From NCBI RefSeq assembly GCF_000282595.1, contig NZ_AKIZ01000037.1, positions 186,001-250,000 of the forward strand: a stretch of DNA of 64,000 nucleotides, read 5' to 3'. Every line of letters starts with the position of its first letter. Positions within the stretch are counted from its first letter, which is position 1. Shown one piece after another: positions 1 through 64,000 of the stretch. The position numbers and the translations under genes are program-made. The notes beneath the pieces were generated by a model that saw only the letters and a list, made by a program, of their open reading frames with translations, made no database searches and was not told the DNA's origin. Source of the stretch: Phyllobacterium sp. YR531. GTDB lineage: Bacteria > Pseudomonadota > Alphaproteobacteria > Rhizobiales > Rhizobiaceae.

Positions 1-1
1 A

Positions 2-331
2 TCCGCCAAAGAAGCTTTCAGCGATGTCCCGGAAATGAAAATCAAAGGCGAGATGCTCGATCTCGCCAAGCATATTATCGAGACGAAAAAAGGCTCTTTC
101 GATCCGTCAAAATACGAGGATCGTTATGAGGCTGCCCTTGCGGAATTGGTCAAGGCCAAGCTTGAGGGTAAAAAGATCCCTGCCAGAAAGTCGGTCAAAT
201 CCGACAAGGTGGTCGACCTTATGGAAGCCTTGCGCGAAAGCGCCAAGGCTCTGGGTGGCAAGAAACCGGAAACTGGCAAAAAGACCAAAGCCAAAACCAA
301 GGCGGAACCGGCACGACGGAAAGCGAGCTGA
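2..331 (+). CDS. Ku protein, C-terminal part (cut by the window edge)
   Basis: The reading frame is open from the first bases of the window and ends in TGA at 329-331, so only about 109 C-terminal residues are seen and the true start lies upstream. The visible part has the helical end of the bacterial Ku core (EMLDLAKHIIETKKGSFDPS, then YEDRYEAALAELVKAKLEGK), followed by a Lys/Ala-rich basic tail with DLMEALRESAKA. Bacterial Ku binds DNA ends as a homodimer and recruits LigD for non-homologous end joining; the basic tail assists DNA binding. ligD starts 3 bases after the stop, so the two are probably one operon. A second, complete ku lies on the opposite strand just beyond ligD. The family call is sure; the protein is partial only because the window begins here. 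Confidence 0.9.
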   Translation, partial: SAKEAFSDVPEMKIKGEMLDLAKHIIETKKGSFDPSKYEDRYEAALAELVKAKLEGKKIPARKSVKSDKVVDLMEALRESAKALGGKKPETGKKTKAKTKAEPARRKAS

Positions 332-334
332 TCC

Positions 335-2896
335 ATGGTGGCGCTTGAAACCTACCGCAAGAAACGCGACTTCAAGACGACATCCGAACCCAAAGGCCGC
401 AAGTCACGCAAAACCGGCAACAGTTTCGTCATACAGAAACATGACGCTACACGGTTGCACTATGATTTCCGGCTCGAAATGGACGGCGTTTTGAAAAGCT
501 GGGCGGTGACACGTGGCCCGAGCCTCGTACCCACGGAAAAGCGGCTTGCAGTGCATGTCGAAGACCACCCGCTCGAATACGGCGATTTCGAAGGCACGAT
601 TCCCAAAGGTGAATATGGCGGTGGCACAGTCATCGTCTGGGATCGTGGCACATGGGAACCCGTATACGATCCGGAACGCGGCTATGCCAAAGGCCATATG
701 GAGTTCGAACTGCATGGCGAAAAACTCGGTGGTCGCTGGCATTTGGTACGCATGCATGGAAAACCACGTGAGAAGCGGGAGAACTGGTTGCTCATCAAGG
801 GCGATGATGATCTGGCGCGCACCTCCAAAGACCCCGACATCTTGAAAGAAATGCCGGATTCCGTGAAGACAGGGCGGAATCTTGCGGCGGTAGCCGGCGA
901 GGACCCGGGATGGTCATCCAAGACCGGAAAGATTGATAAGAAAAAGGTCGCAAAAACCAAGCCAACCGCTAAAGCGGAAAAAACCGAGCTTGCTGAAATT
1001 GATGTCCCGGACCCTTCCAGCATCAAGGGCACAAAGAAAGCGGCGTTACCGGACTTTGTGGAACCAACTCTTGCGACACTGACCACCAAGCCACCCGAGG
1101 GTGATCGTTGGATTCACGAGATAAAGTATGATGGCTACCGCCTTCAGGCGCGTATTGAGGCCGGGCGTGTCAAGCTGCTTACCCGTACTGGGTTGGATTG
1201 GACAAAGAAATTTGGCAAAGAAATCGTCAGCGCCTTTCAAGATTTGCCAGTCGGCAAGGCGCTGATTGATGGCGAACTTGTAGTCGAAACATCTGCCGGA
1301 GCGTCAGACTTTTCTTCTTTGCAAAATGACCTGAGCGAGAACCGCACCGACCGCTTTATTTTCTACGTGTTCGACCTGCTTCATCTGGACGGATATGATT
1401 TGACTGCTCTTCCTCTCGTCGAACGCAAAGCTCTTCTTGAAAAGCTTGTCGGTGACACCGGCGATCCCATCCGCTACAGCGGTCACTTCGAAGAAAGCGG
1501 CGCGACGGTACTTAGTCACGCCTGCCGCCTTAGCCTTGAGGGTATCGTTTCCAAGCTGCGTGATGCTGCCTATCGTCCCGGCCGTGGCAAGAGCTGGATG
1601 AAGGCAAAATGCTCGTCCCGGCAGGAGTTCGTCATTGCCGGTTATGTGCCATCTTCTACCTCTCGCCGGGCCATCGGCTCGCTCGTTATGGGAGTGTATA
1701 ACGGCAAAAACCTTGAGCATGTCGGCCGTGTCGGTACGGGCTACAGCACGGCCGTGGCAGAAGATCTGTTCAGGCGACTTGAGCGAATTCGAACATCCGA
1801 AAGCCCTTTTGCAGAACGTTTGAACGCAGATGCTGCAAGAAAGGTCCGTTATACAAAGCCGCAGCTTGTCGCCGAGGTGGAATTCCGTGCCTGGACCGGC
1901 GATGGTAATCTGCGACACGCCGCCTTTCGTGGTCTGCGTGAAGACAAGGTTCCTACTGACGTGGTCCGCGAAATCCCGAAATCCGTTTCTGCACCCAAAT
2001 CCCAACCTGCGAGGTATACCGTGAAACTCACGCATCCGGATCGCATTTACTGGCCAGAGGAAGGTGTGACCAAGCAGGGCCTCGCCGACTATTATACCGA
2101 GGTGTGGGACTATATCGAGCCATTCATTACCAAGCGGCCATTGGCACTGCTTCGCGGTCCCGAAGGGATCAACGGACAGGCCTTCTTTCAGAAGCATGCG
2201 TGGAAAGGGCTGAATCCAAGCATCTCGCTGGTCAAAGATCCCAAGGACAAAGATGGCGAACCTTTGATCAGCATAAAGGATCTCGATGGACTAATTGGTC
2301 TTGTTCAATCAGCAGTGCTCGAAATTCACCCTTGGGGTTCTACAGTCACAGACTGGGAACGCCCTGACATGATTATCATGGATCTCGATCCGGGCGATGG
2401 CGTGGACTGGGAGACTGTTATCGAGGGTGCACACGAAACACGCGACCGCTTGCAGCGGGCGGGTCTTGCAGCCTTCGTCAAGACATCAGGCGGCAAAGGT
2501 TTGCATGTTGTCTCACCGATCAAACCGAAAGCCGCATGGCCTGATGTGAAAGCTTTTACCAAAGCTATTGCAGACAGCATGGCAGCAGACAGCCCTGACA
2601 AATATGTCTCGACAATCACCAAGTCCAAACGCAAAGGCAAAATACTGATCGATTATCTGCGCAATCAGCGCGGTATGACTGCCGTTGCGCCTTATTCCAC
2701 AAGAGCAAGACCCGGCGCCGCTGTCTCAATGCCTTTGGATTGGGATGAGCTGACGCCCGGTATCGGGCCTGCTTATTTCACTGTGCTGAACGCCCCGACC
2801 CGAATGGCGTACATCAAACGCGACCCTTGGGAAGATTTCCGCAAAGAAGCAGCGCCCATAGTGCAGGCGAAGACGACCCGCGCCAAGAAGAGCTAA
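335..2896 (+). CDS. ligD: Multifunctional ATP-dependent DNA ligase D (LigD)
   Basis: An 853-residue NHEJ enzyme that trims, fills and seals double-strand breaks with Ku. Domain order is 3'-phosphoesterase (about residues 20-170, with HDATRLHYDFRLE), a linker rich in Lys/Thr/Ala, ATP-dependent ligase (about 215-530, adenylated Lys264 in EIKYDGYR), then primase-polymerase (about 560-850, metal-binding Asp683 and Asp685 in IMDLDPGDG). This is the Pseudomonas/Agrobacterium order, not the mycobacterial polymerase-first order. The ATG lies 3 bases after the upstream ku stop, which argues for co-transcription. Its stop codon overlaps that of the convergent ku gene by 4 bases (2893-2896). A 297-codon antisense frame inside it is a shadow. 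Very sure. Confidence 0.97.
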   Translation: MVALETYRKKRDFKTTSEPKGRKSRKTGNSFVIQKHDATRLHYDFRLEMDGVLKSWAVTRGPSLVPTEKRLAVHVEDHPLEYGDFEGTIPKGEYGGGTVIVWDRGTWEPVYDPERGYAKGHMEFELHGEKLGGRWHLVRMHGKPREKRENWLLIKGDDDLARTSKDPDILKEMPDSVKTGRNLAAVAGEDPGWSSKTGKIDKKKVAKTKPTAKAEKTELAEIDVPDPSSIKGTKKAALPDFVEPTLATLTTKPPEGDRWIHEIKYDGYRLQARIEAGRVKLLTRTGLDWTKKFGKEIVSAFQDLPVGKALIDGELVVETSAGASDFSSLQNDLSENRTDRFIFYVFDLLHLDGYDLTALPLVERKALLEKLVGDTGDPIRYSGHFEESGATVLSHACRLSLEGIVSKLRDAAYRPGRGKSWMKAKCSSRQEFVIAGYVPSSTSRRAIGSLVMGVYNGKNLEHVGRVGTGYSTAVAEDLFRRLERIRTSESPFAERLNADAARKVRYTKPQLVAEVEFRAWTGDGNLRHAAFRGLREDKVPTDVVREIPKSVSAPKSQPARYTVKLTHPDRIYWPEEGVTKQGLADYYTEVWDYIEPFITKRPLALLRGPEGINGQAFFQKHAWKGLNPSISLVKDPKDKDGEPLISIKDLDGLIGLVQSAVLEIHPWGSTVTDWERPDMIIMDLDPGDGVDWETVIEGAHETRDRLQRAGLAAFVKTSGGKGLHVVSPIKPKAAWPDVKAFTKAIADSMAADSPDKYVSTITKSKRKGKILIDYLRNQRGMTAVAPYSTRARPGAAVSMPLDWDELTPGIGPAYFTVLNAPTRMAYIKRDPWEDFRKEAAPIVQAKTTRAKKS

Positions 2897-3693
2897 CGCT
2901 TCTTCTTACCCTCACTGGCGATGCTCTTTCGCAACGCATCCATGATGTTGATGACATTGCTTGGTGTTTCTGCCTCGACCTTAGGCTTTGCCGGGCGCTT
3001 CTTGCCCTTTTTCTTGGCTGCGATGATTTCAAGCAGCCGATCCTGAACAGGATCGTCGACCATTTTCGAGTCCCAAGGCTTGGTTCGTTCATCTATAAGC
3101 GTTTTCACTAACGTCATCATTTTGCTGTCGGGTTTGTCATTCTTGACATCGCCAAAGTAATCGTCGCGATTGCGGACCTCGTCGCCGTACCGCAGGGTCC
3201 AGAGAATGATACCCTTTCCTCGCGGCTCCAGCATTACAGCGCGTTCCCTGCGGTACATGACGAGCCTTGAAATGCCGACACGTCCCGTTGCCTCCATAGC
3301 GTCCCGGATAACTGAAAAAGCCTCTTCGCCAACAGGATCGTCCGGAGTCAGATAGTGAGGTTTGTCGTACCATATCCAATCAATGCTATCGGCGGGTACA
3401 AACATTTCGATATCGATGGTGCGGGTGCTTTCCAGCCCAACCGCCTCAATCTCATCTTCTTCGAGCATGACGTATTCGTCTTCACCGCGCTCATACCCTT
3501 TGACCTCATCATCTTCGTCAACGGCTTTGCCGGTCACAGCATCCACATACCGGCTGACAACACGGTTTCCAGTCTTGCGGTTCAACGTATGAAACTTGAC
3601 CTTTTCGTTGTCAGTTGTTGCTGGAGCCATCGCGACGGGACACGTCACCAGCGAGAGCTTGAGATAGCCTTTCCAGAATGAACGAGGTGCCAT
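2893..3693 (-). CDS. ku: Non-homologous end joining protein Ku
   Basis: A 266-residue bacterial Ku, close to the usual family length. It opens with the typical MAPRSFWKGYLKLSLVTCPV, has the core features KVKFHTLNRKTGNRV and YERGEDEYVMLEEDEIEAV, and ends in a basic tail (KKKGKKRPAKPK, then GKKKR). It forms a ring on DNA ends and stimulates LigD. It is transcribed towards ligD and the two stop codons overlap as CTAA. It is a separate paralogue of the ku whose end opens the window; several ku copies per genome are common in rhizobia and relatives. The ATG at 3693 is preceded by GGAAAGG. The intergenic region 3694-3821 is shared with the divergent topoisomerase gene. Confidence 0.95.
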   Translation of the reverse strand: MAPRSFWKGYLKLSLVTCPVAMAPATTDNEKVKFHTLNRKTGNRVVSRYVDAVTGKAVDEDDEVKGYERGEDEYVMLEEDEIEAVGLESTRTIDIEMFVPADSIDWIWYDKPHYLTPDDPVGEEAFSVIRDAMEATGRVGISRLVMYRRERAVMLEPRGKGIILWTLRYGDEVRNRDDYFGDVKNDKPDSKMMTLVKTLIDERTKPWDSKMVDDPVQDRLLEIIAAKKKGKKRPAKPKVEAETPSNVINIMDALRKSIASEGKKKR

Positions 3694-3821
3694 AGGCGCA
3701 AACCTTTCCCATACGATTCACGCAACGATTTTAGTCTGCATTTTGTTCCAGCGGTGCTTTTTCGAACTCGGCGGAACAGCATGCGTTTGGCGGCGTTCTA
3801 GTTCGCGATGAGGAACCATAT

Positions 3822-4832
3822 ATGCAACTTGACCACGCCCACTACGCTAAAAAACTTGGATTGAAGCTGGTCGACCCGGAAAGTTTTACATTAAAGCGTG
3901 AGACAACCAAGAAGGGTGTGCGCTATCTTCGCATCGATGGCCGACCAGCTGCAAAAAAGCATACTGACCGTATCGTAGCCCTTGTTATTCCTCCCGCGTG
4001 GACCAGCGTACTGTGCAGCGACGATGATTGCGGGCATATTCAGGCCGTCGGTTACGATGATCTCGGACGGCGTCAGTATATTTACCATCCCAATTGGGAA
4101 GCTGTTCGCAACAGCATGAAGACCCATCGGCTGCTGGCGTTCGGCAAAGCTTTACCGAGCATCCGCAAGCGCATCGCGCGGGATATTCAACGTCCGCCCA
4201 CGTCAAGCAGACCACTCGCAGCACTTGCCGTGAAGCTCATCGACAAAAAAGCTTTTCGTGCCGGACATGAAAAATACGCAAAGGATGGCGGGCGAGGTAT
4301 CGCTACTCTCAAGAGCAGTGATCTTAAGATCAATGGCAATGTTGCCAACTTCGTTTTCGCGGGAAAATCCAAGAAAAAGAATGAGATTTCGATCACGGAT
4401 CGATCCGCCGTTACCCGCTTGAAAACACTCAAAAGACGCGGACGCCTGTTTCAGTACAAGGATAAGCGGCGCTGGCGCAGTCTCCATGCTCAGGAGCTCA
4501 ACGATTACCTTCGCGAGGTTTCCGGCTCAAAGGTCAGCGCCAAGGATTTTCGAACGTTCCATGGATCGGCGCGTGCGCTTGCATTTCTGGCGGGTGTTGA
4601 GGCGGAAACGGACACGCAGAAGAAGCGCGCCGTGGCAGCAGCCATGCGTGATGTCAGCGAATTCCTGCGCAATACACCTGCTGTAACCCGTTCGAGCTAT
4701 GTGCATCCACTCATTACAGACAGCTTCTTTGCCGGCGAACTTGATCGTTCCCTGCTTCGTGCGCCTTTCAGAAAAGGGCTTACGGGACCAGAAACCGGTC
4801 TTATGCGCCTGCTTGAGAAAGCCGCAATCTAA
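3822..4832 (+). CDS. DNA topoisomerase IB (poxvirus/bacterial type)
   Basis: A 336-residue type IB topoisomerase, which relaxes supercoils by a transient 3'-phosphotyrosyl link. Visible landmarks are the N-terminal RIDGRPAAKKHTDRIVALVIPPAW region, where PPAW is typical, the GHIQAVGYDDLGRRQYIYH block, the basic catalytic stretch FHGSARALAF, and the C-terminal active-site Tyr in RSSYVHPLI. Length fits the bacterial family (about 310-370). The ATG follows GAGGAACCATAT, a good ribosome site. It diverges from the neighbouring ku. Bacterial topoisomerase IB genes are often found near NHEJ genes; a functional link here is only an inference. Confidence 0.93.
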   Translation: MQLDHAHYAKKLGLKLVDPESFTLKRETTKKGVRYLRIDGRPAAKKHTDRIVALVIPPAWTSVLCSDDDCGHIQAVGYDDLGRRQYIYHPNWEAVRNSMKTHRLLAFGKALPSIRKRIARDIQRPPTSSRPLAALAVKLIDKKAFRAGHEKYAKDGGRGIATLKSSDLKINGNVANFVFAGKSKKKNEISITDRSAVTRLKTLKRRGRLFQYKDKRRWRSLHAQELNDYLREVSGSKVSAKDFRTFHGSARALAFLAGVEAETDTQKKRAVAAAMRDVSEFLRNTPAVTRSSYVHPLITDSFFAGELDRSLLRAPFRKGLTGPETGLMRLLEKAAI

Positions 4833-5028
4833 GCGGATAAATGAGCCGTGCCAGATTTTGTGTTGAAGCAAAAAATTTTGCAATGCGGTAAGTGCCGTGA
4901 AGGCAAGGTAAATTAAATGCGATTTGCAGCACTCAGGAAAATGCGCTTAGATTTTGCCAGATTGCCGAGCATTGGGACATCGTTCGTGTCCACCTCAATG
5001 TGCTCGCGCCCAACAATGGAGGCGTGTA

Positions 5029-5325
5029 ATGGCATTGTTAGATAGAGATAGACGTATCTTTGCCACCAGTGACTGGGAGGTCATGCAACGTGCACACAAC
5101 AAAGCGTCACTGATGCTTGATAGGTGCCCTAAAACGCACCCCCGGTGCAACGCCCTAGCCAGAACGGTAATGGCGCTTTTTGATAGTGGTGTTCACAACG
5201 CGGACGAGCTTGCGGCACTGGCTGCAAATCGGGAATTAGGCCATCTAGCGATACAAGGCTACTTTCATAAACCGTTCGCATTCAAGCCCTCGCTGCCAAA
5301 GAACGACTCCACAATCCGGCATTGA
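5029..5325 (+). CDS. Small protein of unknown function
   Basis: A 98-residue protein I do not recognise. The ATG at 5029 was chosen because GGAGG sits 8 bases upstream (5016-5021); the longer in-frame start at 4954 has no ribosome site. Sequence features: a charged start (MALLDRDRRIFATSDWEVM), a predicted mostly helical body (ARTVMALFDSGVHNADELAALAANRE) and a basic Ser/Pro tail. No signal peptide or membrane segment. It stands alone between topoisomerase IB and a convergent GGDEF-EAL gene. The 196 bases before it (4833-5028) show no other gene. Codon use and the strong ribosome site make it likely real. Confidence 0.6.
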   Translation: MALLDRDRRIFATSDWEVMQRAHNKASLMLDRCPKTHPRCNALARTVMALFDSGVHNADELAALAANRELGHLAIQGYFHKPFAFKPSLPKNDSTIRH

Positions 5326-5344
5326 ATTTTAGCTGTCCGTAAAA

Positions 5345-7138
5345 TCAGACAAGAATGCGTTGATCATTGGCCAGAAGTATCTGCATGTCATCCGCAGAGA
5401 CAGGGTAAGCAATGGTGTGCCCCTGAAGCGTATCGCAACCCAGGCGTCGCAAAAGTTTTGCATGTTCGGATGTCTCGACGCCTTCAGCAATCACGCCGAT
5501 TCCCAATGCTTTTCCTATCTCCACAATCGACCTGACAAGAACACGCTGTTCTCGTGATGTCGTAATTGGTGTCACGAGCCGCCTGTCAATTTTCAACCGC
5601 TTGGGCTTGATCTTCAACAGACCGATAATCGAGGCATGACCGGATCCGAAGTCGTCCACTTCGATATCAATTCCCATTTGTTCCAGTGCAACAATATTAC
5701 CAAGAACACCGTCTTCGATTTCATCCAGAAAGACCGTTTCCAGCAGTTCAAACGACAGAATATTGGGGGTTACGTGCAATGCCCGCAATTGCTCCGGCAG
5801 GGAGGGGTCAGACAATCGAGATGCAGACGTATTCACCGCAATTCGAGGGATTTTTAACCCGAGCTTCTCCCATACCTGCCTATCGCGCAATACGGCGCGG
5901 AGAATTGCCGCATCAAGTTCTGCCAGCAACCCTTGAGAGGATAATATGTTCAGAAAACTGATTGGCTGCAAAATGCCTCGCTCGGGATGCTGCCAGCGGG
6001 CGAGCGCCTCCATACCGACAATCCGTTTGCTGCGGGCGTCGACCTGCACCTGATAATACGCAATGAATTCATCCCTATCGAGGCCGGATTTCGCACGCTC
6101 CGCAACCTGCCTTTCTCGAGAAAAATCGGCCTTTAAATGAGGCGTAAAAAATTCAACACGATTGCGGCCCTGCTTTTTGGCGCGCGTAAGAGCCATCTCG
6201 GACTCTGCCAGCAGATTTGTAGCACTCTCATCATCTACCCAAGCCACGCCGATAGAAGCACTTATCTGCAAAAGACTCTCACCAAAGGTGACACCCTGTT
6301 TCATCAGCCGAACAATGTGCTGAGCCACCATTTCCAGTTCCGCAAGGGATCCGAAATCAGAAAGTAGAACAACGAACTCGTCCCCACCCATGCGCGCAAC
6401 GAAACCATTTTCCGGAACAGCGGAAGCAATCATATGGGCAGCGGATTTCAAAACCACATCTCCGGCAGCATGCCCCGCCGTATCGTTGACCTGTTTGAAA
6501 TAATCGAGATCAATATGGAGGATTGCCAGCCGCTCTTTGTTATTATCCGATAACTCCCTGAATTTTTTTTGAAAAAACCGCCTGTTCGGCAGCCCGGTCA
6601 GATAGTCATGATCGGCAGCATGCGCAATCTGCGCTGTGCTTGATTCCAGGGCAACCGCGCGTGCCTCCGCAATGGTTTTTTGATCCGACAGTTCCTGGCT
6701 TAAGAGAACATCCGCGGTGATATCCCATTCTGCTCCTATATAGGTTATGCCGGTAGTGTCCTCATATCGATGTGCTCTCGACCTGAAATAGCGAACATCG
6801 CCATTGGGGCGGATAATGCGATACTGCGAGGAGTAGTTTTCCTTGCCTGCGATCGCCTGCCTGAACTCATCTGCCGCTCTTTCCTTGTCGCAGGGATGTA
6901 TCGCTCCAAGCCAGTGCGAAGGCGTTACCGCTCGTGATGTTTCACCCGTTGCATAGAGCCGATGCATCTGACCATCCCAGAGCATTTCATCGGTGTCTAT
7001 ATTGTGCTCCCAAACTCCAATCTGAGACGCATCAAGCGCCAGCTCAAGCCTGCGCACAATGCTTTGGAAGTCCCGCTCTGATCTTGCTGGAGCCATTGTA
7101 TTTTCTGTTTTTTCTCTGCTGGTGCCTGTGCACCTCAT
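5345..7138 (-). CDS. PAS-GGDEF-EAL protein (cyclic di-GMP turnover)
   Basis: A 597-residue soluble signalling protein. An N-terminal PAS domain with PAC motif (about residues 25-145; IGVWEHNIDTDEMLWDG, then YFRSRAHRYEDTTG) is followed by a GGDEF diguanylate cyclase domain (about 170-330) with an intact GGDEF in ARMGGDEFVVLL, and an EAL phosphodiesterase domain (about 345-590) with MEALARW, DDFGSGHASI and GVIAEGVE. Both catalytic signatures look complete, so it could make or break c-di-GMP; which dominates cannot be read from sequence. There are no membrane segments, so the PAS domain probably senses a cytoplasmic ligand. The start at 7138 has AAGGGAG 11 bases upstream; an internal Met at 7096 is less well supported. 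Confidence 0.93.
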   Translation of the reverse strand: MRCTGTSREKTENTMAPARSERDFQSIVRRLELALDASQIGVWEHNIDTDEMLWDGQMHRLYATGETSRAVTPSHWLGAIHPCDKERAADEFRQAIAGKENYSSQYRIIRPNGDVRYFRSRAHRYEDTTGITYIGAEWDITADVLLSQELSDQKTIAEARAVALESSTAQIAHAADHDYLTGLPNRRFFQKKFRELSDNNKERLAILHIDLDYFKQVNDTAGHAAGDVVLKSAAHMIASAVPENGFVARMGGDEFVVLLSDFGSLAELEMVAQHIVRLMKQGVTFGESLLQISASIGVAWVDDESATNLLAESEMALTRAKKQGRNRVEFFTPHLKADFSRERQVAERAKSGLDRDEFIAYYQVQVDARSKRIVGMEALARWQHPERGILQPISFLNILSSQGLLAELDAAILRAVLRDRQVWEKLGLKIPRIAVNTSASRLSDPSLPEQLRALHVTPNILSFELLETVFLDEIEDGVLGNIVALEQMGIDIEVDDFGSGHASIIGLLKIKPKRLKIDRRLVTPITTSREQRVLVRSIVEIGKALGIGVIAEGVETSEHAKLLRRLGCDTLQGHTIAYPVSADDMQILLANDQRILV

Positions 7139-7297
7139 CCTGATTAAACTCCCTTAAGAAAATATTGTTGCAAGCCCCTAAACGAAGTTATTTCATCTTC
7201 AAAACAATTATCTTATGCAAATAGACTGGCTCGGATCGGATTCTCTACTACAAGCAGTTGAATCGGTGTATTTGGCGCAATCATTGGGGGTGAATAC

Positions 7298-7906
7298 ATG
7301 CCAACGCTTTATTCGATCAAACCGGCCTTTCAGAATTTACTCCGCCCCTTGGTTGGAAAACTCGTCGCCATTGGCGCAACTGCGAATCAGGTTACTGTAA
7401 CTGCGACTGTCATTTCGGTGGTCGCAGGGATTTTGATTGCGCTGTTCCCTGAAAACACAGCACTGTTCTGGCTGTTGCCGGTGGTGCTTTTTGTGCGCAT
7501 GGCGCTGAATGCAATCGATGGAATGATGGCACGCGAATTTGCGCAGGCATCAAAGCTTGGCGCATATCTGAACGAGGTCGGAGATATCATTTCCGACGTG
7601 ACGCTCATTCTCCCGTTTGCACTGGTTTCACCTTTCGGAACATCCGGGGTTGTTGCATTCGCCATAACAGCGATCGTCGCTGAATATACCGGCGTCCTCG
7701 GCGTCATGGCAGGCGGCGGGCGAGGCTATGATGGCCCCTTCGGCAAGAGCGACCGCGCTTTGGCGCTCGGGATCATTGCCGCACTGATCGGCAGCGGTCT
7801 TGTTTTACCCTCGTGGTTCGGCTGGATATTTCCTGTCATGGCGGCTTTATCTGTCTATACGGCGATCAATCGAATCCGGGCTGGCCTTCGCCGCGCCAAT
7901 TCCTGA
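7298..7906 (+). CDS. CDP-alcohol phosphatidyltransferase family protein (YnbA-like)
   Basis: A 202-residue polytopic membrane protein, first gene of a six-gene lipid operon. The CDP-alcohol phosphotransferase signature spans residues 71-96 (NAIDGMMAR ... GAYLNEVGD). The family form is D-x2-D-G-x2-A-R-x8/9-G-x3-D-x3-D. Here the first and third Asp are Asn71 and Asn92, while Asp74, Gly75, Ala78, Arg79, Gly88 and Asp96 are kept. These enzymes swap CMP on CDP-diacylglycerol for an alcohol. The paired Asp-to-Asn changes mean altered metal binding, altered chemistry or loss of activity. The ATG has GGGGGTGAATAC before it. Neighbours match the families of E. coli ynbABCD. Confidence 0.85.
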   Translation: MPTLYSIKPAFQNLLRPLVGKLVAIGATANQVTVTATVISVVAGILIALFPENTALFWLLPVVLFVRMALNAIDGMMAREFAQASKLGAYLNEVGDIISDVTLILPFALVSPFGTSGVVAFAITAIVAEYTGVLGVMAGGGRGYDGPFGKSDRALALGIIAALIGSGLVLPSWFGWIFPVMAALSVYTAINRIRAGLRRANS

Positions 7907-7931
7907 AATCATCTGCTGCTGGAGCAATCCC

Positions 7932-9704
7932 ATGTCCGAGCTACCTCACCATCCTGCAACAGAAACAGTGCGTGAAAATACCTTCCGCACTCATGATGGA
8001 ACGGAACTTTTTTATCGCGAATGGCCTGCAAAATCCGGCAAGCCAAAAGGCGCCGTCATTCTCCTGCACCGCGGACACGAGCATGGTGGCCGTGTTGCTC
8101 ACCTGGTGGAAGAGCTTGGCCTGAGCGATTTTTCATTTTACGCATGGGATGCCCGCGGCCATGGCCGCTCCCCCGGAGAGCGTGGCTACTCTCCATCCTT
8201 TGCGGCCTCTGTTCGCGATCTCGACAGTTTCGTAAAACATATCCGCGACACAGGCGGTTTTGCAGTCGAAGATATCGCCGTTATCGCCCAGTCAGTGGGT
8301 GCCGTGCTTGCTGCCGCTTGGGTACATGATTATGCACCACCGATCCGTGCGCTCGTGCTTGCTTCGCCGGCGTTCAGCGTAAAACTCTACGTGCCTTTGG
8401 CACGTGAGGGTATCTGGCTATGGCAAAAGCTCAAAGGAAAGTTCTTCGTAAACTCCTACGTCAAAGCCAGGTTTCTTACCCATGATCCGGCACGCATAGC
8501 TTCCTTCGATAGCGATCCTCTCATCACACGTGCCATTGCCTCGAACATCCTGCTTGATCTTTATACAACTGCCGAACGGGTGGTTGACGATGCGCGCGCG
8601 ATCACCGTGCCTACGCAAGTTCTTATCTCGGGCAGCGATTGGGTCGTGCGTCATGGTCCGCAGCATCGGTTTTATGAGAATCTGGCTCACCCCCTGAAGG
8701 AGCGCCATATTCTGAAGGGTTTTTATCACGACACTTTGGGCGAGAAGGACCGCGCAATTGCCGTTGCACATGCCCGGCGGTTCATTCTTGAACGCTTTGA
8801 TACAAAAGCGGGTTCACTTGACGTTACGAAAGCCCATCAGACAGGCTTTACCCGCGACGAGCAGGATAAGCTCTCGTCTCCACATGACCTCTTGTCGTTG
8901 AAGGGACTCTATTGGGCCATCTATCGTGCGTCCATCCGCTTCAGCGCTCTTTTCTCGAAAGGGTTGAAAACAGGCATTGATACAGGCTTCGATTCTGGCT
9001 CAACCCTCGATTACGTCTATGAAAATGAACCCCGCGGTATGGGCCCGGGTGGCAAACTCATCGACAAGCAATTCCTGCAGGCCATTGGCTGGCGTGGTAT
9101 TCGCCAGCGCAAAGTCCATCTGGAAGAATTTATCGCTTTTGCTTTAGCCAAACTGCAGGACGCAGGTCGAACCACAAATATGCTCGACATTGCTGCCGGT
9201 CACGGTCGCTATGTGCTCGACGCGATTGCAAAGTCCGATGTGAAACCCGCGAGTGTACGCCTACAGGACTATTCACCCATCAATGTCGATGCAGGACGTA
9301 AGTCGATTGCCGAGCGCAAGCTCGAAGCAACCGTCAGTTTCCATCAGGCCGACGCATTTGATGGTGAAAAGCTTGCGGCAATCCAACCTGCCCCGGATCT
9401 CGCAATCGTCTCCGGGCTTTATGAACTCTTCCCGGATAATGGCCTTATTGAACGCTCCTTAAGTGGACTCGCCAAATCCATGCAAACAGGAAGCCTGCTC
9501 ATCTACACCAATCAGCCTTGGCATCCGCAGCTTGAAATGATTGCACGGGCGCTCACCTCCCATCGCGGTGGGGAGGCTTGGGTCATGCGCCGCCGCACGC
9601 AAGCCGAGATGGATCAATTGGTCGCCGCAGCTGGTTTCCGCAAGATTGATCAGCTTGTCGATGAATGGGGCATATTTACAGTTTCCATCGCTGAGCGCAC
9701 ATGA
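7932..9704 (+). CDS. Fused alpha/beta hydrolase and SAM-dependent methyltransferase (YnbC-like)
   Basis: A 590-residue cytoplasmic fusion. Residues about 15-290 are an alpha/beta hydrolase of the monoacylglycerol lipase (Hydrolase_4) type: WDARGHGRSPG, nucleophile Ser in AQSVGA, and a late HDTLGEKDRA that supplies His. Residues about 360-590 are a class I methyltransferase with the SAM-binding LDIAAGHGRYVLDAI, then LQDYSPINVDAGR and a PAPDLAIVSGLYELFPD strand. The ATG at 7932 has GGAG about 9 bases upstream; a longer frame starts at 7800 inside the preceding gene. It overlaps the next gene by ATGA. The same fusion is known as E. coli YnbC. Its substrate is unknown; a lipid head group or acyl ester is a fair guess from the operon. 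Confidence 0.88.
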   Translation: MSELPHHPATETVRENTFRTHDGTELFYREWPAKSGKPKGAVILLHRGHEHGGRVAHLVEELGLSDFSFYAWDARGHGRSPGERGYSPSFAASVRDLDSFVKHIRDTGGFAVEDIAVIAQSVGAVLAAAWVHDYAPPIRALVLASPAFSVKLYVPLAREGIWLWQKLKGKFFVNSYVKARFLTHDPARIASFDSDPLITRAIASNILLDLYTTAERVVDDARAITVPTQVLISGSDWVVRHGPQHRFYENLAHPLKERHILKGFYHDTLGEKDRAIAVAHARRFILERFDTKAGSLDVTKAHQTGFTRDEQDKLSSPHDLLSLKGLYWAIYRASIRFSALFSKGLKTGIDTGFDSGSTLDYVYENEPRGMGPGGKLIDKQFLQAIGWRGIRQRKVHLEEFIAFALAKLQDAGRTTNMLDIAAGHGRYVLDAIAKSDVKPASVRLQDYSPINVDAGRKSIAERKLEATVSFHQADAFDGEKLAAIQPAPDLAIVSGLYELFPDNGLIERSLSGLAKSMQTGSLLIYTNQPWHPQLEMIARALTSHRGGEAWVMRRRTQAEMDQLVAAAGFRKIDQLVDEWGIFTVSIAERT

Positions 9705-11047
9705 AGGAAAAAGTAATCGAACCAATCGGAGAATGGCGGTTTGATCAGCGTGTCGCCAAACGGGCTCTGACCTGGCTGATCTGTCTGGCGCCACTCTTTT
9801 ATATCAGTTACGGCACAGCCAACTGGCTGGCGTCGCAGCGCGCCAATGTTGCCAACATCACCTTTGCCTGGGAACACGCGATTCCCTTTATTGCATGGAC
9901 GATCTTTCCATACTGGTCGATCAATCTTTTCTATGGCCTTTCATTGTTTTACAACAATTCAACCATCGAAGTTGACCGTTTGGCAAAGCGCTATCTCACA
10001 GCCCAGATCGTTGCGGTTGCCTGCTTCGTCGCATTTCCGCTGACAGCAATATTTCAGAAGCCACCCACCAGCGGCGCAGCTGGTTTCCTCTTCGATATGC
10101 TTGGCGGCTTTGACAAGCCTTTCAATCAGGCACCATCATTGCATATCGCCCTTTTGACGATTATCTGGTCGCACTGGCGCGCTCGCCTGCCTGGAATCCT
10201 CCGCTTGGTTTGGCATATCTGGTGCGCGCTCATCGGCATCTCAGTCCTTACGACCTATCAGCATCATTTTATCGATATCCCTACAGGCCTGCTTCTGGGG
10301 CTCTTCGCTCTCTGGCTGTTTCCAGCGCATGCTCCCTCATCCTTGGCAGGGTCCCGGTTCACCAGCGACCTGAAAGCCCGGCGCATCGGCATCTGCTATG
10401 CAGCTGGCGGCCTGATTTTTCTGCTCGCGGCTATAATCGGAACAGCTACATCTGCAGTGTTCCTTTTCTGCCTGTGGCCAGCGCTTGCGCTGACAATCGT
10501 ATCGTTGGGCTATTTTGCTGCAGGATCAGCCATCTTCCAGAAAAACACTGATGGTACGATTTCCTTTGCCAGCAGATGGTTGCTCGCACCTTATCGCCTG
10601 GGAGCGGTCATCAACAGCCGCATCTGGACGCACAAGCTTCCTGCTTCGGTTGCAATAGGAAAGAATGTGCATCTTGGCCGCTTGCCGCGAGCAACTGAAC
10701 AGACCGGATTTGCAACGATCATCGATCTTACCGCTGAATTGGCAAAGCCGCTTGGCTTTGACACCAATTGGCAGGCATACCCGCTCCTCGACCTCGTTAC
10801 GCCGCAGCACACAGAACTGCACAAGGCAGCCGAGGCGATAGAACAGGCAAGGCAAAAGGGCGCTGTCCTCGTGTGCTGCGCACTTGGCTTCCAGCGTAGT
10901 GCCGCTGCCGTCGCGGTTTGGCTCATGCACTATGGCGATGTGAAAAACCCTGCTGATGCTATCGCGAAGATAAAGGCAAAAGGCAGGCGTATTCATCTGA
11001 CCGAGGAGATGATCACGTCCGTTGATAAGACGAAGCAGCATGAATGA
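9701..11047 (+). CDS. PAP2 phosphatase fused to dual-specificity phosphatase (YnbD-like)
   Basis: A 448-residue inner-membrane protein. About ten hydrophobic segments carry a PAP2-like lipid phosphatase region (PSLHIALL at 145-152 and YQHHFIDIPTG near 186-196, the second and third PAP2 motifs; the first, Lys-rich motif is weak). The C-terminal cytoplasmic part (about 310-448) is a dual-specificity phosphatase with the CX5R loop from Cys393 to Arg399 (CALGFQR) and a general acid Asp likely in LLDLVTP. Such pairing suggests two dephosphorylation steps on lipid intermediates, or a phosphatidylglycerophosphate-like step. It overlaps the genes on both sides. E. coli YnbD has the same architecture as I remember it. 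Confidence 0.87.
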   Translation: MKEKVIEPIGEWRFDQRVAKRALTWLICLAPLFYISYGTANWLASQRANVANITFAWEHAIPFIAWTIFPYWSINLFYGLSLFYNNSTIEVDRLAKRYLTAQIVAVACFVAFPLTAIFQKPPTSGAAGFLFDMLGGFDKPFNQAPSLHIALLTIIWSHWRARLPGILRLVWHIWCALIGISVLTTYQHHFIDIPTGLLLGLFALWLFPAHAPSSLAGSRFTSDLKARRIGICYAAGGLIFLLAAIIGTATSAVFLFCLWPALALTIVSLGYFAAGSAIFQKNTDGTISFASRWLLAPYRLGAVINSRIWTHKLPASVAIGKNVHLGRLPRATEQTGFATIIDLTAELAKPLGFDTNWQAYPLLDLVTPQHTELHKAAEAIEQARQKGAVLVCCALGFQRSAAAVAVWLMHYGDVKNPADAIAKIKAKGRRIHLTEEMITSVDKTKQHE

Positions 11048-11450
11048 ACGCGCAAGTGCATTCGCCTCGCGCCTCCAGCTTCAAGGCATCAGCCTGGGAA
11101 TAATCACTGTTTTCCTGATGATACTTCTGCTGCTGGTCCACGAGAGCTGGTGGGGCAGCATTCTTGCAGTGGCAAGTGGCTTCCTTGTACTGCTCCTCGC
11201 CGCCTATATGCTTTTTGATGCCGCCCTTTTCAGACTGATAGCCTCACACGCAGATGAAACTGAGGGATGCCGCGCGGTCGACACCTTGCTGGCGCAGTTG
11301 CATTTGCGCAAACTTCCGCAAACCACCCGCATGCTGGATGCACGAATGCGCGGAACAAATCAGCTCCTCGCGAAGCTGCATCTTGCTTTTGGTGTTTTTC
11401 TTGTTCTATTCGCTGCAGTTACAACCTATGGGTTGTGGGGGCCTCAATGA
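11040..11450 (+). CDS. Small two-part membrane protein of the lipid operon
   Basis: A 136-residue protein I do not recognise by family. The start at 11040 (MNERASAF) overlaps the previous stop by 8 bases and the stop overlaps the next start, so it is translationally coupled on both sides. Three hydrophobic stretches are visible: ISLGIITVFLMILLLLV, a second at about residues 45-65 (ILAVASGFLVLLLAAYML), and LHLAFGVFLVLFAAVTTYGL near the end. Between the second and third is a charged stretch with RAVDTLLAQLHLRKLP. It probably is an inner-membrane partner of the phosphatase or acyltransferase next to it. E. coli ynb, as I recall it, has no equivalent gene. Confidence 0.75.
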   Translation: MNERASAFASRLQLQGISLGIITVFLMILLLLVHESWWGSILAVASGFLVLLLAAYMLFDAALFRLIASHADETEGCRAVDTLLAQLHLRKLPQTTRMLDARMRGTNQLLAKLHLAFGVFLVLFAAVTTYGLWGPQ

Positions 11451-12103
11451 ACGTAAAAGCATTAATGAGACGAACCTGCGCCATGCTGCTGGCTGGACTG
11501 GCACGCGGCGTAACCGGTGTGCGTCCGATATGGCAAGGCAGCTCCCCTTCGGATCGTCAGCGCATTTATTTTGCCAATCACTGCAGCCATGGCGATTTTA
11601 TCCTGCTTTCTTCCAGCCTGCCGCCACGAGAACGCGAGCGAACCCGCGCTGTTGCCGGTGCCGACTATTGGAAGCGCAACAAGTTACGGCACATTCTCGC
11701 GAAAGACCTGCTGAACACAGTTCTGGTTGACCGCAACTGGATCGAGCGCTCCGACGATCCCATGGTTATCATGCTTGATGCCCTTGCGGACGGAAGCTCG
11801 CTGATTGTTTTTCCCGAAGGCACGCGCAACATGACCGAGGAACCGCTGCTGCGCTTTCGCTCCGGTCTCTATAATCTGGCCGTGGCGCGACCGGATGTTG
11901 AACTCATCCCCTGCTGGATCGAAAACATGTCCCGTGTTTTGCCCAAAGGGGCATTTTTGCCGGTGCCGCTGCTATGCCGTGTCGTTTTTGGCACTCCCGT
12001 CGTGCTTGAGCCGGATGAAGACCGCAAAGACTTCCTCAGCAGGGCTCGCCAATCACTGCTCGATCTTTCACCGGAACAGCAGAAGGTGCTCAATCATGGC
12101 TGA
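11447..12103 (+). CDS. 1-acyl-sn-glycerol-3-phosphate acyltransferase family protein (PlsC-like)
   Basis: A 218-residue acyltransferase. The catalytic NHX4D motif is present as NHCSHGD, and the phosphate-binding motif as FPEGTRN, followed by a PCWIENMSRVLPKG block. It should transfer an acyl group to a lysophospholipid or glycerol phosphate at the membrane surface. The start at 11447 overlaps the previous stop (ATGA); a longer frame running back to 11267 lies inside the preceding gene and was not used. The stop overlaps the following cytidylyltransferase start by 8 bases. Together with that gene it could supply phosphatidic acid and then CDP-diacylglycerol to the YnbA-like transferase. Confidence 0.9.
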   Translation: MNVKALMRRTCAMLLAGLARGVTGVRPIWQGSSPSDRQRIYFANHCSHGDFILLSSSLPPRERERTRAVAGADYWKRNKLRHILAKDLLNTVLVDRNWIERSDDPMVIMLDALADGSSLIVFPEGTRNMTEEPLLRFRSGLYNLAVARPDVELIPCWIENMSRVLPKGAFLPVPLLCRVVFGTPVVLEPDEDRKDFLSRARQSLLDLSPEQQKVLNHG

Positions 12104-13037
12104 AACAGTCTGGCTGTTCCTTGGACTTCTTGGTGTGCTCACACTGGCGAGCGCAATTGCGACGATGCTTACCTGGAAAAGCAGGCGCACAACAGATGTA
12201 TTGCCCTCAACACTGGTAAATCTCAACTCACGCATCAAGGCGTGGTGGATCATGATCGGCGGCATTTCAGTCGCTTTTCTCTTTGGCAAGCAGGGTGTCA
12301 TTCTGCTTTTTGCCTTCGTCTCCTTCGCCTCGTTACGCGAATACGTAACGCTTACCCATACACGTCGCGGCGATCACCGCATTCTTATCGGCATGTTTCT
12401 GATCATCATCCCCATACAATATTATCTGCTATGGATTGAATGGTACGGCCTCTACTCAATTTTTGTGCCCGTCTACTGCTTTCTGGCCATGCCTGCACTG
12501 ACCGCAATTTCCGGCGATACGGAACGCTTTCTTGAGCGGGTCAGCGAACAGCAATGGGGTATCATGCTGTCCGTATACTGCATCAGCCATGTGCCTGCTC
12601 TGCTGACCTTGCCTATACCTGGCTTCGAAGGCAAAGGACTGCTTCTCATCGCCTTCCTGATTGCGACTGTGCAAGGCAGCGATGTGCTGCAATATGTCTT
12701 CGGCAAGCTTTTCGGCAAACGCAAGGTTGCACCCAAAATCTCCCCCTCCAAGACTTGGGAAGGGCTGATCGGCGGCATCATCAGCGCATCCTTGCTGGGC
12801 GCATCGCTGGTCTGGCTCACACCATTTACTGTAGTTGAGGCGGGCCTGATGGCGGGGCTTGCCTGCGTCATGGGCTTTTTTGGCGGCCTTGTCGCATCGG
12901 CTATCAAGCGCGACCGTGGCGTCAAGGATTGGGGCCATATGATTGAAGGCCATGGCGGCATGCTCGACCGGGCAGACAGCCTGATTTTTGCTGCACCGGT
13001 CTTCTTCCACATAGTCCGCTATTTCTGGACGATCTAA
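12096..13037 (+). CDS. Phosphatidate cytidylyltransferase (CDP-diacylglycerol synthase, YnbB-like)
   Basis: A 313-residue integral membrane enzyme that makes CDP-diacylglycerol from phosphatidate and CTP. About eight membrane segments are visible, and the C-terminal family signature is complete, from SAIKRDRGVKDWGHMIEG to HGGMLDRAD. The PSKTWEGLIGG block also matches. The ATG at 12096 overlaps the acyltransferase stop; the long frame starting at 11895 is not the gene. It is most likely an accessory copy, since the housekeeping cdsA normally sits with uppS/dxr. The stop codon overlaps that of the convergent FAH-family gene as CTAA. It ends the operon. Confidence 0.92.
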   Translation: MAETVWLFLGLLGVLTLASAIATMLTWKSRRTTDVLPSTLVNLNSRIKAWWIMIGGISVAFLFGKQGVILLFAFVSFASLREYVTLTHTRRGDHRILIGMFLIIIPIQYYLLWIEWYGLYSIFVPVYCFLAMPALTAISGDTERFLERVSEQQWGIMLSVYCISHVPALLTLPIPGFEGKGLLLIAFLIATVQGSDVLQYVFGKLFGKRKVAPKISPSKTWEGLIGGIISASLLGASLVWLTPFTVVEAGLMAGLACVMGFFGGLVASAIKRDRGVKDWGHMIEGHGGMLDRADSLIFAAPVFFHIVRYFWTI

Positions 13038-14188
13038 AGCAAATCCGCCTTGGCGAGATCACGCAGCAAGTGGCTCGCGCCATAGGTCCAGGCTGCACAT
13101 TCGGTCGAAAGCCTCACGCGGTTTGATAAAGTACCCAAGGTCGGCGTGGAGATGGACACCACGTCATCCATCTTGTGGGTGAAACCCTTGCCCGGACCAT
13201 CGCGGTCCTTCACCGGTGCAAACATGGTACCCAGATAAAGCACCAAACCATCCGGATACTGGTGGTGCCGCCCAATCGTAGCTTCAACCAGCGATTCCGG
13301 CGTACGCGAAATCTTGGCCATATTTGACGCCCCGTCGAGGATGAAACCATCCGTGCCCTCGACGCGCATGCTCAGCTCAGCATTCTTCACAGTGTCTATC
13401 GTAAAGTCTCCGTCAAACAGGCGGATGAATGGCCCGACAGAACCCGAGGCATTGTTGTCCTTGGCCTTACCGAGAAGCAGCGCCGAACGTCCTTCCACGT
13501 CGCGCAGATTAACGTCATTGCCAAGCGTGGCACCAATAATTTTCCCGGCGCTCGATACGACAAGCACGATTTCCGGTTCGGGATTGTTCCAGCTTGAGAC
13601 TGGATGCAGACCGACGTCTGAACCATAGCCGACTGTCGACATTGGCTGGCCCTTGGTAAAGATTTCCGCATCCGGCCCAATACCGACTTCAAGATACTGG
13701 CTCCACACCCCACGGGCGATCAGTGCCTCTTTTACCTTCATCGCGGCAGGTGAGCCGGGGACAATTTGCGAAAGATCAGCGCCAATCAGATTAAGCACGT
13801 CGGAACGCAGGGAATCGGCTTTTGCTTTGTCGCCTTTGGCCTGTTCTTCAATGACACGCTCAAGCAGAGAGGCCACGAATGTCACCCCGGAAGCCTTTAC
13901 CGCTTGCAGGTCAATCGGCGACAACAGCGATGGCGTCGCCGCATCACTTTTGGCGGTCCAGCTGTTTGCTACAATTGCATCAATATTGCCAATCTTCACA
14001 CCTTCAGCTTGGGCAACATAACTTGCCGGATCTTCCAGTTCGGCAATATCGCGAACTGTTGGTGCTGCCTTGCTGGTAATATCGAAGACTTGTCCTTCAC
14101 GAACAGTGATGACACGCGGATAGTCATAACCCGGCAATTTGGCCCTGCCCAACAGAACACCTTTTTCCGGGATAATTGTATAAGACAT
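13034..14188 (-). CDS. Fumarylacetoacetate hydrolase (FAH) family protein
   Basis: A 384-residue protein of the larger FAH-family type. The C-terminal half carries the metal-binding core (NNPEPEIVLVVSSAGKI, with Glu residues typical of the ExE site, and GATLGNDVNLRDVEGRSALL). The N-terminal 170 residues form the additional domain seen in these longer members. The family splits C-C bonds of or decarboxylates 2-oxo acids and related compounds; the substrate cannot be told here. The ATG at 14188 has GAAGGAAG upstream. It is alone on this strand, convergent with the lipid operon and divergent from an EamA transporter. Confidence 0.88.
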   Translation of the reverse strand: MSYTIIPEKGVLLGRAKLPGYDYPRVITVREGQVFDITSKAAPTVRDIAELEDPASYVAQAEGVKIGNIDAIVANSWTAKSDAATPSLLSPIDLQAVKASGVTFVASLLERVIEEQAKGDKAKADSLRSDVLNLIGADLSQIVPGSPAAMKVKEALIARGVWSQYLEVGIGPDAEIFTKGQPMSTVGYGSDVGLHPVSSWNNPEPEIVLVVSSAGKIIGATLGNDVNLRDVEGRSALLLGKAKDNNASGSVGPFIRLFDGDFTIDTVKNAELSMRVEGTDGFILDGASNMAKISRTPESLVEATIGRHHQYPDGLVLYLGTMFAPVKDRDGPGKGFTHKMDDVVSISTPTLGTLSNRVRLSTECAAWTYGASHLLRDLAKADLL

Positions 14189-14316
14189 GGTTCGGCTTCC
14201 TTCAGACTTGCAACAGGACTTCGTGAGCGGGGATCAGACCGGAATTGGCTGCCAGCATTTATGCGGCACCACGCTTCGTCAATCAAGACCGAAGCACAAA
14301 CAGCAACCAAGGCATT

Positions 14317-14342
14317 GCTGCTGACACCGGCATGTCAGCAGC
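14317..14342. repeat. Perfect 10-bp inverted repeat with 6-base loop
   Basis: GCTGCTGACA at 14317-14326 is matched by TGTCAGCAGC at 14333-14342 around CCGGCA. It lies midway in the 239-base region between the divergent FAH-family and EamA genes. There is no T run, so it is not a usual terminator. It could be an operator for a dimeric repressor shared by both genes, or a leader hairpin. Nothing else is evident in the region. Confidence 0.5.
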
Positions 14343-14427
14343 CGCTGCGTTTTCTCCTCACGTTGATTGCATGGCGGCGCAAAGCCAGTTCTAACTGTTT
14401 CAGTGACGCGTTATAAGGTGAATGAGA

Positions 14428-15294
14428 ATGATCTCGCCGTACAAACTCGGACTGGTATTTGTTACGGCCTCCGCAATTGCATGGAGCCTTGCCGGTCTGT
14501 TCACCCGCGTTATTCCGCTGGACAGTTGGACCATATTATCCTGGCGCGGCATATTCGGAGCCATCGGCCTTGGCATTGTGATCTTGTTCACCGAGCGCCA
14601 ACGGTCATGGGCAAGCATATTTCGGCTGAGCATGTCCGGATGGTTCTTCGTGGCCGTGTCGGGCATCTGCATGGTGTTCTTCATAACTGCGCTCAAGGAA
14701 ACAACCGTTGCGCATGTTGCCGTCATCTACGCGACTATCCCGTTCTGTGCTGCAACGCTGGGCTGGCTTGTCATGGGTGAAAAACCTGAAATTCGGGCTG
14801 TGCTGGCCAGCGTCACTGCGCTCGCGGGCGTATCCATCATGGTTGGATTGGGTAGCGAAGGCTCGCTTTTCGGCGACCTTCTTGCCTTTGGCATGACCCT
14901 CGGCATGGCGGTTCTGATGATCATCGCCCGTCGCCACCCCGATATCTCTGTTATGCCCGCTGCGTGCCTGTCCGCTCTGTTCAGCTCGATAATATGCTGG
15001 CCTCTGGGCGATCCTCTTGCTGTATCCAGCCATGACCTGTTTTTGATAGCGCTCTTTGGGCTAATGGTGTCCGCCGTTGGCGTGGCGTTCTTCGCCCTCG
15101 GTGCAAAGCTTCTTCCCCCCATTGAAACGGCACTCATTGGCTCGCTGGATGCACCGCTTGCGCCTCTCTGGATATGGATCGTATTCGGAGAAATCCCCGG
15201 CAGCAGCACGCTGGTCGGTGGCATCGTCGTGTTTGGCGCGGTTGTGCTGCACGTTATCTATGGCACCTCAAAACCTGCACCACAGCCGGGTTGA
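14428..15294 (+). CDS. EamA/DMT-family transporter
   Basis: A 288-residue inner-membrane protein with ten hydrophobic segments and the two EamA repeats (first about residues 5-135, second about 148-280; ETALIGSLDAPLAPLW in the second is typical). Members export or import small metabolites such as amino acids; specificity cannot be read. Two in-frame ATGs, 14422 and 14428, are possible. I prefer 14428 because AAGG then sits about 10 bases upstream, while it is only 3 bases from 14422. The gene diverges from the FAH-family hydrolase. Confidence 0.9.
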   Translation: MISPYKLGLVFVTASAIAWSLAGLFTRVIPLDSWTILSWRGIFGAIGLGIVILFTERQRSWASIFRLSMSGWFFVAVSGICMVFFITALKETTVAHVAVIYATIPFCAATLGWLVMGEKPEIRAVLASVTALAGVSIMVGLGSEGSLFGDLLAFGMTLGMAVLMIIARRHPDISVMPAACLSALFSSIICWPLGDPLAVSSHDLFLIALFGLMVSAVGVAFFALGAKLLPPIETALIGSLDAPLAPLWIWIVFGEIPGSSTLVGGIVVFGAVVLHVIYGTSKPAPQPG

Positions 15295-15405
15295 ACGAGA
15301 AGTCTCGTCCTGAACGGTTGACGATTGGCTCGTCTCCGGTCATTCCTGACAAACGTCTTTCTTTGCGCCGGCCTGATGGCGCCTTACCGTACTGGCAGAC
15401 AATAA

Positions 15406-16893
15406 ATGGCCGTGACCAACATTTCCTTCGCCCGTTCCACTCTCATGATGCTAACCGTCGGAGTGCTCATCCTTCTCGGCATTGTTGCTTCCACCATATG
15501 GCTGGTCGCAGAAAGCCGTGAACGTTTTGACGATGTGGTTGTTGCACGCGCCATACGCAGCGGCTCGGCCGATCTGTTGTCAACAATGCAGGACGCTGAA
15601 ACAGGCCAGCGCGGCTATCTGCTTTCCCAAGAGGAAAGCTTCCTCACCCCCTACAAGACAGCATTGGCAACGCTGACTGCCAGAAGAGAGGCTTTGGGGA
15701 AAAGCGTTGAAAACAGCCCGCAGTTTTCATCCCGCTTGCCAGAACTGGACGAGCTTATTGCTCAAAAAGTCGGTGAACTGAACCGCACACTGGAACTCGC
15801 TGAAGAAGGCAACGTGGCGGCGGCTGTAGAAGTTGTGCGTGCAGGAGCGGGGCAGCGTTCCATGGATGGTATCCGAAAACTTCTGAGCGCTTTCATGGTC
15901 GAATCGGAACTCGACCTGCAACGGGGCATTGACGAGCAGTCCAGTGCTACAGCAGCTTTGCAACGCGCAACCATTATCGGTGCCGTTGCGATTGTTGCGG
16001 TCCTTGGCGGAGCCATCTTCATCATCTTCCAGCACGTACGAGACCTGTCGACGACACGTAATGAAGTCGAACTGCTTAATACCGGTCTTGAAGCGCGTGT
16101 GAACGAGCGCACAGAAGACCTTATACGTGCCAATCAGGAAATTCAGCGTTTCGCCTATATTGTAACGCACGATCTGCGTGCGCCTCTGGTGAACATCATG
16201 GGATTTACCAGCGAGCTTGAAACCTCCCTCAAGGCAATTCAACCTTATATTCTGACTGACGGCGAGCCATTGACTGAAGAAGACGTAAAACTGGCCCGCG
16301 AAGCAGCCGGTGAGGACCTGCCCGAAGCAATCTCGTTTATTCGCTCATCCACAAAGAAGATGGACGGGCTGATCAACGCTATCCTGAAAATTTCGCGCGA
16401 CGGCCGCCGCGAATTGAAACCAGAGCCAATCGATCTGAAAGCTTTGCTGGAAGTCAGCGCCGCCAGCATCAACCATCAGGTGGCGGAACTTAATGGAACC
16501 GTGGAAATCTCGGATAAAATGCCAAAAATCACCACGGACAGGCTGTCGCTGGAGCAAATCTTCGGCAATCTTTTCGATAATGCAGTCAAATATGCAAGCA
16601 AAGACCGTCCCCTGAAGCTTTCCGTTCGTGCCTTTCAGAACGGTTACAGGTTCATCGGCGTTGAGGTTTCCGATAATGGCCGGGGCATATCCGAAGATGA
16701 TCTGGAGCGCGTATTTGAGTTGTTCCGCCGCTCCGGTCAGCAGGATAAGCCCGGAGAAGGCATCGGCCTTGCCCATGTGCGCTCTCTGGTGAGAAATCTG
16801 GGCGGAGATATCACTGTAAAATCGGCAATTGGAAAAGGCAGTACCTTTGTGCTACGGCTTCCTTCGGATTTGACTAAAGTAGTAGGAGCTTAG
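15406..16893 (+). CDS. CHASE3-domain sensor histidine kinase
   Basis: A 495-residue membrane sensor kinase. The first membrane segment (about residues 12-32) is followed by a periplasmic CHASE3 domain (about 35-180; TMQDAETGQRGYLLS is typical) and a second segment at about 188-206. Then come a coiled coil (ELLNTGLEARVNERTEDLI), a HisKA domain with phospho-acceptor His255 in IVTHDLRAPL, and a HATPase_c domain with NLFDNAVKYA, EVSDNGRGISEDD and GEGIGLAHVRSLV. CHASE3 senses unknown extracellular cues. A response regulator starts 4 bases after its stop, and a REC-kinase fusion follows that, so the three form one signalling operon. Confidence 0.93.
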   Translation: MAVTNISFARSTLMMLTVGVLILLGIVASTIWLVAESRERFDDVVVARAIRSGSADLLSTMQDAETGQRGYLLSQEESFLTPYKTALATLTARREALGKSVENSPQFSSRLPELDELIAQKVGELNRTLELAEEGNVAAAVEVVRAGAGQRSMDGIRKLLSAFMVESELDLQRGIDEQSSATAALQRATIIGAVAIVAVLGGAIFIIFQHVRDLSTTRNEVELLNTGLEARVNERTEDLIRANQEIQRFAYIVTHDLRAPLVNIMGFTSELETSLKAIQPYILTDGEPLTEEDVKLAREAAGEDLPEAISFIRSSTKKMDGLINAILKISRDGRRELKPEPIDLKALLEVSAASINHQVAELNGTVEISDKMPKITTDRLSLEQIFGNLFDNAVKYASKDRPLKLSVRAFQNGYRFIGVEVSDNGRGISEDDLERVFELFRRSGQQDKPGEGIGLAHVRSLVRNLGGDITVKSAIGKGSTFVLRLPSDLTKVVGA

Positions 16894-16897
16894 AGTC

Positions 16898-17335
16898 GTG
16901 CAAGGTACGGGCAAAGAAGTAACCATCGTTATGATCGAAGATGACGAGGGTCATGCACGTCTCATTGAGAAGAATGTGCGGCGGGCCGGTGTCAATAATC
17001 CGATCATGCCGTTCACCGATGGAACCTCGGCTCTGGACTTTATCCTCGGCAAGGAGCGCACGGGCGAAGGCAACAAGAACAATTATCTTTTGATCCTGCT
17101 CGATCTCAATCTGCCTGACATGTCGGGTATTGATATCCTTGAGAAGATCAAGACAAATCCCCATACAAAACGGCTGCCCGTTGTCATTTTGACGACGACC
17201 GACGACGAAGGCGAGATTCAGCGGTGCTATGATCTCGGGGCGAATGTCTATATTACCAAACCTGTTGAATATGACAGCTTTGCCAATGCAATCCGGCAGC
17301 TCGGTCTTTTCTTCTCCGTCATGCAAATTCCTTGA
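16898..17335 (+). CDS. Single-domain response regulator (Rcp1-like)
   Basis: A 145-residue receiver domain with no output domain. The acidic pair is in VMIEDDEGHAR, the phospho-acceptor Asp in LILLDLNLPDMSG, the Thr in VVILTTTDDE, and the Lys in VYITKPVEY. The extended loop and the pattern resemble Rcp1-type regulators, which partner with phytochrome-like or CHASE3 kinases. The start is GTG at 16898, with AGGAG at 16883-16887. It most likely takes phosphate from the kinase encoded 4 bases upstream. Confidence 0.9.
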   Translation: MQGTGKEVTIVMIEDDEGHARLIEKNVRRAGVNNPIMPFTDGTSALDFILGKERTGEGNKNNYLLILLDLNLPDMSGIDILEKIKTNPHTKRLPVVILTTTDDEGEIQRCYDLGANVYITKPVEYDSFANAIRQLGLFFSVMQIP

Positions 17336-17349
17336 ACGATCCGAGAGAC

Positions 17350-18384
17350 ATGCAAGCCCGAATTCTCTATGTCGATGACGACGCCGCGTTTGTTCGCCTG
17401 GCGCAAAAGGCGCTTGGGCGCTCGGGCTACGAGGTTGTCCATGCCGACAATATTGCCGCCGGGCTGGAACTTCTCGGCAAGGGCGATATAGACGCCATCG
17501 TACTTGACCATTACCTACAGAACACGACAGGCGCAGAGTTTCTGAAAGTGCTGCGTGAGAACAGCATAACTGTTCCCGTTGTCTACGTTACCGGATCGAG
17601 CGAAGCAAAGATCGCAATTGATGCATTGAAGGCAGGCGCTGCCGACTATGTCATCAAGACTGTTGGTGAAGAGTTTATGCCGCTGCTTGAAAGCGCCGTG
17701 GCACAGGCCATTGCAACAGCAGAACTGCGGCGCGACCGTGAACGTGCAGATATGGAAATTCTGCGCGGCAAGGAGCGGGCAGAGGTGCTGCTTACAGAGG
17801 TCAATCATCGTGTTGGCAACAGCCTTGCCCTTGTCGCCGCTTTGATAAGGCTACAGATTTCAAGCATCGACAACGAAGAGGTCAAACACGCTTTGACCGA
17901 GGCGCAAGCACGCATCACCGCCATTGGAGGTATGCATCGCAGTCTCTATAGTTCCGATGATGTGCGTCAGGTCGAGATGGACAAGTATCTTGCCAGCCTT
18001 ACTTCGGAACTTCGCAGTTCACTGGAACATGCCGATCACAAGCTGACGATCTCGCTTGATGTAGAGGATATCCGCCTATCTTCCGATCAGGCTGTATCTG
18101 TGGGAATGGTGGTGACGGAACTTGTCACGAATGCCTATAAATATGCTTATCCTGACACCCATAATGGTGAGATCAGAATCTCTTTTCTTCGCGCTGGCGA
18201 AGACAAGGCGGTGCTGGCAGTCGAAGATGATGGCGTCGGCTGGCAGCAGACTGATCAGCCGAAGGGCACCGGACTTGGCACCCGTATCGTCAAGGCCATG
18301 GCCGCAAGTCTCGGGACGGGCATCGACTATACAGCGCGGGATAAGGGAACCCGGGCGGAGCTGGTCGTCAATACCACGCGCTGA
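17350..18384 (+). CDS. Response regulator-histidine kinase fusion (REC, HisKA_2/HWE type)
   Basis: About 344 residues: an N-terminal receiver (acidic pair in ILYVDDDAA, phospho-acceptor Asp in AIVLDHYLQN, Thr in VVYVTGSS), then a HisKA_2-type dimerisation region with His153 in LLTEVNHRVGNSLALVAAL, and a C-terminal HATPase_c (ELVTNAYKYAYP, EDDGVGW, GTGLGTRIVKAM). This makes it a receiver-regulated kinase, probably the output of the relay begun by the CHASE3 kinase. The ATG at 17350 has only a close GAGAG. A TTG at 17332 that overlaps the previous stop as TTGA would add six residues and is a real alternative. Confidence 0.88.
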   Translation: MQARILYVDDDAAFVRLAQKALGRSGYEVVHADNIAAGLELLGKGDIDAIVLDHYLQNTTGAEFLKVLRENSITVPVVYVTGSSEAKIAIDALKAGAADYVIKTVGEEFMPLLESAVAQAIATAELRRDRERADMEILRGKERAEVLLTEVNHRVGNSLALVAALIRLQISSIDNEEVKHALTEAQARITAIGGMHRSLYSSDDVRQVEMDKYLASLTSELRSSLEHADHKLTISLDVEDIRLSSDQAVSVGMVVTELVTNAYKYAYPDTHNGEIRISFLRAGEDKAVLAVEDDGVGWQQTDQPKGTGLGTRIVKAMAASLGTGIDYTARDKGTRAELVVNTTR

Positions 18385-18535
18385 TTGACGGCGCTCAGGC
18401 ATTCCTCATTGCATCGTACGAATCCATGGGTTAACTCTGTAGCCCGCAAAACACCCGCTGATATCCGCAAAGGAACCGCGGGAGCGAATGACGCAGGAAT
18501 TCGAGGATCTGCGTAACTGTATGGGAGGGGTCTGA

Positions 18536-19144
18536 ATGTCACCGTTGCTGACTGTCACGGGTTGGATCGACGAACTCAGTCGTCGAATAGGCATTGTCGC
18601 GATTTACTTCGTGCTTTTCGCTTCATTGGTCTGCGCCTTCAACGCATTGTTGCGCTATAGCCTTGGCGGCCTAATCTGGCTGGAACAGAATGTCGGCGGT
18701 GCCGGTCTGTTCAGCGGCATTCTTGGCGTCTATGGCCGCAACTCCAATTCTCTTTCCGAAGCACAATGGTATCTCTTCGCTGGAATGGTCATGCTTGGTG
18801 GCGCATGGACACTCAAGCTGAATGAACACGTCCGGGTTGATCTCGTCTACGGTTCGGTCAGTGAAAGAACCAGAACATGGATTGATCTGCTTGGCGGAAT
18901 TTTCTTTCTCCTGCCGATCTGCGCCCTGATGATCTATTTCACATGGCCGTGGTTCGTTCTGTCGTGGGTAACCAACGAGGCCTCGTCAAATTCGGGCGGC
19001 CTGCCGCTTTGGCCGGTCAAGCTCAGCCTGCCGGTCGGCTTTGCGCTTGTCGGGCTTCAGGGTATTTCCGAAATCATCAAATGTTATCTCGCCCTGACAT
19101 CCAATTACGTGCGTGAATTCGCCTACGAGAAGCCTGTTCAATGA
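18536..19144 (+). CDS. TRAP transporter small permease (DctQ family)
   Basis: A 202-residue membrane protein with four hydrophobic segments and the DctQ-type features (LWLEQNVGGAGLF-like region, a Gly-rich AGMVMLGGAW, and LNEHVRVDLVY). It is the small subunit of a sodium-driven TRAP importer for organic acids. The ATG is preceded by GGGAGGGG. It overlaps the large subunit by ATGA. The length above 190 and the sequence suggest the mannitol/chloroaromatic-compound subgroup. No solute-binding protein gene is next to it; 18385-18535 contains no convincing gene. Confidence 0.92.
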   Translation: MSPLLTVTGWIDELSRRIGIVAIYFVLFASLVCAFNALLRYSLGGLIWLEQNVGGAGLFSGILGVYGRNSNSLSEAQWYLFAGMVMLGGAWTLKLNEHVRVDLVYGSVSERTRTWIDLLGGIFFLLPICALMIYFTWPWFVLSWVTNEASSNSGGLPLWPVKLSLPVGFALVGLQGISEIIKCYLALTSNYVREFAYEKPVQ

Positions 19145-20583
19145 TGACATTTTTCGCTGACAATCTTGCCCCGTTGATGTTTTTCGGGCTGATCATCTTT
19201 ATGGTGATCGGCTATCCGGCCGCCTTCTCGCTTGCAGCTGTTGGGCTGTTCTTCGGATTCATTGCCATTGAAATGGGAGCCATCGGTCCAGACTTTCTGG
19301 GCAATCTCACCTATCAGATGTTCTCGGTGCTCTCGAACGAATTGCTCCTCGCCATTCCGTTCTTCACTTTCATGGGCGTTATTCTTGAGCGATGCGGCCT
19401 TGCTGAAGACCTGCTCGACGGTTTCGGACAATTATTCGGCGGTGTACGCGGTGGCTTGTCTTATGCAGTAATCCTCGTCGGCGCGATCCTTGGCGCTATC
19501 ACCGGCACGGTTGCCGCATCGGTTATCGCCATGGGCCTCATATCGCTGCCGGTCATGGCAAAATACGGCTATAACATCCGCCACGCCACGGGCGTTATCG
19601 CTGCCTCAGGAACAATAACACAGCTTATTCCCCCATCGCTGGTTCTGATTGTTCTTGCCGACCAGCTCGGCAAATCCCCCGGCGATATGTATATCGGTGC
19701 AACCGGCGCGAGTATCGTCCAGGTGCTGCTGTTTGCCGGCTGGGTATTCATCCTCAGCATCATCAAGCCGCATTATGTGCCAGCGCTTCCACCGGAAGCG
19801 CGTACATTGCGCGGCTGGCCGCTTTTCATCCGTTGCGCACGCGGCATGATCCCTTCGCTCGCTCTTATCTTCATCGTTCTCGGCACCATCTTCATGGGCC
19901 TAGCTACGCCCACGGAAGCCGGCGCGATGGGCGTGGTAGGCGCTATGCTCATGGCATGGCTGAACAGCCGCCTGACATGGCAACTCGTCTATGAAGCCAT
20001 GACGATGACCATGCGGCTGACCGCCATGGTTGTTTTCATCCTTCTCGGCGCGCGCGTTTTCAGTCTCGTATTCCAGGGGGTCGGTGGTAGTCACTGGATT
20101 GAGGGCATGCTGACATCATTGCCCGGCGGCGTTGTCGGCTTCCTGATCTTCGTCAATATCTTCATCTTCGTGATCGCGTTCTTTCTCGACTTCTTCGAGA
20201 TCGCCTTCATTATCATTCCGTTGCTCGCGCCCGCTGCAAGTGCCTTGGGCATTGATCTGATCTGGTTCGGCGTCATGATCTGCGCCAATATGCAGACAAG
20301 CTTCATGCACCCGCCCTTCGGCTTTGCGTTGTTCTACCTGCGAGGTATCGCGCCCAAATCGATCAAAACAAGCGATATCTATATGGGCGCCATTCCATGG
20401 CTGGTCCTGCAGTTGATACTGGTTGGTCTGCTGATCGCTTTCCCGGGCATGGTCACCTATTTCCTTGACCCGGCAGTGGCTGTCGACATGGAGAACTTCA
20501 AGATCGAACTGCCCAACGCTCCGGCAAATGATCTTGGCAATGCACCGTCATTTGATCTTGGACAGCCACCATCCTTTAAATGA
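19141..20583 (+). CDS. TRAP transporter large permease (DctM family)
   Basis: A 480-residue protein with about 12-13 hydrophobic segments; the DctM pattern is clear (IPFFTFMGVILERCGLAEDL, SGTITQLIPPSLVLI, FLDFFEIAFIIIPLLAP). It is the ion-coupled channel subunit that works with the small permease overlapping it upstream. The C-terminal tail after the last helix repeats a short motif (NAPANDLGNAPSFDLGQPP), an odd proline/asparagine-rich extension. A strong inverted repeat follows directly. The periplasmic binding protein must be encoded elsewhere. Confidence 0.93.
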   Translation: MMTFFADNLAPLMFFGLIIFMVIGYPAAFSLAAVGLFFGFIAIEMGAIGPDFLGNLTYQMFSVLSNELLLAIPFFTFMGVILERCGLAEDLLDGFGQLFGGVRGGLSYAVILVGAILGAITGTVAASVIAMGLISLPVMAKYGYNIRHATGVIAASGTITQLIPPSLVLIVLADQLGKSPGDMYIGATGASIVQVLLFAGWVFILSIIKPHYVPALPPEARTLRGWPLFIRCARGMIPSLALIFIVLGTIFMGLATPTEAGAMGVVGAMLMAWLNSRLTWQLVYEAMTMTMRLTAMVVFILLGARVFSLVFQGVGGSHWIEGMLTSLPGGVVGFLIFVNIFIFVIAFFLDFFEIAFIIIPLLAPAASALGIDLIWFGVMICANMQTSFMHPPFGFALFYLRGIAPKSIKTSDIYMGAIPWLVLQLILVGLLIAFPGMVTYFLDPAVAVDMENFKIELPNAPANDLGNAPSFDLGQPPSFK

Positions 20584-20590
20584 CCGTGAA

Positions 20591-20620
20591 AAACCGGCGA
20601 GTATCCAAACTCGCCGGTTT
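20591..20620. terminator. Bidirectional transcription terminator
   Basis: A perfect 11-bp inverted repeat, AAACCGGCGAG at 20591-20601 and CTCGCCGGTTT at 20610-20620, with an 8-base loop. It lies between the convergent dctM-like and DNA glycosylase genes and touches the stop codon of the latter. The A/T ends of the stem can act as the U tract in either direction. Confidence 0.85.
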
Positions 20621-21174
20621 CAAACTTCCACAAATTTCCGGCTGAGAAATCTCGATCCCTGCTCCCCAAAACGCCATGGCGTTTCGACGGCTTTTGTCAG
20701 ACCGATACGCGGCCCGATACTGATCTCCGCTTTGCCTGTACCGGCCTCCAGTACAAACGGTTTTGCCAGAAGCGGCAGACCATCATGCGACTTGTTCACG
20801 CCGAGTGCCTGCGCAAGCTTTCCGGGTCCAGAGCAGAGCAATCGCAGATTATCTGTCGAACGGCGCTCCTCCATAATCTCAATTCCCTGAAGCGGTTCAA
20901 GTGCCCTGATCAAGGCGGCAGACCCCGTCAGGCACACCATATTCAGGCACCAATGAATGCCGTAGGAGCGATAGACATAGGCATGCGCGGCAGGCCCGAA
21001 CATCGTCTTGTTGGACGCAGTTGGCCCTCTGAACGCATGCGAGGCCGGGTCATCCTGCGTATAGGCTTCTGTCTCTACAATCCGCCCTCCAACGCCATCG
21101 ACAAATAACAGCATACCAATAAGGTCCCGAGAAACATCTACGGCATTGCGCTGAAAGAATTCGAGCGTAACCAT
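20620..21174 (-). CDS. DNA-3-methyladenine glycosylase (AAG/MPG family)
   Basis: A 184-residue base-excision repair enzyme that removes alkylated purines. Landmarks: the start [20 protein letters not shown], the catalytic region [17 protein letters not shown] (the Glu after V activates water), and the DNA-intercalating [13 protein letters not shown]. Length is near the family's (about 180-210). The ATG at 21174 follows AAAGGGG. It is convergent with the TRAP genes and shares the terminator with them. Confidence 0.94.
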
Positions 21175-21330
21175 CGCACCCCTTTGATAAAATTGCAGTT
21201 TTTAAAGCGATCTTTGCCGGCTTCTGGAACTATTTCTAATGAAAAAGCTTTAGCAAATACAAGGTCTGCAGTCTGAAAGATCTTGCACACATGCAACGCC
21301 TGGCAAATCAGGTAATTACAGGAGGTTTCC

Positions 21331-21408
21331 ATGGGCCGCGGTATTCTTTTATGGCTACTCGGAGTTCCGATTCCAATCATCATTCTCCTCTTTCTGTTCA
21401 TGCGATAG
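21331..21408 (+). CDS. 25-residue single-helix membrane peptide
   Basis: A very small gene: ATG at 21331, TAG at 21406-21408, with a near-ideal ribosome site GGAGG at 21321-21325. The peptide begins MGRGILLWLLGVP and continues with IPIIILLFLFMR, so it is almost wholly one hydrophobic helix with a basic residue at each end. It would sit in the inner membrane. The next gene, a larger membrane protein, starts 10 bases later with its own AGGAG, so the two are probably one operon. Function unknown; such peptides often modulate a membrane partner. Confidence 0.7.
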   Translation: MGRGILLWLLGVPIPIIILLFLFMR

Positions 21409-21417
21409 GAGAACATC

Positions 21418-22329
21418 ATGTCCCTCACAGATTTGAACGTGGGCGCTGACCCGACCACGGAATCCAGCTCGTCCGCAGTAAGTTGGGGGCCAATCATTGC
21501 AGGCTCCGTCGCCGCCACTGCAATAACGCTTTTGCTAACACTGTTCGGTTCAGGTTTCGGCCTGACAATGGTTTCGCCATTTGCGTCCGAAGGGGTGTCC
21601 GCAACGACGTTTGCTGTCTCGACAGCCGTGGGCCTCATCATCGTACAGTGGATTTCGGCAGCTTTTGGCGGATACCTCACAGGCAGACTTCGCACCAAGT
21701 GGTCCGGAGTACACACCAATGAAGTGTATTTCCGCGACACCGCTCACGGGTTCATTTCGTGGGCTATCGCGACACTCTTTCTTGTTGCCGTACTTGGCTC
21801 AGCTATTTCATCGACAATTGGTGCTGGCGTTCAGGCTGCATCCAGCGTTGCGTCTGGCGCAGCCAGCGCGGCTTCTACGGCCGCAGGTGCTGCTGCCAAT
21901 AGCGACTCGGCTAATTATTTTGTCGATAGTCTCCTGCGTCCAGGCAGTCCTGCTGCCGCCAACGCCGAGCAGGGGGGACAAGCCGCATCGGAGGTCTCCC
22001 GCATTCTTCTGAACGCGGCAGCCACAGGCGAAATGCCTGCTGATGACCGTGCCTATCTCGACCAAATCGTTGCCTCACGCACCGGTTTGAACGAAGCGGA
22101 TGCAAAGGCACGTGTAGATGGTGTTCTCACCAAGATAGACGACGCCAAGAAATCTGCTCAGGAAGCTGCAGAGACCGCCCGCAAGGTCGGCGCGACAACC
22201 GTGTTCATGACGGCCCTATCGCTTTTGATTGGTGCGTTCATCTCCAGTGTTGCCGCTGCCATCGGTGGCCGTCAGAGAGATGAAGACGAAGACGGTTATC
22301 TGAAAACAAACCCGGCGCCCTACAAATAA
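21418..22329 (+). CDS. Membrane protein of unknown function (often misnamed PhnA-like)
   Basis: A 303-residue protein with hydrophobic segments at about residues 20-45, 60-85, 115-140 and 260-285. The middle is a long Ala/Ser-rich stretch (SSVASGAASAASTAAGAAA) followed by an acidic, probably helical region (about 190-255; LNEADAKARVDGVLTKIDDA). The C terminus is charged and cytoplasmic. Similar proteins in this bacterial order are labelled PhnA-like, but nothing here supports a role in phosphonate use. AGGAG precedes the ATG. A terminator follows. It may work with the 25-residue peptide encoded just upstream. Confidence 0.8.
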   Translation: MSLTDLNVGADPTTESSSSAVSWGPIIAGSVAATAITLLLTLFGSGFGLTMVSPFASEGVSATTFAVSTAVGLIIVQWISAAFGGYLTGRLRTKWSGVHTNEVYFRDTAHGFISWAIATLFLVAVLGSAISSTIGAGVQAASSVASGAASAASTAAGAAANSDSANYFVDSLLRPGSPAAANAEQGGQAASEVSRILLNAAATGEMPADDRAYLDQIVASRTGLNEADAKARVDGVLTKIDDAKKSAQEAAETARKVGATTVFMTALSLLIGAFISSVAAAIGGRQRDEDEDGYLKTNPAPYK

Positions 22330-22347
22330 CAAGCCAGGTAATAAATC

Positions 22348-22384
22348 AGCCCGCCATGGCATTCGTCAGGGTGGGCTTTTCTTT
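22348..22384 (+). terminator. Rho-independent terminator
   Basis: AGCCCGCC at 22348-22355 pairs with GGTGGGCT at 22370-22377 (one G-U pair), followed by a T-rich tail TTTTCTTT to 22384. It lies 18 bases after the stop of the large membrane protein gene and ends that transcript. Confidence 0.8.
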
Positions 22385-22467
22385 ATCAAAAAATTCTCAA
22401 ACTATTGTAGGAGCCGTCATTTCTGCTTCGTCCTTGAGGCAGTTACACACTCAATGGGACGAACAAC

Positions 22468-22878
22468 ATGGAAAACATCGCACATAATACCAACATTTCC
22501 GGCAAGGCACTCTGGACCGGGCGTATCCTCAGCGGGATCTTTATTCTGTTCATGATCTTTGATGGCGGCATAAAGTTGGTGCCGCTGGATATCGTTCTCC
22601 AGACCAGTGCGGAAATGGGTTTGCCGGCGACCGTTGGTTTCGCACGTGGCCTTGGCATTCTGGCTTTACTATGCACAGCCCTCTACGCCTATCCGCGCAC
22701 TTCGATACTGGGTGCAATCCTGCTTACCGGTTACATGGGCGGCGCAATCCTCACACAATTGCGCATAGGAAATCCGCTCTTCAGCCACCTTTTGTTTGGC
22801 GTATATCTTGGCCTGATCATGTGGGGCGGGCTTTACCTGCGTGACCGCCGCCTGCGCGCCCTCATTCCATTCAATTAG
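22468..22878 (+). CDS. DoxX family membrane protein
   Basis: A 136-residue protein with four hydrophobic segments (WTGRILSGIFILFMIFDGGI first) and the DoxX-like second segment VGFARGLGILALLCTALYAYP. DoxX-like proteins are poorly defined; some take part in thiol or terminal-oxidase chemistry. Its 3' end overlaps that of the convergent DUF779 gene by 8 bases. It stands in its own transcription unit after the terminator at 22348-22384. Confidence 0.87.
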   Translation: MENIAHNTNISGKALWTGRILSGIFILFMIFDGGIKLVPLDIVLQTSAEMGLPATVGFARGLGILALLCTALYAYPRTSILGAILLTGYMGGAILTQLRIGNPLFSHLLFGVYLGLIMWGGLYLRDRRLRALIPFN

Positions 22879-23221
22879 GAACAGCGCAAACCTTTGACCG
22901 CGTCAGAAAACGCACTTCCCGGCCATTATCCAGCGAGAACATACCGCCCCGGCCGGGAACCACATCAATGATCAGCTCTGTATGTTTCCAGACATCATAT
23001 TGCGACGCGCTGATGTAAACCGGCGCTCCACCGATCTCACCAAGCTTCACATCATTATCGCCGACGATAAAGTCGCCCTGTGGGTAGCACATGGGCGACG
23101 AGCCATCGCAACAACCACCAGACTGGTGAAACAGGATCGGTCCATACTCTGATTGGAGTGTTGCAATAAGTTCAAGGGCAGCGGGCGTTGCGCTCACCTT
23201 GTCTTCGATCATCTGTTCCAT
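22871..23221 (-). CDS. DUF779 domain protein (partner of aldehyde dehydrogenase)
   Basis: A 116-residue soluble protein with the DUF779 hallmark HQSGGCCDGSSPMCYP near residues 32-47, whose Cys residues suggest metal or redox chemistry. Genes of this family commonly follow an acetaldehyde-type aldehyde dehydrogenase, as here, and are thought to aid the enzyme. The ATG at 23221 has GGAGG 5-9 bases upstream. The aldehyde dehydrogenase gene ends 181 bases before it on the same strand; the gap has only a small TGGAC/GTCCA hairpin. Confidence 0.88.
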   Translation of the reverse strand: MEQMIEDKVSATPAALELIATLQSEYGPILFHQSGGCCDGSSPMCYPQGDFIVGDNDVKLGEIGGAPVYISASQYDVWKHTELIIDVVPGRGGMFSLDNGREVRFLTRSKVCAVPN

Positions 23222-23402
23222 ACATCCTCCAAAACGTCTTTTCGGCCTACCAACCCTAGGATAAAACCGTTTGGGAATTCAGCCTGACGAGGCAGATGGT
23301 GCGGTTTTTGAGGACCGGCGCGCAGTGGACTTTTGGGTCCATGAGCACCGGAAGCTGTAAAAAGCCGCATCAGGTGCCCGTCAGGATGTATTCACATCGG
23401 TT

Positions 23403-24920
23403 TTAGAAGAAGCCGAGTTTCTTTGGGTTGTAGCTTACCAGCATATTCTTGGTTTGCTGATAGTGATCGAGCATCTTCAGGTGGTTTTCACGCCCGATAC
23501 CGGATTGCTTGTATCCACCAAAGGCCGCGTGGGCCGGATAGGCATGGTAACAATTGGTCCAGACGCGACCTGCCTGAATGGCGCGGCCAAAGCGATAGGA
23601 TCTGTTGCCATCGCGGCTCCAGATACCCGCACCGAGGCCGTAGAGCGTATCATTTGCGATGGACAGGGCATCGTCATCATCCTTGAAGGTCGTGACCGAA
23701 ACAACCGGACCGAAGATTTCCTCCTGGAAAATCCGCATGCGGTTATGGCCTTTGAACACAGTCGGATGAACGTAGTAGCCGCCAGCCAGATCACCTGCCA
23801 AAACATTGCGATCGCCGCCGATAAGCACTTCGGCCCCTTCCTGCTTGCCGATATCCATATAGGACAGGATTTTTTCGAGCTGCTCACTTGAAGCCTGCGC
23901 ACCGATCATGGTTGCCGGATCAAGCGGATCGCCCTGAACGATGGCTTCCACGCGCTTCAACGCACGTTCCATGAACTGGTCATAGATTGACTCATGAACG
24001 AGTGCACGGCTGGGGCAGGTACAGACTTCGCCCTGATTGAGCGCAAACATCACGAAGCCTTCAATGGCTTTGTCAAAGAAATCATCATCCTCGGCAACAA
24101 CGTCCTTGAAGAAGATGTTTGGCGATTTGCCCCCCAGTTCCAGCGTAACCGGAATAAGGTTTTGACTGGCATATTGCATGATCAGGCGACCGGTTGTGGT
24201 TTCGCCGGTAAAGGCGATCTTGGCAATGCGCGGACTTGAGGCCAGTGGCTTGCCTGCTTCCAAACCAAAGCCATTGACGATGTTGAGGACGCCTGGCGGC
24301 AATATGTCGGCGATCAACTCTGCCAGTACCAGAATGGATGCCGGTGTCTGCTCAGCTGGCTTGAGGACAACGCAGTTACCGGCGGCAAGCGCTGGAGCAA
24401 GTTTCCACACAGCCATCAGGATCGGGAAATTCCATGGGATGATCTGCCCGACGACGCCAAGAGGTTCATGGAAATGATAGGCGACAGTATCGTGATCGAT
24501 TTCGGATATGCCGCCTTCCTGAGCGCGGATAGCACCAGCAAAATAGCGGAAGTGATCGATTGCAAGCGGCAAATCGGCTGCCGTGGTTTCGCGAATGGGC
24601 TTGCCGTTATCCCAGGTTTCAGCCTGAGCCAGAACGGACAGATTATCTTCCATGACCTGCGCGATCCTGTTCAGGATCACGCTGCGTTCTGCAGCGCTTG
24701 TGCGGCCCCATGCATCCTTTGCAGCATGGGCAGCATCAAGTGCTGCCTCGACATCACTCGCATCGGAACGGGCGATCTCGCATAATACCTGGCCATTTAC
24801 CGGTGATGTATTCTCGAAGTAGCGGCCTGCATTCGGCTCGACAAATTTGCCGCCGATGAAATTGCCATAGCGTTTTTTGAAGTTGGGTTTGACGGTTCGG
24901 TTGAATTCTACCTTGTTCAT
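23403..24920 (-). CDS. NAD-dependent aldehyde dehydrogenase (ExaC/acetaldehyde type)
   Basis: A 505-residue class of the ALDH superfamily. The NAD-binding [15 protein letters not shown], the general-base Glu in [10 protein letters not shown] and the nucleophilic Cys in [11 protein letters not shown] are all in place, and the C-terminal [13 protein letters not shown] is typical. It oxidises acetaldehyde or short aldehydes to acids in the cytoplasm. GGAGGAATTTCG precedes the ATG. Downstream DUF779 and an upstream AcoR-like regulator gene on the same strand fit an alcohol or acetoin-type induction circuit. Two palindromes in the 175 bases upstream may be operators. Confidence 0.93.
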
Positions 24921-24933
24921 CGAAATTCCTCCC

Positions 24934-24947
24934 TGACGCGGGCGTCA
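24934..24947 (-). promoter_or_regulatory. Inverted repeat just upstream of the aldehyde dehydrogenase
   Basis: TGACGC and GCGTCA flank a GG spacer (24934-24947), immediately upstream of the ribosome site of the aldehyde dehydrogenase gene. A protein bound here would block transcription or initiation. A related TGACGTCG sequence is next to it. Function inferred only from position and symmetry. Confidence 0.35.
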
Positions 24948-25062
24948 CGACGTCAGCCGAACGCACCTGCACGATTTGCATACCGCCTCCTCGCGGCATG
25001 CAGTCAGGATTGCGCTTTGTACGGAACGTGTCATCCCCGGCTTGAAAAACGTGAAGCGGATT

Positions 25063-25080
25063 TGTCGCAATATTGAGACA
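25063..25080 (-). promoter_or_regulatory. Palindrome, likely activator site of the AcoR-like regulator
   Basis: TGTCGCAATATTGAGACA is an 18-bp palindrome with one imperfect pair. It lies 143 bp upstream of the aldehyde dehydrogenase start and right after the regulator gene's stop codon. TGT...ACA palindromes of this size fit a Fis-type dimeric HTH. I could not find a good GG-N10-GC sigma-54 element between it and the gene. Confidence 0.5.
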
Positions 25081-25095
25081 GGGCGCGTCGTAAAA

Positions 25096-26067
25096 TCAGT
25101 TCAGGCCAAGCCGCTTGAGCTTACGATGCAGTGTGGCGCGGCTCATGCCCATCATGTTCGCAGCGATGGAGATATTTCCATCGGCCTTGCGCAGAACCCG
25201 CTGGATTACACTCCGCTCTGCCGCTGCAAAACCTCTTTCCGCATCAGTATCCTGCCCCAGCAGGTTTGCTGCCGGTAGCGGATTACTCAAACTTTCATCG
25301 GTCAACCCGAGGAGAGCGCGGGCCGAGCGTGAGGCACCAACAACGAGGTCGTCCTCATCGACAGCAATCAGCGCATTCAATGCTCGTTCATTGCCGAGAT
25401 CGTTACTCTGCGCCATGACAATGCGCGCTTTTGGGAAGGCCAGACGGAAGTTTTCCGCCTCGACCCGCCGGGCGGCATCCACAACCGCCATGGCAATCAG
25501 CTTGACGAAACCTTCGGTCAGATCCGAACGCGCCGATGAGACGTCGATTGCAGCCATCAGACGCCCGCGATGATCAAAAATCGGTGCGACAGTGCAGGAG
25601 AGCGCTGTGTTGCGACTACGGAAGTGCTGGTCACGATGAATTGTCAACGCACGCTGCTCGGCCAGAGCTGTACCGATACCATTAGTGCCTTCGCATTCTT
25701 CGCTCCAGACAGCACCAGTCCAAAGACCAGCCTTGCAGAACGTTGCGTCGTCACCCTCATAGCCCCGACGGTCAACCGGGACGCCATTTTTGTCCGCCAG
25801 TAAAACACAACAACCAGCACCACCCACCGCCGAATAAAGCCGGTCGAGTGTCGTTTCGGCAGTTTCAACAAGCGACCCCAATCGCTCGCGTGCTTCGCGC
25901 AGTTCTTGCTCCGTGAGTATGTTGGGCGGCGTGCCTTCATCAGGCTTCAGGCCGTAAAGACGCATTGAACGCCCCCAGGATGCAACCAGCGCAGACTGCG
26001 CAGCGGCATCACCCGTTACTGCAGATTGAATATGCTCGGCATGTAAGCCGTCATGCTGCGTTCCCAT
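25096..26067 (-). CDS. AcoR-like regulator with GAF and Fis-type HTH, no AAA+ domain
   Basis: A 323-residue DNA-binding regulator. The N-terminal part (SWGRSMRLYGLKP, then a GAF domain about residues 45-205) matches AcoR-type activators of acetoin and alcohol genes. A PAS-like segment follows (about 225-260; LNALIAVDEDDLVVGASR). The end is an HTH_8 Fis-type helix-turn-helix (AANMMGMSRATLHRKLKRLG). The whole sigma-54-contacting AAA+ module, with its GAFTGA loop, is missing; PAS passes straight to the HTH. So it cannot open a sigma-54 promoter and must act as an ordinary activator or repressor. The start at 26067 has GGGAGGAG; the longer frame to 26091 has none. Target: probably the aldehyde dehydrogenase operon downstream. 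Confidence 0.88.
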   Translation of the reverse strand: MGTQHDGLHAEHIQSAVTGDAAAQSALVASWGRSMRLYGLKPDEGTPPNILTEQELREARERLGSLVETAETTLDRLYSAVGGAGCCVLLADKNGVPVDRRGYEGDDATFCKAGLWTGAVWSEECEGTNGIGTALAEQRALTIHRDQHFRSRNTALSCTVAPIFDHRGRLMAAIDVSSARSDLTEGFVKLIAMAVVDAARRVEAENFRLAFPKARIVMAQSNDLGNERALNALIAVDEDDLVVGASRSARALLGLTDESLSNPLPAANLLGQDTDAERGFAAAERSVIQRVLRKADGNISIAANMMGMSRATLHRKLKRLGLN

Positions 26068-26134
26068 GGTCTCCTCCCGAAGTCCACGCACAGGGTGACG
26101 TCAGTTCTGGCCTGCGTCAAGTCACCTATTGTAG

Positions 26135-27169
26135 TCAGTGGCCGGGCGTATCATCGTCGGTCTCGATAGCCGCGCTGTCGCGATCAAAGATTGTCTGCCA
26201 ACTTTTGATCCGTTCCACACGGTCATGATTACTCTGCACAGCGGCAAATGCCAATTGCTGCCGCAGGCCAACGCGCAAAGCGGCTCGTTCCGCCCGGCTT
26301 GAGGGTTTTTCAAAGCTTTCGCTTGGCAGTTCTTCATTCAAAGCTGCAATCAGCCGTTTTTTGAGCGATACAGACTCCTCCGGCCCGTAGTGGAAGAACA
26401 TACGTTCGAACTGTGCGTAGAGGGCCCAATCGAACTTCGTGTCTTCGCCAAGAGGGCCGATCACCGGATTGCCCGGATGCAAAAAACCACATGGCATAAG
26501 GTGGTCCGGGATCGGCGTATTTGCCGAATGAGTGCGCCCGGTTTTGAGAAGCTTCGGCAGCACATGCGTATGTGGCCCGGCAGGGGAAACACCCCCTGTG
26601 TCTGGCCCACCAATCTTCTGATAGACCTCGACACGCCCGATATTTGTCAGCGCTACCCGGTGTGGGTGGGTCTGGAAGATCGTATGCATGACGGGATTGT
26701 CAGACTCGAATAGTGACCGTCCGGCATTTGCCCGTAACTCAGCCAAAAGCTTTGGATCGGTCGTGCGAATGCAGAAGTCGCATTGGGGCAGCGAAAGCCC
26801 CATATCAAAAAGAATGCCCATGCGATCAATGCCCCGGATGGCATTGTCATCGGGGCCAAGTTCTGTCAGCACGGGGCGGGCAGCGCGCCGTGCCTGTCGT
26901 TCCGGCAGGCAAAGCGCAACCGCCTGGGTCCACCTGTGCGGGCGCGGGCTCGGTACCTCATAAGCCACCGGCACGATATTGCCGATCACTTTCGGATCAA
27001 GCTCAATAGCGCCGCGACGGGTTGCGCGTGTCATGTTGCGGGCATCGGAAATGATGGGCTGTTCGCCCTTATCCTGATGAAATTCGGCAATGGCCCCAAA
27101 TGTGCCCATGCTCCAGCTGGATTGCCAAACACCCATATGCTTGGTCAAAAGCGCGCGCAAATCATCCAT
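26135..27169 (-). CDS. Unknown protein at the end of the cobalamin uptake operon
   Basis: A 344-residue soluble protein I cannot assign. It is rich in Arg, His and Pro, and has no signal peptide or membrane segment. Notable pieces: QCDFCIRTTDPKLLAELRAN, the His/Pro-rich GVSPAGPHTHVLPKLLKTGR, and HLMPCGFLHPGNPVIGPLGE, with several conserved-looking His and Cys that could bind metal or corrin. The ATG at 27169 overlaps the end of btuD by 8 bases and has AGGAGAAAACA before it, so it is co-translated with the transporter genes and under the same riboswitch. A role in handling imported cobalamin or another chelate is inferred from position only. Confidence 0.75.
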   Translation of the reverse strand: MDDLRALLTKHMGVWQSSWSMGTFGAIAEFHQDKGEQPIISDARNMTRATRRGAIELDPKVIGNIVPVAYEVPSPRPHRWTQAVALCLPERQARRAARPVLTELGPDDNAIRGIDRMGILFDMGLSLPQCDFCIRTTDPKLLAELRANAGRSLFESDNPVMHTIFQTHPHRVALTNIGRVEVYQKIGGPDTGGVSPAGPHTHVLPKLLKTGRTHSANTPIPDHLMPCGFLHPGNPVIGPLGEDTKFDWALYAQFERMFFHYGPEESVSLKKRLIAALNEELPSESFEKPSSRAERAALRVGLRQQLAFAAVQSNHDRVERIKSWQTIFDRDSAAIETDDDTPGH

Positions 27170-27947
27170 TGTTTTCTCCTGTCATCGCCACAGGCTGGAC
27201 AATCAGCCCCTCTCCTGTGGTTTCGAGATAGACTTCGACACCGAAGGCCCGGCGCAGGTTATCTCTCGTCAGAACTTTGTCTGGTGTGCCATCGGCAACG
27301 ATCCGGCCCCCATGAACAAGGACAAGCCTTGTGCACCAGCGAGCAGCCAGAGCAAGGTCATGCATGGAGGCGATCACCGATGATCCGTCTTTTACAAGCC
27401 CGGCGAACGACTGCATCAGCCCGATCTGATGAGCCGGATCGAGACCGGCCGTCGGCTCGTCTGCAAGAAGCAGAGGTGCCTGCTGCGCCATGGCGCGTGC
27501 GATCAGCACCCGCGCCTTCTCACCGCCGGAAAGCTCCAACGCAGAACGATGGCGGAAGGCTGTGACATCCATGCGCTTCATCGCCTCTTCGGCAATCAGG
27601 GCGTCCCTCGCATCGGCTGCCGCAAATGCGCTTTTATGCGGCATGCGTCCGAGCATGACCAAACGCTCCACAGAGATCGCCCAGCCAATCTCGCGCTCCT
27701 GCGGCAGGTAGGCCGCCAGTTTTGCACGTTGTATGGCAGTCAATTCTGCAGATGGTTTTCCGCCGAGGTTGATTTCGCCGCTTGAGGCGACAAGTCCGAG
27801 GATGCTTTTGAGCAATGTCGATTTTCCGGCACCATTCGGCCCGATCAGACCAACAAATTCGCCTCCAGCCACATCAAGGCCAATGCTGTCCAGAACCTTT
27901 TTCGGTCCAAGCGAAACATGCAGATTCAAAACACGGAGCAGATTCAT
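27162..27947 (-). CDS. btuD: Cobalamin/iron-chelate ABC transporter ATP-binding protein (BtuD-like)
   Basis: A 261-residue ATPase of the FecCD/BtuCD type. Walker A GPNGAGKST, Q loop in LPQERE, signature LSGGEKARVLIARAM, Walker B LLLADEPTAGLD, and the switch His in SMHDLALAARW are all present. It drives import through the permease encoded by the preceding gene. The start at 27947 overlaps the permease stop as ATGA and has GGAGG upstream; the longer frame to 27980 begins inside the permease. The riboswitch at the head of the operon and the BtuB/BtuF partners make vitamin B12 the likely cargo. Confidence 0.92.
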   Translation of the reverse strand: MNLLRVLNLHVSLGPKKVLDSIGLDVAGGEFVGLIGPNGAGKSTLLKSILGLVASSGEINLGGKPSAELTAIQRAKLAAYLPQEREIGWAISVERLVMLGRMPHKSAFAAADARDALIAEEAMKRMDVTAFRHRSALELSGGEKARVLIARAMAQQAPLLLADEPTAGLDPAHQIGLMQSFAGLVKDGSSVIASMHDLALAARWCTRLVLVHGGRIVADGTPDKVLTRDNLRRAFGVEVYLETTGEGLIVQPVAMTGENNG

Positions 27948-28939
27948 ATCCCGGCCCTCCGTGTCCGGAACACCAGCCATAGAAAGAACGGAGCGCCCAC
28001 AATTGCTGTCAACACGCCAAGCTTGAGATCACGGCCCGGCGCAATAACCCGCACAAGTATATCCGCTGCAAGAATCATCGACGCGCCACCCAATGCGCTG
28101 ACTGGAAGCAGCTTTGATGGCTGCGATCCGACAAGCGGCCGTAACAAATGCGGAACAATCAGCCCGACAAAGCCGATGGCCCCAGACACTGCTGTTGATG
28201 CCCCTACTGAGGCTGCTGTTCCCAGAATGGCAAACCATTGCACGCGCTTTATGCTGACACCCATGCTTGCGGCAGCGTCTGATCCCAAAGTCAGCGCATC
28301 GAGCGAGCGTCCGAGACTGAAGAGAAACACCCAACCGATGAGAATGAATGGTGCTGCAAGCTGTACATGCAGCATTGAGCGATCCGTGAGCGAACCCAGC
28401 ATCCAGTAAACAATTTCCATGGCGGCGAATGGATTGGGTGACAGATTGAGCGCAAGCGATGTCATTGCACCGGCAAGGCTCGACACCGCGACACCCGCAA
28501 GAATGATTGTCAAAACGCTCGCACCTTTGCCTGCCAATACCTGCACGATGAACACCGCAACGACCGCACCCGCCAATGCCATCAGCGGCAGCGCCAGAGG
28601 GAACATCAATGACAAGCCGGTATAGATCGCAATGACAGCGCCGAGAGATGCCGACGCACTGACACCAAGCAAGGCGGGCTCAGCCAGTGGATTGCGCAGA
28701 TAGCCTTGCAACACTGCTCCGGAAAGCCCGAGGGAAGCCCCGATCATCAGCCCCAGCAATGCGCGCGGCAGGCGAATCTCGCGCATGACAAGAACAATTG
28801 CATCACCCTGCCCTGTCAGAAGTGCCTTCAGGCTATCAGTAACAGCGAGCGAAGCCGGGCCAGTCAGCAAAGACAGCGTGAACAGCACCAGCGTCAGCAA
28901 TGCGAGGCATGACAGCAAAAGCCAGTAACGCTCTTTCAT
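27944..28939 (-). CDS. btuC: Cobalamin/iron-chelate ABC transporter permease (BtuC-like)
   Basis: A 331-residue permease of the FecCD family with about ten hydrophobic segments. Typical blocks: IRLPRALLGLMIGASLGLSG, LRNPLAEPALLGVSASASLG, and GAIGFVGLIVPHLLRPLVG. It forms the inner-membrane channel with BtuD. It overlaps btuF upstream and btuD downstream by four bases each, so the group is one polycistron. Confidence 0.93.
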   Translation of the reverse strand: MKERYWLLLSCLALLTLVLFTLSLLTGPASLAVTDSLKALLTGQGDAIVLVMREIRLPRALLGLMIGASLGLSGAVLQGYLRNPLAEPALLGVSASASLGAVIAIYTGLSLMFPLALPLMALAGAVVAVFIVQVLAGKGASVLTIILAGVAVSSLAGAMTSLALNLSPNPFAAMEIVYWMLGSLTDRSMLHVQLAAPFILIGWVFLFSLGRSLDALTLGSDAAASMGVSIKRVQWFAILGTAASVGASTAVSGAIGFVGLIVPHLLRPLVGSQPSKLLPVSALGGASMILAADILVRVIAPGRDLKLGVLTAIVGAPFFLWLVFRTRRAGI

Positions 28940-29778
28940 CGCTGTTCCGCCAGAAGTTGCACGGCATCAACCGTAAATGGCCCGCCACAAATCCAGTACT
29001 TGTCGGGAATATCGACGGGATGCCTGCCGTTCAGCGTGGTGCGAAACGCCGGATGCACCTGCGCTTCATAAGCAAGGGCAGGGGTAGGATAGGCATCATG
29101 CGCGGCAATGAGATCAGGCTTTGCCATAACAAGCTGTTCCAATGGCAGTTTCTGCGTGCCTTCCATGCCCAGTGTCTCGCCAAGATTGTTGAGACCTGCA
29201 TGCCTGACAACATCGTCCGCCAATGTACCTTTGCCGGACGTAAGCTGATTGGCATAATAGAGAGCTATTGTCGGCGCTTTTCCGGACTTCTTCCTGGAGT
29301 TTTTCTGAATGCGGTCAAGCCGTTCATCCATCATGCGAACCATCTCGGTTGCCTTGATTTCTTGACCCAACAGCTTGCCCATTCGTACGATGTTCGCCCG
29401 TATATCCTCGAATGATGATTCCGGCGCAAATTCCTCTACACGAAAGCCAAGACGCTTCAGCATGTCCACAGTCGCCCGTGTCGTATAGCTACCGGCAATA
29501 ATCAAATCCGGCTGCATCAGGAAAATCTCTTCTGCCAGCCCGTGATTGACAACATAAGGCTTGGCCTCATCTGCCAGCACGGAAGCCTCCTTTTCACCGG
29601 CGAGATAAGAAACAGAATAGAGCTGCCCCTCACCCGCCAGTAAAATGGCAAGCTGATCGGTGCAAAGATTCAGCGACACGACCTTTGTTGGCGACACTGC
29701 ATGGGCTGGCTGTAATCCAAGCAAACACATCGCGGCCAACAGGGAACACCAACACATCAATTTGCCGAATGGCATCAT
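28936..29778 (-). CDS. btuF: Cobalamin/iron-chelate ABC transporter substrate-binding protein (BtuF-like)
   Basis: A 280-residue periplasmic binding protein. Residues 1-27 form a signal peptide ending at AHA. The mature part starts TKVVSLNLCTDQLAILLAG, typical of BtuF/FhuD-like class III proteins, with the HGLAEEIFLMQPDLIIAG block and a long connecting helix. Its start codon directly follows the btuB stop, which gives tight coupling. It passes ligand from the outer-membrane receptor to BtuCD. Confidence 0.9.
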   Translation of the reverse strand: MMPFGKLMCWCSLLAAMCLLGLQPAHAVSPTKVVSLNLCTDQLAILLAGEGQLYSVSYLAGEKEASVLADEAKPYVVNHGLAEEIFLMQPDLIIAGSYTTRATVDMLKRLGFRVEEFAPESSFEDIRANIVRMGKLLGQEIKATEMVRMMDERLDRIQKNSRKKSGKAPTIALYYANQLTSGKGTLADDVVRHAGLNNLGETLGMEGTQKLPLEQLVMAKPDLIAAHDAYPTPALAYEAQVHPAFRTTLNGRHPVDIPDKYWICGGPFTVDAVQLLAEQR

Positions 29779-31740
29779 CTAGAAGCTTCCCTTGAGACCC
29801 ACGAATGCCGTGCGGCCCGGTGTATTGAAACCGAACACCTCTTCGTAGTTCTCATCGAAAAGATTTTCGATCCTTGCATAGGCTTCCACCTTGTCATTGA
29901 ACTTGTAGCTTCCGCCAATATTGACCAGCGTATATTCGTCCAAGGCCACGCGCGATGCCACGGGCGGTGTAAAAGCTGTATCCTGCATCTTTCCATTGAA
30001 CGTGACTTCCCCGAACACCCGGGCACGGTCCTCATAAAATGTGTAGGCCGCATTCAATGAACCGGAATGCTTTGGGCGGCGCACTTCTTCGAGGCCGTCC
30101 GGATCGGTTGCATCCGTATAGGTATAGGTAGCCGTGGTTGTGAAGCCGTTCATCAGATTGATGGTCGCCGCCACTTCCACGCCCTGCCTGCGGCTTGTAC
30201 CCTCCTGATTGACCGGCGTATAACGGAAGTCCGGCGTGGCAATACTGACGATTTCATCGGTCAGGTTCTGGTGGAAATAGGTCACGTCCAGCACAAGCCG
30301 TTCATCGAAGAAACTCTGCTCGATACCAATATCCCAGCCAATACTTTTTTCCGGTGTCAGATCGGGGTTACCGAGATATGTGGACGGAATAAACCCGAAT
30401 TGCTCGTAGAAGGTCGGGTTGGTTATGCCTGTTCCAACCGAGCTGTGCAGACGGGTTCCCCATCCCGGAATTTTCCAGGCTGCTCCGACACTATAGGTCG
30501 AGGCATCTTTGAACTGATCATTGCCGTCATGTCGCACAGCTGCGTTCAAATAAAGCTGGTCGTAAAACTCACCCCTATATTCACCGACAAATGAATGGGT
30601 CGTTCGGTCATGCTTGTCGAATTGCGACGGGTCAAACCAGGGGCTCGAAAGGTCGGCCTTCGATGCCTTTTGCTGGAAGGTCTCACGCTCGCCCTCATAG
30701 CCGGCAGTAAGCGTATGCTTTGCCTCCGCAAAGGAAGGAGTCTCGAAAGTATAGCTTGCCTGATAGGAACCGGAAAAACGATTGCCATCATTGCCGGAAG
30801 TATATTTGCCGTCCTCGAAGTTTTCGCGCTTCGTATCGCCATCCTTGATGCGCGCCTTCTGGACGAGAGCCCCATCAAGCGATGTCCAGGTGATTCCTAG
30901 AGATCCCAACAACTCTTTGGTCGTGGTCTGATCGCCGGTGTCGATAAGCAGTCCCTGTAACGGCGTGCCGTAACCACCATCCCTGTCGAGATCGCTTTTG
31001 CGGTTAACGTAACGGAATGTTCCGTCAAGAATGATGTCCGGCGTCAGGTCCACCTTGAATTTTCCGTTGATCGTGCCGTTACGATCACCATCCTTTTCGG
31101 AACCGAAATCCGATAGATTAAAGCCATCATTCTGGCGCCATGCGCCCGACAGCGAGAAATCGTAGTTGTCTTTGCCGCCCTGCAGGAGCACGCTGCCCAG
31201 CCATGTCCCGTCAGTACCCGCCTCAGTGCGCCCGCTGACCTTGAACCCATCGCGATTGCCGCCCTTGGTGATGATATTGACAACACCCGCCAAGGCATTC
31301 GATCCCCAGAATGCACTCTGCGGTCCGCGGAGGATTTCAATGTGATCAATGTCAGCCACCTGCAGACTGCCGAAATCGAATTCACCATTGCCGGTTTCAC
31401 TCGCTTCGATACCGTCAATCATCACGAGCAGATGATTGCCTTCTGCTCCACGGACGCGGACCTGCGTCTGACCACCATAAGAGCCTACGCGTGAAACAGC
31501 GAAGCCCGGAACCTGGCGCAGCGCGTCCGCTACGTAACGCGTCTGGCTTTGCTCAAGCTGCTCGCCGGTTATTACGGTATAGGCACGGCCTGATTTTTCA
31601 GCCTCAATTTTCGATTGCCCTAGATCAATATAGACCGGATCCAGCTGGATCGAACCATCCGCCGTGACTGTCTCCTGCGCATTTGCGGCGCTGCCAAGAA
31701 TAAGAAATGCGGCCCCCACAAGACCTGCCTGCTTCAACAT
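29779..31740 (-). CDS. btuB: TonB-dependent outer-membrane receptor (BtuB-like)
   Basis: A 653-residue receptor. A signal peptide (cleavage after ANA, about residue 21) leads to an N-terminal plug with IDGIEASETGNGEFDFGSL, RGPQSAFWGSNALAGVVNII and other plug motifs, then a 22-strand-type barrel rich in aromatic alternation. It ends in Phe, as expected for barrel assembly. Length is close to E. coli BtuB (about 614). A cobalamin riboswitch lies about 180 bases upstream, the best evidence that it takes up cobalamin or a related corrinoid. AGGGGGCGAAC precedes the ATG. Confidence 0.93.
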   Translation of the reverse strand: MLKQAGLVGAAFLILGSAANAQETVTADGSIQLDPVYIDLGQSKIEAEKSGRAYTVITGEQLEQSQTRYVADALRQVPGFAVSRVGSYGGQTQVRVRGAEGNHLLVMIDGIEASETGNGEFDFGSLQVADIDHIEILRGPQSAFWGSNALAGVVNIITKGGNRDGFKVSGRTEAGTDGTWLGSVLLQGGKDNYDFSLSGAWRQNDGFNLSDFGSEKDGDRNGTINGKFKVDLTPDIILDGTFRYVNRKSDLDRDGGYGTPLQGLLIDTGDQTTTKELLGSLGITWTSLDGALVQKARIKDGDTKRENFEDGKYTSGNDGNRFSGSYQASYTFETPSFAEAKHTLTAGYEGERETFQQKASKADLSSPWFDPSQFDKHDRTTHSFVGEYRGEFYDQLYLNAAVRHDGNDQFKDASTYSVGAAWKIPGWGTRLHSSVGTGITNPTFYEQFGFIPSTYLGNPDLTPEKSIGWDIGIEQSFFDERLVLDVTYFHQNLTDEIVSIATPDFRYTPVNQEGTSRRQGVEVAATINLMNGFTTTATYTYTDATDPDGLEEVRRPKHSGSLNAAYTFYEDRARVFGEVTFNGKMQDTAFTPPVASRVALDEYTLVNIGGSYKFNDKVEAYARIENLFDENYEEVFGFNTPGRTAFVGLKGSF

Positions 31741-31920
31741 GTTCGCCCCCTACGGCTTGCCAACGTGTTACGCGCTGGCGATTGCGACTGAACCGCAAGC
31801 GGGGAAAGATTGTGTAAGGACAAACCGTCAGCCAACAATCGCTCCTGCAAGCGGCAACACTTTTTCAAATGTCACCGCGTTCATAGCGACCGCGCCGGAA
31901 CACGCCCCGTGTTCAAGCTT

Positions 31921-32095
31921 GGTGACCGGATCTGGCAGGTCTCCTGACTTCCGGATCATTGCAGGTTCTTCCGCCTTCCCAATCGCGCCGGTGCGCTTTC
32001 AGTGGCATGTGGAAGACCGCTTCCCGGTTACAGTTGCGGGGGCAGCCACGGATTAGGCCCCGAAATGGGTCATCCTCACCGTGTTCCCTTTTAAT
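31921..32095 (-). promoter_or_regulatory. Cobalamin riboswitch controlling btuBFCD
   Basis: Read on the minus strand this has the ordered landmarks of the cobalamin riboswitch: GGTG near 32079, the CCCCGCAACTG core near 32035-32046, the B12 box as TGCCACTG (32000-32010), the GGAAGG segment, and a closing GTCAGGAGACCTGCC at 31933-31947. Adenosylcobalamin binding should switch off the btu operon. The rest of the 505-base gap (31741-32246) holds an A/C-rich leader with no gene. Confidence 0.95.
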
Positions 32096-32246
32096 CCGCA
32101 TATAATTGCGGAACCAGTTCCACATTCTGGATAGCAACTGTGTGGTAATGGGTCAATCAGCCAGCCTGCTCATCTTGGCATAGCCACAAAGCTCTGGTGT
32201 CACCAAATCGCATGAATGACAACCCGAGGCGCTTGTCAGCCAATGA

Positions 32247-32867
32247 CTATTTCATGACGGACAGCGCCGAAAGGCTGAATAATGCTGCAGCCGAGAGATA
32301 ACTGAATATTGAGCCATTTCTACCGCTCTTATTGAGGAGGAATTTTTTGAGTAATGACGCACTCAAGACAACGGCAATGTCGAAAATCAATGCCAGAAAT
32401 ACGAAAGTCATGGCGAACAACAATATTTGAGGGAGTGCTTCAGCCTCTTTACTTACAAACATGGGAAGAAAAGCGGCAAAGAATAATGTGGTTTTGGGGT
32501 TCAGGAACGAAACGATCAATCCTTGTTTCAAAATATGCAGATTACTTTCTTTAATCGCATCTTGCGAAGCATTCTCCTTCAAGGAAAACAGCGTTTTTAC
32601 GCCAAGATAAGCCAGGTACATGGCGCCAAGTATTTTCACGACCTCAAACGAGGCGGGATAACTTTTGAACAAAAGGGCCAGCCCGCATGCAGACCCAATC
32701 GCATTGCCAAAATTGCCACCTGCGACGCCAAATGCGGACGCCAATCCGTTATCCTTGCCTCCCGATACAGTTCTCGAGATGACATACAAGAGACCCGGGC
32801 CAGGAATGACAATGATCGCCAGACAAGCCACAATATAAAGAGCCAAATTTTCAAGAAAACCGTTCAT
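32247..32867 (-). CDS. LysE/RhtB family amino-acid exporter
   Basis: A 206-residue inner-membrane exporter with six hydrophobic segments and the family start IVIPGPGLLYVISRTVSGG, followed by the GLASAFGVAGGNFGN block and FLNPKTTLFFAAFLPMFV. LysE/RhtB members expel amino acids or their derivatives. It is the third gene of an AT-rich cluster, 37 bases after the dioxygenase gene, so it most likely exports that enzyme's product or protects against it. The ribosome site is weak. The low G+C shared with its two neighbours suggests common acquisition. Confidence 0.92.
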   Translation of the reverse strand: MNGFLENLALYIVACLAIIVIPGPGLLYVISRTVSGGKDNGLASAFGVAGGNFGNAIGSACGLALLFKSYPASFEVVKILGAMYLAYLGVKTLFSLKENASQDAIKESNLHILKQGLIVSFLNPKTTLFFAAFLPMFVSKEAEALPQILLFAMTFVFLALIFDIAVVLSASLLKKFLLNKSGRNGSIFSYLSAAALFSLSALSVMK

Positions 32868-32904
32868 GGCGTTTACCGAGTTGAAATCTTAGACTGACTA
32901 TTCT

Positions 32905-33903
32905 TTAAATAATGAATGACTGCTCGTGCAGCGCGCTTTCACGCATCTTCTTGAAGTTTTGCGTCACATTTATTTTCTTCAACCACCTGTCGGATCCATC
33001 ATAATTTGGTGTGAATGCACGACGACCGTGAACAGCACGATGATTATCGATAATCAACATGTCGCCTGAACCAATCACAAAGTCTTTCTGAGTATCGTCA
33101 ATCTCTTTTACCAGACGGTTGTATACCGGTACTGACGGATCTGTTTCAGCAACGATTTTTGTAAAAGCGGGATCCAAGCGAAGGTAAGGGGTTTCAATAC
33201 TGCCAAAAAGAATACTTTCAAATGGGGGATTGTTTACCAGTTCCTTCATGCGGGCATATGCTGTTTGCCCAACTTTGGTAGTCGTATTCTTTAAATGTTC
33301 CGCATGATCAGGGTCAGGGATAAACTGGAAGTTCTTCCTGAATAACAACTCGCGCTCTTCTGGTAGTATGGTGCCTGGAAGCTCTCCTAATGTAGTAGGT
33401 GTCTTCTGTGGGTTTCTCATTCCTAGCAAAATTATATAGTCAGGCCTGTTCGAGCTGAAAGCGTCCTCAGTATGCCACACAAGCGCTTCTCTACTCCCTG
33501 CGCCAAGCTGTGAGAATTCCGCAGATTTCATGGGCACAATATTTTGGACCAGCCGACCGCTTTGTTGTGTTGAGAAAGCATAGGGCACGCCCAGCGCGCT
33601 AGCCACAATAGCCAGGTAAACTTCTTCTCTTGTAATTTGATCGCCGGGATTTCTTTTGGTTGTAGATGGCGTTGGGCCAATTGCGCTGTCGCTAATCGCA
33701 AAACCGCTTAATTGAAGCCATGGCGTTATATCTTCCCTCAGCAAGCTGGTAAAAATTTCGCGAATGGGAAGAGGAAGTTTCGGTGCAGAGTAAGCGGCGA
33801 GTTTATGTAGATCAGCTTCGCTTTGAGCAGAGGTAAGAACCGACTGAATAAGGTCCTCAATTTCCTCCGCGTCGCTACATGTAAGGGTGTATATATTTTT
33901 CAT
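32905..33903 (-). CDS. Fe(II)/2-oxoglutarate amino-acid hydroxylase (VioC/AsnO/clavaminate synthase-like)
   Basis: A 332-residue TauD/TfdA-superfamily oxygenase. The iron ligands appear as His144 and Glu146 in VWHTEDAFSS, and His292 in DNHRAVHGRRAF; Arg306 (GSDRWLKKI) should bind 2-oxoglutarate. The use of Glu in place of Asp in HxE, followed by AFSSNRPDYIILLGMRN, marks the clavaminate synthase/AsnO/VioC group, which hydroxylates free amino acids at the beta carbon. The His-His spacing of 148 and His-Arg spacing of 14 equal those I remember for VioC, the arginine hydroxylase. The gene lies 12 bases after the AsnRS-like gene and 37 before the exporter. Substrate unknown: Asn, Arg or Lys are the candidates. 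Confidence 0.88.
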   Translation of the reverse strand: MKNIYTLTCSDAEEIEDLIQSVLTSAQSEADLHKLAAYSAPKLPLPIREIFTSLLREDITPWLQLSGFAISDSAIGPTPSTTKRNPGDQITREEVYLAIVASALGVPYAFSTQQSGRLVQNIVPMKSAEFSQLGAGSREALVWHTEDAFSSNRPDYIILLGMRNPQKTPTTLGELPGTILPEERELLFRKNFQFIPDPDHAEHLKNTTTKVGQTAYARMKELVNNPPFESILFGSIETPYLRLDPAFTKIVAETDPSVPVYNRLVKEIDDTQKDFVIGSGDMLIIDNHRAVHGRRAFTPNYDGSDRWLKKINVTQNFKKMRESALHEQSFII

Positions 33904-33915
33904 TTTACCCCGCTC

Positions 33916-34944
33916 TTATACTGATGCCATGCCAGGTATTGTCCGGTTCGGACCACGATCATGGGGTTGAACAAAATCCAAGACTGTTGTTGAACCGGAA
34001 ACAAACCTTAGGAGACGCTCAAAACCTATGCCAAAACCGGCGGTTTGAATTTTTCTAGCGCGTTTCCATTCCGCATGACCCATTGTCAGGCTCGCTTTAG
34101 CCTCACCCAGATTGTCCAGCGACTGCTGTATGATTGCTTCACCGGTCTTTGGACGAATGCCCCCGGTAGAAAGTTCGCCATAACCGAACGGCAGCATCAG
34201 ATCATAAGTATCGTAATTGCCCTGATCGTTTTCGTGATAGACCGCGTCGCGTACGCCCTTCGGATAGTTGTAAATCCAGAATGGCCGGTCAAACTGCAGG
34301 CTTAGCGACTGATCTTCGTCAAAGGTGAGGTCACTTAGACGCTCTGGTGATGCCTCGACCAGTTGAAGCGCCTCCTGGAATGTAATCCGAGGATAGTTGC
34401 CCAAAGCAATCGCTTCGAGGTGTTTTTTGGAAATACTTGTGAGTTTTGAAGGACCGTTTTCGACACTTAGAAGGATATTACTGATACGAACAAGCAGTGC
34501 CTGAGCCGTATCAAATACATCTTCCATGGATTCTGTCTTCCATTCGATCTCCATCTGAAAAAATGTATTCAAGTGCTTGCGGGAAGCTGCCTCCCCCTCT
34601 TGAAGCAAGCGAACACAGGGCGCCAAACAATAGACTCGATCCAGAAATTCTGTGGCTTGCTGCTTCTCGAAATTATGACTTACCGGCAGGTAATAAGCTT
34701 CCTTGCCTGTCACCTGTACCTGACGCTCTGGCTCTCGTCCATCAAGCTCGATATATTCAGGTCGAATGCGATTACCCAGAACACCAAAGGAGTGAAATGC
34801 ACCGGGCTCAAGTTCACTTGAAAGAATTGCAGGAACAATCTCATTGAAGCCAAATTCGTCCAAGGCCGTCCGAGCGGCGGAAAGCGTTCGCGATGTCCAC
34901 TGATAGGTTTCAGTTGCGGAAAAGGTTCGTCTTTGTACAATCAT
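33916..34944 (-). CDS. AsnRS paralogue resembling archaeal asparagine synthetase A
   Basis: A 342-residue class II synthetase core without the N-terminal anticodon-binding OB domain. Motif 2 has Arg112 (CVRLLQEGEAASRKHLNTFF, then QMEIEW), and motif 3 is TAGFGIGFERLLRF with Arg310. The block YDLMLPFGYGELSTGGIRP is the AspRS/AsnRS-type ATP site. Without an anticodon domain it cannot read tRNA in the usual way. The nearest relatives I know are AsnRS-derived asparagine synthetases, which make Asn from Asp, ATP and ammonia. The start at 34944 (MIVQRR) has GAG at about 11 bases; the longer frame to 35028 adds a hydrophobic, unlikely leader. It is the first gene of the AT-rich cluster. Alternatively it may activate another amino acid. 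Confidence 0.82.
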   Translation of the reverse strand: MIVQRRTFSATETYQWTSRTLSAARTALDEFGFNEIVPAILSSELEPGAFHSFGVLGNRIRPEYIELDGREPERQVQVTGKEAYYLPVSHNFEKQQATEFLDRVYCLAPCVRLLQEGEAASRKHLNTFFQMEIEWKTESMEDVFDTAQALLVRISNILLSVENGPSKLTSISKKHLEAIALGNYPRITFQEALQLVEASPERLSDLTFDEDQSLSLQFDRPFWIYNYPKGVRDAVYHENDQGNYDTYDLMLPFGYGELSTGGIRPKTGEAIIQQSLDNLGEAKASLTMGHAEWKRARKIQTAGFGIGFERLLRFVSGSTTVLDFVQPHDRGPNRTIPGMASV

Positions 34945-34966
34945 TAAAAATACGCTCTCATTTAAA

Positions 34967-35053
34967 ATTATATCTAATTTGATGGCGGACAAAAAAAGAA
35001 TGCAGCAACCTATACGTAAAACGGACACTTAGTTAAGCGTCTACAAGTTGTAG
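34967..35053 (-). promoter_or_regulatory. Likely promoter and operator of the amino-acid cluster
   Basis: On the minus strand a perfect TATAAT lies at 34972-34967, 22 bases before the chosen start of the AsnRS-like gene, with TTGTCC/TTTTTT options for -35 at about 34984-34997. Further upstream CTACAAGTTGTAG (35041-35053) is a 13-base palindrome (CTACAA/TTGTAG) that could bind a dimeric regulator. The region is strikingly A+T-rich. Confidence 0.45.
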
Positions 35054-35148
35054 TCGCGCTGTAAAACGAGCCAGAATCTTTTTCATAAAAGGCGGGACGG
35101 AACGGCTAATGCTGCGCAAAAGTATGATGCGGTGCCGATGCGGGCGAC

Positions 35149-35922
35149 CTATTCTTCCACATCCTCAAACGTCTTTTTCAGCAGATACGTATCCATGATC
35201 CAACCCTTTTGTGCACGGGCGACATTGCGCAGCCGCTCAATATCATCGACCACCTCGCGCAGCTTGCCGGACATGAGGATTTCGTCTTCCGTGCCGATAT
35301 AAGCGCCCCAATAGATATCGACATCCTCGTGGATATTCTTGAAAGCCCCCTCGCCATCGAGCATGACCACGACGCTTTCTGAATTATTCGGAAAGCCCTC
35401 GGCGAGTTTTCTCCCAGTGGTAATTGTAATCGACTCGCCTATGCGATTGAGCACCACCTTATGCTTCGCCGTCAGCGCCTGAATGCTGGTGATGCCCGGA
35501 ATGACATCATATTCCAGCTCAAAACTGCCCTTGGCGTTCAACCTGTCGAGAATCCGGATCGTGCTGTCATAAAGTGATGGATCACCCCAGACGAGGAAAG
35601 CACCGCATTCATCATCGCCTAGTTCCTCCATCAACAAATGCTCATAAGTCGCCTCCACCTTGTCATGCCAATCGGTGACACTTGCGCGATATGTTGAGGA
35701 AGGCTTTTCACGAACAGGCGTTGCAAAATCCACCATGCGATAATCGGGATCGGTAATGAACCGCTCGCAAATCTCCCGGCGTATACGCGACAGCTGCTCT
35801 TTCTCCGCACCCTTGTCTGGAATGAAAAACACATCCACCTGATTGAGTGCGCTTACAGCCTGTATCGTCACGTAGTCGGGGTTGCCTGCACCAATCCCGA
35901 TAATAAGTACTTTGCGCTTCAC
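35149..35922 (-). CDS. cobF: Precorrin-6A synthase (deacetylating) CobF
   Basis: A 257-residue SAM-dependent methyltransferase of the tetrapyrrole methylase fold: the start VLIIGIGAGNPDYVTIQAV, then FLVWGDPSLYDSTIRILDRL and YDVIPGITSIQALTAKH. CobF methylates C-1 and removes acetate in the aerobic (oxygen-dependent) cobalamin route. The start is GTG at 35922, which overlaps the stop of the small upstream gene as GTGA and has no Shine-Dalgarno, so translation depends on that gene. It is under a cobalamin riboswitch. The other cob genes are not in the window. Confidence 0.94.
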   Translation of the reverse strand: MKRKVLIIGIGAGNPDYVTIQAVSALNQVDVFFIPDKGAEKEQLSRIRREICERFITDPDYRMVDFATPVREKPSSTYRASVTDWHDKVEATYEHLLMEELGDDECGAFLVWGDPSLYDSTIRILDRLNAKGSFELEYDVIPGITSIQALTAKHKVVLNRIGESITITTGRKLAEGFPNNSESVVVMLDGEGAFKNIHEDVDIYWGAYIGTEDEILMSGKLREVVDDIERLRNVARAQKGWIMDTYLLKKTFEDVEE

Positions 35923-36182
35923 TGTGGCACACGCGAAGCCGGCGCAGCGGCCAGTGCCTGTTTCTCTTCAATCAATGCACAAAATAAATCATGCAGGCGT
36001 TTTGCACCCGCATGTTGCCCCGCATAAGCCTCAAGCTTGATGATTTCGCTGCTTGCTGCCGCCACGATATCGACGCCGCACGGGCGGGACATCAACCATG
36101 CAAGGAAAACATCTTCCGGTGCATTGAAGGCGTTTACCGCAGGCGGATTGTATTGTTGGCGTGTAGTTGCGCCGAGAGACAT
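35919..36182 (-). CDS. Small unknown protein preceding cobF
   Basis: An 87-residue protein I do not recognise. The ATG at 36182 follows CGGGGTTAAGC. The start is Asn/Pro-rich (NPPAVNAFNAPEDVFLAWL), followed by two probable helices (IVAAASSEIIKLEAYAGQH and KRLHDLFCALIEEKQAL). It has no signal peptide. It is the first gene after a cobalamin riboswitch and its stop codon overlaps the cobF start, so it shares control with corrin synthesis. A role in the pathway is likely but unproven; it may only provide translational coupling. Confidence 0.7.
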   Translation of the reverse strand: MSLGATTRQQYNPPAVNAFNAPEDVFLAWLMSRPCGVDIVAAASSEIIKLEAYAGQHAGAKRLHDLFCALIEEKQALAAAPASRVPQ

Positions 36183-36295
36183 GCTTAACCCCGATTACTG
36201 GGGCAAGGGTCGAGCGCGTAGATTGCAGACGGTCAGCTTGCGCCAAACCACTGCAAGCGACACACCGGGACACCCCGCCCGTGGACGTTCATCAT

Positions 36296-36505
36296 GTTTC
36301 GGCAGGTCTCCTGGCTCACAGGTCAGTGCCGCTATCTGGCCTTCCCGAGGACTGCGCCTCAGTGACCTTCTCCTGAATATCTCAGGTGACAGCAACTCGC
36401 TGTTTACAGTTGCGGGGGCAGCGCCGGCATTGGTGAATGTCACTTCACCGGCTTCCCTCTTAGCTCCCGGCCTTTCGGTCGGGAGAACCGGAACACTCTT
36501 ATAAG
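36296..36505 (-). promoter_or_regulatory. Cobalamin riboswitch controlling the cobF operon
   Basis: Minus-strand landmarks are a CTCCCGACC...GGCCGGGAG hairpin (36464-36486), the CCCCGCAACTG core (36407-36417), a B12 box variant GGTCACTGAGG near 36357-36367, GGAAGG, and the closing AGGAGACCTGCC near 36300-36311. It differs from the btuB riboswitch mainly in the extra hairpin. Binding of adenosylcobalamin should turn off cobF. It accounts for most of the 450-base gap 36183-36631. Confidence 0.94.
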
Positions 36506-36570
36506 AGCCCAGCATGCCCCTAAACGTCAACAGGCAAGCTTTGAATTGCGTGGAAATCGCCCATCAACAG

Positions 36571-36612
36571 CGGGAAAAAACAAAAATGGCGCAGACGAAT
36601 GCCTGCGCCATT
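36571..36612 (-). terminator. Rho-independent terminator of glnII
   Basis: AATGGCGCAG at 36585-36594 and CTGCGCCATT at 36603-36612 form a perfect 10-bp stem with an 8-base loop. On the minus strand it is followed by TTTTTGTTTTTT (to 36571). It lies 20 bases after the glnII stop. Confidence 0.9.
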
Positions 36613-36631
36613 CTCATTTATTCCAATGCAA

Positions 36632-37672
36632 TCAAGCGGCCAGAACTTCTTCCGCATCTTCCGGAACTTCGGAAATTGTCCGCAGGATTTGCGAAGCGAT
36701 CTGGTAGGGATCGCCCTGTGAGTTCGGACGACGATCTTCCAGATAGCCGCGATAGCCATTGTTTACGAAGCTATGCGGAACACGGATCGATGCACCGCGA
36801 TCAGCAATACCGTAGCTGAACTGATGGATCGACTGTGTTTCATGCTTGCCTGTCAGGCGCATGTGATTGTCCGGGCCGTATACAGCGATATGGGCAGCGC
36901 AGTTTTCCTCGAAAGCAGCCATGACTTTTTCGAAGTAATCCTTGCCGCCGACTTCACGCATATAGGTGGTGGAGAAGTTTGCGTGCATGCCCGAGCCATT
37001 CCAGTCGGTATCGCCAAGCGGCTTGCAATGATACTCGATATCGATGCCGTATTTTTCTGTCAGACGCTGCAGCAGGTAGCGTGCGATCCACACTTCGTCG
37101 GCTGCCTTCTTGGAGCCCTTGCCGAAAACCTGGAATTCCCACTGGCCTTTTGCCACTTCGGCATTGATGCCTTCATGGTTGATGCCGGCATTCAGGCAGA
37201 TATCGAGATGCTCTTCGACGATCTGACGGGCGATATCGCCAACATTGCTGTAGCCGACGCCGGTATAATAAGGACCCTGCGGAGCGGGGAAACCTGTTTC
37301 CGGGAAGCCGAGAGGACGGCCATTCTTGTAGAAGAAATATTCCTGCTCGAAACCGAACCAGGCACCATCATCATCGAGAACAGTTGCGCGGGTATTGGAA
37401 GGATGCGGTGTCTTGCCGTCCGGCATCATGACTTCGCACATGACGAGAACGCCATTTTTGCGCTCGCTGTCCGGATAGAGCGAAACGGGCTTCAGCACGC
37501 AATCGGAGCTTTTGCCTTCGGCCTGCTGCGTAGAACTTCCGTCAAAACCCCAGAATGGCAATTGTTCCAGCGTCGGAAATGTATCGAATTCCTTGATCAG
37601 CGTCTTGCCGCGAAGATTCGGCGAAGGTGTATACCCATCGAGCCAGATGTATTCGAGTTTATATTTTGCCAT
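36632..37672 (-). CDS. glnII: Glutamine synthetase type II
   Basis: A 346-residue GSII (eukaryote-like), far shorter than GlnA (about 470). Landmarks: LEYIWLDGYTPSPNLRGKT, the catalytic FGFEQEYFFY, GPYYTGVG, ATP-binding NWNGSGMHANFS-like DTDWNGSGMHANFS, and RLTGKHETQSIHQFSYG. It assimilates ammonium into glutamine. The ATG at 37672 has GAGAGAAACGGA before it; the longer frame to 37723 lacks one. A perfect sigma-54 promoter upstream indicates NtrC-dependent expression under nitrogen limitation, as in rhizobia. A terminator follows. The 337-codon antisense frame is a shadow. Confidence 0.96.
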   Translation of the reverse strand: MAKYKLEYIWLDGYTPSPNLRGKTLIKEFDTFPTLEQLPFWGFDGSSTQQAEGKSSDCVLKPVSLYPDSERKNGVLVMCEVMMPDGKTPHPSNTRATVLDDDGAWFGFEQEYFFYKNGRPLGFPETGFPAPQGPYYTGVGYSNVGDIARQIVEEHLDICLNAGINHEGINAEVAKGQWEFQVFGKGSKKAADEVWIARYLLQRLTEKYGIDIEYHCKPLGDTDWNGSGMHANFSTTYMREVGGKDYFEKVMAAFEENCAAHIAVYGPDNHMRLTGKHETQSIHQFSYGIADRGASIRVPHSFVNNGYRGYLEDRRPNSQGDPYQIASQILRTISEVPEDAEEVLAA

Positions 37673-37752
37673 TCCGTTTCTCTCATATTGTTTGTGCAAA
37701 CCCGGGTGCGAAACGTGATCCAAACGACGTTGCTTCGCGTTAAAAATAACAA

Positions 37753-37769
37753 AGCAAACAGCGTGCCAA
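37753..37769 (-). promoter_or_regulatory. Sigma-54 promoter of glnII
   Basis: On the minus strand TTGGCACGCTGTTTGCT matches the sigma-54 consensus TGGCACG-N4-TTGCT at every consensus position, with GG (37767-37766) and GC (37755-37754) exactly 10 bases apart. It is about 80 bases upstream of the glnII start. Further upstream CGCAAAGC (37868-37875) and GCTTTGCG (37827-37834) form an inverted pair that could be activator sites, though they do not match the NtrC consensus well. The rest of the 350-base gap to 38025 shows no gene. Confidence 0.88.
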
Positions 37770-38025
37770 TTCAGGAAGATCGTTGAAATTTATTTTGCAA
37801 ACCTGTTAGCCGGGGTATTTATTCGTGCTTTGCGCAGACCAACAATCCAGTTGCCATGCACATTTCTCGCAAAGCGCTCGTTTGGGTAGCTTCACTACCT
37901 GATGCAATTTTAGGCAAGTGCGAAATTTCTGGGCAGCCAAAAGCACAAATATCTGCCGGAGATTGTGGAACCAATAGCTCCGTTTCGGGGTTCTGTGATC
38001 TGGAATGAACCTAATGGAGAGTGTT

Positions 38026-38283
38026 ATGGAAAGTGCCGGAATCGGGTGGATCGCAGCTATCATCATTGGTGGCATAGCGGGCTGGCTTGCAGAGATGTTC
38101 ATGAAGAGCAACATGGGCGTCATCATGAACATTATCCTGGGGATCGTCGGCGCCATCATCGCCAATGCGATCCTGTCGCTTGTCGGCGTGGTGCTCACCG
38201 GCTGGCTTGGTTATCTTATCGCGGGTTTCATCGGCGCGTGTATTCTTATCGCCGTTGCGCGCATGTTCAGACGAACCGCATAG
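38026..38283 (+). CDS. GlsB/YeaQ/YmgE family stress-response membrane protein
   Basis: An 85-residue protein with three glycine-rich hydrophobic segments (WIAAIIIGGIAGWLAEMFM, IMNIILGIVGAIIANAI, and GWLGYLIAGFIGACILIAV), the pattern of the small membrane family once called transglycosylase-associated. No catalytic role is shown; members respond to envelope or acid stress. The start at 38026 has GGAGAG at 38016-38021; earlier in-frame ATGs at 38005 and 38014 lack one. It is convergent with an ABC transporter operon. Confidence 0.88.
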   Translation: MESAGIGWIAAIIIGGIAGWLAEMFMKSNMGVIMNIILGIVGAIIANAILSLVGVVLTGWLGYLIAGFIGACILIAVARMFRRTA

Positions 38284-38289
38284 GGCTGG

Positions 38290-39072
38290 CTAGCCTACCG
38301 CAGCCAATATAGCTTCGCTGCGTATCTCTTCGGTCAATTGAAGCCGCATCTCGGCAAATTCGGGTGCGGCTTTCACCGTGTAGTGGCGCGGATGCGCCAG
38401 AGGAACCGGCGTTATTGATTTGATACGCCCGGGCCGGGCTGACATCGTCACCACGCGCGATGCCAGAAAGATTGCCTCTTCAATATCATGGGTGACGAAG
38501 ATCACCGTTTTCTGCTCGCGTTCCCATATACTGAGCAAAAGTTCCTGCATTAATCCGCGTGTCTGATTATCCAGCGCACCAAAAGGTTCGTCCAACAGCA
38601 ATATTTTGGGGTCATTTGCCAATGCCCGGGCAATAGCCGTGCGCTGCTGCATGCCGCCAGAGAGCTGCTTGGGCCAGTGGTTTTCAAACCCCTTCAACCC
38701 TACCTTATCGATGTAGGACGCAACGATATCCGCCTTTTCCTTTGCCCCGACACCGCGCTCTGTCAGGCCGAAACCTATATTCTGCTCGATCGTAAGCCAC
38801 GGAAACAAGGTATAGGACTGGAACACCACGCCGCGATCTGCACCCGGTCCTTTGACCTCTTTGCCATCAAGAGTGACCGTCCCTGTCGTCGGGCGGTCGA
38901 GCCCTGCAACAATACGCAGCAGTGTGGATTTTCCGCACCCGGATGGCCCGAGGATGGAAACGAAATCATTGTGTGGGACAGTCAAATCCGTGGGCTGCAA
39001 TGCCTGTACAGGCTGACCGCCACGGACACCCGGAAACACCCGGCTGACGCCTTTGATAACAAGCGTGCTCAT
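38290..39072 (-). CDS. NitT/TauT-type ABC transporter ATP-binding protein
   Basis: A 260-residue ATPase of the SsuB/TauB/NrtD group. Walker [11 protein letters not shown] loop FQSYTLFPW, signature [15 protein letters not shown], Walker [13 protein letters not shown], switch His in FVTHDIEEA. It powers the permease whose gene overlaps it by four bases. The group imports nitrate, sulfonates, cyanate, or pyrimidine precursors; the binding protein of this set does not tell which. Confidence 0.93.
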
Positions 39073-39845
39073 GCGAGCCTCCAGGCGAAAAGGCGGCGGT
39101 TGACCGACTTGAACAGGAAGTCGGAAATCAGGCCGATAATGCCAATAACGATAATGCCGAAAATGATCTGACCTGTTGCAAGCAGCGCCTGACTGTTAAT
39201 GATCATATAGCCGATACCGGACGATGCGCCGATCATTTCCGCTACGATCACATAGGTCCATGCCCAGCCCAGAACCAGACGTAGTGTCTCCGCAACATCA
39301 GGCGCATTGGCGGGAATGAGCACGCGCCTGACGACGCCGCGATCGTTGGCACCAAGCGTATAAGCGGCCTCAACCAGATCCCGCCTCGTATTTGCCACCG
39401 CAACAGCCACCATGAGAACGATCTGGAAAACTGCGCCGATAAAAATCACCAGCAGTTTCTGCAACTCACCAATACCCGCCCAAAGAATGAGCAGGGGAAT
39501 AAAGGCCGAAGCAGGCAGATAGCGCGCAAAGGAAACAAACGGTTCAAGCAGCGCCTCAATAGGCTTGTAGGCCCCCATGGCAATGCCAAGGGGCACGGCG
39601 ATCACCGCAGCGATGATAAAGCCGCCGACAACGCGCCATATGGTCATGCCGATATCATAGAGGAAATTCTGTTCCAACAGTAAGATCCAGCCATCGTTCA
39701 CCATCGTCAATGGATCAGCGAGAAAGGTGCTCGACACGAAGCCGCCAAATGTCGCGATAGACCAGCCGCCGACAAAAAGAATGAAAAACAGGATACCGAG
39801 AAGTATCCGCGCTTGCGCCCCGATGGGCTGTAATGGCTTGAACAT
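39069..39845 (-). CDS. NitT/TauT-type ABC transporter permease
   Basis: A 258-residue inner-membrane protein with six hydrophobic segments and the EAA-like coupling loop (EAAYTLGANDRGVVRRVLIPA). AAGGGGACTTC precedes the ATG. It follows the binding protein gene after a 55-base gap that holds a hairpin, and overlaps the ATPase gene. Confidence 0.93.
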   Translation of the reverse strand: MFKPLQPIGAQARILLGILFFILFVGGWSIATFGGFVSSTFLADPLTMVNDGWILLLEQNFLYDIGMTIWRVVGGFIIAAVIAVPLGIAMGAYKPIEALLEPFVSFARYLPASAFIPLLILWAGIGELQKLLVIFIGAVFQIVLMVAVAVANTRRDLVEAAYTLGANDRGVVRRVLIPANAPDVAETLRLVLGWAWTYVIVAEMIGASSGIGYMIINSQALLATGQIIFGIIVIGIIGLISDFLFKSVNRRLFAWRLA

Positions 39846-39861
39846 GAAGTCCCCTTGGCGA

Positions 39862-39891
39862 TACGGCGAGCGGCAGAAACCGCGCGCCGTA
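39862..39891 (-). repeat. Intercistronic hairpin after the NitT/TauT binding protein gene
   Basis: TACGGCG (39862-39868) pairs with CGCCGTA (39885-39891), and inside them GCGG (39870-39873) pairs with CCGC (39880-39883) around a 6-base loop, with one unpaired base on each side. No U tract follows. It probably shields or slows the message so that the binding protein is made in excess over permease and ATPase. Confidence 0.55.
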
Positions 39892-39900
39892 CAAGCCTGA

Positions 39901-40848
39901 TTATTGTATGAAGCTGGTGTCTACAATCGTTGAAAGGTCAGGCTTCTTCTTGATAATGCCGATTTCAAGCAGCAACTCTGCTGCCTCTTCGGAAAAGGTC
40001 ATGAACTCCTTGTCGAAGAAGGTTTTGTTGGCAGCCTGATCCTGCCACTTCAGATATTGCGCGGATTCGCCAAACTTTTCCCCGGATTGCTTCACATCCG
40101 CGCCCATGATTTCAAAGGATTTGTCCTTGTCGGCAGCAATCAGTGCAAGCGCGTCGAAATAGCTTTTCGCCAGCGCTTTTGCTGCGTCAGGGTTCTTCTC
40201 AAGGAAAGCATTGGTGCAGCCAAAAGTATCCATCACAACGGGATAATCCAGCGTTGTGGCGATGATCTTGCCCTTGTCCGGCGCAGCACGAACAGTGGAA
40301 AGATACGGTTCATAGGTCATGGCCGCATCGTTCTGGCCAGCCACAAAAGCCTGTGCAGCCGGTCCCGGCTCCATATTGACGACCTTCACATCCTTGATCG
40401 AGAGACCGTTCTTCTTCAGCATCCACGCCAGTACGAAATAGGGCGATGTTCCCGGCGCTGAAGCCGCGACAGACTTGCCCTTCAGGTCGGCAATTTTTGC
40501 GACATCGCCGCGCACGACCATGCCATCCGCACCATAGGATTTGTCCATCTGGAAAATCTGCTTGGTGGCAACGCCGTTGGCGTTCCACGATATCCAAGTC
40601 TCGACGGTCGTTGCGGCGCACTGAACATCGCCAGAAGCAAGCGCCAAGTGACGGCTGGCCTGCGGAATTTTGGTCAATGTCACATCAAGACCGTTCTTTT
40701 CAAAAATTCCTGCTTGCTTTGCCAATGTCAGCGGCGCGAAACCCGTCCAGCCGGAAAGCCCGACAGAAACAGCGGTCTCAGCAAGCGCGGGGACCGAAGA
40801 CATTGCAACAGCCATGAACGCAACTGCGATACGGTTTTTGAATTTCAT
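39901..40848 (-). CDS. NitT/TauT-type ABC transporter substrate-binding protein
   Basis: A 315-residue periplasmic protein with a signal peptide (residues 1-22, cleavage after ALA) and the NMT1/SsuA-like fold: VSVGLSGWTGFAPLTLAKQAG, then GDVQCAATTVETWISWN, and AASAPGTSPYFVLAW. The start at 40848 (MKFKNR) fits a signal peptide; the longer frame to 40914 does not. First gene of a three-gene importer. NMT1-like proteins bind sulfonates, nitrate or pyrimidines. The deaminase operon ends 180 bases upstream on the same strand, so a nitrogen heterocycle is one possible ligand. Confidence 0.92.
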   Translation of the reverse strand: MKFKNRIAVAFMAVAMSSVPALAETAVSVGLSGWTGFAPLTLAKQAGIFEKNGLDVTLTKIPQASRHLALASGDVQCAATTVETWISWNANGVATKQIFQMDKSYGADGMVVRGDVAKIADLKGKSVAASAPGTSPYFVLAWMLKKNGLSIKDVKVVNMEPGPAAQAFVAGQNDAAMTYEPYLSTVRAAPDKGKIIATTLDYPVVMDTFGCTNAFLEKNPDAAKALAKSYFDALALIAADKDKSFEIMGADVKQSGEKFGESAQYLKWQDQAANKTFFDKEFMTFSEEAAELLLEIGIIKKKPDLSTIVDTSFIQ

Positions 40849-41028
40849 GATGACAGAACCCCTGTGTTTATTTTTTTGGCAGGTCAAATAGCAGGCCATA
40901 TGATAGGCAGCCAAGATTTCTTTTGTCTACACATAACCGATGAATTTATTCGTGACACGTGGTTCGGCAAGTTCATCATGAGTGAAGCTGCAGGGAAACG
41001 ACCTATCGTGCGGTTCTCCCTATATTCC

Positions 41029-42318
41029 TTATCCCAGCCGGGGCGCGTAACTTGCAGGATCAACATTTTCCGGTCTGCCAGCCAGATCAAGCGTGCTTAC
41101 CTTTGCCGGCGTCTTGGCAATCACCTTGCCGCCCTTGATTACCGCAAGACGGGTTGCTTTCAGGCGAATGGCCTCGATTGTATCCGCCGCCTGCAGCAAC
41201 ACCATGTCCGCCTTGCAACCCACATCAAGCCCATAACCTTCAAGGTTCAGAATTTTCGCCGGTTCTGTTGTCACCGCCGCGAAACATTGGCGCATGGCGT
41301 CGCGGCTTGTCATCTGCGCCACATGCAATCCCATACTCGCAACATCAAGCATGTCGCCCTGTCCCAGCGAGTACCAAGGGTCCATCACGCAATCATGGCC
41401 GAAAGCTACCGTGACACCATGCGCCAGCAGTTCGGGCACGCGCGTCATACCCCGGCGTTTTGGATAGGTGTCGTGGCGCCCCTGTATGCCAATATTGATC
41501 AGCGGATTGGCGATCGCCGCTACGCCTGCCTCGGCAATCAATGGCAAAAGCTTGCTGACGTAATAATTATCCATCGAATGCATGGACGTGAGATGCGATC
41601 CGGTCGAACGTCCGCCTAGTCCGAGCCTCTGAGTCTCATAGGCCAAGGTTTCGATATGGCGCGACAACGGATCATCAGTCTCGTCGCAATGCAGGTCGAT
41701 CATCAAGCCGCGTTCAGCGGCGATTTCGCAAAGTGCTCGGACACTTGCTGCACCATCTGCCATCGTGCGCTCAAAATGCGGGATGCCGCCAACGACATCG
41801 ACACCCAGATCCAGCGCGCGATTAAGCAATTCGACAGCACCTGGATAGCGGTAATAGCCGTCCTGTGGAAAGGCTACGAGTTGCAGATCGATATAGGGAG
41901 CAACACGCCTCTTGACCTCAAGCAGTGCCTCAACACCGAGCAGACGGTCATCACAAATATCCACATGGGTGCGGATCGCAAGAAGTCCCTGCGTGACCGC
42001 CAGATCGCAATAACGCATCGCTCGCTCAATTACGGCTTCATGCGTCAGAAGCGGCTTCAGCTCGCCCCAAATCTGGATGCCATCGAGCAGACGCCCGCTT
42101 TCATTCAGGCGCGGCTGGCCAAGCGAAAGCGTTGCATCCATGTGGAAATGGCAATCAATGAAAGGGGGAGACACCAGCTGGCCAGCCGCATCAATCACCT
42201 CTCCCGCCTCGCCGTCCAGATTGACTTTCATGGCGGCAATCCGCCCGGATTTAACACCGATATCGACCCCGGTACGGCCATCGGGCAAAGTCGCGTTGGT
42301 TAGCTTGAGATCGAACAT
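41029..42318 (-). CDS. CodA-like amidohydrolase (cytosine deaminase family, altered specificity residue)
   Basis: A 429-residue zinc/iron amidohydrolase. Metal and catalytic residues match E. coli CodA: His57 and His59 in IDCHFHMDAT, His210 and Glu213 in LHCDETDD, His242 in GSHLTSMHSM, Asp309 in FGHDC. The block QGRHDTYPKRRGMTRV is almost identical to CodA. The residue after Asp309 is Cys310; in CodA this is Asp314, which contacts the base and sets specificity. So it probably deaminates a different ring, such as another pyrimidine, isoguanine or a triazine-like compound. Last gene of the BMP-type transporter operon, 9 bases after a permease gene, so its substrate is likely what that system brings in. 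Confidence 0.9.
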   Translation of the reverse strand: MFDLKLTNATLPDGRTGVDIGVKSGRIAAMKVNLDGEAGEVIDAAGQLVSPPFIDCHFHMDATLSLGQPRLNESGRLLDGIQIWGELKPLLTHEAVIERAMRYCDLAVTQGLLAIRTHVDICDDRLLGVEALLEVKRRVAPYIDLQLVAFPQDGYYRYPGAVELLNRALDLGVDVVGGIPHFERTMADGAASVRALCEIAAERGLMIDLHCDETDDPLSRHIETLAYETQRLGLGGRSTGSHLTSMHSMDNYYVSKLLPLIAEAGVAAIANPLINIGIQGRHDTYPKRRGMTRVPELLAHGVTVAFGHDCVMDPWYSLGQGDMLDVASMGLHVAQMTSRDAMRQCFAAVTTEPAKILNLEGYGLDVGCKADMVLLQAADTIEAIRLKATRLAVIKGGKVIAKTPAKVSTLDLAGRPENVDPASYAPRLG

Positions 42319-42327
42319 GGGAAACCT

Positions 42328-43269
42328 TTATCTTTGACCCTTGAACCAGGGCACCAGCAATGAACGCGGATAATCAGCCTTGCGGGCAACCAGAATCAGC
42401 GCCAGAATCGAGAGAAGATAGGGCATCATCAAAAAGACTTGTCCCGGAACGAACGCCCCGACTTCAGTTTGCAATCTTATCTGAAACGCATCGAATGCTC
42501 CGAAAAGCAAAGCTCCCAGCAATGCCTTGCCTGGCTGCCACGAAGCGAAAACAACAAGTGCAATGCATATCCAGCCGCGCCCGTTGACCATGCCGAAGAA
42601 GAAGGCATCAAAGGCGGACATGGTGAGAAATGCGCCGCCAAGCGCCATAAGCGAAGACCCGGCGACGACCGCTCCAATCCGCAAGCCGCGAACAGAAAGT
42701 CCCTGCGCCTCAATTGATGAGGGATTGTCGCCGACGGCACGCAATGCAAGTCCAAGCGGCGTCCGGTAAAGCAGCCATGCCACCAGCCCGACAAGTATGA
42801 AGGCCAGCAATGTCAAAGCTGTTTGCTGGAACAGCACAGGCCCGATGAACGGGATATCGGAAAGAACTGGAATATCGAGCGGCTGGAACGGGATGATGCG
42901 TGGCGGTGTCGAAACATTTGGCAAGGCCGTGCGGTAGGTGAAATAGCCAAGGCTGGTCGCCAGCAACGTTATGCCGATACCGGATACGTGTTGCGACAAC
43001 CCAAGCACCACCGTCAGGATTGCATGCAGCAATCCGAAGATTGCTCCGGCAAGGGCTGCAACCAGTACACCGGTCCATAGTCCGCAGCCCAGCCACACGG
43101 CCATCCATCCGGCCATTGCTCCCGCCGTGAAAATTCCCTCAATGCCAAGATTGAGCACTCCGGCCCGTTCGCACATCAGTGCGCCCAGCACACCGAATAT
43201 CAATGGCGTGGCTATGCGGATGGCTGCAGCCCAGAAGTTAACAGTCAAAAGGATGTCGAGAATCTCCAC
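42328..43269 (-). CDS. Nucleoside-type ABC transporter permease 2 (BMP family system)
   Basis: A 313-residue permease with 8-9 hydrophobic segments, of the group found in BmpA/PnrA-type nucleoside importers (TPLIFGVLGALMCERAGVLN, LGIEGIFTAGAMAGW). The start is GTG at 43269, with GGGAGAG upstream, one base after the previous stop; the longer ATG frame to 43383 runs into the other permease gene and is not used. Works with permease 1 and the double ATPase. Confidence 0.92.
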   Translation of the reverse strand: MEILDILLTVNFWAAAIRIATPLIFGVLGALMCERAGVLNLGIEGIFTAGAMAGWMAVWLGCGLWTGVLVAALAGAIFGLLHAILTVVLGLSQHVSGIGITLLATSLGYFTYRTALPNVSTPPRIIPFQPLDIPVLSDIPFIGPVLFQQTALTLLAFILVGLVAWLLYRTPLGLALRAVGDNPSSIEAQGLSVRGLRIGAVVAGSSLMALGGAFLTMSAFDAFFFGMVNGRGWICIALVVFASWQPGKALLGALLFGAFDAFQIRLQTEVGAFVPGQVFLMMPYLLSILALILVARKADYPRSLLVPWFKGQR

Positions 43270-43270
43270 C

Positions 43271-44359
43271 TTACTCTCCCATCTGAACAGGCACAGCTGC
43301 ACGCTCAAATTTAAGACGGAACCGCAGGAAGAAGCCCCCAACCAGAACGCAAAGCAGTGACAGCGCGACCACGAGATCGGCAAGATAGTTGGAAACGCCG
43401 GTAGCGCGGCTCATGGAATCCGCGCCAACGAAAACCGCTGCAACAAAGAGTGCCGCCAGCACCACCCCAAGCGGATGCAGACCCGCAAGCATGGCAACAA
43501 CAATACCGGAATAGCCAAAACCGGGAGACAGGTCCGCTGAAAGATAGCCCTTGACGCCCGCTACCTCGCTGACACCTGCCAGCCCCGCAAGCCCCCCGGA
43601 GATCAATGCAACCTTCAGCATTGTTGCATTGACCGGCACACCCGCAAAGCGCGCCGCCGCCTTGTTTTGTCCAACTGCGCGAATTTCAAATCCAAGTACG
43701 GTTTTGGAGATGACAATCCAAAGAGCCAATGCCGCAACGAGCCCGAGGATCAAACCACCATGCACTCGCATGCGGGCAAACAGTTTTGGAAAAGCCGCTG
43801 CATCCACCAATGGCACCGATTGCGGCCAGCCCAGCGCAAGCGGGTCCTTAATCGGGCCCTCGATCAACATCTGCACGAAGAGTATGACAATGAAGTTGAG
43901 GAGCAGCGTCACGACAACTTCATCCGCCCCGAAGCGCAGTTTCAGCAGCGCCGGTATTACCATCAGCAGCCCTCCTGCAACGATGCCTGCAAGGACAACA
44001 GCAGGGATCAACAATGGAGCTGGCAGTGAAAGTAGTCCGCTACCAACACCGATTGCGGCAAGAGCGCCCGCATAAAGCTGGCCCTCCGCACCAATGTTCC
44101 AAAGCTTGGCACGAAAGGCGATGGCAGCAGCAAGACCGGTCAGGATGAGCGGCGTTGCCCGCGTCAGCGTTTCGGAAAAGGCAAACATCGAACCGAATGA
44201 GCCCTTGAACATCAACCAATACGCCGTCAGCGGAGACACGCCCGCAAAACTTACCGGCACCGCCACCAACGCGAAGGCGGCGAGCGCCGCGATAATCGAA
44301 ATGATAATTCTGGCATTGAGCGAGACATTGCTGCGCGGCTGAAGCGATATGCGCATCAT
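43271..44359 (-). CDS. Nucleoside-type ABC transporter permease 1 (BMP family system)
   Basis: A 362-residue permease with about ten hydrophobic segments. FRAKLWNIGAEGQLYAGALA is the hallmark of this group, and GYSGIVVAMLAGLHPLG is also typical. The start overlaps the ATPase stop (ATGA type). It is the partner of permease 2, which begins one base after its stop. Confidence 0.93.
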   Translation of the reverse strand: MMRISLQPRSNVSLNARIIISIIAALAAFALVAVPVSFAGVSPLTAYWLMFKGSFGSMFAFSETLTRATPLILTGLAAAIAFRAKLWNIGAEGQLYAGALAAIGVGSGLLSLPAPLLIPAVVLAGIVAGGLLMVIPALLKLRFGADEVVVTLLLNFIVILFVQMLIEGPIKDPLALGWPQSVPLVDAAAFPKLFARMRVHGGLILGLVAALALWIVISKTVLGFEIRAVGQNKAAARFAGVPVNATMLKVALISGGLAGLAGVSEVAGVKGYLSADLSPGFGYSGIVVAMLAGLHPLGVVLAALFVAAVFVGADSMSRATGVSNYLADLVVALSLLCVLVGGFFLRFRLKFERAAVPVQMGE

Positions 44360-45930
44360 ATTCTCCCCTCGCCGGCTGCATGCGCAGAGTGTCCTGCCAT
44401 CATCATGCCCACCGAACCGCGATCCAGCCCTTCGACGGCGCCGGCATCTGTTACCTCGCCTGTGTGAACAACCAGCAGCCGGTCTGAAAGCGCGAACAAC
44501 TCGTCAAGATCTTCCGAAATCAATAGCACGCCCGCTCCCCGGTCACGCGCTGCAAGAATGCGCTGGTGCACTTCCGACTGCGCGCCGATATCAAGACCTC
44601 GCGTCGGTTGATTGGCAAGGATCACTTTCGGCGAGCGCTCCAGCACGCGGGCGAGAATGAGCTTCTGGATATTGCCGCCGGAAAGAAGTCGCGCCTGCGC
44701 GTCCGGTCCCTGACAGCGTATGTCATAGGCTTTGATACCATGGTCGGCCCTCTCGCGCATGGCTTTCCGGTTGATAAATCCGGCCGTCTGGAATTCCTTG
44801 CTGTGAAGATCTTCAATGGCAATGTTTTCAGCGACAGACATGGACCCGACCACTCCGTCATGCTGGCGGTCTTCCGGCATGCGGGCAACACCTGCAGCAA
44901 CCAACGCGCGCGGATCATTCGTTTTCATCGGCTCACCATATAGGCGCACCGAACCCGTATCGACAGTTTCCAGTCCCGAGATCAAAGCAGCAATGGCGGA
45001 TTGCCCATTGCCTGATACGCCAGCGAGACCGACGATTTCACCCGCCTTGACGGCAAAGGATACATCATTCAAAGACTGACGCATCGAACCACGTTTCAGT
45101 GAAACCCGATCGAATTCAAGTATGATTGACCCTACTTGTGACGGATTTCGCTGCAAGGGCGGTACTGCGCGACCCACCATCATATCGGCGATTGCGCGCT
45201 TATCCGCATCGGCGGTAATCAGTTCCCCGGCCTTTTTTCCGCCTCGCAGTACAGCGATGCGATGCGAAACGGCCAGCACTTCGCCAAGCTTGTGCGAGAT
45301 GAAAATAACGCCAAGCCCTTTTGCCGCCAACCGCCGCAAAACCACAAAAAGCCCGTCGGCTTCCTGCGGCGTCAACACGGCCGTAGGTTCATCAAGGATC
45401 AGCACCCGTACATCGCGATAAAGCGCTTTCAGAATCTCGATGCGCTGCTTTTCGCCCACGCTCAATTGTGCGGTTTTCACATCAAGATCGACCGTCAGGC
45501 CGCTTTCCTGCATGATTGCTTCAATGCGCCCGCGCAGAGCAGCCCGACTTCGCCAGACCTGCCACAGCGATTCGGTTCCAAGTACGATATTGTCAAAGCC
45601 GGTCAGGTTTTCGGCCAGTGTAAAATGCTGGTGCACCATGCCGACACCGGCATCAAGCGCGGCGCTCGGCGAACCTTTGGGCAATTCATGCAAAACACCA
45701 GCATCATCGGCAACGCATATCGTCCCCTCTTCCGGCACATAATGACCGAAGAGGATATTCATCAATGTGGTCTTTCCGGCACCGTTCTCGCCAAGGAGCG
45801 CCAGTATTTCACCGCGATTGAGAGAAAGACTCAAATCATCGTTGGCGACCAGCGACCCGAACCGCTTGGTTATGTTTTCGAGCGACAGGACGACGGAGCC
45901 TTTCTCCGCCTGCCCTTTTGATTGCATCAT
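44356..45930 (-). CDS. Nucleoside-type ABC transporter double ATP-binding protein
   Basis: A 524-residue protein with two fused ATPase domains. The first (about 15-245) has GENGAGKTTLM, LSVGEKQRIEILKAL and VLILDEPTAVLTP. The second (about 265-515) has a degenerate Walker A (GVSGNGQSAI) and a weak signature (LSGGNIQKLILARVL), as usual in this sugar/nucleoside group. The ATG at 45930 has GAGG; a GTG at 45966 is possible but lies inside the hairpin upstream. Confidence 0.92.
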   Translation of the reverse strand: MMQSKGQAEKGSVVLSLENITKRFGSLVANDDLSLSLNRGEILALLGENGAGKTTLMNILFGHYVPEEGTICVADDAGVLHELPKGSPSAALDAGVGMVHQHFTLAENLTGFDNIVLGTESLWQVWRSRAALRGRIEAIMQESGLTVDLDVKTAQLSVGEKQRIEILKALYRDVRVLILDEPTAVLTPQEADGLFVVLRRLAAKGLGVIFISHKLGEVLAVSHRIAVLRGGKKAGELITADADKRAIADMMVGRAVPPLQRNPSQVGSIILEFDRVSLKRGSMRQSLNDVSFAVKAGEIVGLAGVSGNGQSAIAALISGLETVDTGSVRLYGEPMKTNDPRALVAAGVARMPEDRQHDGVVGSMSVAENIAIEDLHSKEFQTAGFINRKAMRERADHGIKAYDIRCQGPDAQARLLSGGNIQKLILARVLERSPKVILANQPTRGLDIGAQSEVHQRILAARDRGAGVLLISEDLDELFALSDRLLVVHTGEVTDAGAVEGLDRGSVGMMMAGHSAHAAGEGRI

Positions 45931-45943
45931 ATGGCCAGCCTCA

Positions 45944-45980
45944 ATTCTGAATACCGGATCAGACACCCGGCATTCAGAAT
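45944..45980 (-). repeat. 14-bp intercistronic hairpin after the BMP binding protein gene
   Basis: ATTCTGAATACCGG (45944-45957) and CCGGCATTCAGAAT (45967-45980) form a 14-bp stem with a 9-base loop; the single non-Watson-Crick pair is a G-U in the minus-strand RNA. It begins 7 bases after the binding protein stop and ends just before the ATPase ribosome site. There is no U tract, so it is more likely an mRNA stabiliser or attenuator than a full terminator. Confidence 0.75.
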
Positions 45981-45986
45981 ACTGTT

Positions 45987-46985
45987 TTATTTCGTTGACT
46001 TCGGTTCGGCGTCGTTGATCTCGATCTTCAGCGTTCCCGCCTTGATCTCCGCTTCCTTCGCCTTTGCCTTCGTGATGGATTCCGGCGTTGCGAGCTTCTC
46101 ATCGGCAACAATGCTGCCGCCACCGGCACCCAAGAATGAATAGATTCCGAAATCAGCAGCCTTGAAGCTACTGGCTTTTACATCCGCGATTGCCTTGTCG
46201 GCAGTAGGCTCGAAATGCCAGAGCGCACTGGCAAGGATCGTTCCGGGATAGTCCTTGGAAGTATCAATGACATTGCCAATGGCCAGAACGCCGCGCTCTT
46301 TTGCGGCATCCGACACACCAAAACGTTCGGCATACATAATATCCGCCCCGGCATCGATCATGGCAAAGGCCGCTTCCTTGGCCTTTGGCGGGTCATACCA
46401 GGAGTTGATGAAGGTCACGAGAAACTTGACATCGGGGTTGGCTTCCTTGGCTCCCTGAATGAAGGCATTCATCAGCCGGTTAACTTCGGGAATAGCATAG
46501 CCGCCCACAAGCCCGATTGTATTGCTTTTGGTTTTCGCTCCGGCAATCAGACCTGTCAGATAAGCAGGTTCCTGAATGAAATTATCAAAGGTGGCGAAGT
46601 TCGGCTCCACCGGCGGAAGCGACGAGCCCATGAGGAACTTGATGTCAGGATATTCCGCAGCAACAGCGCGCGATGGTTTTTCAACACCAAAGGCTTCGCC
46701 AACAATCAGGTTCGCGCCCTGTTCGGCATATTCGCGCATGACACGCTCGTAATCCGTATTGGAGACATTCTCCGAATAGGAATAATCAATATCGCCGCGT
46801 TCCTTGGCGGCATTCAATGCCAGATGAATCCGGCTAACCCACTGCTGCTCGATCGGAACCGTGTAAATCCCGACCACTTTGGTTTTTTCCTGTGCCATCA
46901 CAGGTCCTGAGCATGCAATTGCCATGGCAGCGCCTGCTGCCAATCCAATGAAAGCCCTGCGGCCCAATGTGAGAATATTTTTCAT
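45987..46985 (-). CDS. BMP family ABC transporter substrate-binding protein
   Basis: A 332-residue Bmp/PnrA-like binding protein. Residues 1-31 form a signal peptide (Arg-containing, cleavage after VMA). The mature part starts KTKVVGIYTVPIEQQWVSRI, with INSWYDPPKAKEAAFAMIDA and ADIMYAERFG typical. These proteins bind nucleosides or purine-like ligands at the periplasmic side. AAGGGG precedes the ATG. It is the first gene of a five-gene operon with two permeases, a double ATPase and the CodA-like deaminase. Nothing else is seen in the 235 bases upstream (46986-47220). Confidence 0.93.
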   Translation of the reverse strand: MKNILTLGRRAFIGLAAGAAMAIACSGPVMAQEKTKVVGIYTVPIEQQWVSRIHLALNAAKERGDIDYSYSENVSNTDYERVMREYAEQGANLIVGEAFGVEKPSRAVAAEYPDIKFLMGSSLPPVEPNFATFDNFIQEPAYLTGLIAGAKTKSNTIGLVGGYAIPEVNRLMNAFIQGAKEANPDVKFLVTFINSWYDPPKAKEAAFAMIDAGADIMYAERFGVSDAAKERGVLAIGNVIDTSKDYPGTILASALWHFEPTADKAIADVKASSFKAADFGIYSFLGAGGGSIVADEKLATPESITKAKAKEAEIKAGTLKIEINDAEPKSTK

Positions 46986-47220
46986 CGCATTCCCCTTTTT
47001 GTATATTTTTTGATCAAAACCTCACAGCACCTAGTTAATAGGCAATGGCGGTTTTTCGCAATGTGAAACGGGGAGTGAGATGCGCTTTGTTATGCTTCTG
47101 CACAACTCTAAGGCGTAAAGGCGAAGAAACTGATTCTATGAAATGTTGGAAAGGGATTGGCGCTTTGTTCTTGTGAAGCCAGCGCCATCCGTCCGTTGGA
47201 AGCGAAGTTTGCTGCGGTCC

Positions 47221-47460
47221 TTATTTCGGGCAGCACATTGTGCGGTCAGCTGCACCAGGGCGGTATAACCAGTTTGGCGGCATTTTCAGAACATGAAGTA
47301 CCCGCTCGCGCCGTTGCGTTGCAACCGGAGTTGAAGTCTTTCCAACACGTGCCATCAACTGGCGGATTTCATCCGACTTGACACCATCACTCGCCATCAT
47401 CTGACGGATGATCGGTTCGGCCAATAATTCGTTCAATGTAGGTTCAAGCACTTCCAGCAT
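47221..47460 (-). CDS. Small protein of unknown function
   Basis: A 79-residue soluble protein, probably mainly helical: LEPTLNELLAEPIIRQMMAS, then DGVKSDEIRQLMARVG, and a basic tail ending in Cys-Cys. The ATG at 47460 has a very strong ribosome site (GGAGGG, 5 bases away), which argues it is real. The LLAEPIIRQMMASDGV pattern is one I believe occurs in small proteins of other alphaproteobacteria, but I cannot name a function. It lies alone between the BMP operon and betI. Confidence 0.65.
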   Translation of the reverse strand: MLEVLEPTLNELLAEPIIRQMMASDGVKSDEIRQLMARVGKTSTPVATQRRERVLHVLKMPPNWLYRPGAADRTMCCPK

Positions 47461-47614
47461 GATTCCCTCCTAAAAGGATGTTTCTGCCGGGAATTTGCCC
47501 ATGCTCAATGTCGCTTGCATGTCGTCATTATGGCCGTTCTAAGAATTGCTTCAGCAGATTGAGAAAATCCTGCCACAAAGTGCAAAACTGTATCTCACAG
47601 CGCCGATTCCGCTT

Positions 47615-48223
47615 TTATTTAGCTGGCTTTTTCATTGCGCTGATCCCTGTCGCACCGAGCAATTGCTCCACCTGATTCGTAATGAGAGCGATAGCGCCCG
47701 CACTTGTTGTCTGGCTGTGGATGGCAGCACGGTGGAGCCAGCAGCCATCAATCAGAACCGCGACAGTTTCCACGAATCCCGGCAAGTCCGCACGGCTGAC
47801 AATTCCGCTGACACAACTGCTGATATTGGACGCCAGACGGCGATGAAACAATCGCTGCAGGCGTTCAAGCTGCGGATCACGCGCACTTGCAACATAAAAT
47901 GACAACCAGGCATTGGCGGTGTTTTGCTCGAACAGAGATTTCGGGAAATTACCTTCAATGATTGCCAAGAGCCGTTCCCAGCGATTCGGCGCCGCTTTCA
48001 TGCGCTTCGCCACCTCATCCATGATAACCCGATTGGCGTGACGGACCATCCAGAACAGAACTTCGTCCTTGCTCTTGAAATAATAGGAAAGGATACCCGG
48101 CGACATGCCGGCTTCCTTGCATATGCGGGCAGTGGTCAGACCGTCGATTCCATGTTGCAGGAACGCGCGGTACGCCCCCTCGATAAGCTCCTGCCGCCTG
48201 ATATCTTCGATGGAACGCTTCAT
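47615..48223 (-). CDS. betI: Transcriptional repressor BetI (TetR family, choline-responsive)
   Basis: A 202-residue TetR-type regulator. The N-terminal HTH region (RRQELIEGAYRAFLQHGI, then LTTARICKEAGMSPGILSYY) is close to BetI, and the ligand domain (FEQNTANAWLSFYVASARDP) also fits. BetI represses choline-to-betaine genes until choline is present. Start at 48223 (MKRSIE) with AGG 8 bases upstream; a GTG at 48232 is less likely. It diverges from choX across a palindrome-rich region. The betA and betB genes are not in the window. Confidence 0.88.
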   Translation of the reverse strand: MKRSIEDIRRQELIEGAYRAFLQHGIDGLTTARICKEAGMSPGILSYYFKSKDEVLFWMVRHANRVIMDEVAKRMKAAPNRWERLLAIIEGNFPKSLFEQNTANAWLSFYVASARDPQLERLQRLFHRRLASNISSCVSGIVSRADLPGFVETVAVLIDGCWLHRAAIHSQTTSAGAIALITNQVEQLLGATGISAMKKPAK

Positions 48224-48261
48224 TGCATGCACCTGCTGAATTTACGCTTGCGACTATAGCG

Positions 48262-48298
48262 TTCAAATTTTTGTACGCTCATACAATTTTTTAAATTG
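48262..48298. promoter_or_regulatory. Likely BetI operator between betI and choX
   Basis: Two overlapping palindromes: TTGTA-N6-TACAA at 48271-48286 and CAATTT-TTT-AAATTG at 48284-48298. The region is strongly A+T-rich and lies between the divergent start codons, where a BetI dimer could repress both genes. Assigned by symmetry and place only. Confidence 0.5.
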
Positions 48299-48364
48299 AC
48301 AAACAAAATTGCGATGCCAAGCTTGAAGGACAAGTCTCACGTTAGAAAACCAAAGGGGAACAAC

Positions 48365-49300
48365 ATGAGAAAATATGCATCCATAGCGCTGCTAGCCGCG
48401 CTGATATCCAGCCATGCCGAACTGGCAGCTGCCGAAGATGCAGCATGCAAAACCATCAAGGCTGCCGATCTGGGCTGGACCGACATCACCCTTACTACCG
48501 CAACTGCTACCAGTATTCTTGGCGCTATCGGTTATGAAATGAAGAGCAGCCTGCTTGGATTGAGTGTAACCTATGCCAGCCTCAAGGACAGTCAGGTGGA
48601 TGTGTTCATGGGTAACTGGCGGCCCGCCCAGAATATCGAGTTCAAGCCGTTCTTTGACAATAAATGGGTAGATGTACTGACGACCAATCTGACCGGCGCG
48701 AAGTACACTCTGGCTGTGCCTGACTATGTAGCGGCAGAGGGTGTTAAATCGTTCGACGATCTGGCCAAGCATCCGGACAAGTTTGCCAGGAAAATATATG
48801 GCATCGAGCCCGGCACCAACCAGCCTCTTCTGGACATGGTGGCCAAAGGAAGTCACGGGCTCAGCGGCTGGACTATTGTTGAGTCCAGCGAACAGGCCAT
48901 GCTGGCGCAGGTGAAGCGCGCCGTCGACCGCAAGGAATGGGTGGTTTTCCTAGGTTGGCAGCCCCATCCTATGAACCTCAATCTGAAGATGGAGTATCTT
49001 ACCGGTGGAGATGAAGAATTCGGCCCCAACTTTGGCGGCTCCACTGTATGGACGCTGACAAGGCCGGGATACGAACAGGCTTGCCCTAATGTGGCGAAGT
49101 TCTTCAAAAATCTCGTATTTTCTGTCGATCAGGAAAACGAAGGCATGAAAATGATGCTGGATGACGGCGCTACGGGCGAAGAGGCAGCCTTGGCGATGAT
49201 CCGGAAAAACCCGGAAAATCTCGATAAATGGCTGGATGGCATTACAAGCGCCGATGGTTCCCCTGCCTTGGAAAAGGTAAAGGCGGAATTGCTTAAATGA
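48365..49300 (+). CDS. choX: Choline ABC transporter substrate-binding protein
   Basis: A 311-residue periplasmic protein with a signal peptide (residues 1-23, cleavage after AAA). It resembles ChoX/OpuAC-type binding proteins: KAADLGWTDITLTTATAT, then DSQVDVFMGNWRP, and the aromatic residues W and Y expected to cage the trimethylammonium group (DVFMGNWRP, KIYGIEPG, VVFLGWQPHPM). The start at 48365 has AGGGG 9 bases before. The usual choW permease and choV ATPase do not follow; an alcohol dehydrogenase gene overlaps its stop by 4 bases instead. It may use permeases encoded elsewhere. Confidence 0.88.
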   Translation: MRKYASIALLAALISSHAELAAAEDAACKTIKAADLGWTDITLTTATATSILGAIGYEMKSSLLGLSVTYASLKDSQVDVFMGNWRPAQNIEFKPFFDNKWVDVLTTNLTGAKYTLAVPDYVAAEGVKSFDDLAKHPDKFARKIYGIEPGTNQPLLDMVAKGSHGLSGWTIVESSEQAMLAQVKRAVDRKEWVVFLGWQPHPMNLNLKMEYLTGGDEEFGPNFGGSTVWTLTRPGYEQACPNVAKFFKNLVFSVDQENEGMKMMLDDGATGEEAALAMIRKNPENLDKWLDGITSADGSPALEKVKAELLK

Positions 49301-50337
49301 GCCTGTTCAATGCCGCCGAAATGCGCGCCGCCGTCACCGATGGCACGCCGCGTGGAACATTCAAAATTGATTGCATTCCCGTGCCTTATGCCGGACATGG
49401 CGAGATGATCGTAAAGCTGGAAAGCTGCGGTGTCTGCCATACCGATCTGCATATCTGGAAAGGATCTGTCAGACCGGGAAGCGGCCAACCCCCGGCGCGT
49501 ATTTTCGGGCACGAGGGCGTGGGTAGCGTCGTTGCGTTGGGTGCTGGCGTCAACGGCTTCAAGACCGGCGACCGCGTTGGCGTTCCGTGGCTGCATGACA
49601 CCTGCGGTATTTGCGATGAATGCCTTGCCGGGCAAGAATCCTTCTGCCAGTCGCAACGCGCACACGGCTTTGATGTCGATGGCGGCTTTGCCGAATATGT
49701 CCGCGTCAATGCCAGCCATGCCGTCCCTTTGCCACAAGATATGGACGCCTCGCAGCTCGCTCCCCTCATGTGCGCTGGCGTCACCGCCTATTCGGCAATT
49801 GGCAAGGCAGAACTGAAGCCTGGCATGCGCTGCGCAATCTTTGGGTGCGGCGGGCTTGGCCTCTATGCCATCCAGATTGCCATACGGGCAGGTGCACACG
49901 TCATTGCGCTGGATATTTCGCAGGATAAGCTTGATCTGGCAAAGTCGATGGGCGCTCACACAACATTGATTGCGGATGAAACTGCCTCGGAAAAGTTGAA
50001 AGCACTGGGCGGCGCCCATGCCTGCATCAATTTCGCCCCAACCACAGCCACATGGCCGATCATGATCAGTGCGATTCGCCCGCGTGGCAGGATCGTTGCA
50101 ACGGCTATGGTTTCACAAGCTGTGCCGATCAATCAGGAATGGTTGACCGGAACCGGCGTCTGCATTACCGGCACCAGTGTCGGCACGCGGCTGGAAATGC
50201 GTGAACTTCTGCAATTACATGCGAAAAAGCCATTCATCATGCAGACACGGGAAATCTCGCTCGATGGCGTCGAAGCTGCGCTGATGGATTTGGCTTCCGG
50301 CCACGTCGATGGCCGTATTGTCATCCGTTTCGATTGA
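49297..50337 (+). CDS. Zinc-containing alcohol dehydrogenase (AdhP-like)
   Basis: A 346-residue medium-chain dehydrogenase. Catalytic zinc ligands are in ESCGVCHTDLH and GHEGVG, structural zinc Cys residues in CGICDECLAGQESFC, and the NAD-binding GxGGxG in FGCGGLGLYA. It oxidises primary alcohols. It overlaps choX by ATGA, so it is expressed with the choline-binding protein; oxidation of choline to betaine aldehyde by such an enzyme is not established, and the substrate remains open. Convergent with the LysR gene 9 bases away. Confidence 0.92.
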   Translation: MSLFNAAEMRAAVTDGTPRGTFKIDCIPVPYAGHGEMIVKLESCGVCHTDLHIWKGSVRPGSGQPPARIFGHEGVGSVVALGAGVNGFKTGDRVGVPWLHDTCGICDECLAGQESFCQSQRAHGFDVDGGFAEYVRVNASHAVPLPQDMDASQLAPLMCAGVTAYSAIGKAELKPGMRCAIFGCGGLGLYAIQIAIRAGAHVIALDISQDKLDLAKSMGAHTTLIADETASEKLKALGGAHACINFAPTTATWPIMISAIRPRGRIVATAMVSQAVPINQEWLTGTGVCITGTSVGTRLEMRELLQLHAKKPFIMQTREISLDGVEAALMDLASGHVDGRIVIRFD

Positions 50338-50346
50338 AATGCAGTC

Positions 50347-51237
50347 TCACCTATGCACCTTGAGGAAATCTATGAAAGCGCGCATGGCGGTAGGCAGCTG
50401 TCTGCGGCTTGGGTAGTAAAGAAAGAATCCCGGGTAATAGGGGCACCAATCTTCCAGAACCCGTTTCAGTCGTCCTTCCGCGATATGTGCCTCAGCTTGC
50501 TGTTCAAAGAGATAGGCGAGTCCTGAACCATCCAATGCCGCCCCGACCATCAAATCCTGATCGCCCAATGTAAGCGGCCCCGCCACTTCGATCTCAAGCT
50601 CGATTCCGCCTTTCTCAAATTCCCAGCGATAAAACGATCCACCCGCGAAGCGATAGCGGATACATGGCTGGGTGCTCAGTTCATGCGGCGTAGCGGGAAC
50701 CGGATGCCGCTCGAAATAATCCGGAGAGGCTACCACCGCAAATCTGTGCCTTGGTCCGATTGGCACCGCGATCATATCGGCAGCGACCATTTCGCCGAAA
50801 CGCACGCCAGCATCGCAGCCCTCTGCAACCATATCAACCAGTGCATCATTGACCAAAAGCTCAACCTCAACGCCAGGATAGGCCTGCAGGAACTTCGAAA
50901 CGATCGGCAAGAGCACAAGTTTCGCCGCTGCCCGCGCCGCATTGATACGCAATTTCCCGGAAGGCTGACCGCGAAACGCGTTCAAATCTTCCAGCGCGTC
51001 TTCAATGTCGAGAAAGGCCGGATTGACCCGACTGAACAGCTGTTGCCCCGCATCCGTCAGCGCAACGCTTCGTGTTGTCCGGTTGACGAGCCGGATTTCA
51101 AGCCGCTCCTCAATGGTTCGCAGAGCGTGGCTTAGCGCCGATGCGGTGACACCCAGCTCCACTGCGGCTTTTCGGAAGCTGCTATGCTGCGCAATGGCCA
51201 GAAATATGGCGAGGTCGGCTGGGCCAATCTTCCGCAT
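50347..51237 (-). CDS. LysR family transcriptional regulator
   Basis: A 296-residue regulator with an N-terminal winged HTH (LAIFLAIAQHSSFRKAAVEL, GVTASALSHALRTIEERL) and a C-terminal effector domain. Similar proteins regulate a neighbouring divergent oxidoreductase, and here an SDR gene diverges from it 101 bases away. GAGG precedes the ATG. An 8-bp inverted repeat in the shared region is a likely binding site. Confidence 0.92.
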   Translation of the reverse strand: MRKIGPADLAIFLAIAQHSSFRKAAVELGVTASALSHALRTIEERLEIRLVNRTTRSVALTDAGQQLFSRVNPAFLDIEDALEDLNAFRGQPSGKLRINAARAAAKLVLLPIVSKFLQAYPGVEVELLVNDALVDMVAEGCDAGVRFGEMVAADMIAVPIGPRHRFAVVASPDYFERHPVPATPHELSTQPCIRYRFAGGSFYRWEFEKGGIELEIEVAGPLTLGDQDLMVGAALDGSGLAYLFEQQAEAHIAEGRLKRVLEDWCPYYPGFFLYYPSRRQLPTAMRAFIDFLKVHR

Positions 51238-51242
51238 TGATG

Positions 51243-51270
51243 AATTTTCCTCACTAGCTTGTGGAAAATT
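51243..51270. promoter_or_regulatory. Likely LysR-type operator
   Basis: AATTTTCC (51243-51250) and GGAAAATT (51263-51270) are perfect inverted arms 12 bases apart, starting 5 bases from the LysR start and 69 from the SDR start. Such spacing over one to two helical turns fits a LysR dimer site. Confidence 0.5.
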
Positions 51271-51338
51271 GAAGCGATTATTTCATTTCATCTCATGCGC
51301 TAAAACTTCGATGCATTCAACATGAAAGGAAAAACATC

Positions 51339-52178
51339 ATGCGTATCTGGTTTATAACGGGAGCATCACGCGGCTTTGGCGCACTTATCACTGAGGAGGC
51401 TTTGAAGGCTGGCGATGCCGTTGTTGCAACCGCCCGTAACCCGGCAACTATCACTGCCCGTTTTGGCGAACATCCCAATCTGCTCCCCGTCGCGCTCGAC
51501 GTCACAAACGAAGAACAGGCAAACGCCGTGGCTGAGCAGGCGATCAAGCGTTTCGGCAAGATTGATATTCTTCTGAACAATGCGGGCTTCGGTCTGCTTG
51601 GCGCGGTTGAGGAGGCAACCACGGCAGAGACCGAAAAGCTCTATGCCACCAACGTGTTCGGCCTGCTCAAAGTCACCCGTGCCGTGCTCCCGCACATGCG
51701 TCGGCAGCGTTCCGGCCACATTCTCAACATTTCGTCTATCGGTGGATATGTCAGCCATGCCGGATGGGGCGTCTATTGCTCCACCAAATTTGCCGTTGAA
51801 GGCATCTCTGAAGCCCTTCATGACGAACTTGCACCCCTTGGTGTCAAGGTCACTGTCGTCGAACCCGGCTTCTTCCGCACCGATTTTCTTGACGAAAGCT
51901 CGCTTTCAGTCAGTCACAGCGCCATCGCCGATTATGATGAAACGCCGGCAGGTGCGATGCGGTCTTTGGCAGTGCAGTTCAATCACAGCCAACCGGGAGA
52001 TCCGGCTCGTCTGGCCAAAGCTATGATCACTGTCGCCCACTCCGATAATCCACCGCTTCGCATGCCGTTTGGCTCAGATACGGTTGCCGCGATTGAAAAG
52101 AAGAATGCCTACGTTGCCAGCGAGCTTGCCACTTGGCGCGATCTGGCAGTTTCAACCGACTTTCCAGCAGGCGCTTGA
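51339..52178 (+). CDS. Short-chain dehydrogenase/reductase
   Basis: A 279-residue classical SDR. The cofactor motif is TGASRGFG, NNAG is present in LLNNAGFGLL, and the catalytic Ser-Tyr-Lys set is ISSIGGYVSHAG with GVYCSTKFAVEG. Arg after TG and VATARN in strand 2 suggest NADP(H). AAAGGAAAAACATC precedes the ATG. Divergent from a LysR regulator that probably controls it; a SnoaL-like gene follows after 25 bases. Substrate unknown. Confidence 0.93.
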   Translation: MRIWFITGASRGFGALITEEALKAGDAVVATARNPATITARFGEHPNLLPVALDVTNEEQANAVAEQAIKRFGKIDILLNNAGFGLLGAVEEATTAETEKLYATNVFGLLKVTRAVLPHMRRQRSGHILNISSIGGYVSHAGWGVYCSTKFAVEGISEALHDELAPLGVKVTVVEPGFFRTDFLDESSLSVSHSAIADYDETPAGAMRSLAVQFNHSQPGDPARLAKAMITVAHSDNPPLRMPFGSDTVAAIEKKNAYVASELATWRDLAVSTDFPAGA

Positions 52179-52203
52179 GCGCAGCCAAACAAGGAGAACT
52201 GCA

Positions 52204-52707
52204 ATGCTTAACACGCGATCCGGCCTTCAGGCTCTGGCGACATCTGGAATGCTGTTCCTCACACCTATGGAAATGAGTATGGCACAGACGAAAGATCAAA
52301 TTGAAGATCAGAACAAGGCGACGGTTCAGGCAGGATTTGATGCCTGGAAGAATGGAACCGGCAGCCCTTATGATTCCCTTGCACAGGATGCCACTTGGGA
52401 GATCGTAGGCAACTCCGCAGCCTCCCGGGTCTATACCAGCAAGGCGGATTTCATCAACACAGTCATCCGCCCATTCAATGCCCGCATGTCGACCCGCCTC
52501 ATCCCGACCATACGCAGTGTCTATGCCGATGGTGATACGGTGATTGTCTTCTTTGATGCCGAAGGAACCGCGCGCGACGGCAAACCTTACCGCAATACCT
52601 ATACGTGGTATCTGCAACTTCGCGGCAAGCAGATTGTAAAAGCGTCAGCATTTTATGACAGTGTTGCATTTAATGATTTCTGGGAACGCGTGACACCCCA
52701 GCCTTGA
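52204..52707 (+). CDS. SnoaL-like/NTF2-fold protein, probably exported
   Basis: A 167-residue protein. The first 27 residues look like a signal peptide (LQALATSGMLFLTPMEMSMA), after which an NTF2-like domain follows: AGFDAWKNGTGSPYDSLAQD, ATWEIVGNSAASRVY, and SVYADGDTVIVFFDAEGTAR with the typical beta-rich end. NTF2-fold proteins act as isomerases, lyases or binding proteins. AAGGAGAA sits 7 bases before the start at 52204. It probably forms a unit with the SDR upstream. Confidence 0.85.
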   Translation: MLNTRSGLQALATSGMLFLTPMEMSMAQTKDQIEDQNKATVQAGFDAWKNGTGSPYDSLAQDATWEIVGNSAASRVYTSKADFINTVIRPFNARMSTRLIPTIRSVYADGDTVIVFFDAEGTARDGKPYRNTYTWYLQLRGKQIVKASAFYDSVAFNDFWERVTPQP

Positions 52708-52852
52708 ATTCAGGCAATTGCGCCCGGAGTTACTTTATCCCGGGCGCTGCTTGTTTGAGTGCCTTCTTTACGAGTTTTCAGGTGAAAACCCGTATTCCCA
52801 TCGCCCATTCTCCAAATCTTAACCCAATTTTAACCACGGTTTGTTGCAATGC

Positions 52853-52880
52853 GTAACATTGTGTTACAATTCTCGAGAAT
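52853..52880. promoter_or_regulatory. Two adjacent perfect palindromes before the ABC exporter
   Basis: GTAACA-TTG-TGTTAC (52853-52867) is directly followed by ATTCTCGAGAAT (52869-52880), a 12-base perfect palindrome. They end 17 bases before the TTG start proposed for the ABC exporter. Two sites so close to the start suggest repression or autoregulation. The rest of 52708-52897 has no gene. Confidence 0.45.
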
Positions 52881-52897
52881 CAGACCGGGGCAATCTT

Positions 52898-54823
52898 TTG
52901 CAATCATCGACTGAAGCAACTGGGAAACCATCTCCCGCCAACAGAAACTCCACATTGTCCTCAATGTGCAGCTTCTGGGGTTTGCTTCGCGCATACTGGA
53001 CGTCTGATCGCTGGGTTGAAGCCTGGACATTGACGATTGCCATTGCGCTTTTGACGGCAGCAGCAAGCAAGGCAAGCGTCTGGATGGCGATGGCCTCCGG
53101 CGAACTCATCAATTCGCTTGTCGATATTCATGACCCCTTTGTGGTCAATCCGCTCAATGTGATCCTTGCCAATGCCGGTATCCTCGTCGCTCTTGTGGCG
53201 ATGAAGGAAGTGGGCTTCATCGGTGTCCGTCACCTTCTGTCGACAACGCTGCACCGCAAATGGCGCGGTTGGCTCAATGCCCGCTTTGGTGAAGCGCTCC
53301 TCGATGACCAGCATACCCATTATCATTTGCAGCAGGGCGGCTCTTCCAGCGAAGACCAGACGCCGGACAATATCGATCAGCGCATTCAGGAATCCATCAA
53401 GGGCATGACAGGCGGTGCCATCGGCCTCGCAATGGGCGTACTTGGCGTCACCATGTCCATTATCTTCGTCGGCCAGAAGCTCATTGAAATGTCGACGCCT
53501 ATTCCCGGCCTCGGCTTTCTCGGAGATTATGGCAGTGCCACTTTGGCCTTCGCAGCGATTACTCTTTATGTTCCTGTCAGCACATGGATTGCTATGCGTA
53601 TCGGCCGCGTGCTCGAAAAACTCACCTTGGCCATGCAGCAATCCGAGGGCAGTTACAGAAGTGAACTCACAACGCTTTTGCGCCGCAGCTTTCAAGTGGC
53701 CGCTGCCAATGGCGAGACAGTTCAAAAATCATTGAATGGCAAACTCTACAAAAGCGTCGACAATAACTGGGCACGTTTCAATGTTTTCGATGCCTGCTAC
53801 ATGTCGTTCACATCGGTCTATAATTTCTTTTCCGCCCGTATCATCGCCTATATCCCCGGCCTCCTGCCCTATATGGGCAACACGATCAGCTTCAAGAATT
53901 ACATTACTGGTTCTGAACTTGTAGGTTCCATGATCAATGAGTGCTCATGGTTTATCCATGTCATGCCGGCAATCGCCAATCTCAAAGCAAATGCAAGGCG
54001 CGTCACCGAACTGGCACAGGCCGTTGAACGTGTCAGCCAGCCATCCGAATATTATCGCTCCACTGGTATCAACGAGTTCAAATTCGCAACGCAGCACGAA
54101 GCCTTTGGTGTTTCGGTGCGCGGCCTTGAGCTGATGCATCGCGACAGCGAGGCGAAGCCTTTTCTCACCCTGCCGAACATGCGTTTGCGCAAGGGTCAAT
54201 GGGCCTATATCAAAGGTGATTCCGGCAGCGGCAAGACCTGCCTGCTCAAGGCAATGAACGGTCTTTGGGGTTACGGGCGCGGCGAAATCTTCTACCCGAA
54301 AGACGCTGCAACCATGTATGCGGCGCAGGAGGTCAAACTCCCCGGCGTTTCGTTGAAGCAGCTTGTCTGCCTGCCGATGGATGAAGACCGCTTCAGCGAT
54401 GCATCGGTCGCCGCCGCGCTGCACCGCGCAGGCATGGGCGACTTTATCGAGAACCTTTGCAATGAGAGCCGTGACGGCACTTCATGGGATCAGCTTCTTT
54501 CCGGCGGCCAGAAGCAGAAGCTGGTGCTTGCGCGCATTCTTCTGCACAAGCCTGCGGTCCTGTTTCTTGATGAAGCAACCGGCGCACTCGATCCGGATTC
54601 CAAGATCGCCTTTCATCAGGCCATCAAGGATCATTGCGTCGGAACCACTGTCATCAGCGTGATGCACGAAATCGAAGCGCCGCGCTCCGTTACCGGCGAA
54701 AATTTCTACACGCATATTCTGGAGATAGCCGAAGGCGAAGCTATCCAGCGACCACTTCTGGAAATACCTGCTGAATCCATCCCCACGCCCGCAAATGACT
54801 TTACGCTCGTCGCGGCGGAGTAA
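52898..54823 (+). CDS. ABC exporter with fused permease and ATPase (SbmA/BacA-like fold)
   Basis: About 641 residues: six membrane segments in the first 400 residues (ABC_membrane_2 type, as in SbmA/BacA and YddA), then a C-terminal ATPase with Walker A GDSGSGKT, signature LLSGGQKQKLVLARIL and Walker B AVLFLDEATGALD. Members carry peptides, fatty acyl-CoA or cobalamin; BacA/BclA relatives take up antimicrobial peptides in rhizobia. The start is uncertain: TTG at 52898 has GGGG 8 bases upstream; the first ATG (52964, MCSFWG) has no ribosome site. Its stop is 3 bases from the convergent LTA-synthase-like gene. Confidence 0.87.
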   Translation: MQSSTEATGKPSPANRNSTLSSMCSFWGLLRAYWTSDRWVEAWTLTIAIALLTAAASKASVWMAMASGELINSLVDIHDPFVVNPLNVILANAGILVALVAMKEVGFIGVRHLLSTTLHRKWRGWLNARFGEALLDDQHTHYHLQQGGSSSEDQTPDNIDQRIQESIKGMTGGAIGLAMGVLGVTMSIIFVGQKLIEMSTPIPGLGFLGDYGSATLAFAAITLYVPVSTWIAMRIGRVLEKLTLAMQQSEGSYRSELTTLLRRSFQVAAANGETVQKSLNGKLYKSVDNNWARFNVFDACYMSFTSVYNFFSARIIAYIPGLLPYMGNTISFKNYITGSELVGSMINECSWFIHVMPAIANLKANARRVTELAQAVERVSQPSEYYRSTGINEFKFATQHEAFGVSVRGLELMHRDSEAKPFLTLPNMRLRKGQWAYIKGDSGSGKTCLLKAMNGLWGYGRGEIFYPKDAATMYAAQEVKLPGVSLKQLVCLPMDEDRFSDASVAAALHRAGMGDFIENLCNESRDGTSWDQLLSGGQKQKLVLARILLHKPAVLFLDEATGALDPDSKIAFHQAIKDHCVGTTVISVMHEIEAPRSVTGENFYTHILEIAEGEAIQRPLLEIPAESIPTPANDFTLVAAE

Positions 54824-54826
54824 CGG

Positions 54827-56788
54827 TCAGAGCATCGGGGCTGTAGCCTTGCCCGCACCAGTTTCAGGAAAGAACTTCTGCGTGCCGTGCTGCTCACCGA
54901 ACATCATGTCAAACTGCAGAAGCCGTAGATTATTGATCAGAGGATCAATCTGCTGCTTGCCTGACCAGTCCGGCATGGGTTCATCATTCTCGCTCACCAG
55001 CATATGACGGTCGATAACCTTGTATTTGTCCCGTACCGCCCCGAGCACACCGGTGTAATAGGGGTGGCTCATGCCAGCCAGTTCCAGCAGATGCAGCGGC
55101 AGGAATGACGGGCTGACCGTACCGACACCATAATCTGCACCCCAGGCGTTCGACCATATGACCAAAGGCGTTTCATGCTGTTTCAGCATGTCATCCAGAG
55201 GTGCCCGCCGATCGGCAACACGATCCCTCATGTAGCCTGTCGTTACGTAGGCTTCATTGAGCGGCGGCAGGTGATCGCCAAAAAAGACAAGGATCGTCGG
55301 ACGTTTGCGGTGCGATGCCCAGTTCATCAATTTCTTCAGGCTGCGATCTGCATCGGACGCGCCTTCAGAAAATGTCTGGATGATCTGCCTTGGCCCTTCA
55401 CCTGCTTCAGTAGCGACATTGATCCGGCTGTTCTTGTAGCGGTTCGGCTCGTAGGGGCCGTGGCCTTGCAGTGTAACCGTGAAATAGAAAAACGGCGCCT
55501 TGGCCTTGTCGGCTTCGCTTATGACCTCATCCATCAGTGCGTCATCCGAAACCAGCGGGCCTCGTGCCTTCAGCTTTGGCAGGTTTTCTTCCGACATGAA
55601 TGTATCGAAGCCGAAGGATTGATAGACATTGCGACGATTCCAGAACCACTCGCGGTAGGGATGGATCGCCTTTGTCTCGTACCCCTCGCTCTTGAAAAAC
55701 GTCGCCAGAGACGGCACGGGATGGCGGACATATTGCTGATAGGGAATGCTGCCATAGGGAAGGAAAGCATTGGAAAATCCCGTCAGTGCCTCGAACTCCA
55801 CATTCGCGGTCATGCCGCCGAATTCCGGTGAAAACACCGAGCCGGATTGATTTGCACGAACTGTAGGGATCGGGTCGCGATTGAAGCTCACGCCGGGAAG
55901 CCGGGTTGGGTCCCAGAAGGATTCGCTCATCACCATGATAATATCAGGCTTGCCCGTGGATTCGAACAGTGCCGGGACTGAAGGTATCGAACTGATCGCC
56001 TGCGCCGAATAACCGGCAGGAGCAGAAACATCTGCCATCGGCAGATTGAGTGCGAAAGCCATGGTAAAGCCGTTATGCGCGTAGTTCTCTTTCTGGTCCC
56101 ACATGATCGGCTGAACATGCAATCGGTCTCGCGCCCATGAGAATGTGTTGTAGTCCATGATCGAGACGAAGAATGTAAGCGCGGGTACTGCCAAGGCCAG
56201 CCGCCATAGCCGCCCCTTGCCACTAAGACGCGTACCCCGTTTGCGCCAAAACCGCCATGCCATTACCAGACCCGTAGCCACCGTCACACCCGCCAGTAGT
56301 AGCGCCACGGCAGTCCAAGGCCGCTCGCGGACCAACAACGGCATCAGGTCAAATATCTGGCGTGAATACAAAAAATCCGCCGGATAAAGCGGATCACCAA
56401 GATAGAGCGCTTTCTGCCGCCCCACCCATGTAAAAAACAAGGCAAGCGGCGCAACGATCAACAGGCCATTATGCGCTCGGCCGAAAACAGCATCCAATGC
56501 AAGGATGATGAGCGCATAGAGCCCGACTGTTGTCCATGCGGGCCGATAAAGCTGCTGAAAGAACAGGATGGAATCGGAAACAGAGCCACGAAACACCAAC
56601 TCAACCGCAAGAACCAGCATTGTAGAGATGGCAAATACGGCTGTCAGATAGCCCGCGTGGCGGAAAAAAGCTGCCAGCCGCGACGGCCTGACTACTGCTT
56701 CTGCGCCAGACCAGACATTCGCTTCAAGTTCAACTTGCTCGATCTGTCTGGCCAAACCACTCTCCACGCCACGCCAAACGGCCTTCAC
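54827..56788 (-). CDS. LTA synthase/OpgB-like phosphoglycerol transferase
   Basis: A 653-residue inner-membrane enzyme: five hydrophobic segments in the first 235 residues, then a periplasmic sulfatase-fold domain. DIIMVMSESFWDP carries the first metal ligands, the catalytic Thr is in GGMTANVEFEALTG, and late ligands are in VFFGDHLPP. Such enzymes move phosphoglycerol from phosphatidylglycerol to periplasmic glucans or other acceptors; in this group cyclic beta-glucans are the likely acceptor. The start is GTG at 56788 without a clear ribosome site; a second GTG at 56767 is possible. Confidence 0.87.
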   Translation of the reverse strand: MKAVWRGVESGLARQIEQVELEANVWSGAEAVVRPSRLAAFFRHAGYLTAVFAISTMLVLAVELVFRGSVSDSILFFQQLYRPAWTTVGLYALIILALDAVFGRAHNGLLIVAPLALFFTWVGRQKALYLGDPLYPADFLYSRQIFDLMPLLVRERPWTAVALLLAGVTVATGLVMAWRFWRKRGTRLSGKGRLWRLALAVPALTFFVSIMDYNTFSWARDRLHVQPIMWDQKENYAHNGFTMAFALNLPMADVSAPAGYSAQAISSIPSVPALFESTGKPDIIMVMSESFWDPTRLPGVSFNRDPIPTVRANQSGSVFSPEFGGMTANVEFEALTGFSNAFLPYGSIPYQQYVRHPVPSLATFFKSEGYETKAIHPYREWFWNRRNVYQSFGFDTFMSEENLPKLKARGPLVSDDALMDEVISEADKAKAPFFYFTVTLQGHGPYEPNRYKNSRINVATEAGEGPRQIIQTFSEGASDADRSLKKLMNWASHRKRPTILVFFGDHLPPLNEAYVTTGYMRDRVADRRAPLDDMLKQHETPLVIWSNAWGADYGVGTVSPSFLPLHLLELAGMSHPYYTGVLGAVRDKYKVIDRHMLVSENDEPMPDWSGKQQIDPLINNLRLLQFDMMFGEQHGTQKFFPETGAGKATAPML

Positions 56789-56792
56789 AAAA

Positions 56793-56810
56793 CCGTCACA
56801 TAAACGTCAT
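56793..56810 (+). promoter_or_regulatory. Pho-box-like direct repeat
   Basis: CCGTCAC-ATAA-ACGTCAT has two 7-base units 11 bases apart, close to the PhoB consensus CTGTCAT-N4-CTGTCAT. It lies 5 bases from the start of the phosphoglycerol transferase gene but is oriented on the plus strand, pointing into the empty region 56811-56960. It may act on the divergent gene by steric effect, or be chance. Confidence 0.4.
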
Positions 56811-56963
56811 ATATCAGCGTTCCGTTCCCCGGCCAGTGGCAAAATTGTTAATGCCGATAACTTTGTCTTGATGCAGAGTCATGTATTGTGATGGATGGCA
56901 CGCTTTCATACCGCGACCAGAACAGCAAATCTCCAGAGTTTAAAAAGAACATAAATACGATGC

Positions 56964-56998
56964 GGCCCAAGTCGTCCTTGTAAGGAACGGCCCGGGCC
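56964..56998 (-). terminator. Possible terminator hairpin downstream of phoB
   Basis: GGCCC (56964-56968) pairs with GGGCC (56994-56998), and inside, TCCTT (56974-56978 region) pairs with AAGGA around a short loop; GGCCCGGGCC is also a palindrome. On the minus strand a T-rich stretch (TTCTTTTTAAAC) follows after about 15 bases. It lies 42 bases after the phoB stop. Not a textbook terminator. Confidence 0.4.
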
Positions 56999-57039
56999 AA
57001 AATGTCTGAAATCAAGAAGATTATTGGGGATGCTTGCCG

Positions 57040-57726
57040 CTATCCGAAAGAATATCCTGCGCCGCGTACAGTGCGGATGGGATCAAGCGAGCGGCCGATA
57101 TTGATTGCCTTGCGCAGGCGCCCGACATGCACGTCAACGGTGCGATCATCGACATAAATGTCTGCGCCCCAGACATTGTCCAGTAATTGACCGCGCGAGA
57201 ACACCCGGCCCGGCGACTGCATTAAGAATTCAAGCAGTCGGAACTCCGTCGGTCCCAGCTTCAATTCGCGTTCCTTGCGGAAAACCCGATGCTGCTCGCG
57301 GTCAAGCTTCAGATCGCCAAAGCTCAATACGTGTGAAAGCAGGCTGGGATTAACCCGTCGCAGCATGGATTTGATGCGGGCCAGCAGTTCCGGCGTCGAG
57401 AATGGCTTGACCATATAGTCGTCCGCGCCGGTGGAAAGTCCGCGAACACGTTCGCTTTCCTCACCGCGTGCTGTCAGCATGATGATCGGCAGGATTTCCG
57501 TTTCACGGCGCGCGCGCAGACGGCGGCAAAGTTCAATGCCCGAAAGGCCCGGAAGCATCCAATCGAGGATCAGCAGATCAGGCACTTTTTCGCGCAAAGC
57601 TATTTCGGCTTCGTCACCACGGCTGATCGTTTCGACGATATAGCCTTCCGCCTCCAGATTATACCGGAGGAGAACACTAAGGGCGTCTTCGTCTTCAACG
57701 ACTGTGATTCTGGGAGCTATAGGCAT
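57040..57726 (-). CDS. phoB: Phosphate regulon response regulator PhoB
   Basis: A 228-residue OmpR-type regulator: receiver with the acidic pair in VVEDEDALS, phospho-acceptor Asp in LLILDWMLPGLSG, Lys in YMVKPFS, and a winged-helix domain (GPTEFRLLEFLMQSPGRVFS, VHVGRLRKAI). It activates Pho-box promoters when phosphate is scarce, such as the one before pstS. Last gene of the pst-pho operon, 16 bases after phoU. The sensor phoR is not within this operon. Confidence 0.96.
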   Translation of the reverse strand: MPIAPRITVVEDEDALSVLLRYNLEAEGYIVETISRGDEAEIALREKVPDLLILDWMLPGLSGIELCRRLRARRETEILPIIMLTARGEESERVRGLSTGADDYMVKPFSTPELLARIKSMLRRVNPSLLSHVLSFGDLKLDREQHRVFRKERELKLGPTEFRLLEFLMQSPGRVFSRGQLLDNVWGADIYVDDRTVDVHVGRLRKAINIGRSLDPIRTVRGAGYSFG

Positions 57727-57742
57727 GATCTGCTTCCGGCAA

Positions 57743-58471
57743 TTATGGCGTTACTGGCTCGTCTAGAATAACGGTGTGCGACTGGTCTTCCTTCGGACGT
57801 TCCGCTGGAAGCTGTGTTCCCGTGACTATGTAATAAACCGTCTCGGCGATATTGGTGGCATGGTCACCGATACGCTCGATATTCTTGGCGCAAAAAAGAA
57901 GATGCGTGCAGGCTGATATGTTGCGCGGATCTTCCATCATGTAAGTCAAAAGTTCGCGGAACAGCGATGTGTAAAGCGCATCGATCTCATCATCACGCTC
58001 GCGGACGATGTTGACCTGTGCCACCGAACGCGTTGCATAGGCGTCAAGCACATCCTTGAGCTGTGTCAGCGCGAGTTCTGCAATTGTCTGCAAACCGCGA
58101 TAAACCGACAGTGTCTGGCGCGTATCATTGACCGCAACAACGCGCTTGGCGATGTTCTTGCCAAGATCGCCGATTCGCTCAAGGTCCGATGAAATGCGGA
58201 TCGTGCCGATAACTTCCCGCAGATCAATCGCCATTGGCTGGCGCTTGCCGATGATGGTGATGGCTTTTTCGTCGATCTCGCGTTGACCTGCATCGAGAAT
58301 GAGATCATCGGAAATCACGCGCTGGGCAAGGGCATTGTCCGAATTGACCATGGCGGACACGGCCTGTTCGACCATGCGCTCCGCATGCCCGCCCATCTCT
58401 GCAATCTTGTGTGTGAGAAACTTCAGTTCATCGTCATAGGAGCGGACGGTGTGTTGTGCGATGTCAGTCAT
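57743..58471 (-). CDS. phoU: Phosphate-specific transport regulator PhoU
   Basis: A 242-residue all-helical protein of two PhoU repeats with the metal-binding E/DxxxD motifs (RISSDLERIGDLGKNIAKRV and AKNIERIGDHATNIAETV). It couples the Pst transporter's state to PhoR and keeps the Pho regulon off in high phosphate. AGAGG precedes the start. It sits between pstB and phoB, as in relatives. Confidence 0.96.
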   Translation of the reverse strand: MTDIAQHTVRSYDDELKFLTHKIAEMGGHAERMVEQAVSAMVNSDNALAQRVISDDLILDAGQREIDEKAITIIGKRQPMAIDLREVIGTIRISSDLERIGDLGKNIAKRVVAVNDTRQTLSVYRGLQTIAELALTQLKDVLDAYATRSVAQVNIVRERDDEIDALYTSLFRELLTYMMEDPRNISACTHLLFCAKNIERIGDHATNIAETVYYIVTGTQLPAERPKEDQSHTVILDEPVTP

Positions 58472-58492
58472 TGCCTAAGCCTCTTCCCGTGA

Positions 58493-59314
58493 TCAACCGA
58501 AACGTCCGGTAATGTAGTCTTGCGTGCGCTTTTCGGTAGGGCTGGTAAACATCATTTCCGTATCGCCCACTTCGACAATGTTTCCGAGGTGGAACATGGC
58601 CGTGCGCTGCGACACACGAGCAGCCTGCTGCATCGAATGCGTGACGATGACAATCGTGTAGTTCTGGCGCAATTCGTCGATCAGTTCCTCGACCTTTGCC
58701 GTAGCAATCGGATCAAGCGCCGAGCATGGCTCATCCATGAGGATGACTTCCGGGCTGACCGCAATAGCACGTGCAATGCAAAGGCGCTGCTGCTGACCAC
58801 CGGAAAGACCTGTACCGGCTTCATGCAGACGATCCTTCACCTCGGCAAAAAGACCGGCTCGCTGGAGGCTCTTTTCGACGATTTCCTCCAAATCCTGCTT
58901 GGTACGGGCAAGACCATGGATACGAGGGCCATAGGCGACATTCTCGTAGATGGACTTCGGAAACGGATTAGGTTTCTGAAAGACCATGCCGACGCGGGCG
59001 CGCAATTCGACAACGTCGATTTTCGGATTGTGGATATCTTCTTCGTCGAGCGTGATGAGGCCACCCATCTTGCAGCCCTCAATCGTATCGTTCATGCGAT
59101 TGAGGGTACGCAGGAAGGTCGACTTGCCGCAGCCTGAAGGCCCGATCAATGCCGTGACCATCTTTTCCGGAATGTCCAGGCTGACGCCGAACAGGGCCTG
59201 TTTTTCACCATAATGAACAGTGACGTCCGTGCCCCGCATCTTGATCGCATTGGTTTGCGCATTCATCTTGTCATTCACCGCTTTTTCGAGATTTCGTTCG
59301 GTCATTAGATTCAT
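58493..59314 (-). CDS. pstB: Phosphate ABC transporter ATP-binding protein PstB
   Basis: A 273-residue ATPase: Walker [26 protein letters not shown], signature [15 protein letters not shown], Walker [14 protein letters not shown], switch His in [12 protein letters not shown]. These match PstB closely. The start at 59314 has GAGGAAGG; the longer frame to 59353 overlaps pstA and was not used. It energises PstC/PstA phosphate import. Confidence 0.95.
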
Positions 59315-59336
59315 GATTTGAGCCTTCCTCGTGACC

Positions 59337-60653
59337 TTACCAGCGACGCTCAAAGCGACGCCGAAGAATGATAGCCGTGATATTCATGACCGCAAGGAAC
59401 AGCAGCAGCACGATAATAGCACCAGATGTTCTTTCAACGAAGGCACGTTCCGCCTCGTTGGCCCACATATAGATCTGCACTGGCAGAGCCGTCGACGGAT
59501 CGAGTGGCGTGACAGGGCTGTTGGCTACGAATGCCACCATGCCGATCAGCAGTAGCGGAGCGGTTTCTCCCAGCGCGTGAGCGAGGCCGATGATGGTGCC
59601 GGTCAAAATTCCGGGTGCAGCTAGCGGCAACACATGGTGAAAGACCATCTGTGTTTTTGAAGCACCTACACCCAGCGCCGCAGAGCGGATGGATGGTGGC
59701 ACTGCGCGCAGGGCAGCACGTGTCGCGATGATGATTGTTGGCAATGTCATCAACGTCAGGACAAGCCCGCCGACCAGCGATGCCGAACGTGGCAGGTGGA
59801 AGAAGTTGATAAACACCGCAAGCCCGAGCAAGCCAAACACGATTGAAGGAACGGCCGCGAGATTATTAATGTTGACTTCAATAATATCCGTCAGCTTGCT
59901 CTTCTTGGCATACTCTTCAAGATAGATGGAGGCAGCAACACCGATTGGCAGGGACAGACCCAGCACGATCAGCATCATGTACAGCGATCCGATCAGCGCC
60001 ACGCCAAGTCCCGATGTTTCAGGGCGGCTGGAAGCGCCATAGGTGAAGAGACCCGAATTGAACCGCTGGGCCATGATGCCCTCGTCCTTGAGCGCATTCA
60101 TCCACCCAACCTGACGGTCAGAAACCTTGCGCCGCGCTTCTTCGACACCCAGGTCGATCTGTCCCTTGAACGCGGAGTCGATATCGGCACCAGTCAAAAC
60201 CCAGATATTCTGTGTCGTTCCAATAAGCGCAGGATTGCGGACAACGAGTTCACGCAACTGGCCACGCACACCGTCGGAAAACAACTTGCCAAGCTCACGT
60301 ATGGCAGGCTTGTCGCTTGCGCTCACGCCAAGCTTCTCGGCCAGTGCATTACGGGCTAGAATTGGATAATTCGCGGTCAGAAGAACATTCGGGTTCGTCG
60401 CGCGCGCATTTTCCGGGTCAATGATTGCCGGGTCGAGATTGATCGTCAGATTCACTTCGGTTTGCCAGAATGCGGTATAGCCATTGGAAAATACCGAAAA
60501 CATCAGGGCAACGAGGAAGAAAAGTCCTACAGCGATCGCAGCAATACCATAGATGCGGAAGCGGCGTTCTGCAGCATATCGGCGCTTGAGACCGATGTCG
60601 CGTCGCACCGAGCGCGCCGGAGCTGATGCTGGATTGAGAGTTAGGTCGGTCAT
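59337..60653 (-). CDS. pstA: Phosphate ABC transporter permease PstA
   Basis: A 438-residue permease, longer than the E. coli protein (about 296). After an N-terminal segment (about residues 33-58) it has an added hydrophilic region of roughly 120 residues, probably periplasmic, before the six-segment permease domain ([49 protein letters not shown]). The longer form is usual in alphaproteobacteria. It overlaps the pstC stop by four bases. Confidence 0.94.
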
Positions 60654-62116
60654 TCGTACTGCTCCCGATACTTACGCACGATGTAGAGCGCGAAAACATT
60701 CATCGCCAGAGTGATGAAGAAGAGGGTGAGGCCAAGCGCAAACGCTACCAGTGTCTGGGGCGAGTTGAACTCGAGATCGCCGGTCAACTGGTTGACGATC
60801 TTGACGGTGATCGTGGTCATTGCATCGAACGGATTGATATTCAGATTGGCAGCAACGCCAGCAGCAAGCACCACGATCATGGTTTCGCCGATTGCGCGCG
60901 ATGCCGTCAGCAGCAGGGCACCGACGATACCCGGCAGGGCAGCCGGCAGAATGACGCGGCGAATGGTTTCGGATTGGGTTGATCCCAGACCCAGCGAGCC
61001 ATCCCGCAAGGAGCGCGGAACCGCAGTGATAATATCGTCGGACAGGGACGAGACGAAGGGGATCAGCATCACACCCATGACGATACCGGCGGTCAGCACG
61101 CTTTGCGCCTGAATGAAGGCATAACCACCGGAAAGTGCCGCACTCAAGTCACGCAGGAACGGCCCAACCGTGACAAGAGCAAAGAAGCCATAGACGATGG
61201 TCGGGATACCGGCCAGCACTTCTAGCAATGGCTTGACGGCGGAACGCACGCTGCGGCTGGCATATTCCGCCATGTAGATCGCCGCAAACAGCCCGATTGG
61301 CACGGCAAACAGCATTGCGACGAAAGCGATATAGAGCGTTCCGGCAAGAAGCGGGATCAAACCGAACTGCCCCTGCGATCCACCCGAACCTGCAGCCGCA
61401 AAGCGCGGATCCCACACCGTTCCGAAAAAGAAGCTCGTCGGCGAAACCGACTGGAAGAAAGTAAGTGTCTGGAACAGCATCGAGAGAATGATGCCGATTG
61501 TTGTCAGAATTGCGATGGTCGAAGCCGCGACAAGCGCCCCAAGAATGATGCGCTCGACATTGTTGCGGGCCCGGGTCCGCGCCTGAATGCGGGACAGACC
61601 AAAAATTGCACCCACAATAGCAAGAGCAATGGCAATGAACGCGCCGGTATTCTTCGCGAGCTTGGAATTCTTGTTCCACTCAACTGCGATGGGGATCATG
61701 AAATCCTGACCCTCTGTCGCCAGTGCTACGCCTTTTGCGGACAGAATGGGACGCAACTCCGCGAAAGTCTGAGGAAGATTTTGCCGCTCCGCATCCGTAA
61801 GACGGTCGAGGCCGCGGGCGATGCCGCTGACCATGCCGAGTTCCAGACTCTGGCTGGCAATGACACTGTTTTCATTGTGGATTGGCAACTCTGAAATTGC
61901 CGTCCGCTCAAGATACATGCTTGTCGCTGCCGCCCATATGGCAATGAACAAAACAGCAGGCAGCGCGGAAACCAGAAAAGCCCACCAACCATGATAGTGG
62001 GGCAGCGAATGCGCCTTGACGCTTCCATCGCCCTTGCCTGCAGCGCGCCGGCTACCGATGAAGTAAGCGGCAGCAGCTATGGCGATGACGATTGTAAAAA
62101 CCAGCAATGTGGACAT
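60650..62116 (-). CDS. pstC: Phosphate ABC transporter permease PstC
   Basis: A 488-residue permease with an N-terminal extension of two to three hydrophobic segments compared with E. coli PstC (319). Core motifs are FAVPIGLFAAIYMAEYASRS, LAGIPTIVYGFFALVTVG and LGSTQSETIRRVILPAALPG. The start at 62116 (MSTLLV) has GAGGAAG; the longer frame to 62197 runs through the upstream hairpin. It forms the channel with PstA. Confidence 0.94.
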   Translation of the reverse strand: MSTLLVFTIVIAIAAAAYFIGSRRAAGKGDGSVKAHSLPHYHGWWAFLVSALPAVLFIAIWAAATSMYLERTAISELPIHNENSVIASQSLELGMVSGIARGLDRLTDAERQNLPQTFAELRPILSAKGVALATEGQDFMIPIAVEWNKNSKLAKNTGAFIAIALAIVGAIFGLSRIQARTRARNNVERIILGALVAASTIAILTTIGIILSMLFQTLTFFQSVSPTSFFFGTVWDPRFAAAGSGGSQGQFGLIPLLAGTLYIAFVAMLFAVPIGLFAAIYMAEYASRSVRSAVKPLLEVLAGIPTIVYGFFALVTVGPFLRDLSAALSGGYAFIQAQSVLTAGIVMGVMLIPFVSSLSDDIITAVPRSLRDGSLGLGSTQSETIRRVILPAALPGIVGALLLTASRAIGETMIVVLAAGVAANLNINPFDAMTTITVKIVNQLTGDLEFNSPQTLVAFALGLTLFFITLAMNVFALYIVRKYREQYE

Positions 62117-62161
62117 CAAAGCTTCCTCGATCCGTCCGTGCAAATTCAAAGTCTGATGACA

Positions 62162-62193
62162 ATCAAGCGGGCGACCTGGGCCGCCCGCTTGAT
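62162..62193 (-). repeat. 12-bp intercistronic hairpin between pstS and pstC
   Basis: ATCAAGCGGGCG (62162-62173) and CGCCCGCTTGAT (62182-62193) form a perfect 12-bp stem with an 8-base loop, 13 bases after the pstS stop. No U tract follows on the minus strand. It likely raises pstS mRNA over the rest of the operon by blocking decay or by partial termination. Confidence 0.75.
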
Positions 62194-62206
62194 GCAATCA
62201 GGCTTA

Positions 62207-63244
62207 TTACATTGTCTTACCGGAGGTGAATGCGTCGCGCTGTGCTTTGCGCTCGGCTTCTGGTGCGGCAACGAGACCGTATTCAACCAGCGGGCTGTCT
62301 TCGCCGATCATCTGGTCACCAAGGAAGAATTCAACATACTCCTTGAGACCGGGGATAACACCCAGATGAGCCTTCTTGACGTAGAAGAACAATGGACGGG
62401 AAACCGGATACTTACCGCTGGATATTGTTTCGGTGCTTGGAACAACACCCTGAACAGTAGCAACCTTCAGCTTGTCGGCATTGTTTTCATAAAACGCCAG
62501 GCCAAAAACGCCAACGCCGGTCTTGTTAGCATCGATACGTGCCAGTGTTTCGGCATAGTCACCATCGATATCGACTGCCTTACCGTCCTTGCGGATGGCG
62601 ATACAGGCGGAAGCGGCGGCCTTGTCGTCAAGGCCAGCTGCCTTGATGGCGTCTGCTGCACCGGCTGCTTTACAACCGCCAGTCATCAGCTTTTCTTCGA
62701 AAACTTCACGTGTGCCGTGCTTTTCGCCAGGGATATAAGCAGCAATGTCCCAATCTGGCAGAGCAGGATTAACCTGGTTCCACTTGGTGTTTGGGTTTGC
62801 AACGAGCTTGCCATCGACTGGAACCTGTGCGGCAAGCGCCAGATAGATGTCCTTGGGAGTCAGAGCCCAGTCTGGACCCTTGATATCGGTCGCGAACACG
62901 ATGCCGTCATAACCGATGCGAACTTCCTGAACGTCCTTGACGCCTGCATCAACGCATGACTTCAATTCGCCTTCCTTGATCGGACGCGATGAGTTGGCGA
63001 TATCAACTGTATCTTCGCCGACGCCCTTGCAGAATTCCTTGATGCCAGCGCCCGAACCACCGGACTCGACGACAGGCGTCTTGAAGTCAGGATAGGTTTC
63101 GCCGAATGTTTCGGCAACGATCTTTGCATAGGGCAGCACTGTGGAAGAGCCGGAAATCTGGATCTGATCGCGTGCAGACGCCGTGCCGAGGGAAGCTGCA
63201 ATGCCGATGGCAGCAATTGCGGCCGTCGAAAAAAGCTTGTTCAT
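62207..63244 (-). CDS. pstS: Phosphate ABC transporter substrate-binding protein PstS
   Basis: A 345-residue periplasmic phosphate-binding protein. A signal peptide (residues 1-24, cleavage after ASA) precedes IQISGSSTVLPYAKIVAETF, whose Ser/Thr hold phosphate, with ESGGSGAGIKEFCKGVGEDT and IANSSRPIKEGEL as further ligand loops. The start at 63244 (MNKLFS) has AGGAG 8 bases upstream; the longer frame to 63316 would run over the Pho box and is not used. First gene of pstSCAB-phoU-phoB. Confidence 0.96.
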   Translation of the reverse strand: MNKLFSTAAIAAIGIAASLGTASARDQIQISGSSTVLPYAKIVAETFGETYPDFKTPVVESGGSGAGIKEFCKGVGEDTVDIANSSRPIKEGELKSCVDAGVKDVQEVRIGYDGIVFATDIKGPDWALTPKDIYLALAAQVPVDGKLVANPNTKWNQVNPALPDWDIAAYIPGEKHGTREVFEEKLMTGGCKAAGAADAIKAAGLDDKAAASACIAIRKDGKAVDIDGDYAETLARIDANKTGVGVFGLAFYENNADKLKVATVQGVVPSTETISSGKYPVSRPLFFYVKKAHLGVIPGLKEYVEFFLGDQMIGEDSPLVEYGLVAAPEAERKAQRDAFTSGKTM

Positions 63245-63298
63245 GGGTTTTACTCCTGTTGGGAAACTTTTGAAGTCACCGCTATCTACAGAAGGTTT

Positions 63299-63316
63299 AT
63301 AACAGTCATGTGACAC
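63299..63316 (-). promoter_or_regulatory. Pho box of the pst operon
   Basis: On the minus strand GTGTCAC-ATGA-CTGTTAT gives two 7-base units 11 bases apart, close to the PhoB consensus CTGTCAT-N4-CTGTCAT. A TAGATA -10 element follows about 8 bases downstream, as in PhoB-activated promoters where the box replaces the -35. About 55 bases lie between the box and the pstS start. The remainder of 63317-63532 is A+T-rich and without a gene. Confidence 0.85.
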
Positions 63317-63532
63317 TTATATTACGGTTTGATCACAACAGCCTTGACCCAAGGACAACGAGCACAACTTACTGATTTTAATAGATAATTATGATTACAT
63401 TGATTCTGGCGCTGATGAAGGAAACTTCTCCGTCAAATTATGGCGAAGCCAAATTATATCACTGCAGGTTGCATATGGCTGTCCTGAGTTCCAGCGCTGA
63501 GGCTGGCTGCCGCGTTTTCCATCGGGGACGAT

Positions 63533-63925
63533 CTATTCCTCAGAACGTCCCAAAGTTTCGCGATCACGCTCATAATGTCTTTTAAGCGGAAACGGCGGCA
63601 ACCAGGATTCGCGGCGGACCATCCAGCTTTCATAAGTCGGCATCAGCTGATCGGGTGCGTCGAGCGACCCCAGATTAACCTCGATTTCGTCATCGGTGCG
63701 CGCGAACACGGGCGAGCCGCAATTGGGGCAGAAAAAGCGCCCTGCGTAATCCCGTGTTTCGCCATCGACCGTGACCGCATCCTCAGGATATATCGCCGTG
63801 GCAGCAAAAAGCGCCCCATGATGTTTACGGCAGTCGAGGCAGTGACAAAGGCCGACCCTGTATGGAAGTCCCTTTGCTACAAGCCGGACACTCCCACAAC
63901 GGCAACCACCTGTGAATTGCTCCAT
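63533..63925 (-). CDS. GFA (glutathione-dependent formaldehyde-activating)/CENP-V family protein
   Basis: A 130-residue zinc-binding protein. Cys motifs are CRCGS near residue 8, CHCLDCRKHHG near 27 and FCPNCGSPVF near 65, the zinc sites of the Gfa/CENP-V fold. The name comes from a proposed glutathione-formaldehyde role that is not established for most members. GGGAGGACCAGCA precedes the ATG. It stands alone upstream of the pst operon on the same strand; the last 75 bases of the window show nothing. Confidence 0.92.
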   Translation of the reverse strand: MEQFTGGCRCGSVRLVAKGLPYRVGLCHCLDCRKHHGALFAATAIYPEDAVTVDGETRDYAGRFFCPNCGSPVFARTDDEIEVNLGSLDAPDQLMPTYESWMVRRESWLPPFPLKRHYERDRETLGRSEE

Positions 63926-64000
63926 TGCTGGTCCTCCCTAACATCCAAGCAAACGCGACATTTATAATGAACAACGCTATCATTGCAATTACGGGTGCAG

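Follow-up and report, generated by a model that had tools for sequence, protein, structure and literature searches.

A compact acquired operon predicted to combine an AsnA-like aspartate ligase, a basic-amino-acid oxygenase and an exporter in Phyllobacterium sp. YR531

In class IIb enzymes a Lys contacts the side-chain carboxylate of Asp, and the AsnRS-type Gln helps to position the substrate for activation of its alpha-carboxylate. AsnA from Pyrococcus abyssi (PDB 3p8t/3reu/3rl6) is a free-standing class II core without anticodon domain that combines the Asp-type Lys with a conserved Arg and the motif-3 Arg and lacks the AsnRS Gln, all of which also holds for the ligase studied here. Bacilysin and dapdiamide come from NRPS-free ATP-grasp dipeptide clusters, small operons that make and export an unusual amino acid, as is predicted for ours; to our knowledge, no system of this type uses an AsnA-like ligase together with a clavaminate-synthase-like oxygenase.

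Arginine in hydroxylated or dehydro form is a known building block. The oxygenases NapI, OrfP, VioC and GntD share with the oxygenase of our locus an HxE...H iron site, a 2-oxoglutarate (2OG) binding Arg, an amine-binding Gln and a DxxD sub-pocket, and AsnO belongs to the same superfamily and fold. Members acting on Arg, Lys or Orn carry Gln or Glu at P2 and build a negative sub-pocket from a lid Asp (P12) and an Asp at P15; in AsnO, P2 is Glu and the lid Asp is absent (PMC6224419). The D241N variant of AsnO, altered at the position equal to P15, accepts aspartate (PMC9968057).

Here we analyse a three-gene operon found in a 64,000-nucleotide stretch of DNA (hereafter the window) from a root-associated bacterium. 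The enzyme families are all known; no description of their combination was found in the open-access papers searched, in line with the first-pass annotation, which knew of no described system of this kind.

The operon and its island

Three co-directional genes lie on the minus strand, separated by gaps of 12 bases (ligase-oxygenase) and 37 bases (oxygenase-exporter), and their coordinates were re-found as first annotated. The features are:

33916..34944, minus strand: ligase, first gene, 342 aa (tRNA-synt_2, tree, residues, Foldseek)
32905..33903, minus strand: Fe(II)/2-oxoglutarate oxygenase, second gene, 332 aa (residues, profiles, structures)
32247..32867, minus strand: LysE-superfamily exporter, RhtB/LeuE-like, third gene, 206 aa (Pfam, NCBIfam profiles)
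34945..35148, minus strand: upstream region, expected site of the operon promoter, GC 0.426 (position)
32139..35148, strand not applicable: foreign low-GC island (between two blastn blocks common with relatives)

Pfam assigned the products to tRNA-synt_2 (E-value 4.9e-23), TauD (1.1e-9) and LysE (2e-27), respectively, and the ATG start of the 342-aa ligase agrees with that of its homologue on the Agrobacterium vitis plasmid. The absence of an NRPS from the operon was confirmed. Searches for promoters and terminators at the operon, including 34945..35148, gave nothing above chance.

According to blastn against genus-level relatives, common DNA stops at 32138 and resumes at 35149, with nothing in between. 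The lowest-GC kilobase of the window begins at 32251 (minimum 0.438 per kb vs a window mean of 0.538), and third-position GC of the island genes is 0.44-0.50, compared to about 0.60 in neighbouring genes. Since the region combines low GC with absence from the relatives checked, we conclude that the operon was horizontally acquired. A simple insertion into a conserved site was rejected, since the flanking blocks were never found adjacent in relatives and no empty site was seen; repeats bounding the island amounted to weak two-copy matches. The operon is flanked by a cobalamin riboswitch and TonB-receptor block on one side and by a cobF-like gene on the other. Among plasmid records the flanking genes are most similar to those of Phyllobacterium, in a small number of matches, in keeping with this genus as the probable host. 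Cobalamin riboswitches were identified on the minus strand at 31917-32133 (126 bits) and 36284-36507 (121 bits), which is ordinary for the B12 genes there.

Ligase, oxygenase and exporter

The first gene had been annotated as an AsnRS-like enzyme without anticodon domain. The class II catalytic core was indeed the sole domain found; the AsnRS likeness was refined to an AsnA-like one by the tree and by the active-site residues. Profile and structure searches place the ligase between AsnRS and archaeal AsnA, which were also its top Foldseek matches, with about 23-24% identity to archaeal AsnA in the structure alignment. Two structure models were moderate (pLDDT 72 and 67), and structure-model alignments covered the window and genome loci. 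In a tree that took in AsnA, AsnRS and several AsnA-like proteins from other clusters, the eight ligases form one clade (100/100) with a long branch, which falls with AsnA at the split that separates AsnA from AsnRS (95/95).

Lys94 corresponds to the Lys of AsnA and AspRS at a position where AsnRS has Glu, and is found in 8/8 clade members. Three residues before that Lys, where AsnRS has its Gln, the ligase has N91, the gamma-proteobacterial and Bacillus members have Val and AsnA has Ile. R264, the motif-3 Arg R310 and the GxGxG of motif 3 are retained. As the Lys is kept and the AsnRS Gln is lost, the inference from sequence is that the ligase adenylates aspartate via its beta-carboxylate. 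Unlike archaeal AsnA, however, it lacks the Glu of the motif-2 R-x-E, reading R112-L-L, and its scores against curated models of asparagine synthetase A, 109 bits in NCBIfam and 108.8 bits, are far below the respective cut-offs of 309 and 368 bits. Given these scores, the missing Glu and the long branch, its substrate or nucleophile may be other than that of AsnA.

A role as canonical or back-up tRNA synthetase was rejected, since the residues are of Asp type and the AsnRS features tested, an N-terminal anticodon-binding domain and a Glu at the side-chain site, are absent. A profile search of the host genome gave no canonical AsnRS and no AsnS above cut-off. The ligase-family profile has a single match in that genome, and the remaining asnS-like matches belong to an open frame of 601 aa, located on a different contig, that is probably AspRS.

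The oxygenase has its complete set of ligands, as first annotated: iron-binding H144, E146 and H292, and 2OG-binding R306. Its closest structures are OrfP, NapI and VioC, from which, as from GntD, it differs by an identity of about 30-37% and by membership of a separate clade of Rhizobiaceae oxygenases (100/100); the operon moreover contains no NRPS or enduracididine genes. NCBIfam scores are 309 bits for GntD (NF041363, cut-off 345) and 254 bits for VioC (TIGR03946, cut-off 418.6), and identity as a guanitoxin-type GntD was rejected because the curated cut-off is not reached. Pocket residues are Q114 (alignment numbering), D197 (P12), D244 (P15), A246 (P16) and K310 (P19). The Gln, the lid Asp and the P15 Asp are shared by the three Rhizobiaceae sister oxygenases, and Ala at P16 and Lys at P19, which are Asp and Arg in VioC, match exactly those of NapI, a structure titled L-arginine desaturase and the nearest by its pocket. 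Matches to AsnO are far weaker than to OrfP and VioC; at P2 and P12 the window enzyme carries Gln and Asp instead of the Glu and Pro of AsnO, and it lacks the Pro-rich lid, so that their predicted substrates differ. By its pocket, which is of the VioC/OrfP/NapI type, the predicted substrate of the window oxygenase is arginine or another amino acid of similar basic kind. This supports one of the two products proposed in the first-pass annotation, a hydroxylated basic amino acid, to which we add other oxidised forms.

The third gene was correctly assigned to the LysE superfamily (Pfam LysE 96.4 bits, gathering score 25.6), not so to the lysine-exporter type: TIGR00949 and LeuE score 104 and 98 bits, compared to 28 bits for the L-lysine exporter model TIGR00948 (cut-off 213.65). 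The protein resembles neutral-amino-acid carriers and, as it is nearer to the RhtB/LeuE than to the lysine-exporter models, export of basic amino acids is not specifically indicated.

Sister loci and their partners

Homologues were collected by tblastn of plasmids and by one scan of GTDB genomes, whose strict patterns may have missed distant members. Ligase homologues with 50-71% identity were obtained from A. vitis (L002 on a plasmid, L007 on a chromosome), Rhizobium paknamense (L008), Pantoea (L004/L005), Xenorhabdus beddingii (L009), Erwinia (L010) and Bacillus siamensis (L011); Pantoea L004 ends at the record edge and is near-identical to L005, and the two records were counted as one. The neighbourhood search suggested in the first-pass annotation, which had taken synthetase-like enzyme, oxygenase and exporter for one functional unit, bore this out: the unit recurs across genomes, and in 8/8 readable loci, the window included, ligase and clavaminate-synthase-like oxygenase share a strand and lie a few genes apart at most. 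These loci span three bacterial groups and the pairing exceeds chance. Six partly overlapping genome samples, centred on the window or four hosts (100, 398, 80, 395, 198 and 397 genomes), gave no further copy beyond the genome each was centred on, and the pairing is therefore rare and patchy.

Across loci the ligase retains 50-71% identity and the oxygenase 23-53%. The third member in the Rhizobiaceae is a LysE-type exporter, co-inherited with ligase and oxygenase and 46-47% identical between the window and the A. vitis and R. paknamense clusters. In its place the gamma-proteobacterial and Bacillus loci have an exporter of the MFS type, together with an ATP-grasp ligase, of which Bacillus has two, and a protein of the Asp/Glu racemase family. 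ATP-grasp ligases are a feature that these sister clusters share with bacilysin and dapdiamide clusters and that the window cluster lacks; that of one sister cluster is weakly similar to BacD/DdaF. The A. vitis plasmid cluster also encodes a protein of the L-asparaginase II family (PF06089, 100 bits), absent from the window, L007 and L008. Oxygenases of the gamma-proteobacterial and Bacillus loci have Glu at P2, Pro at P12 and Asn or His at P15, the alignment of the short Pantoea, Erwinia and Xenorhabdus proteins being uncertain at the side-chain site, and by these residues they are AsnO-like with an altered side-chain site; that of B. siamensis is closest to AsnO (175 bits). Since pockets differ between loci, the ligase clade has at least two kinds of oxygenase specificity among its partners.

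This is a very rare mobile gene pairing, NRPS-free and mostly found in plant- or animal-associated bacteria, which suggests repeated recruitment of AsnA-type ligases into specialised metabolism. Its Rhizobiaceae form is pared down to three genes, a size that makes it easy to express in the search for a new exported metabolite.

One locus is decayed and a second may be. In the Allorhizobium ampelinum S4 copy (L003:12001-13613) the ligase is split into two annotated genes, the oxygenase is cut to its first 23 codons and the asparaginase has lost its N-terminus; the pathway is being lost in this strain. In A. vitis CG78 a stop stands in the ligase frame just before the homologous region (L007:8986-9060) and the first ordinary start codon comes about 19 residues late, a possible N-terminal decay. 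Pantocin B and PNP-1 were considered as the known product of the Pantoea relatives; no match to this gene set was found in the papers compared, which did not extend to the pantocin B gene list, and pantocin B may still be that product. Beside the A. vitis cluster lies a divergent operon (L002:5711-10800, L003:5723-10802) with a PEP-utilising enzyme, a nucleotidyltransferase, a CDP-alcohol phosphatidyltransferase, a glutamine-amidotransferase-like protein and a second LysE, which may be another small-molecule pathway.

Predicted pathway and alternatives

The most economical reading is, we infer, that the Asp beta-carboxyl ligase and the basic-amino-acid oxygenase feed one exported compound. To judge from its family and residues, the AsnA-like ligase would take aspartate or a near analogue, adenylate its beta-carboxylate and form a beta-amide with ammonia or another amine. 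Given its pocket, the oxygenase would accept arginine or a similar basic or guanidino amino acid and oxidise its side chain, most likely by C3/C4 hydroxylation and possibly by desaturation as in NapI, after which the RhtB/LeuE-like carrier would export the product, an amino acid or a beta-aspartyl conjugate. The co-occurrence of the enzymes of the first two steps supports a single pathway with export. That the locus is a compact acquired operon for a ligase, an oxygenase and an exporter with this predicted chemistry is a view that we hold about evenly for and against; the Asp and Arg chemistry may also not converge in one product.

One form of this reading, which we consider unlikely, is that the ligase links the Asp beta-carboxyl to the amine of oxidised arginine, or to another amine, and that a pseudo-dipeptide is exported. 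The one or two ATP-grasp ligases of sister clusters with the same ligase argue for it and point to a peptide in those clusters, a beta-aspartyl amide could be a substrate for the PF06089 protein of the A. vitis plasmid, and the constancy of the ligase beside a changing oxygenase suggests that an Asp-derived part is shared. On the other side, we know of no AsnA-family enzyme that takes an amino acid as nucleophile, and the asparaginase-family gene is missing from three of the Rhizobiaceae loci. By analogy with the sister ATP-grasp genes and the A. vitis asparaginase-family gene, both absent in the window, we lean towards an amide or peptide. The bolder proposal of a new branch of AsnA-derived ligases, in which three genes turn an Asp beta-carboxyl and an oxidised arginine-type amino acid into a secreted beta-aspartyl pseudo-dipeptide, the ligase having other oxygenases and ATP-grasp ligases as partners in the sister clusters of other bacteria, we regard as likewise unlikely; such a compound may, for example, be an antimetabolite.

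The product that the first-pass annotation named first, 3-hydroxyasparagine, would arise by amidation of Asp to Asn, hydroxylation and export. The AsnA likeness of the ligase agrees with this, and so does a Streptomyces AsnA-like gene that adjoins a methylaspartate mutase, which fits amidation of a beta-substituted Asp. Yet the window oxygenase has the DxxD sub-pocket for basic substrates rather than the P2 and P12 residues of AsnO and matches AsnO far less well than OrfP or VioC, and cells normally make Asn already; this product is disfavoured at the window locus and we rate it as improbable there. A route to 3-hydroxyasparagine or 3-hydroxyaspartate is plausible in the gamma-proteobacterial and Bacillus clusters, considering how near the B. 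siamensis oxygenase is to AsnO. Still more improbable, in our estimate, is that the oxygenase alone makes the exported product, such as 3-hydroxyarginine or 4,5-dehydroarginine, with the ligase as a separate modifier, resistance or supply enzyme. Such arginine derivatives serve elsewhere as building blocks and the pocket matches VioC/OrfP/NapI; however, the ligase is the better-conserved member and has an oxygenase neighbour at every intact locus, so that it is unlikely to be an accessory.

Related synthetase genes were noticed in other clusters. Streptomyces plasmid NRPS clusters (L023:6173-10186, L024:6080-10183) have consecutive genes for a methylaspartate mutase, an AsnA-like protein and a glutamate-synthase-related protein, which may provide a route to 3-methylasparagine. 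A second AsnRS-like clade, with a Glu-type active site, occurs in Bradyrhizobium, Peribacillus and Xenorhabdus (L006:8619-12404, L026:6850-10187, L027:7689-10730); it recurs with an S66/LD-carboxypeptidase and a SAM methyltransferase, has extra aminoacyl-tRNA synthetase genes near two of its three loci, and looks like the mark of a different small-molecule cluster.
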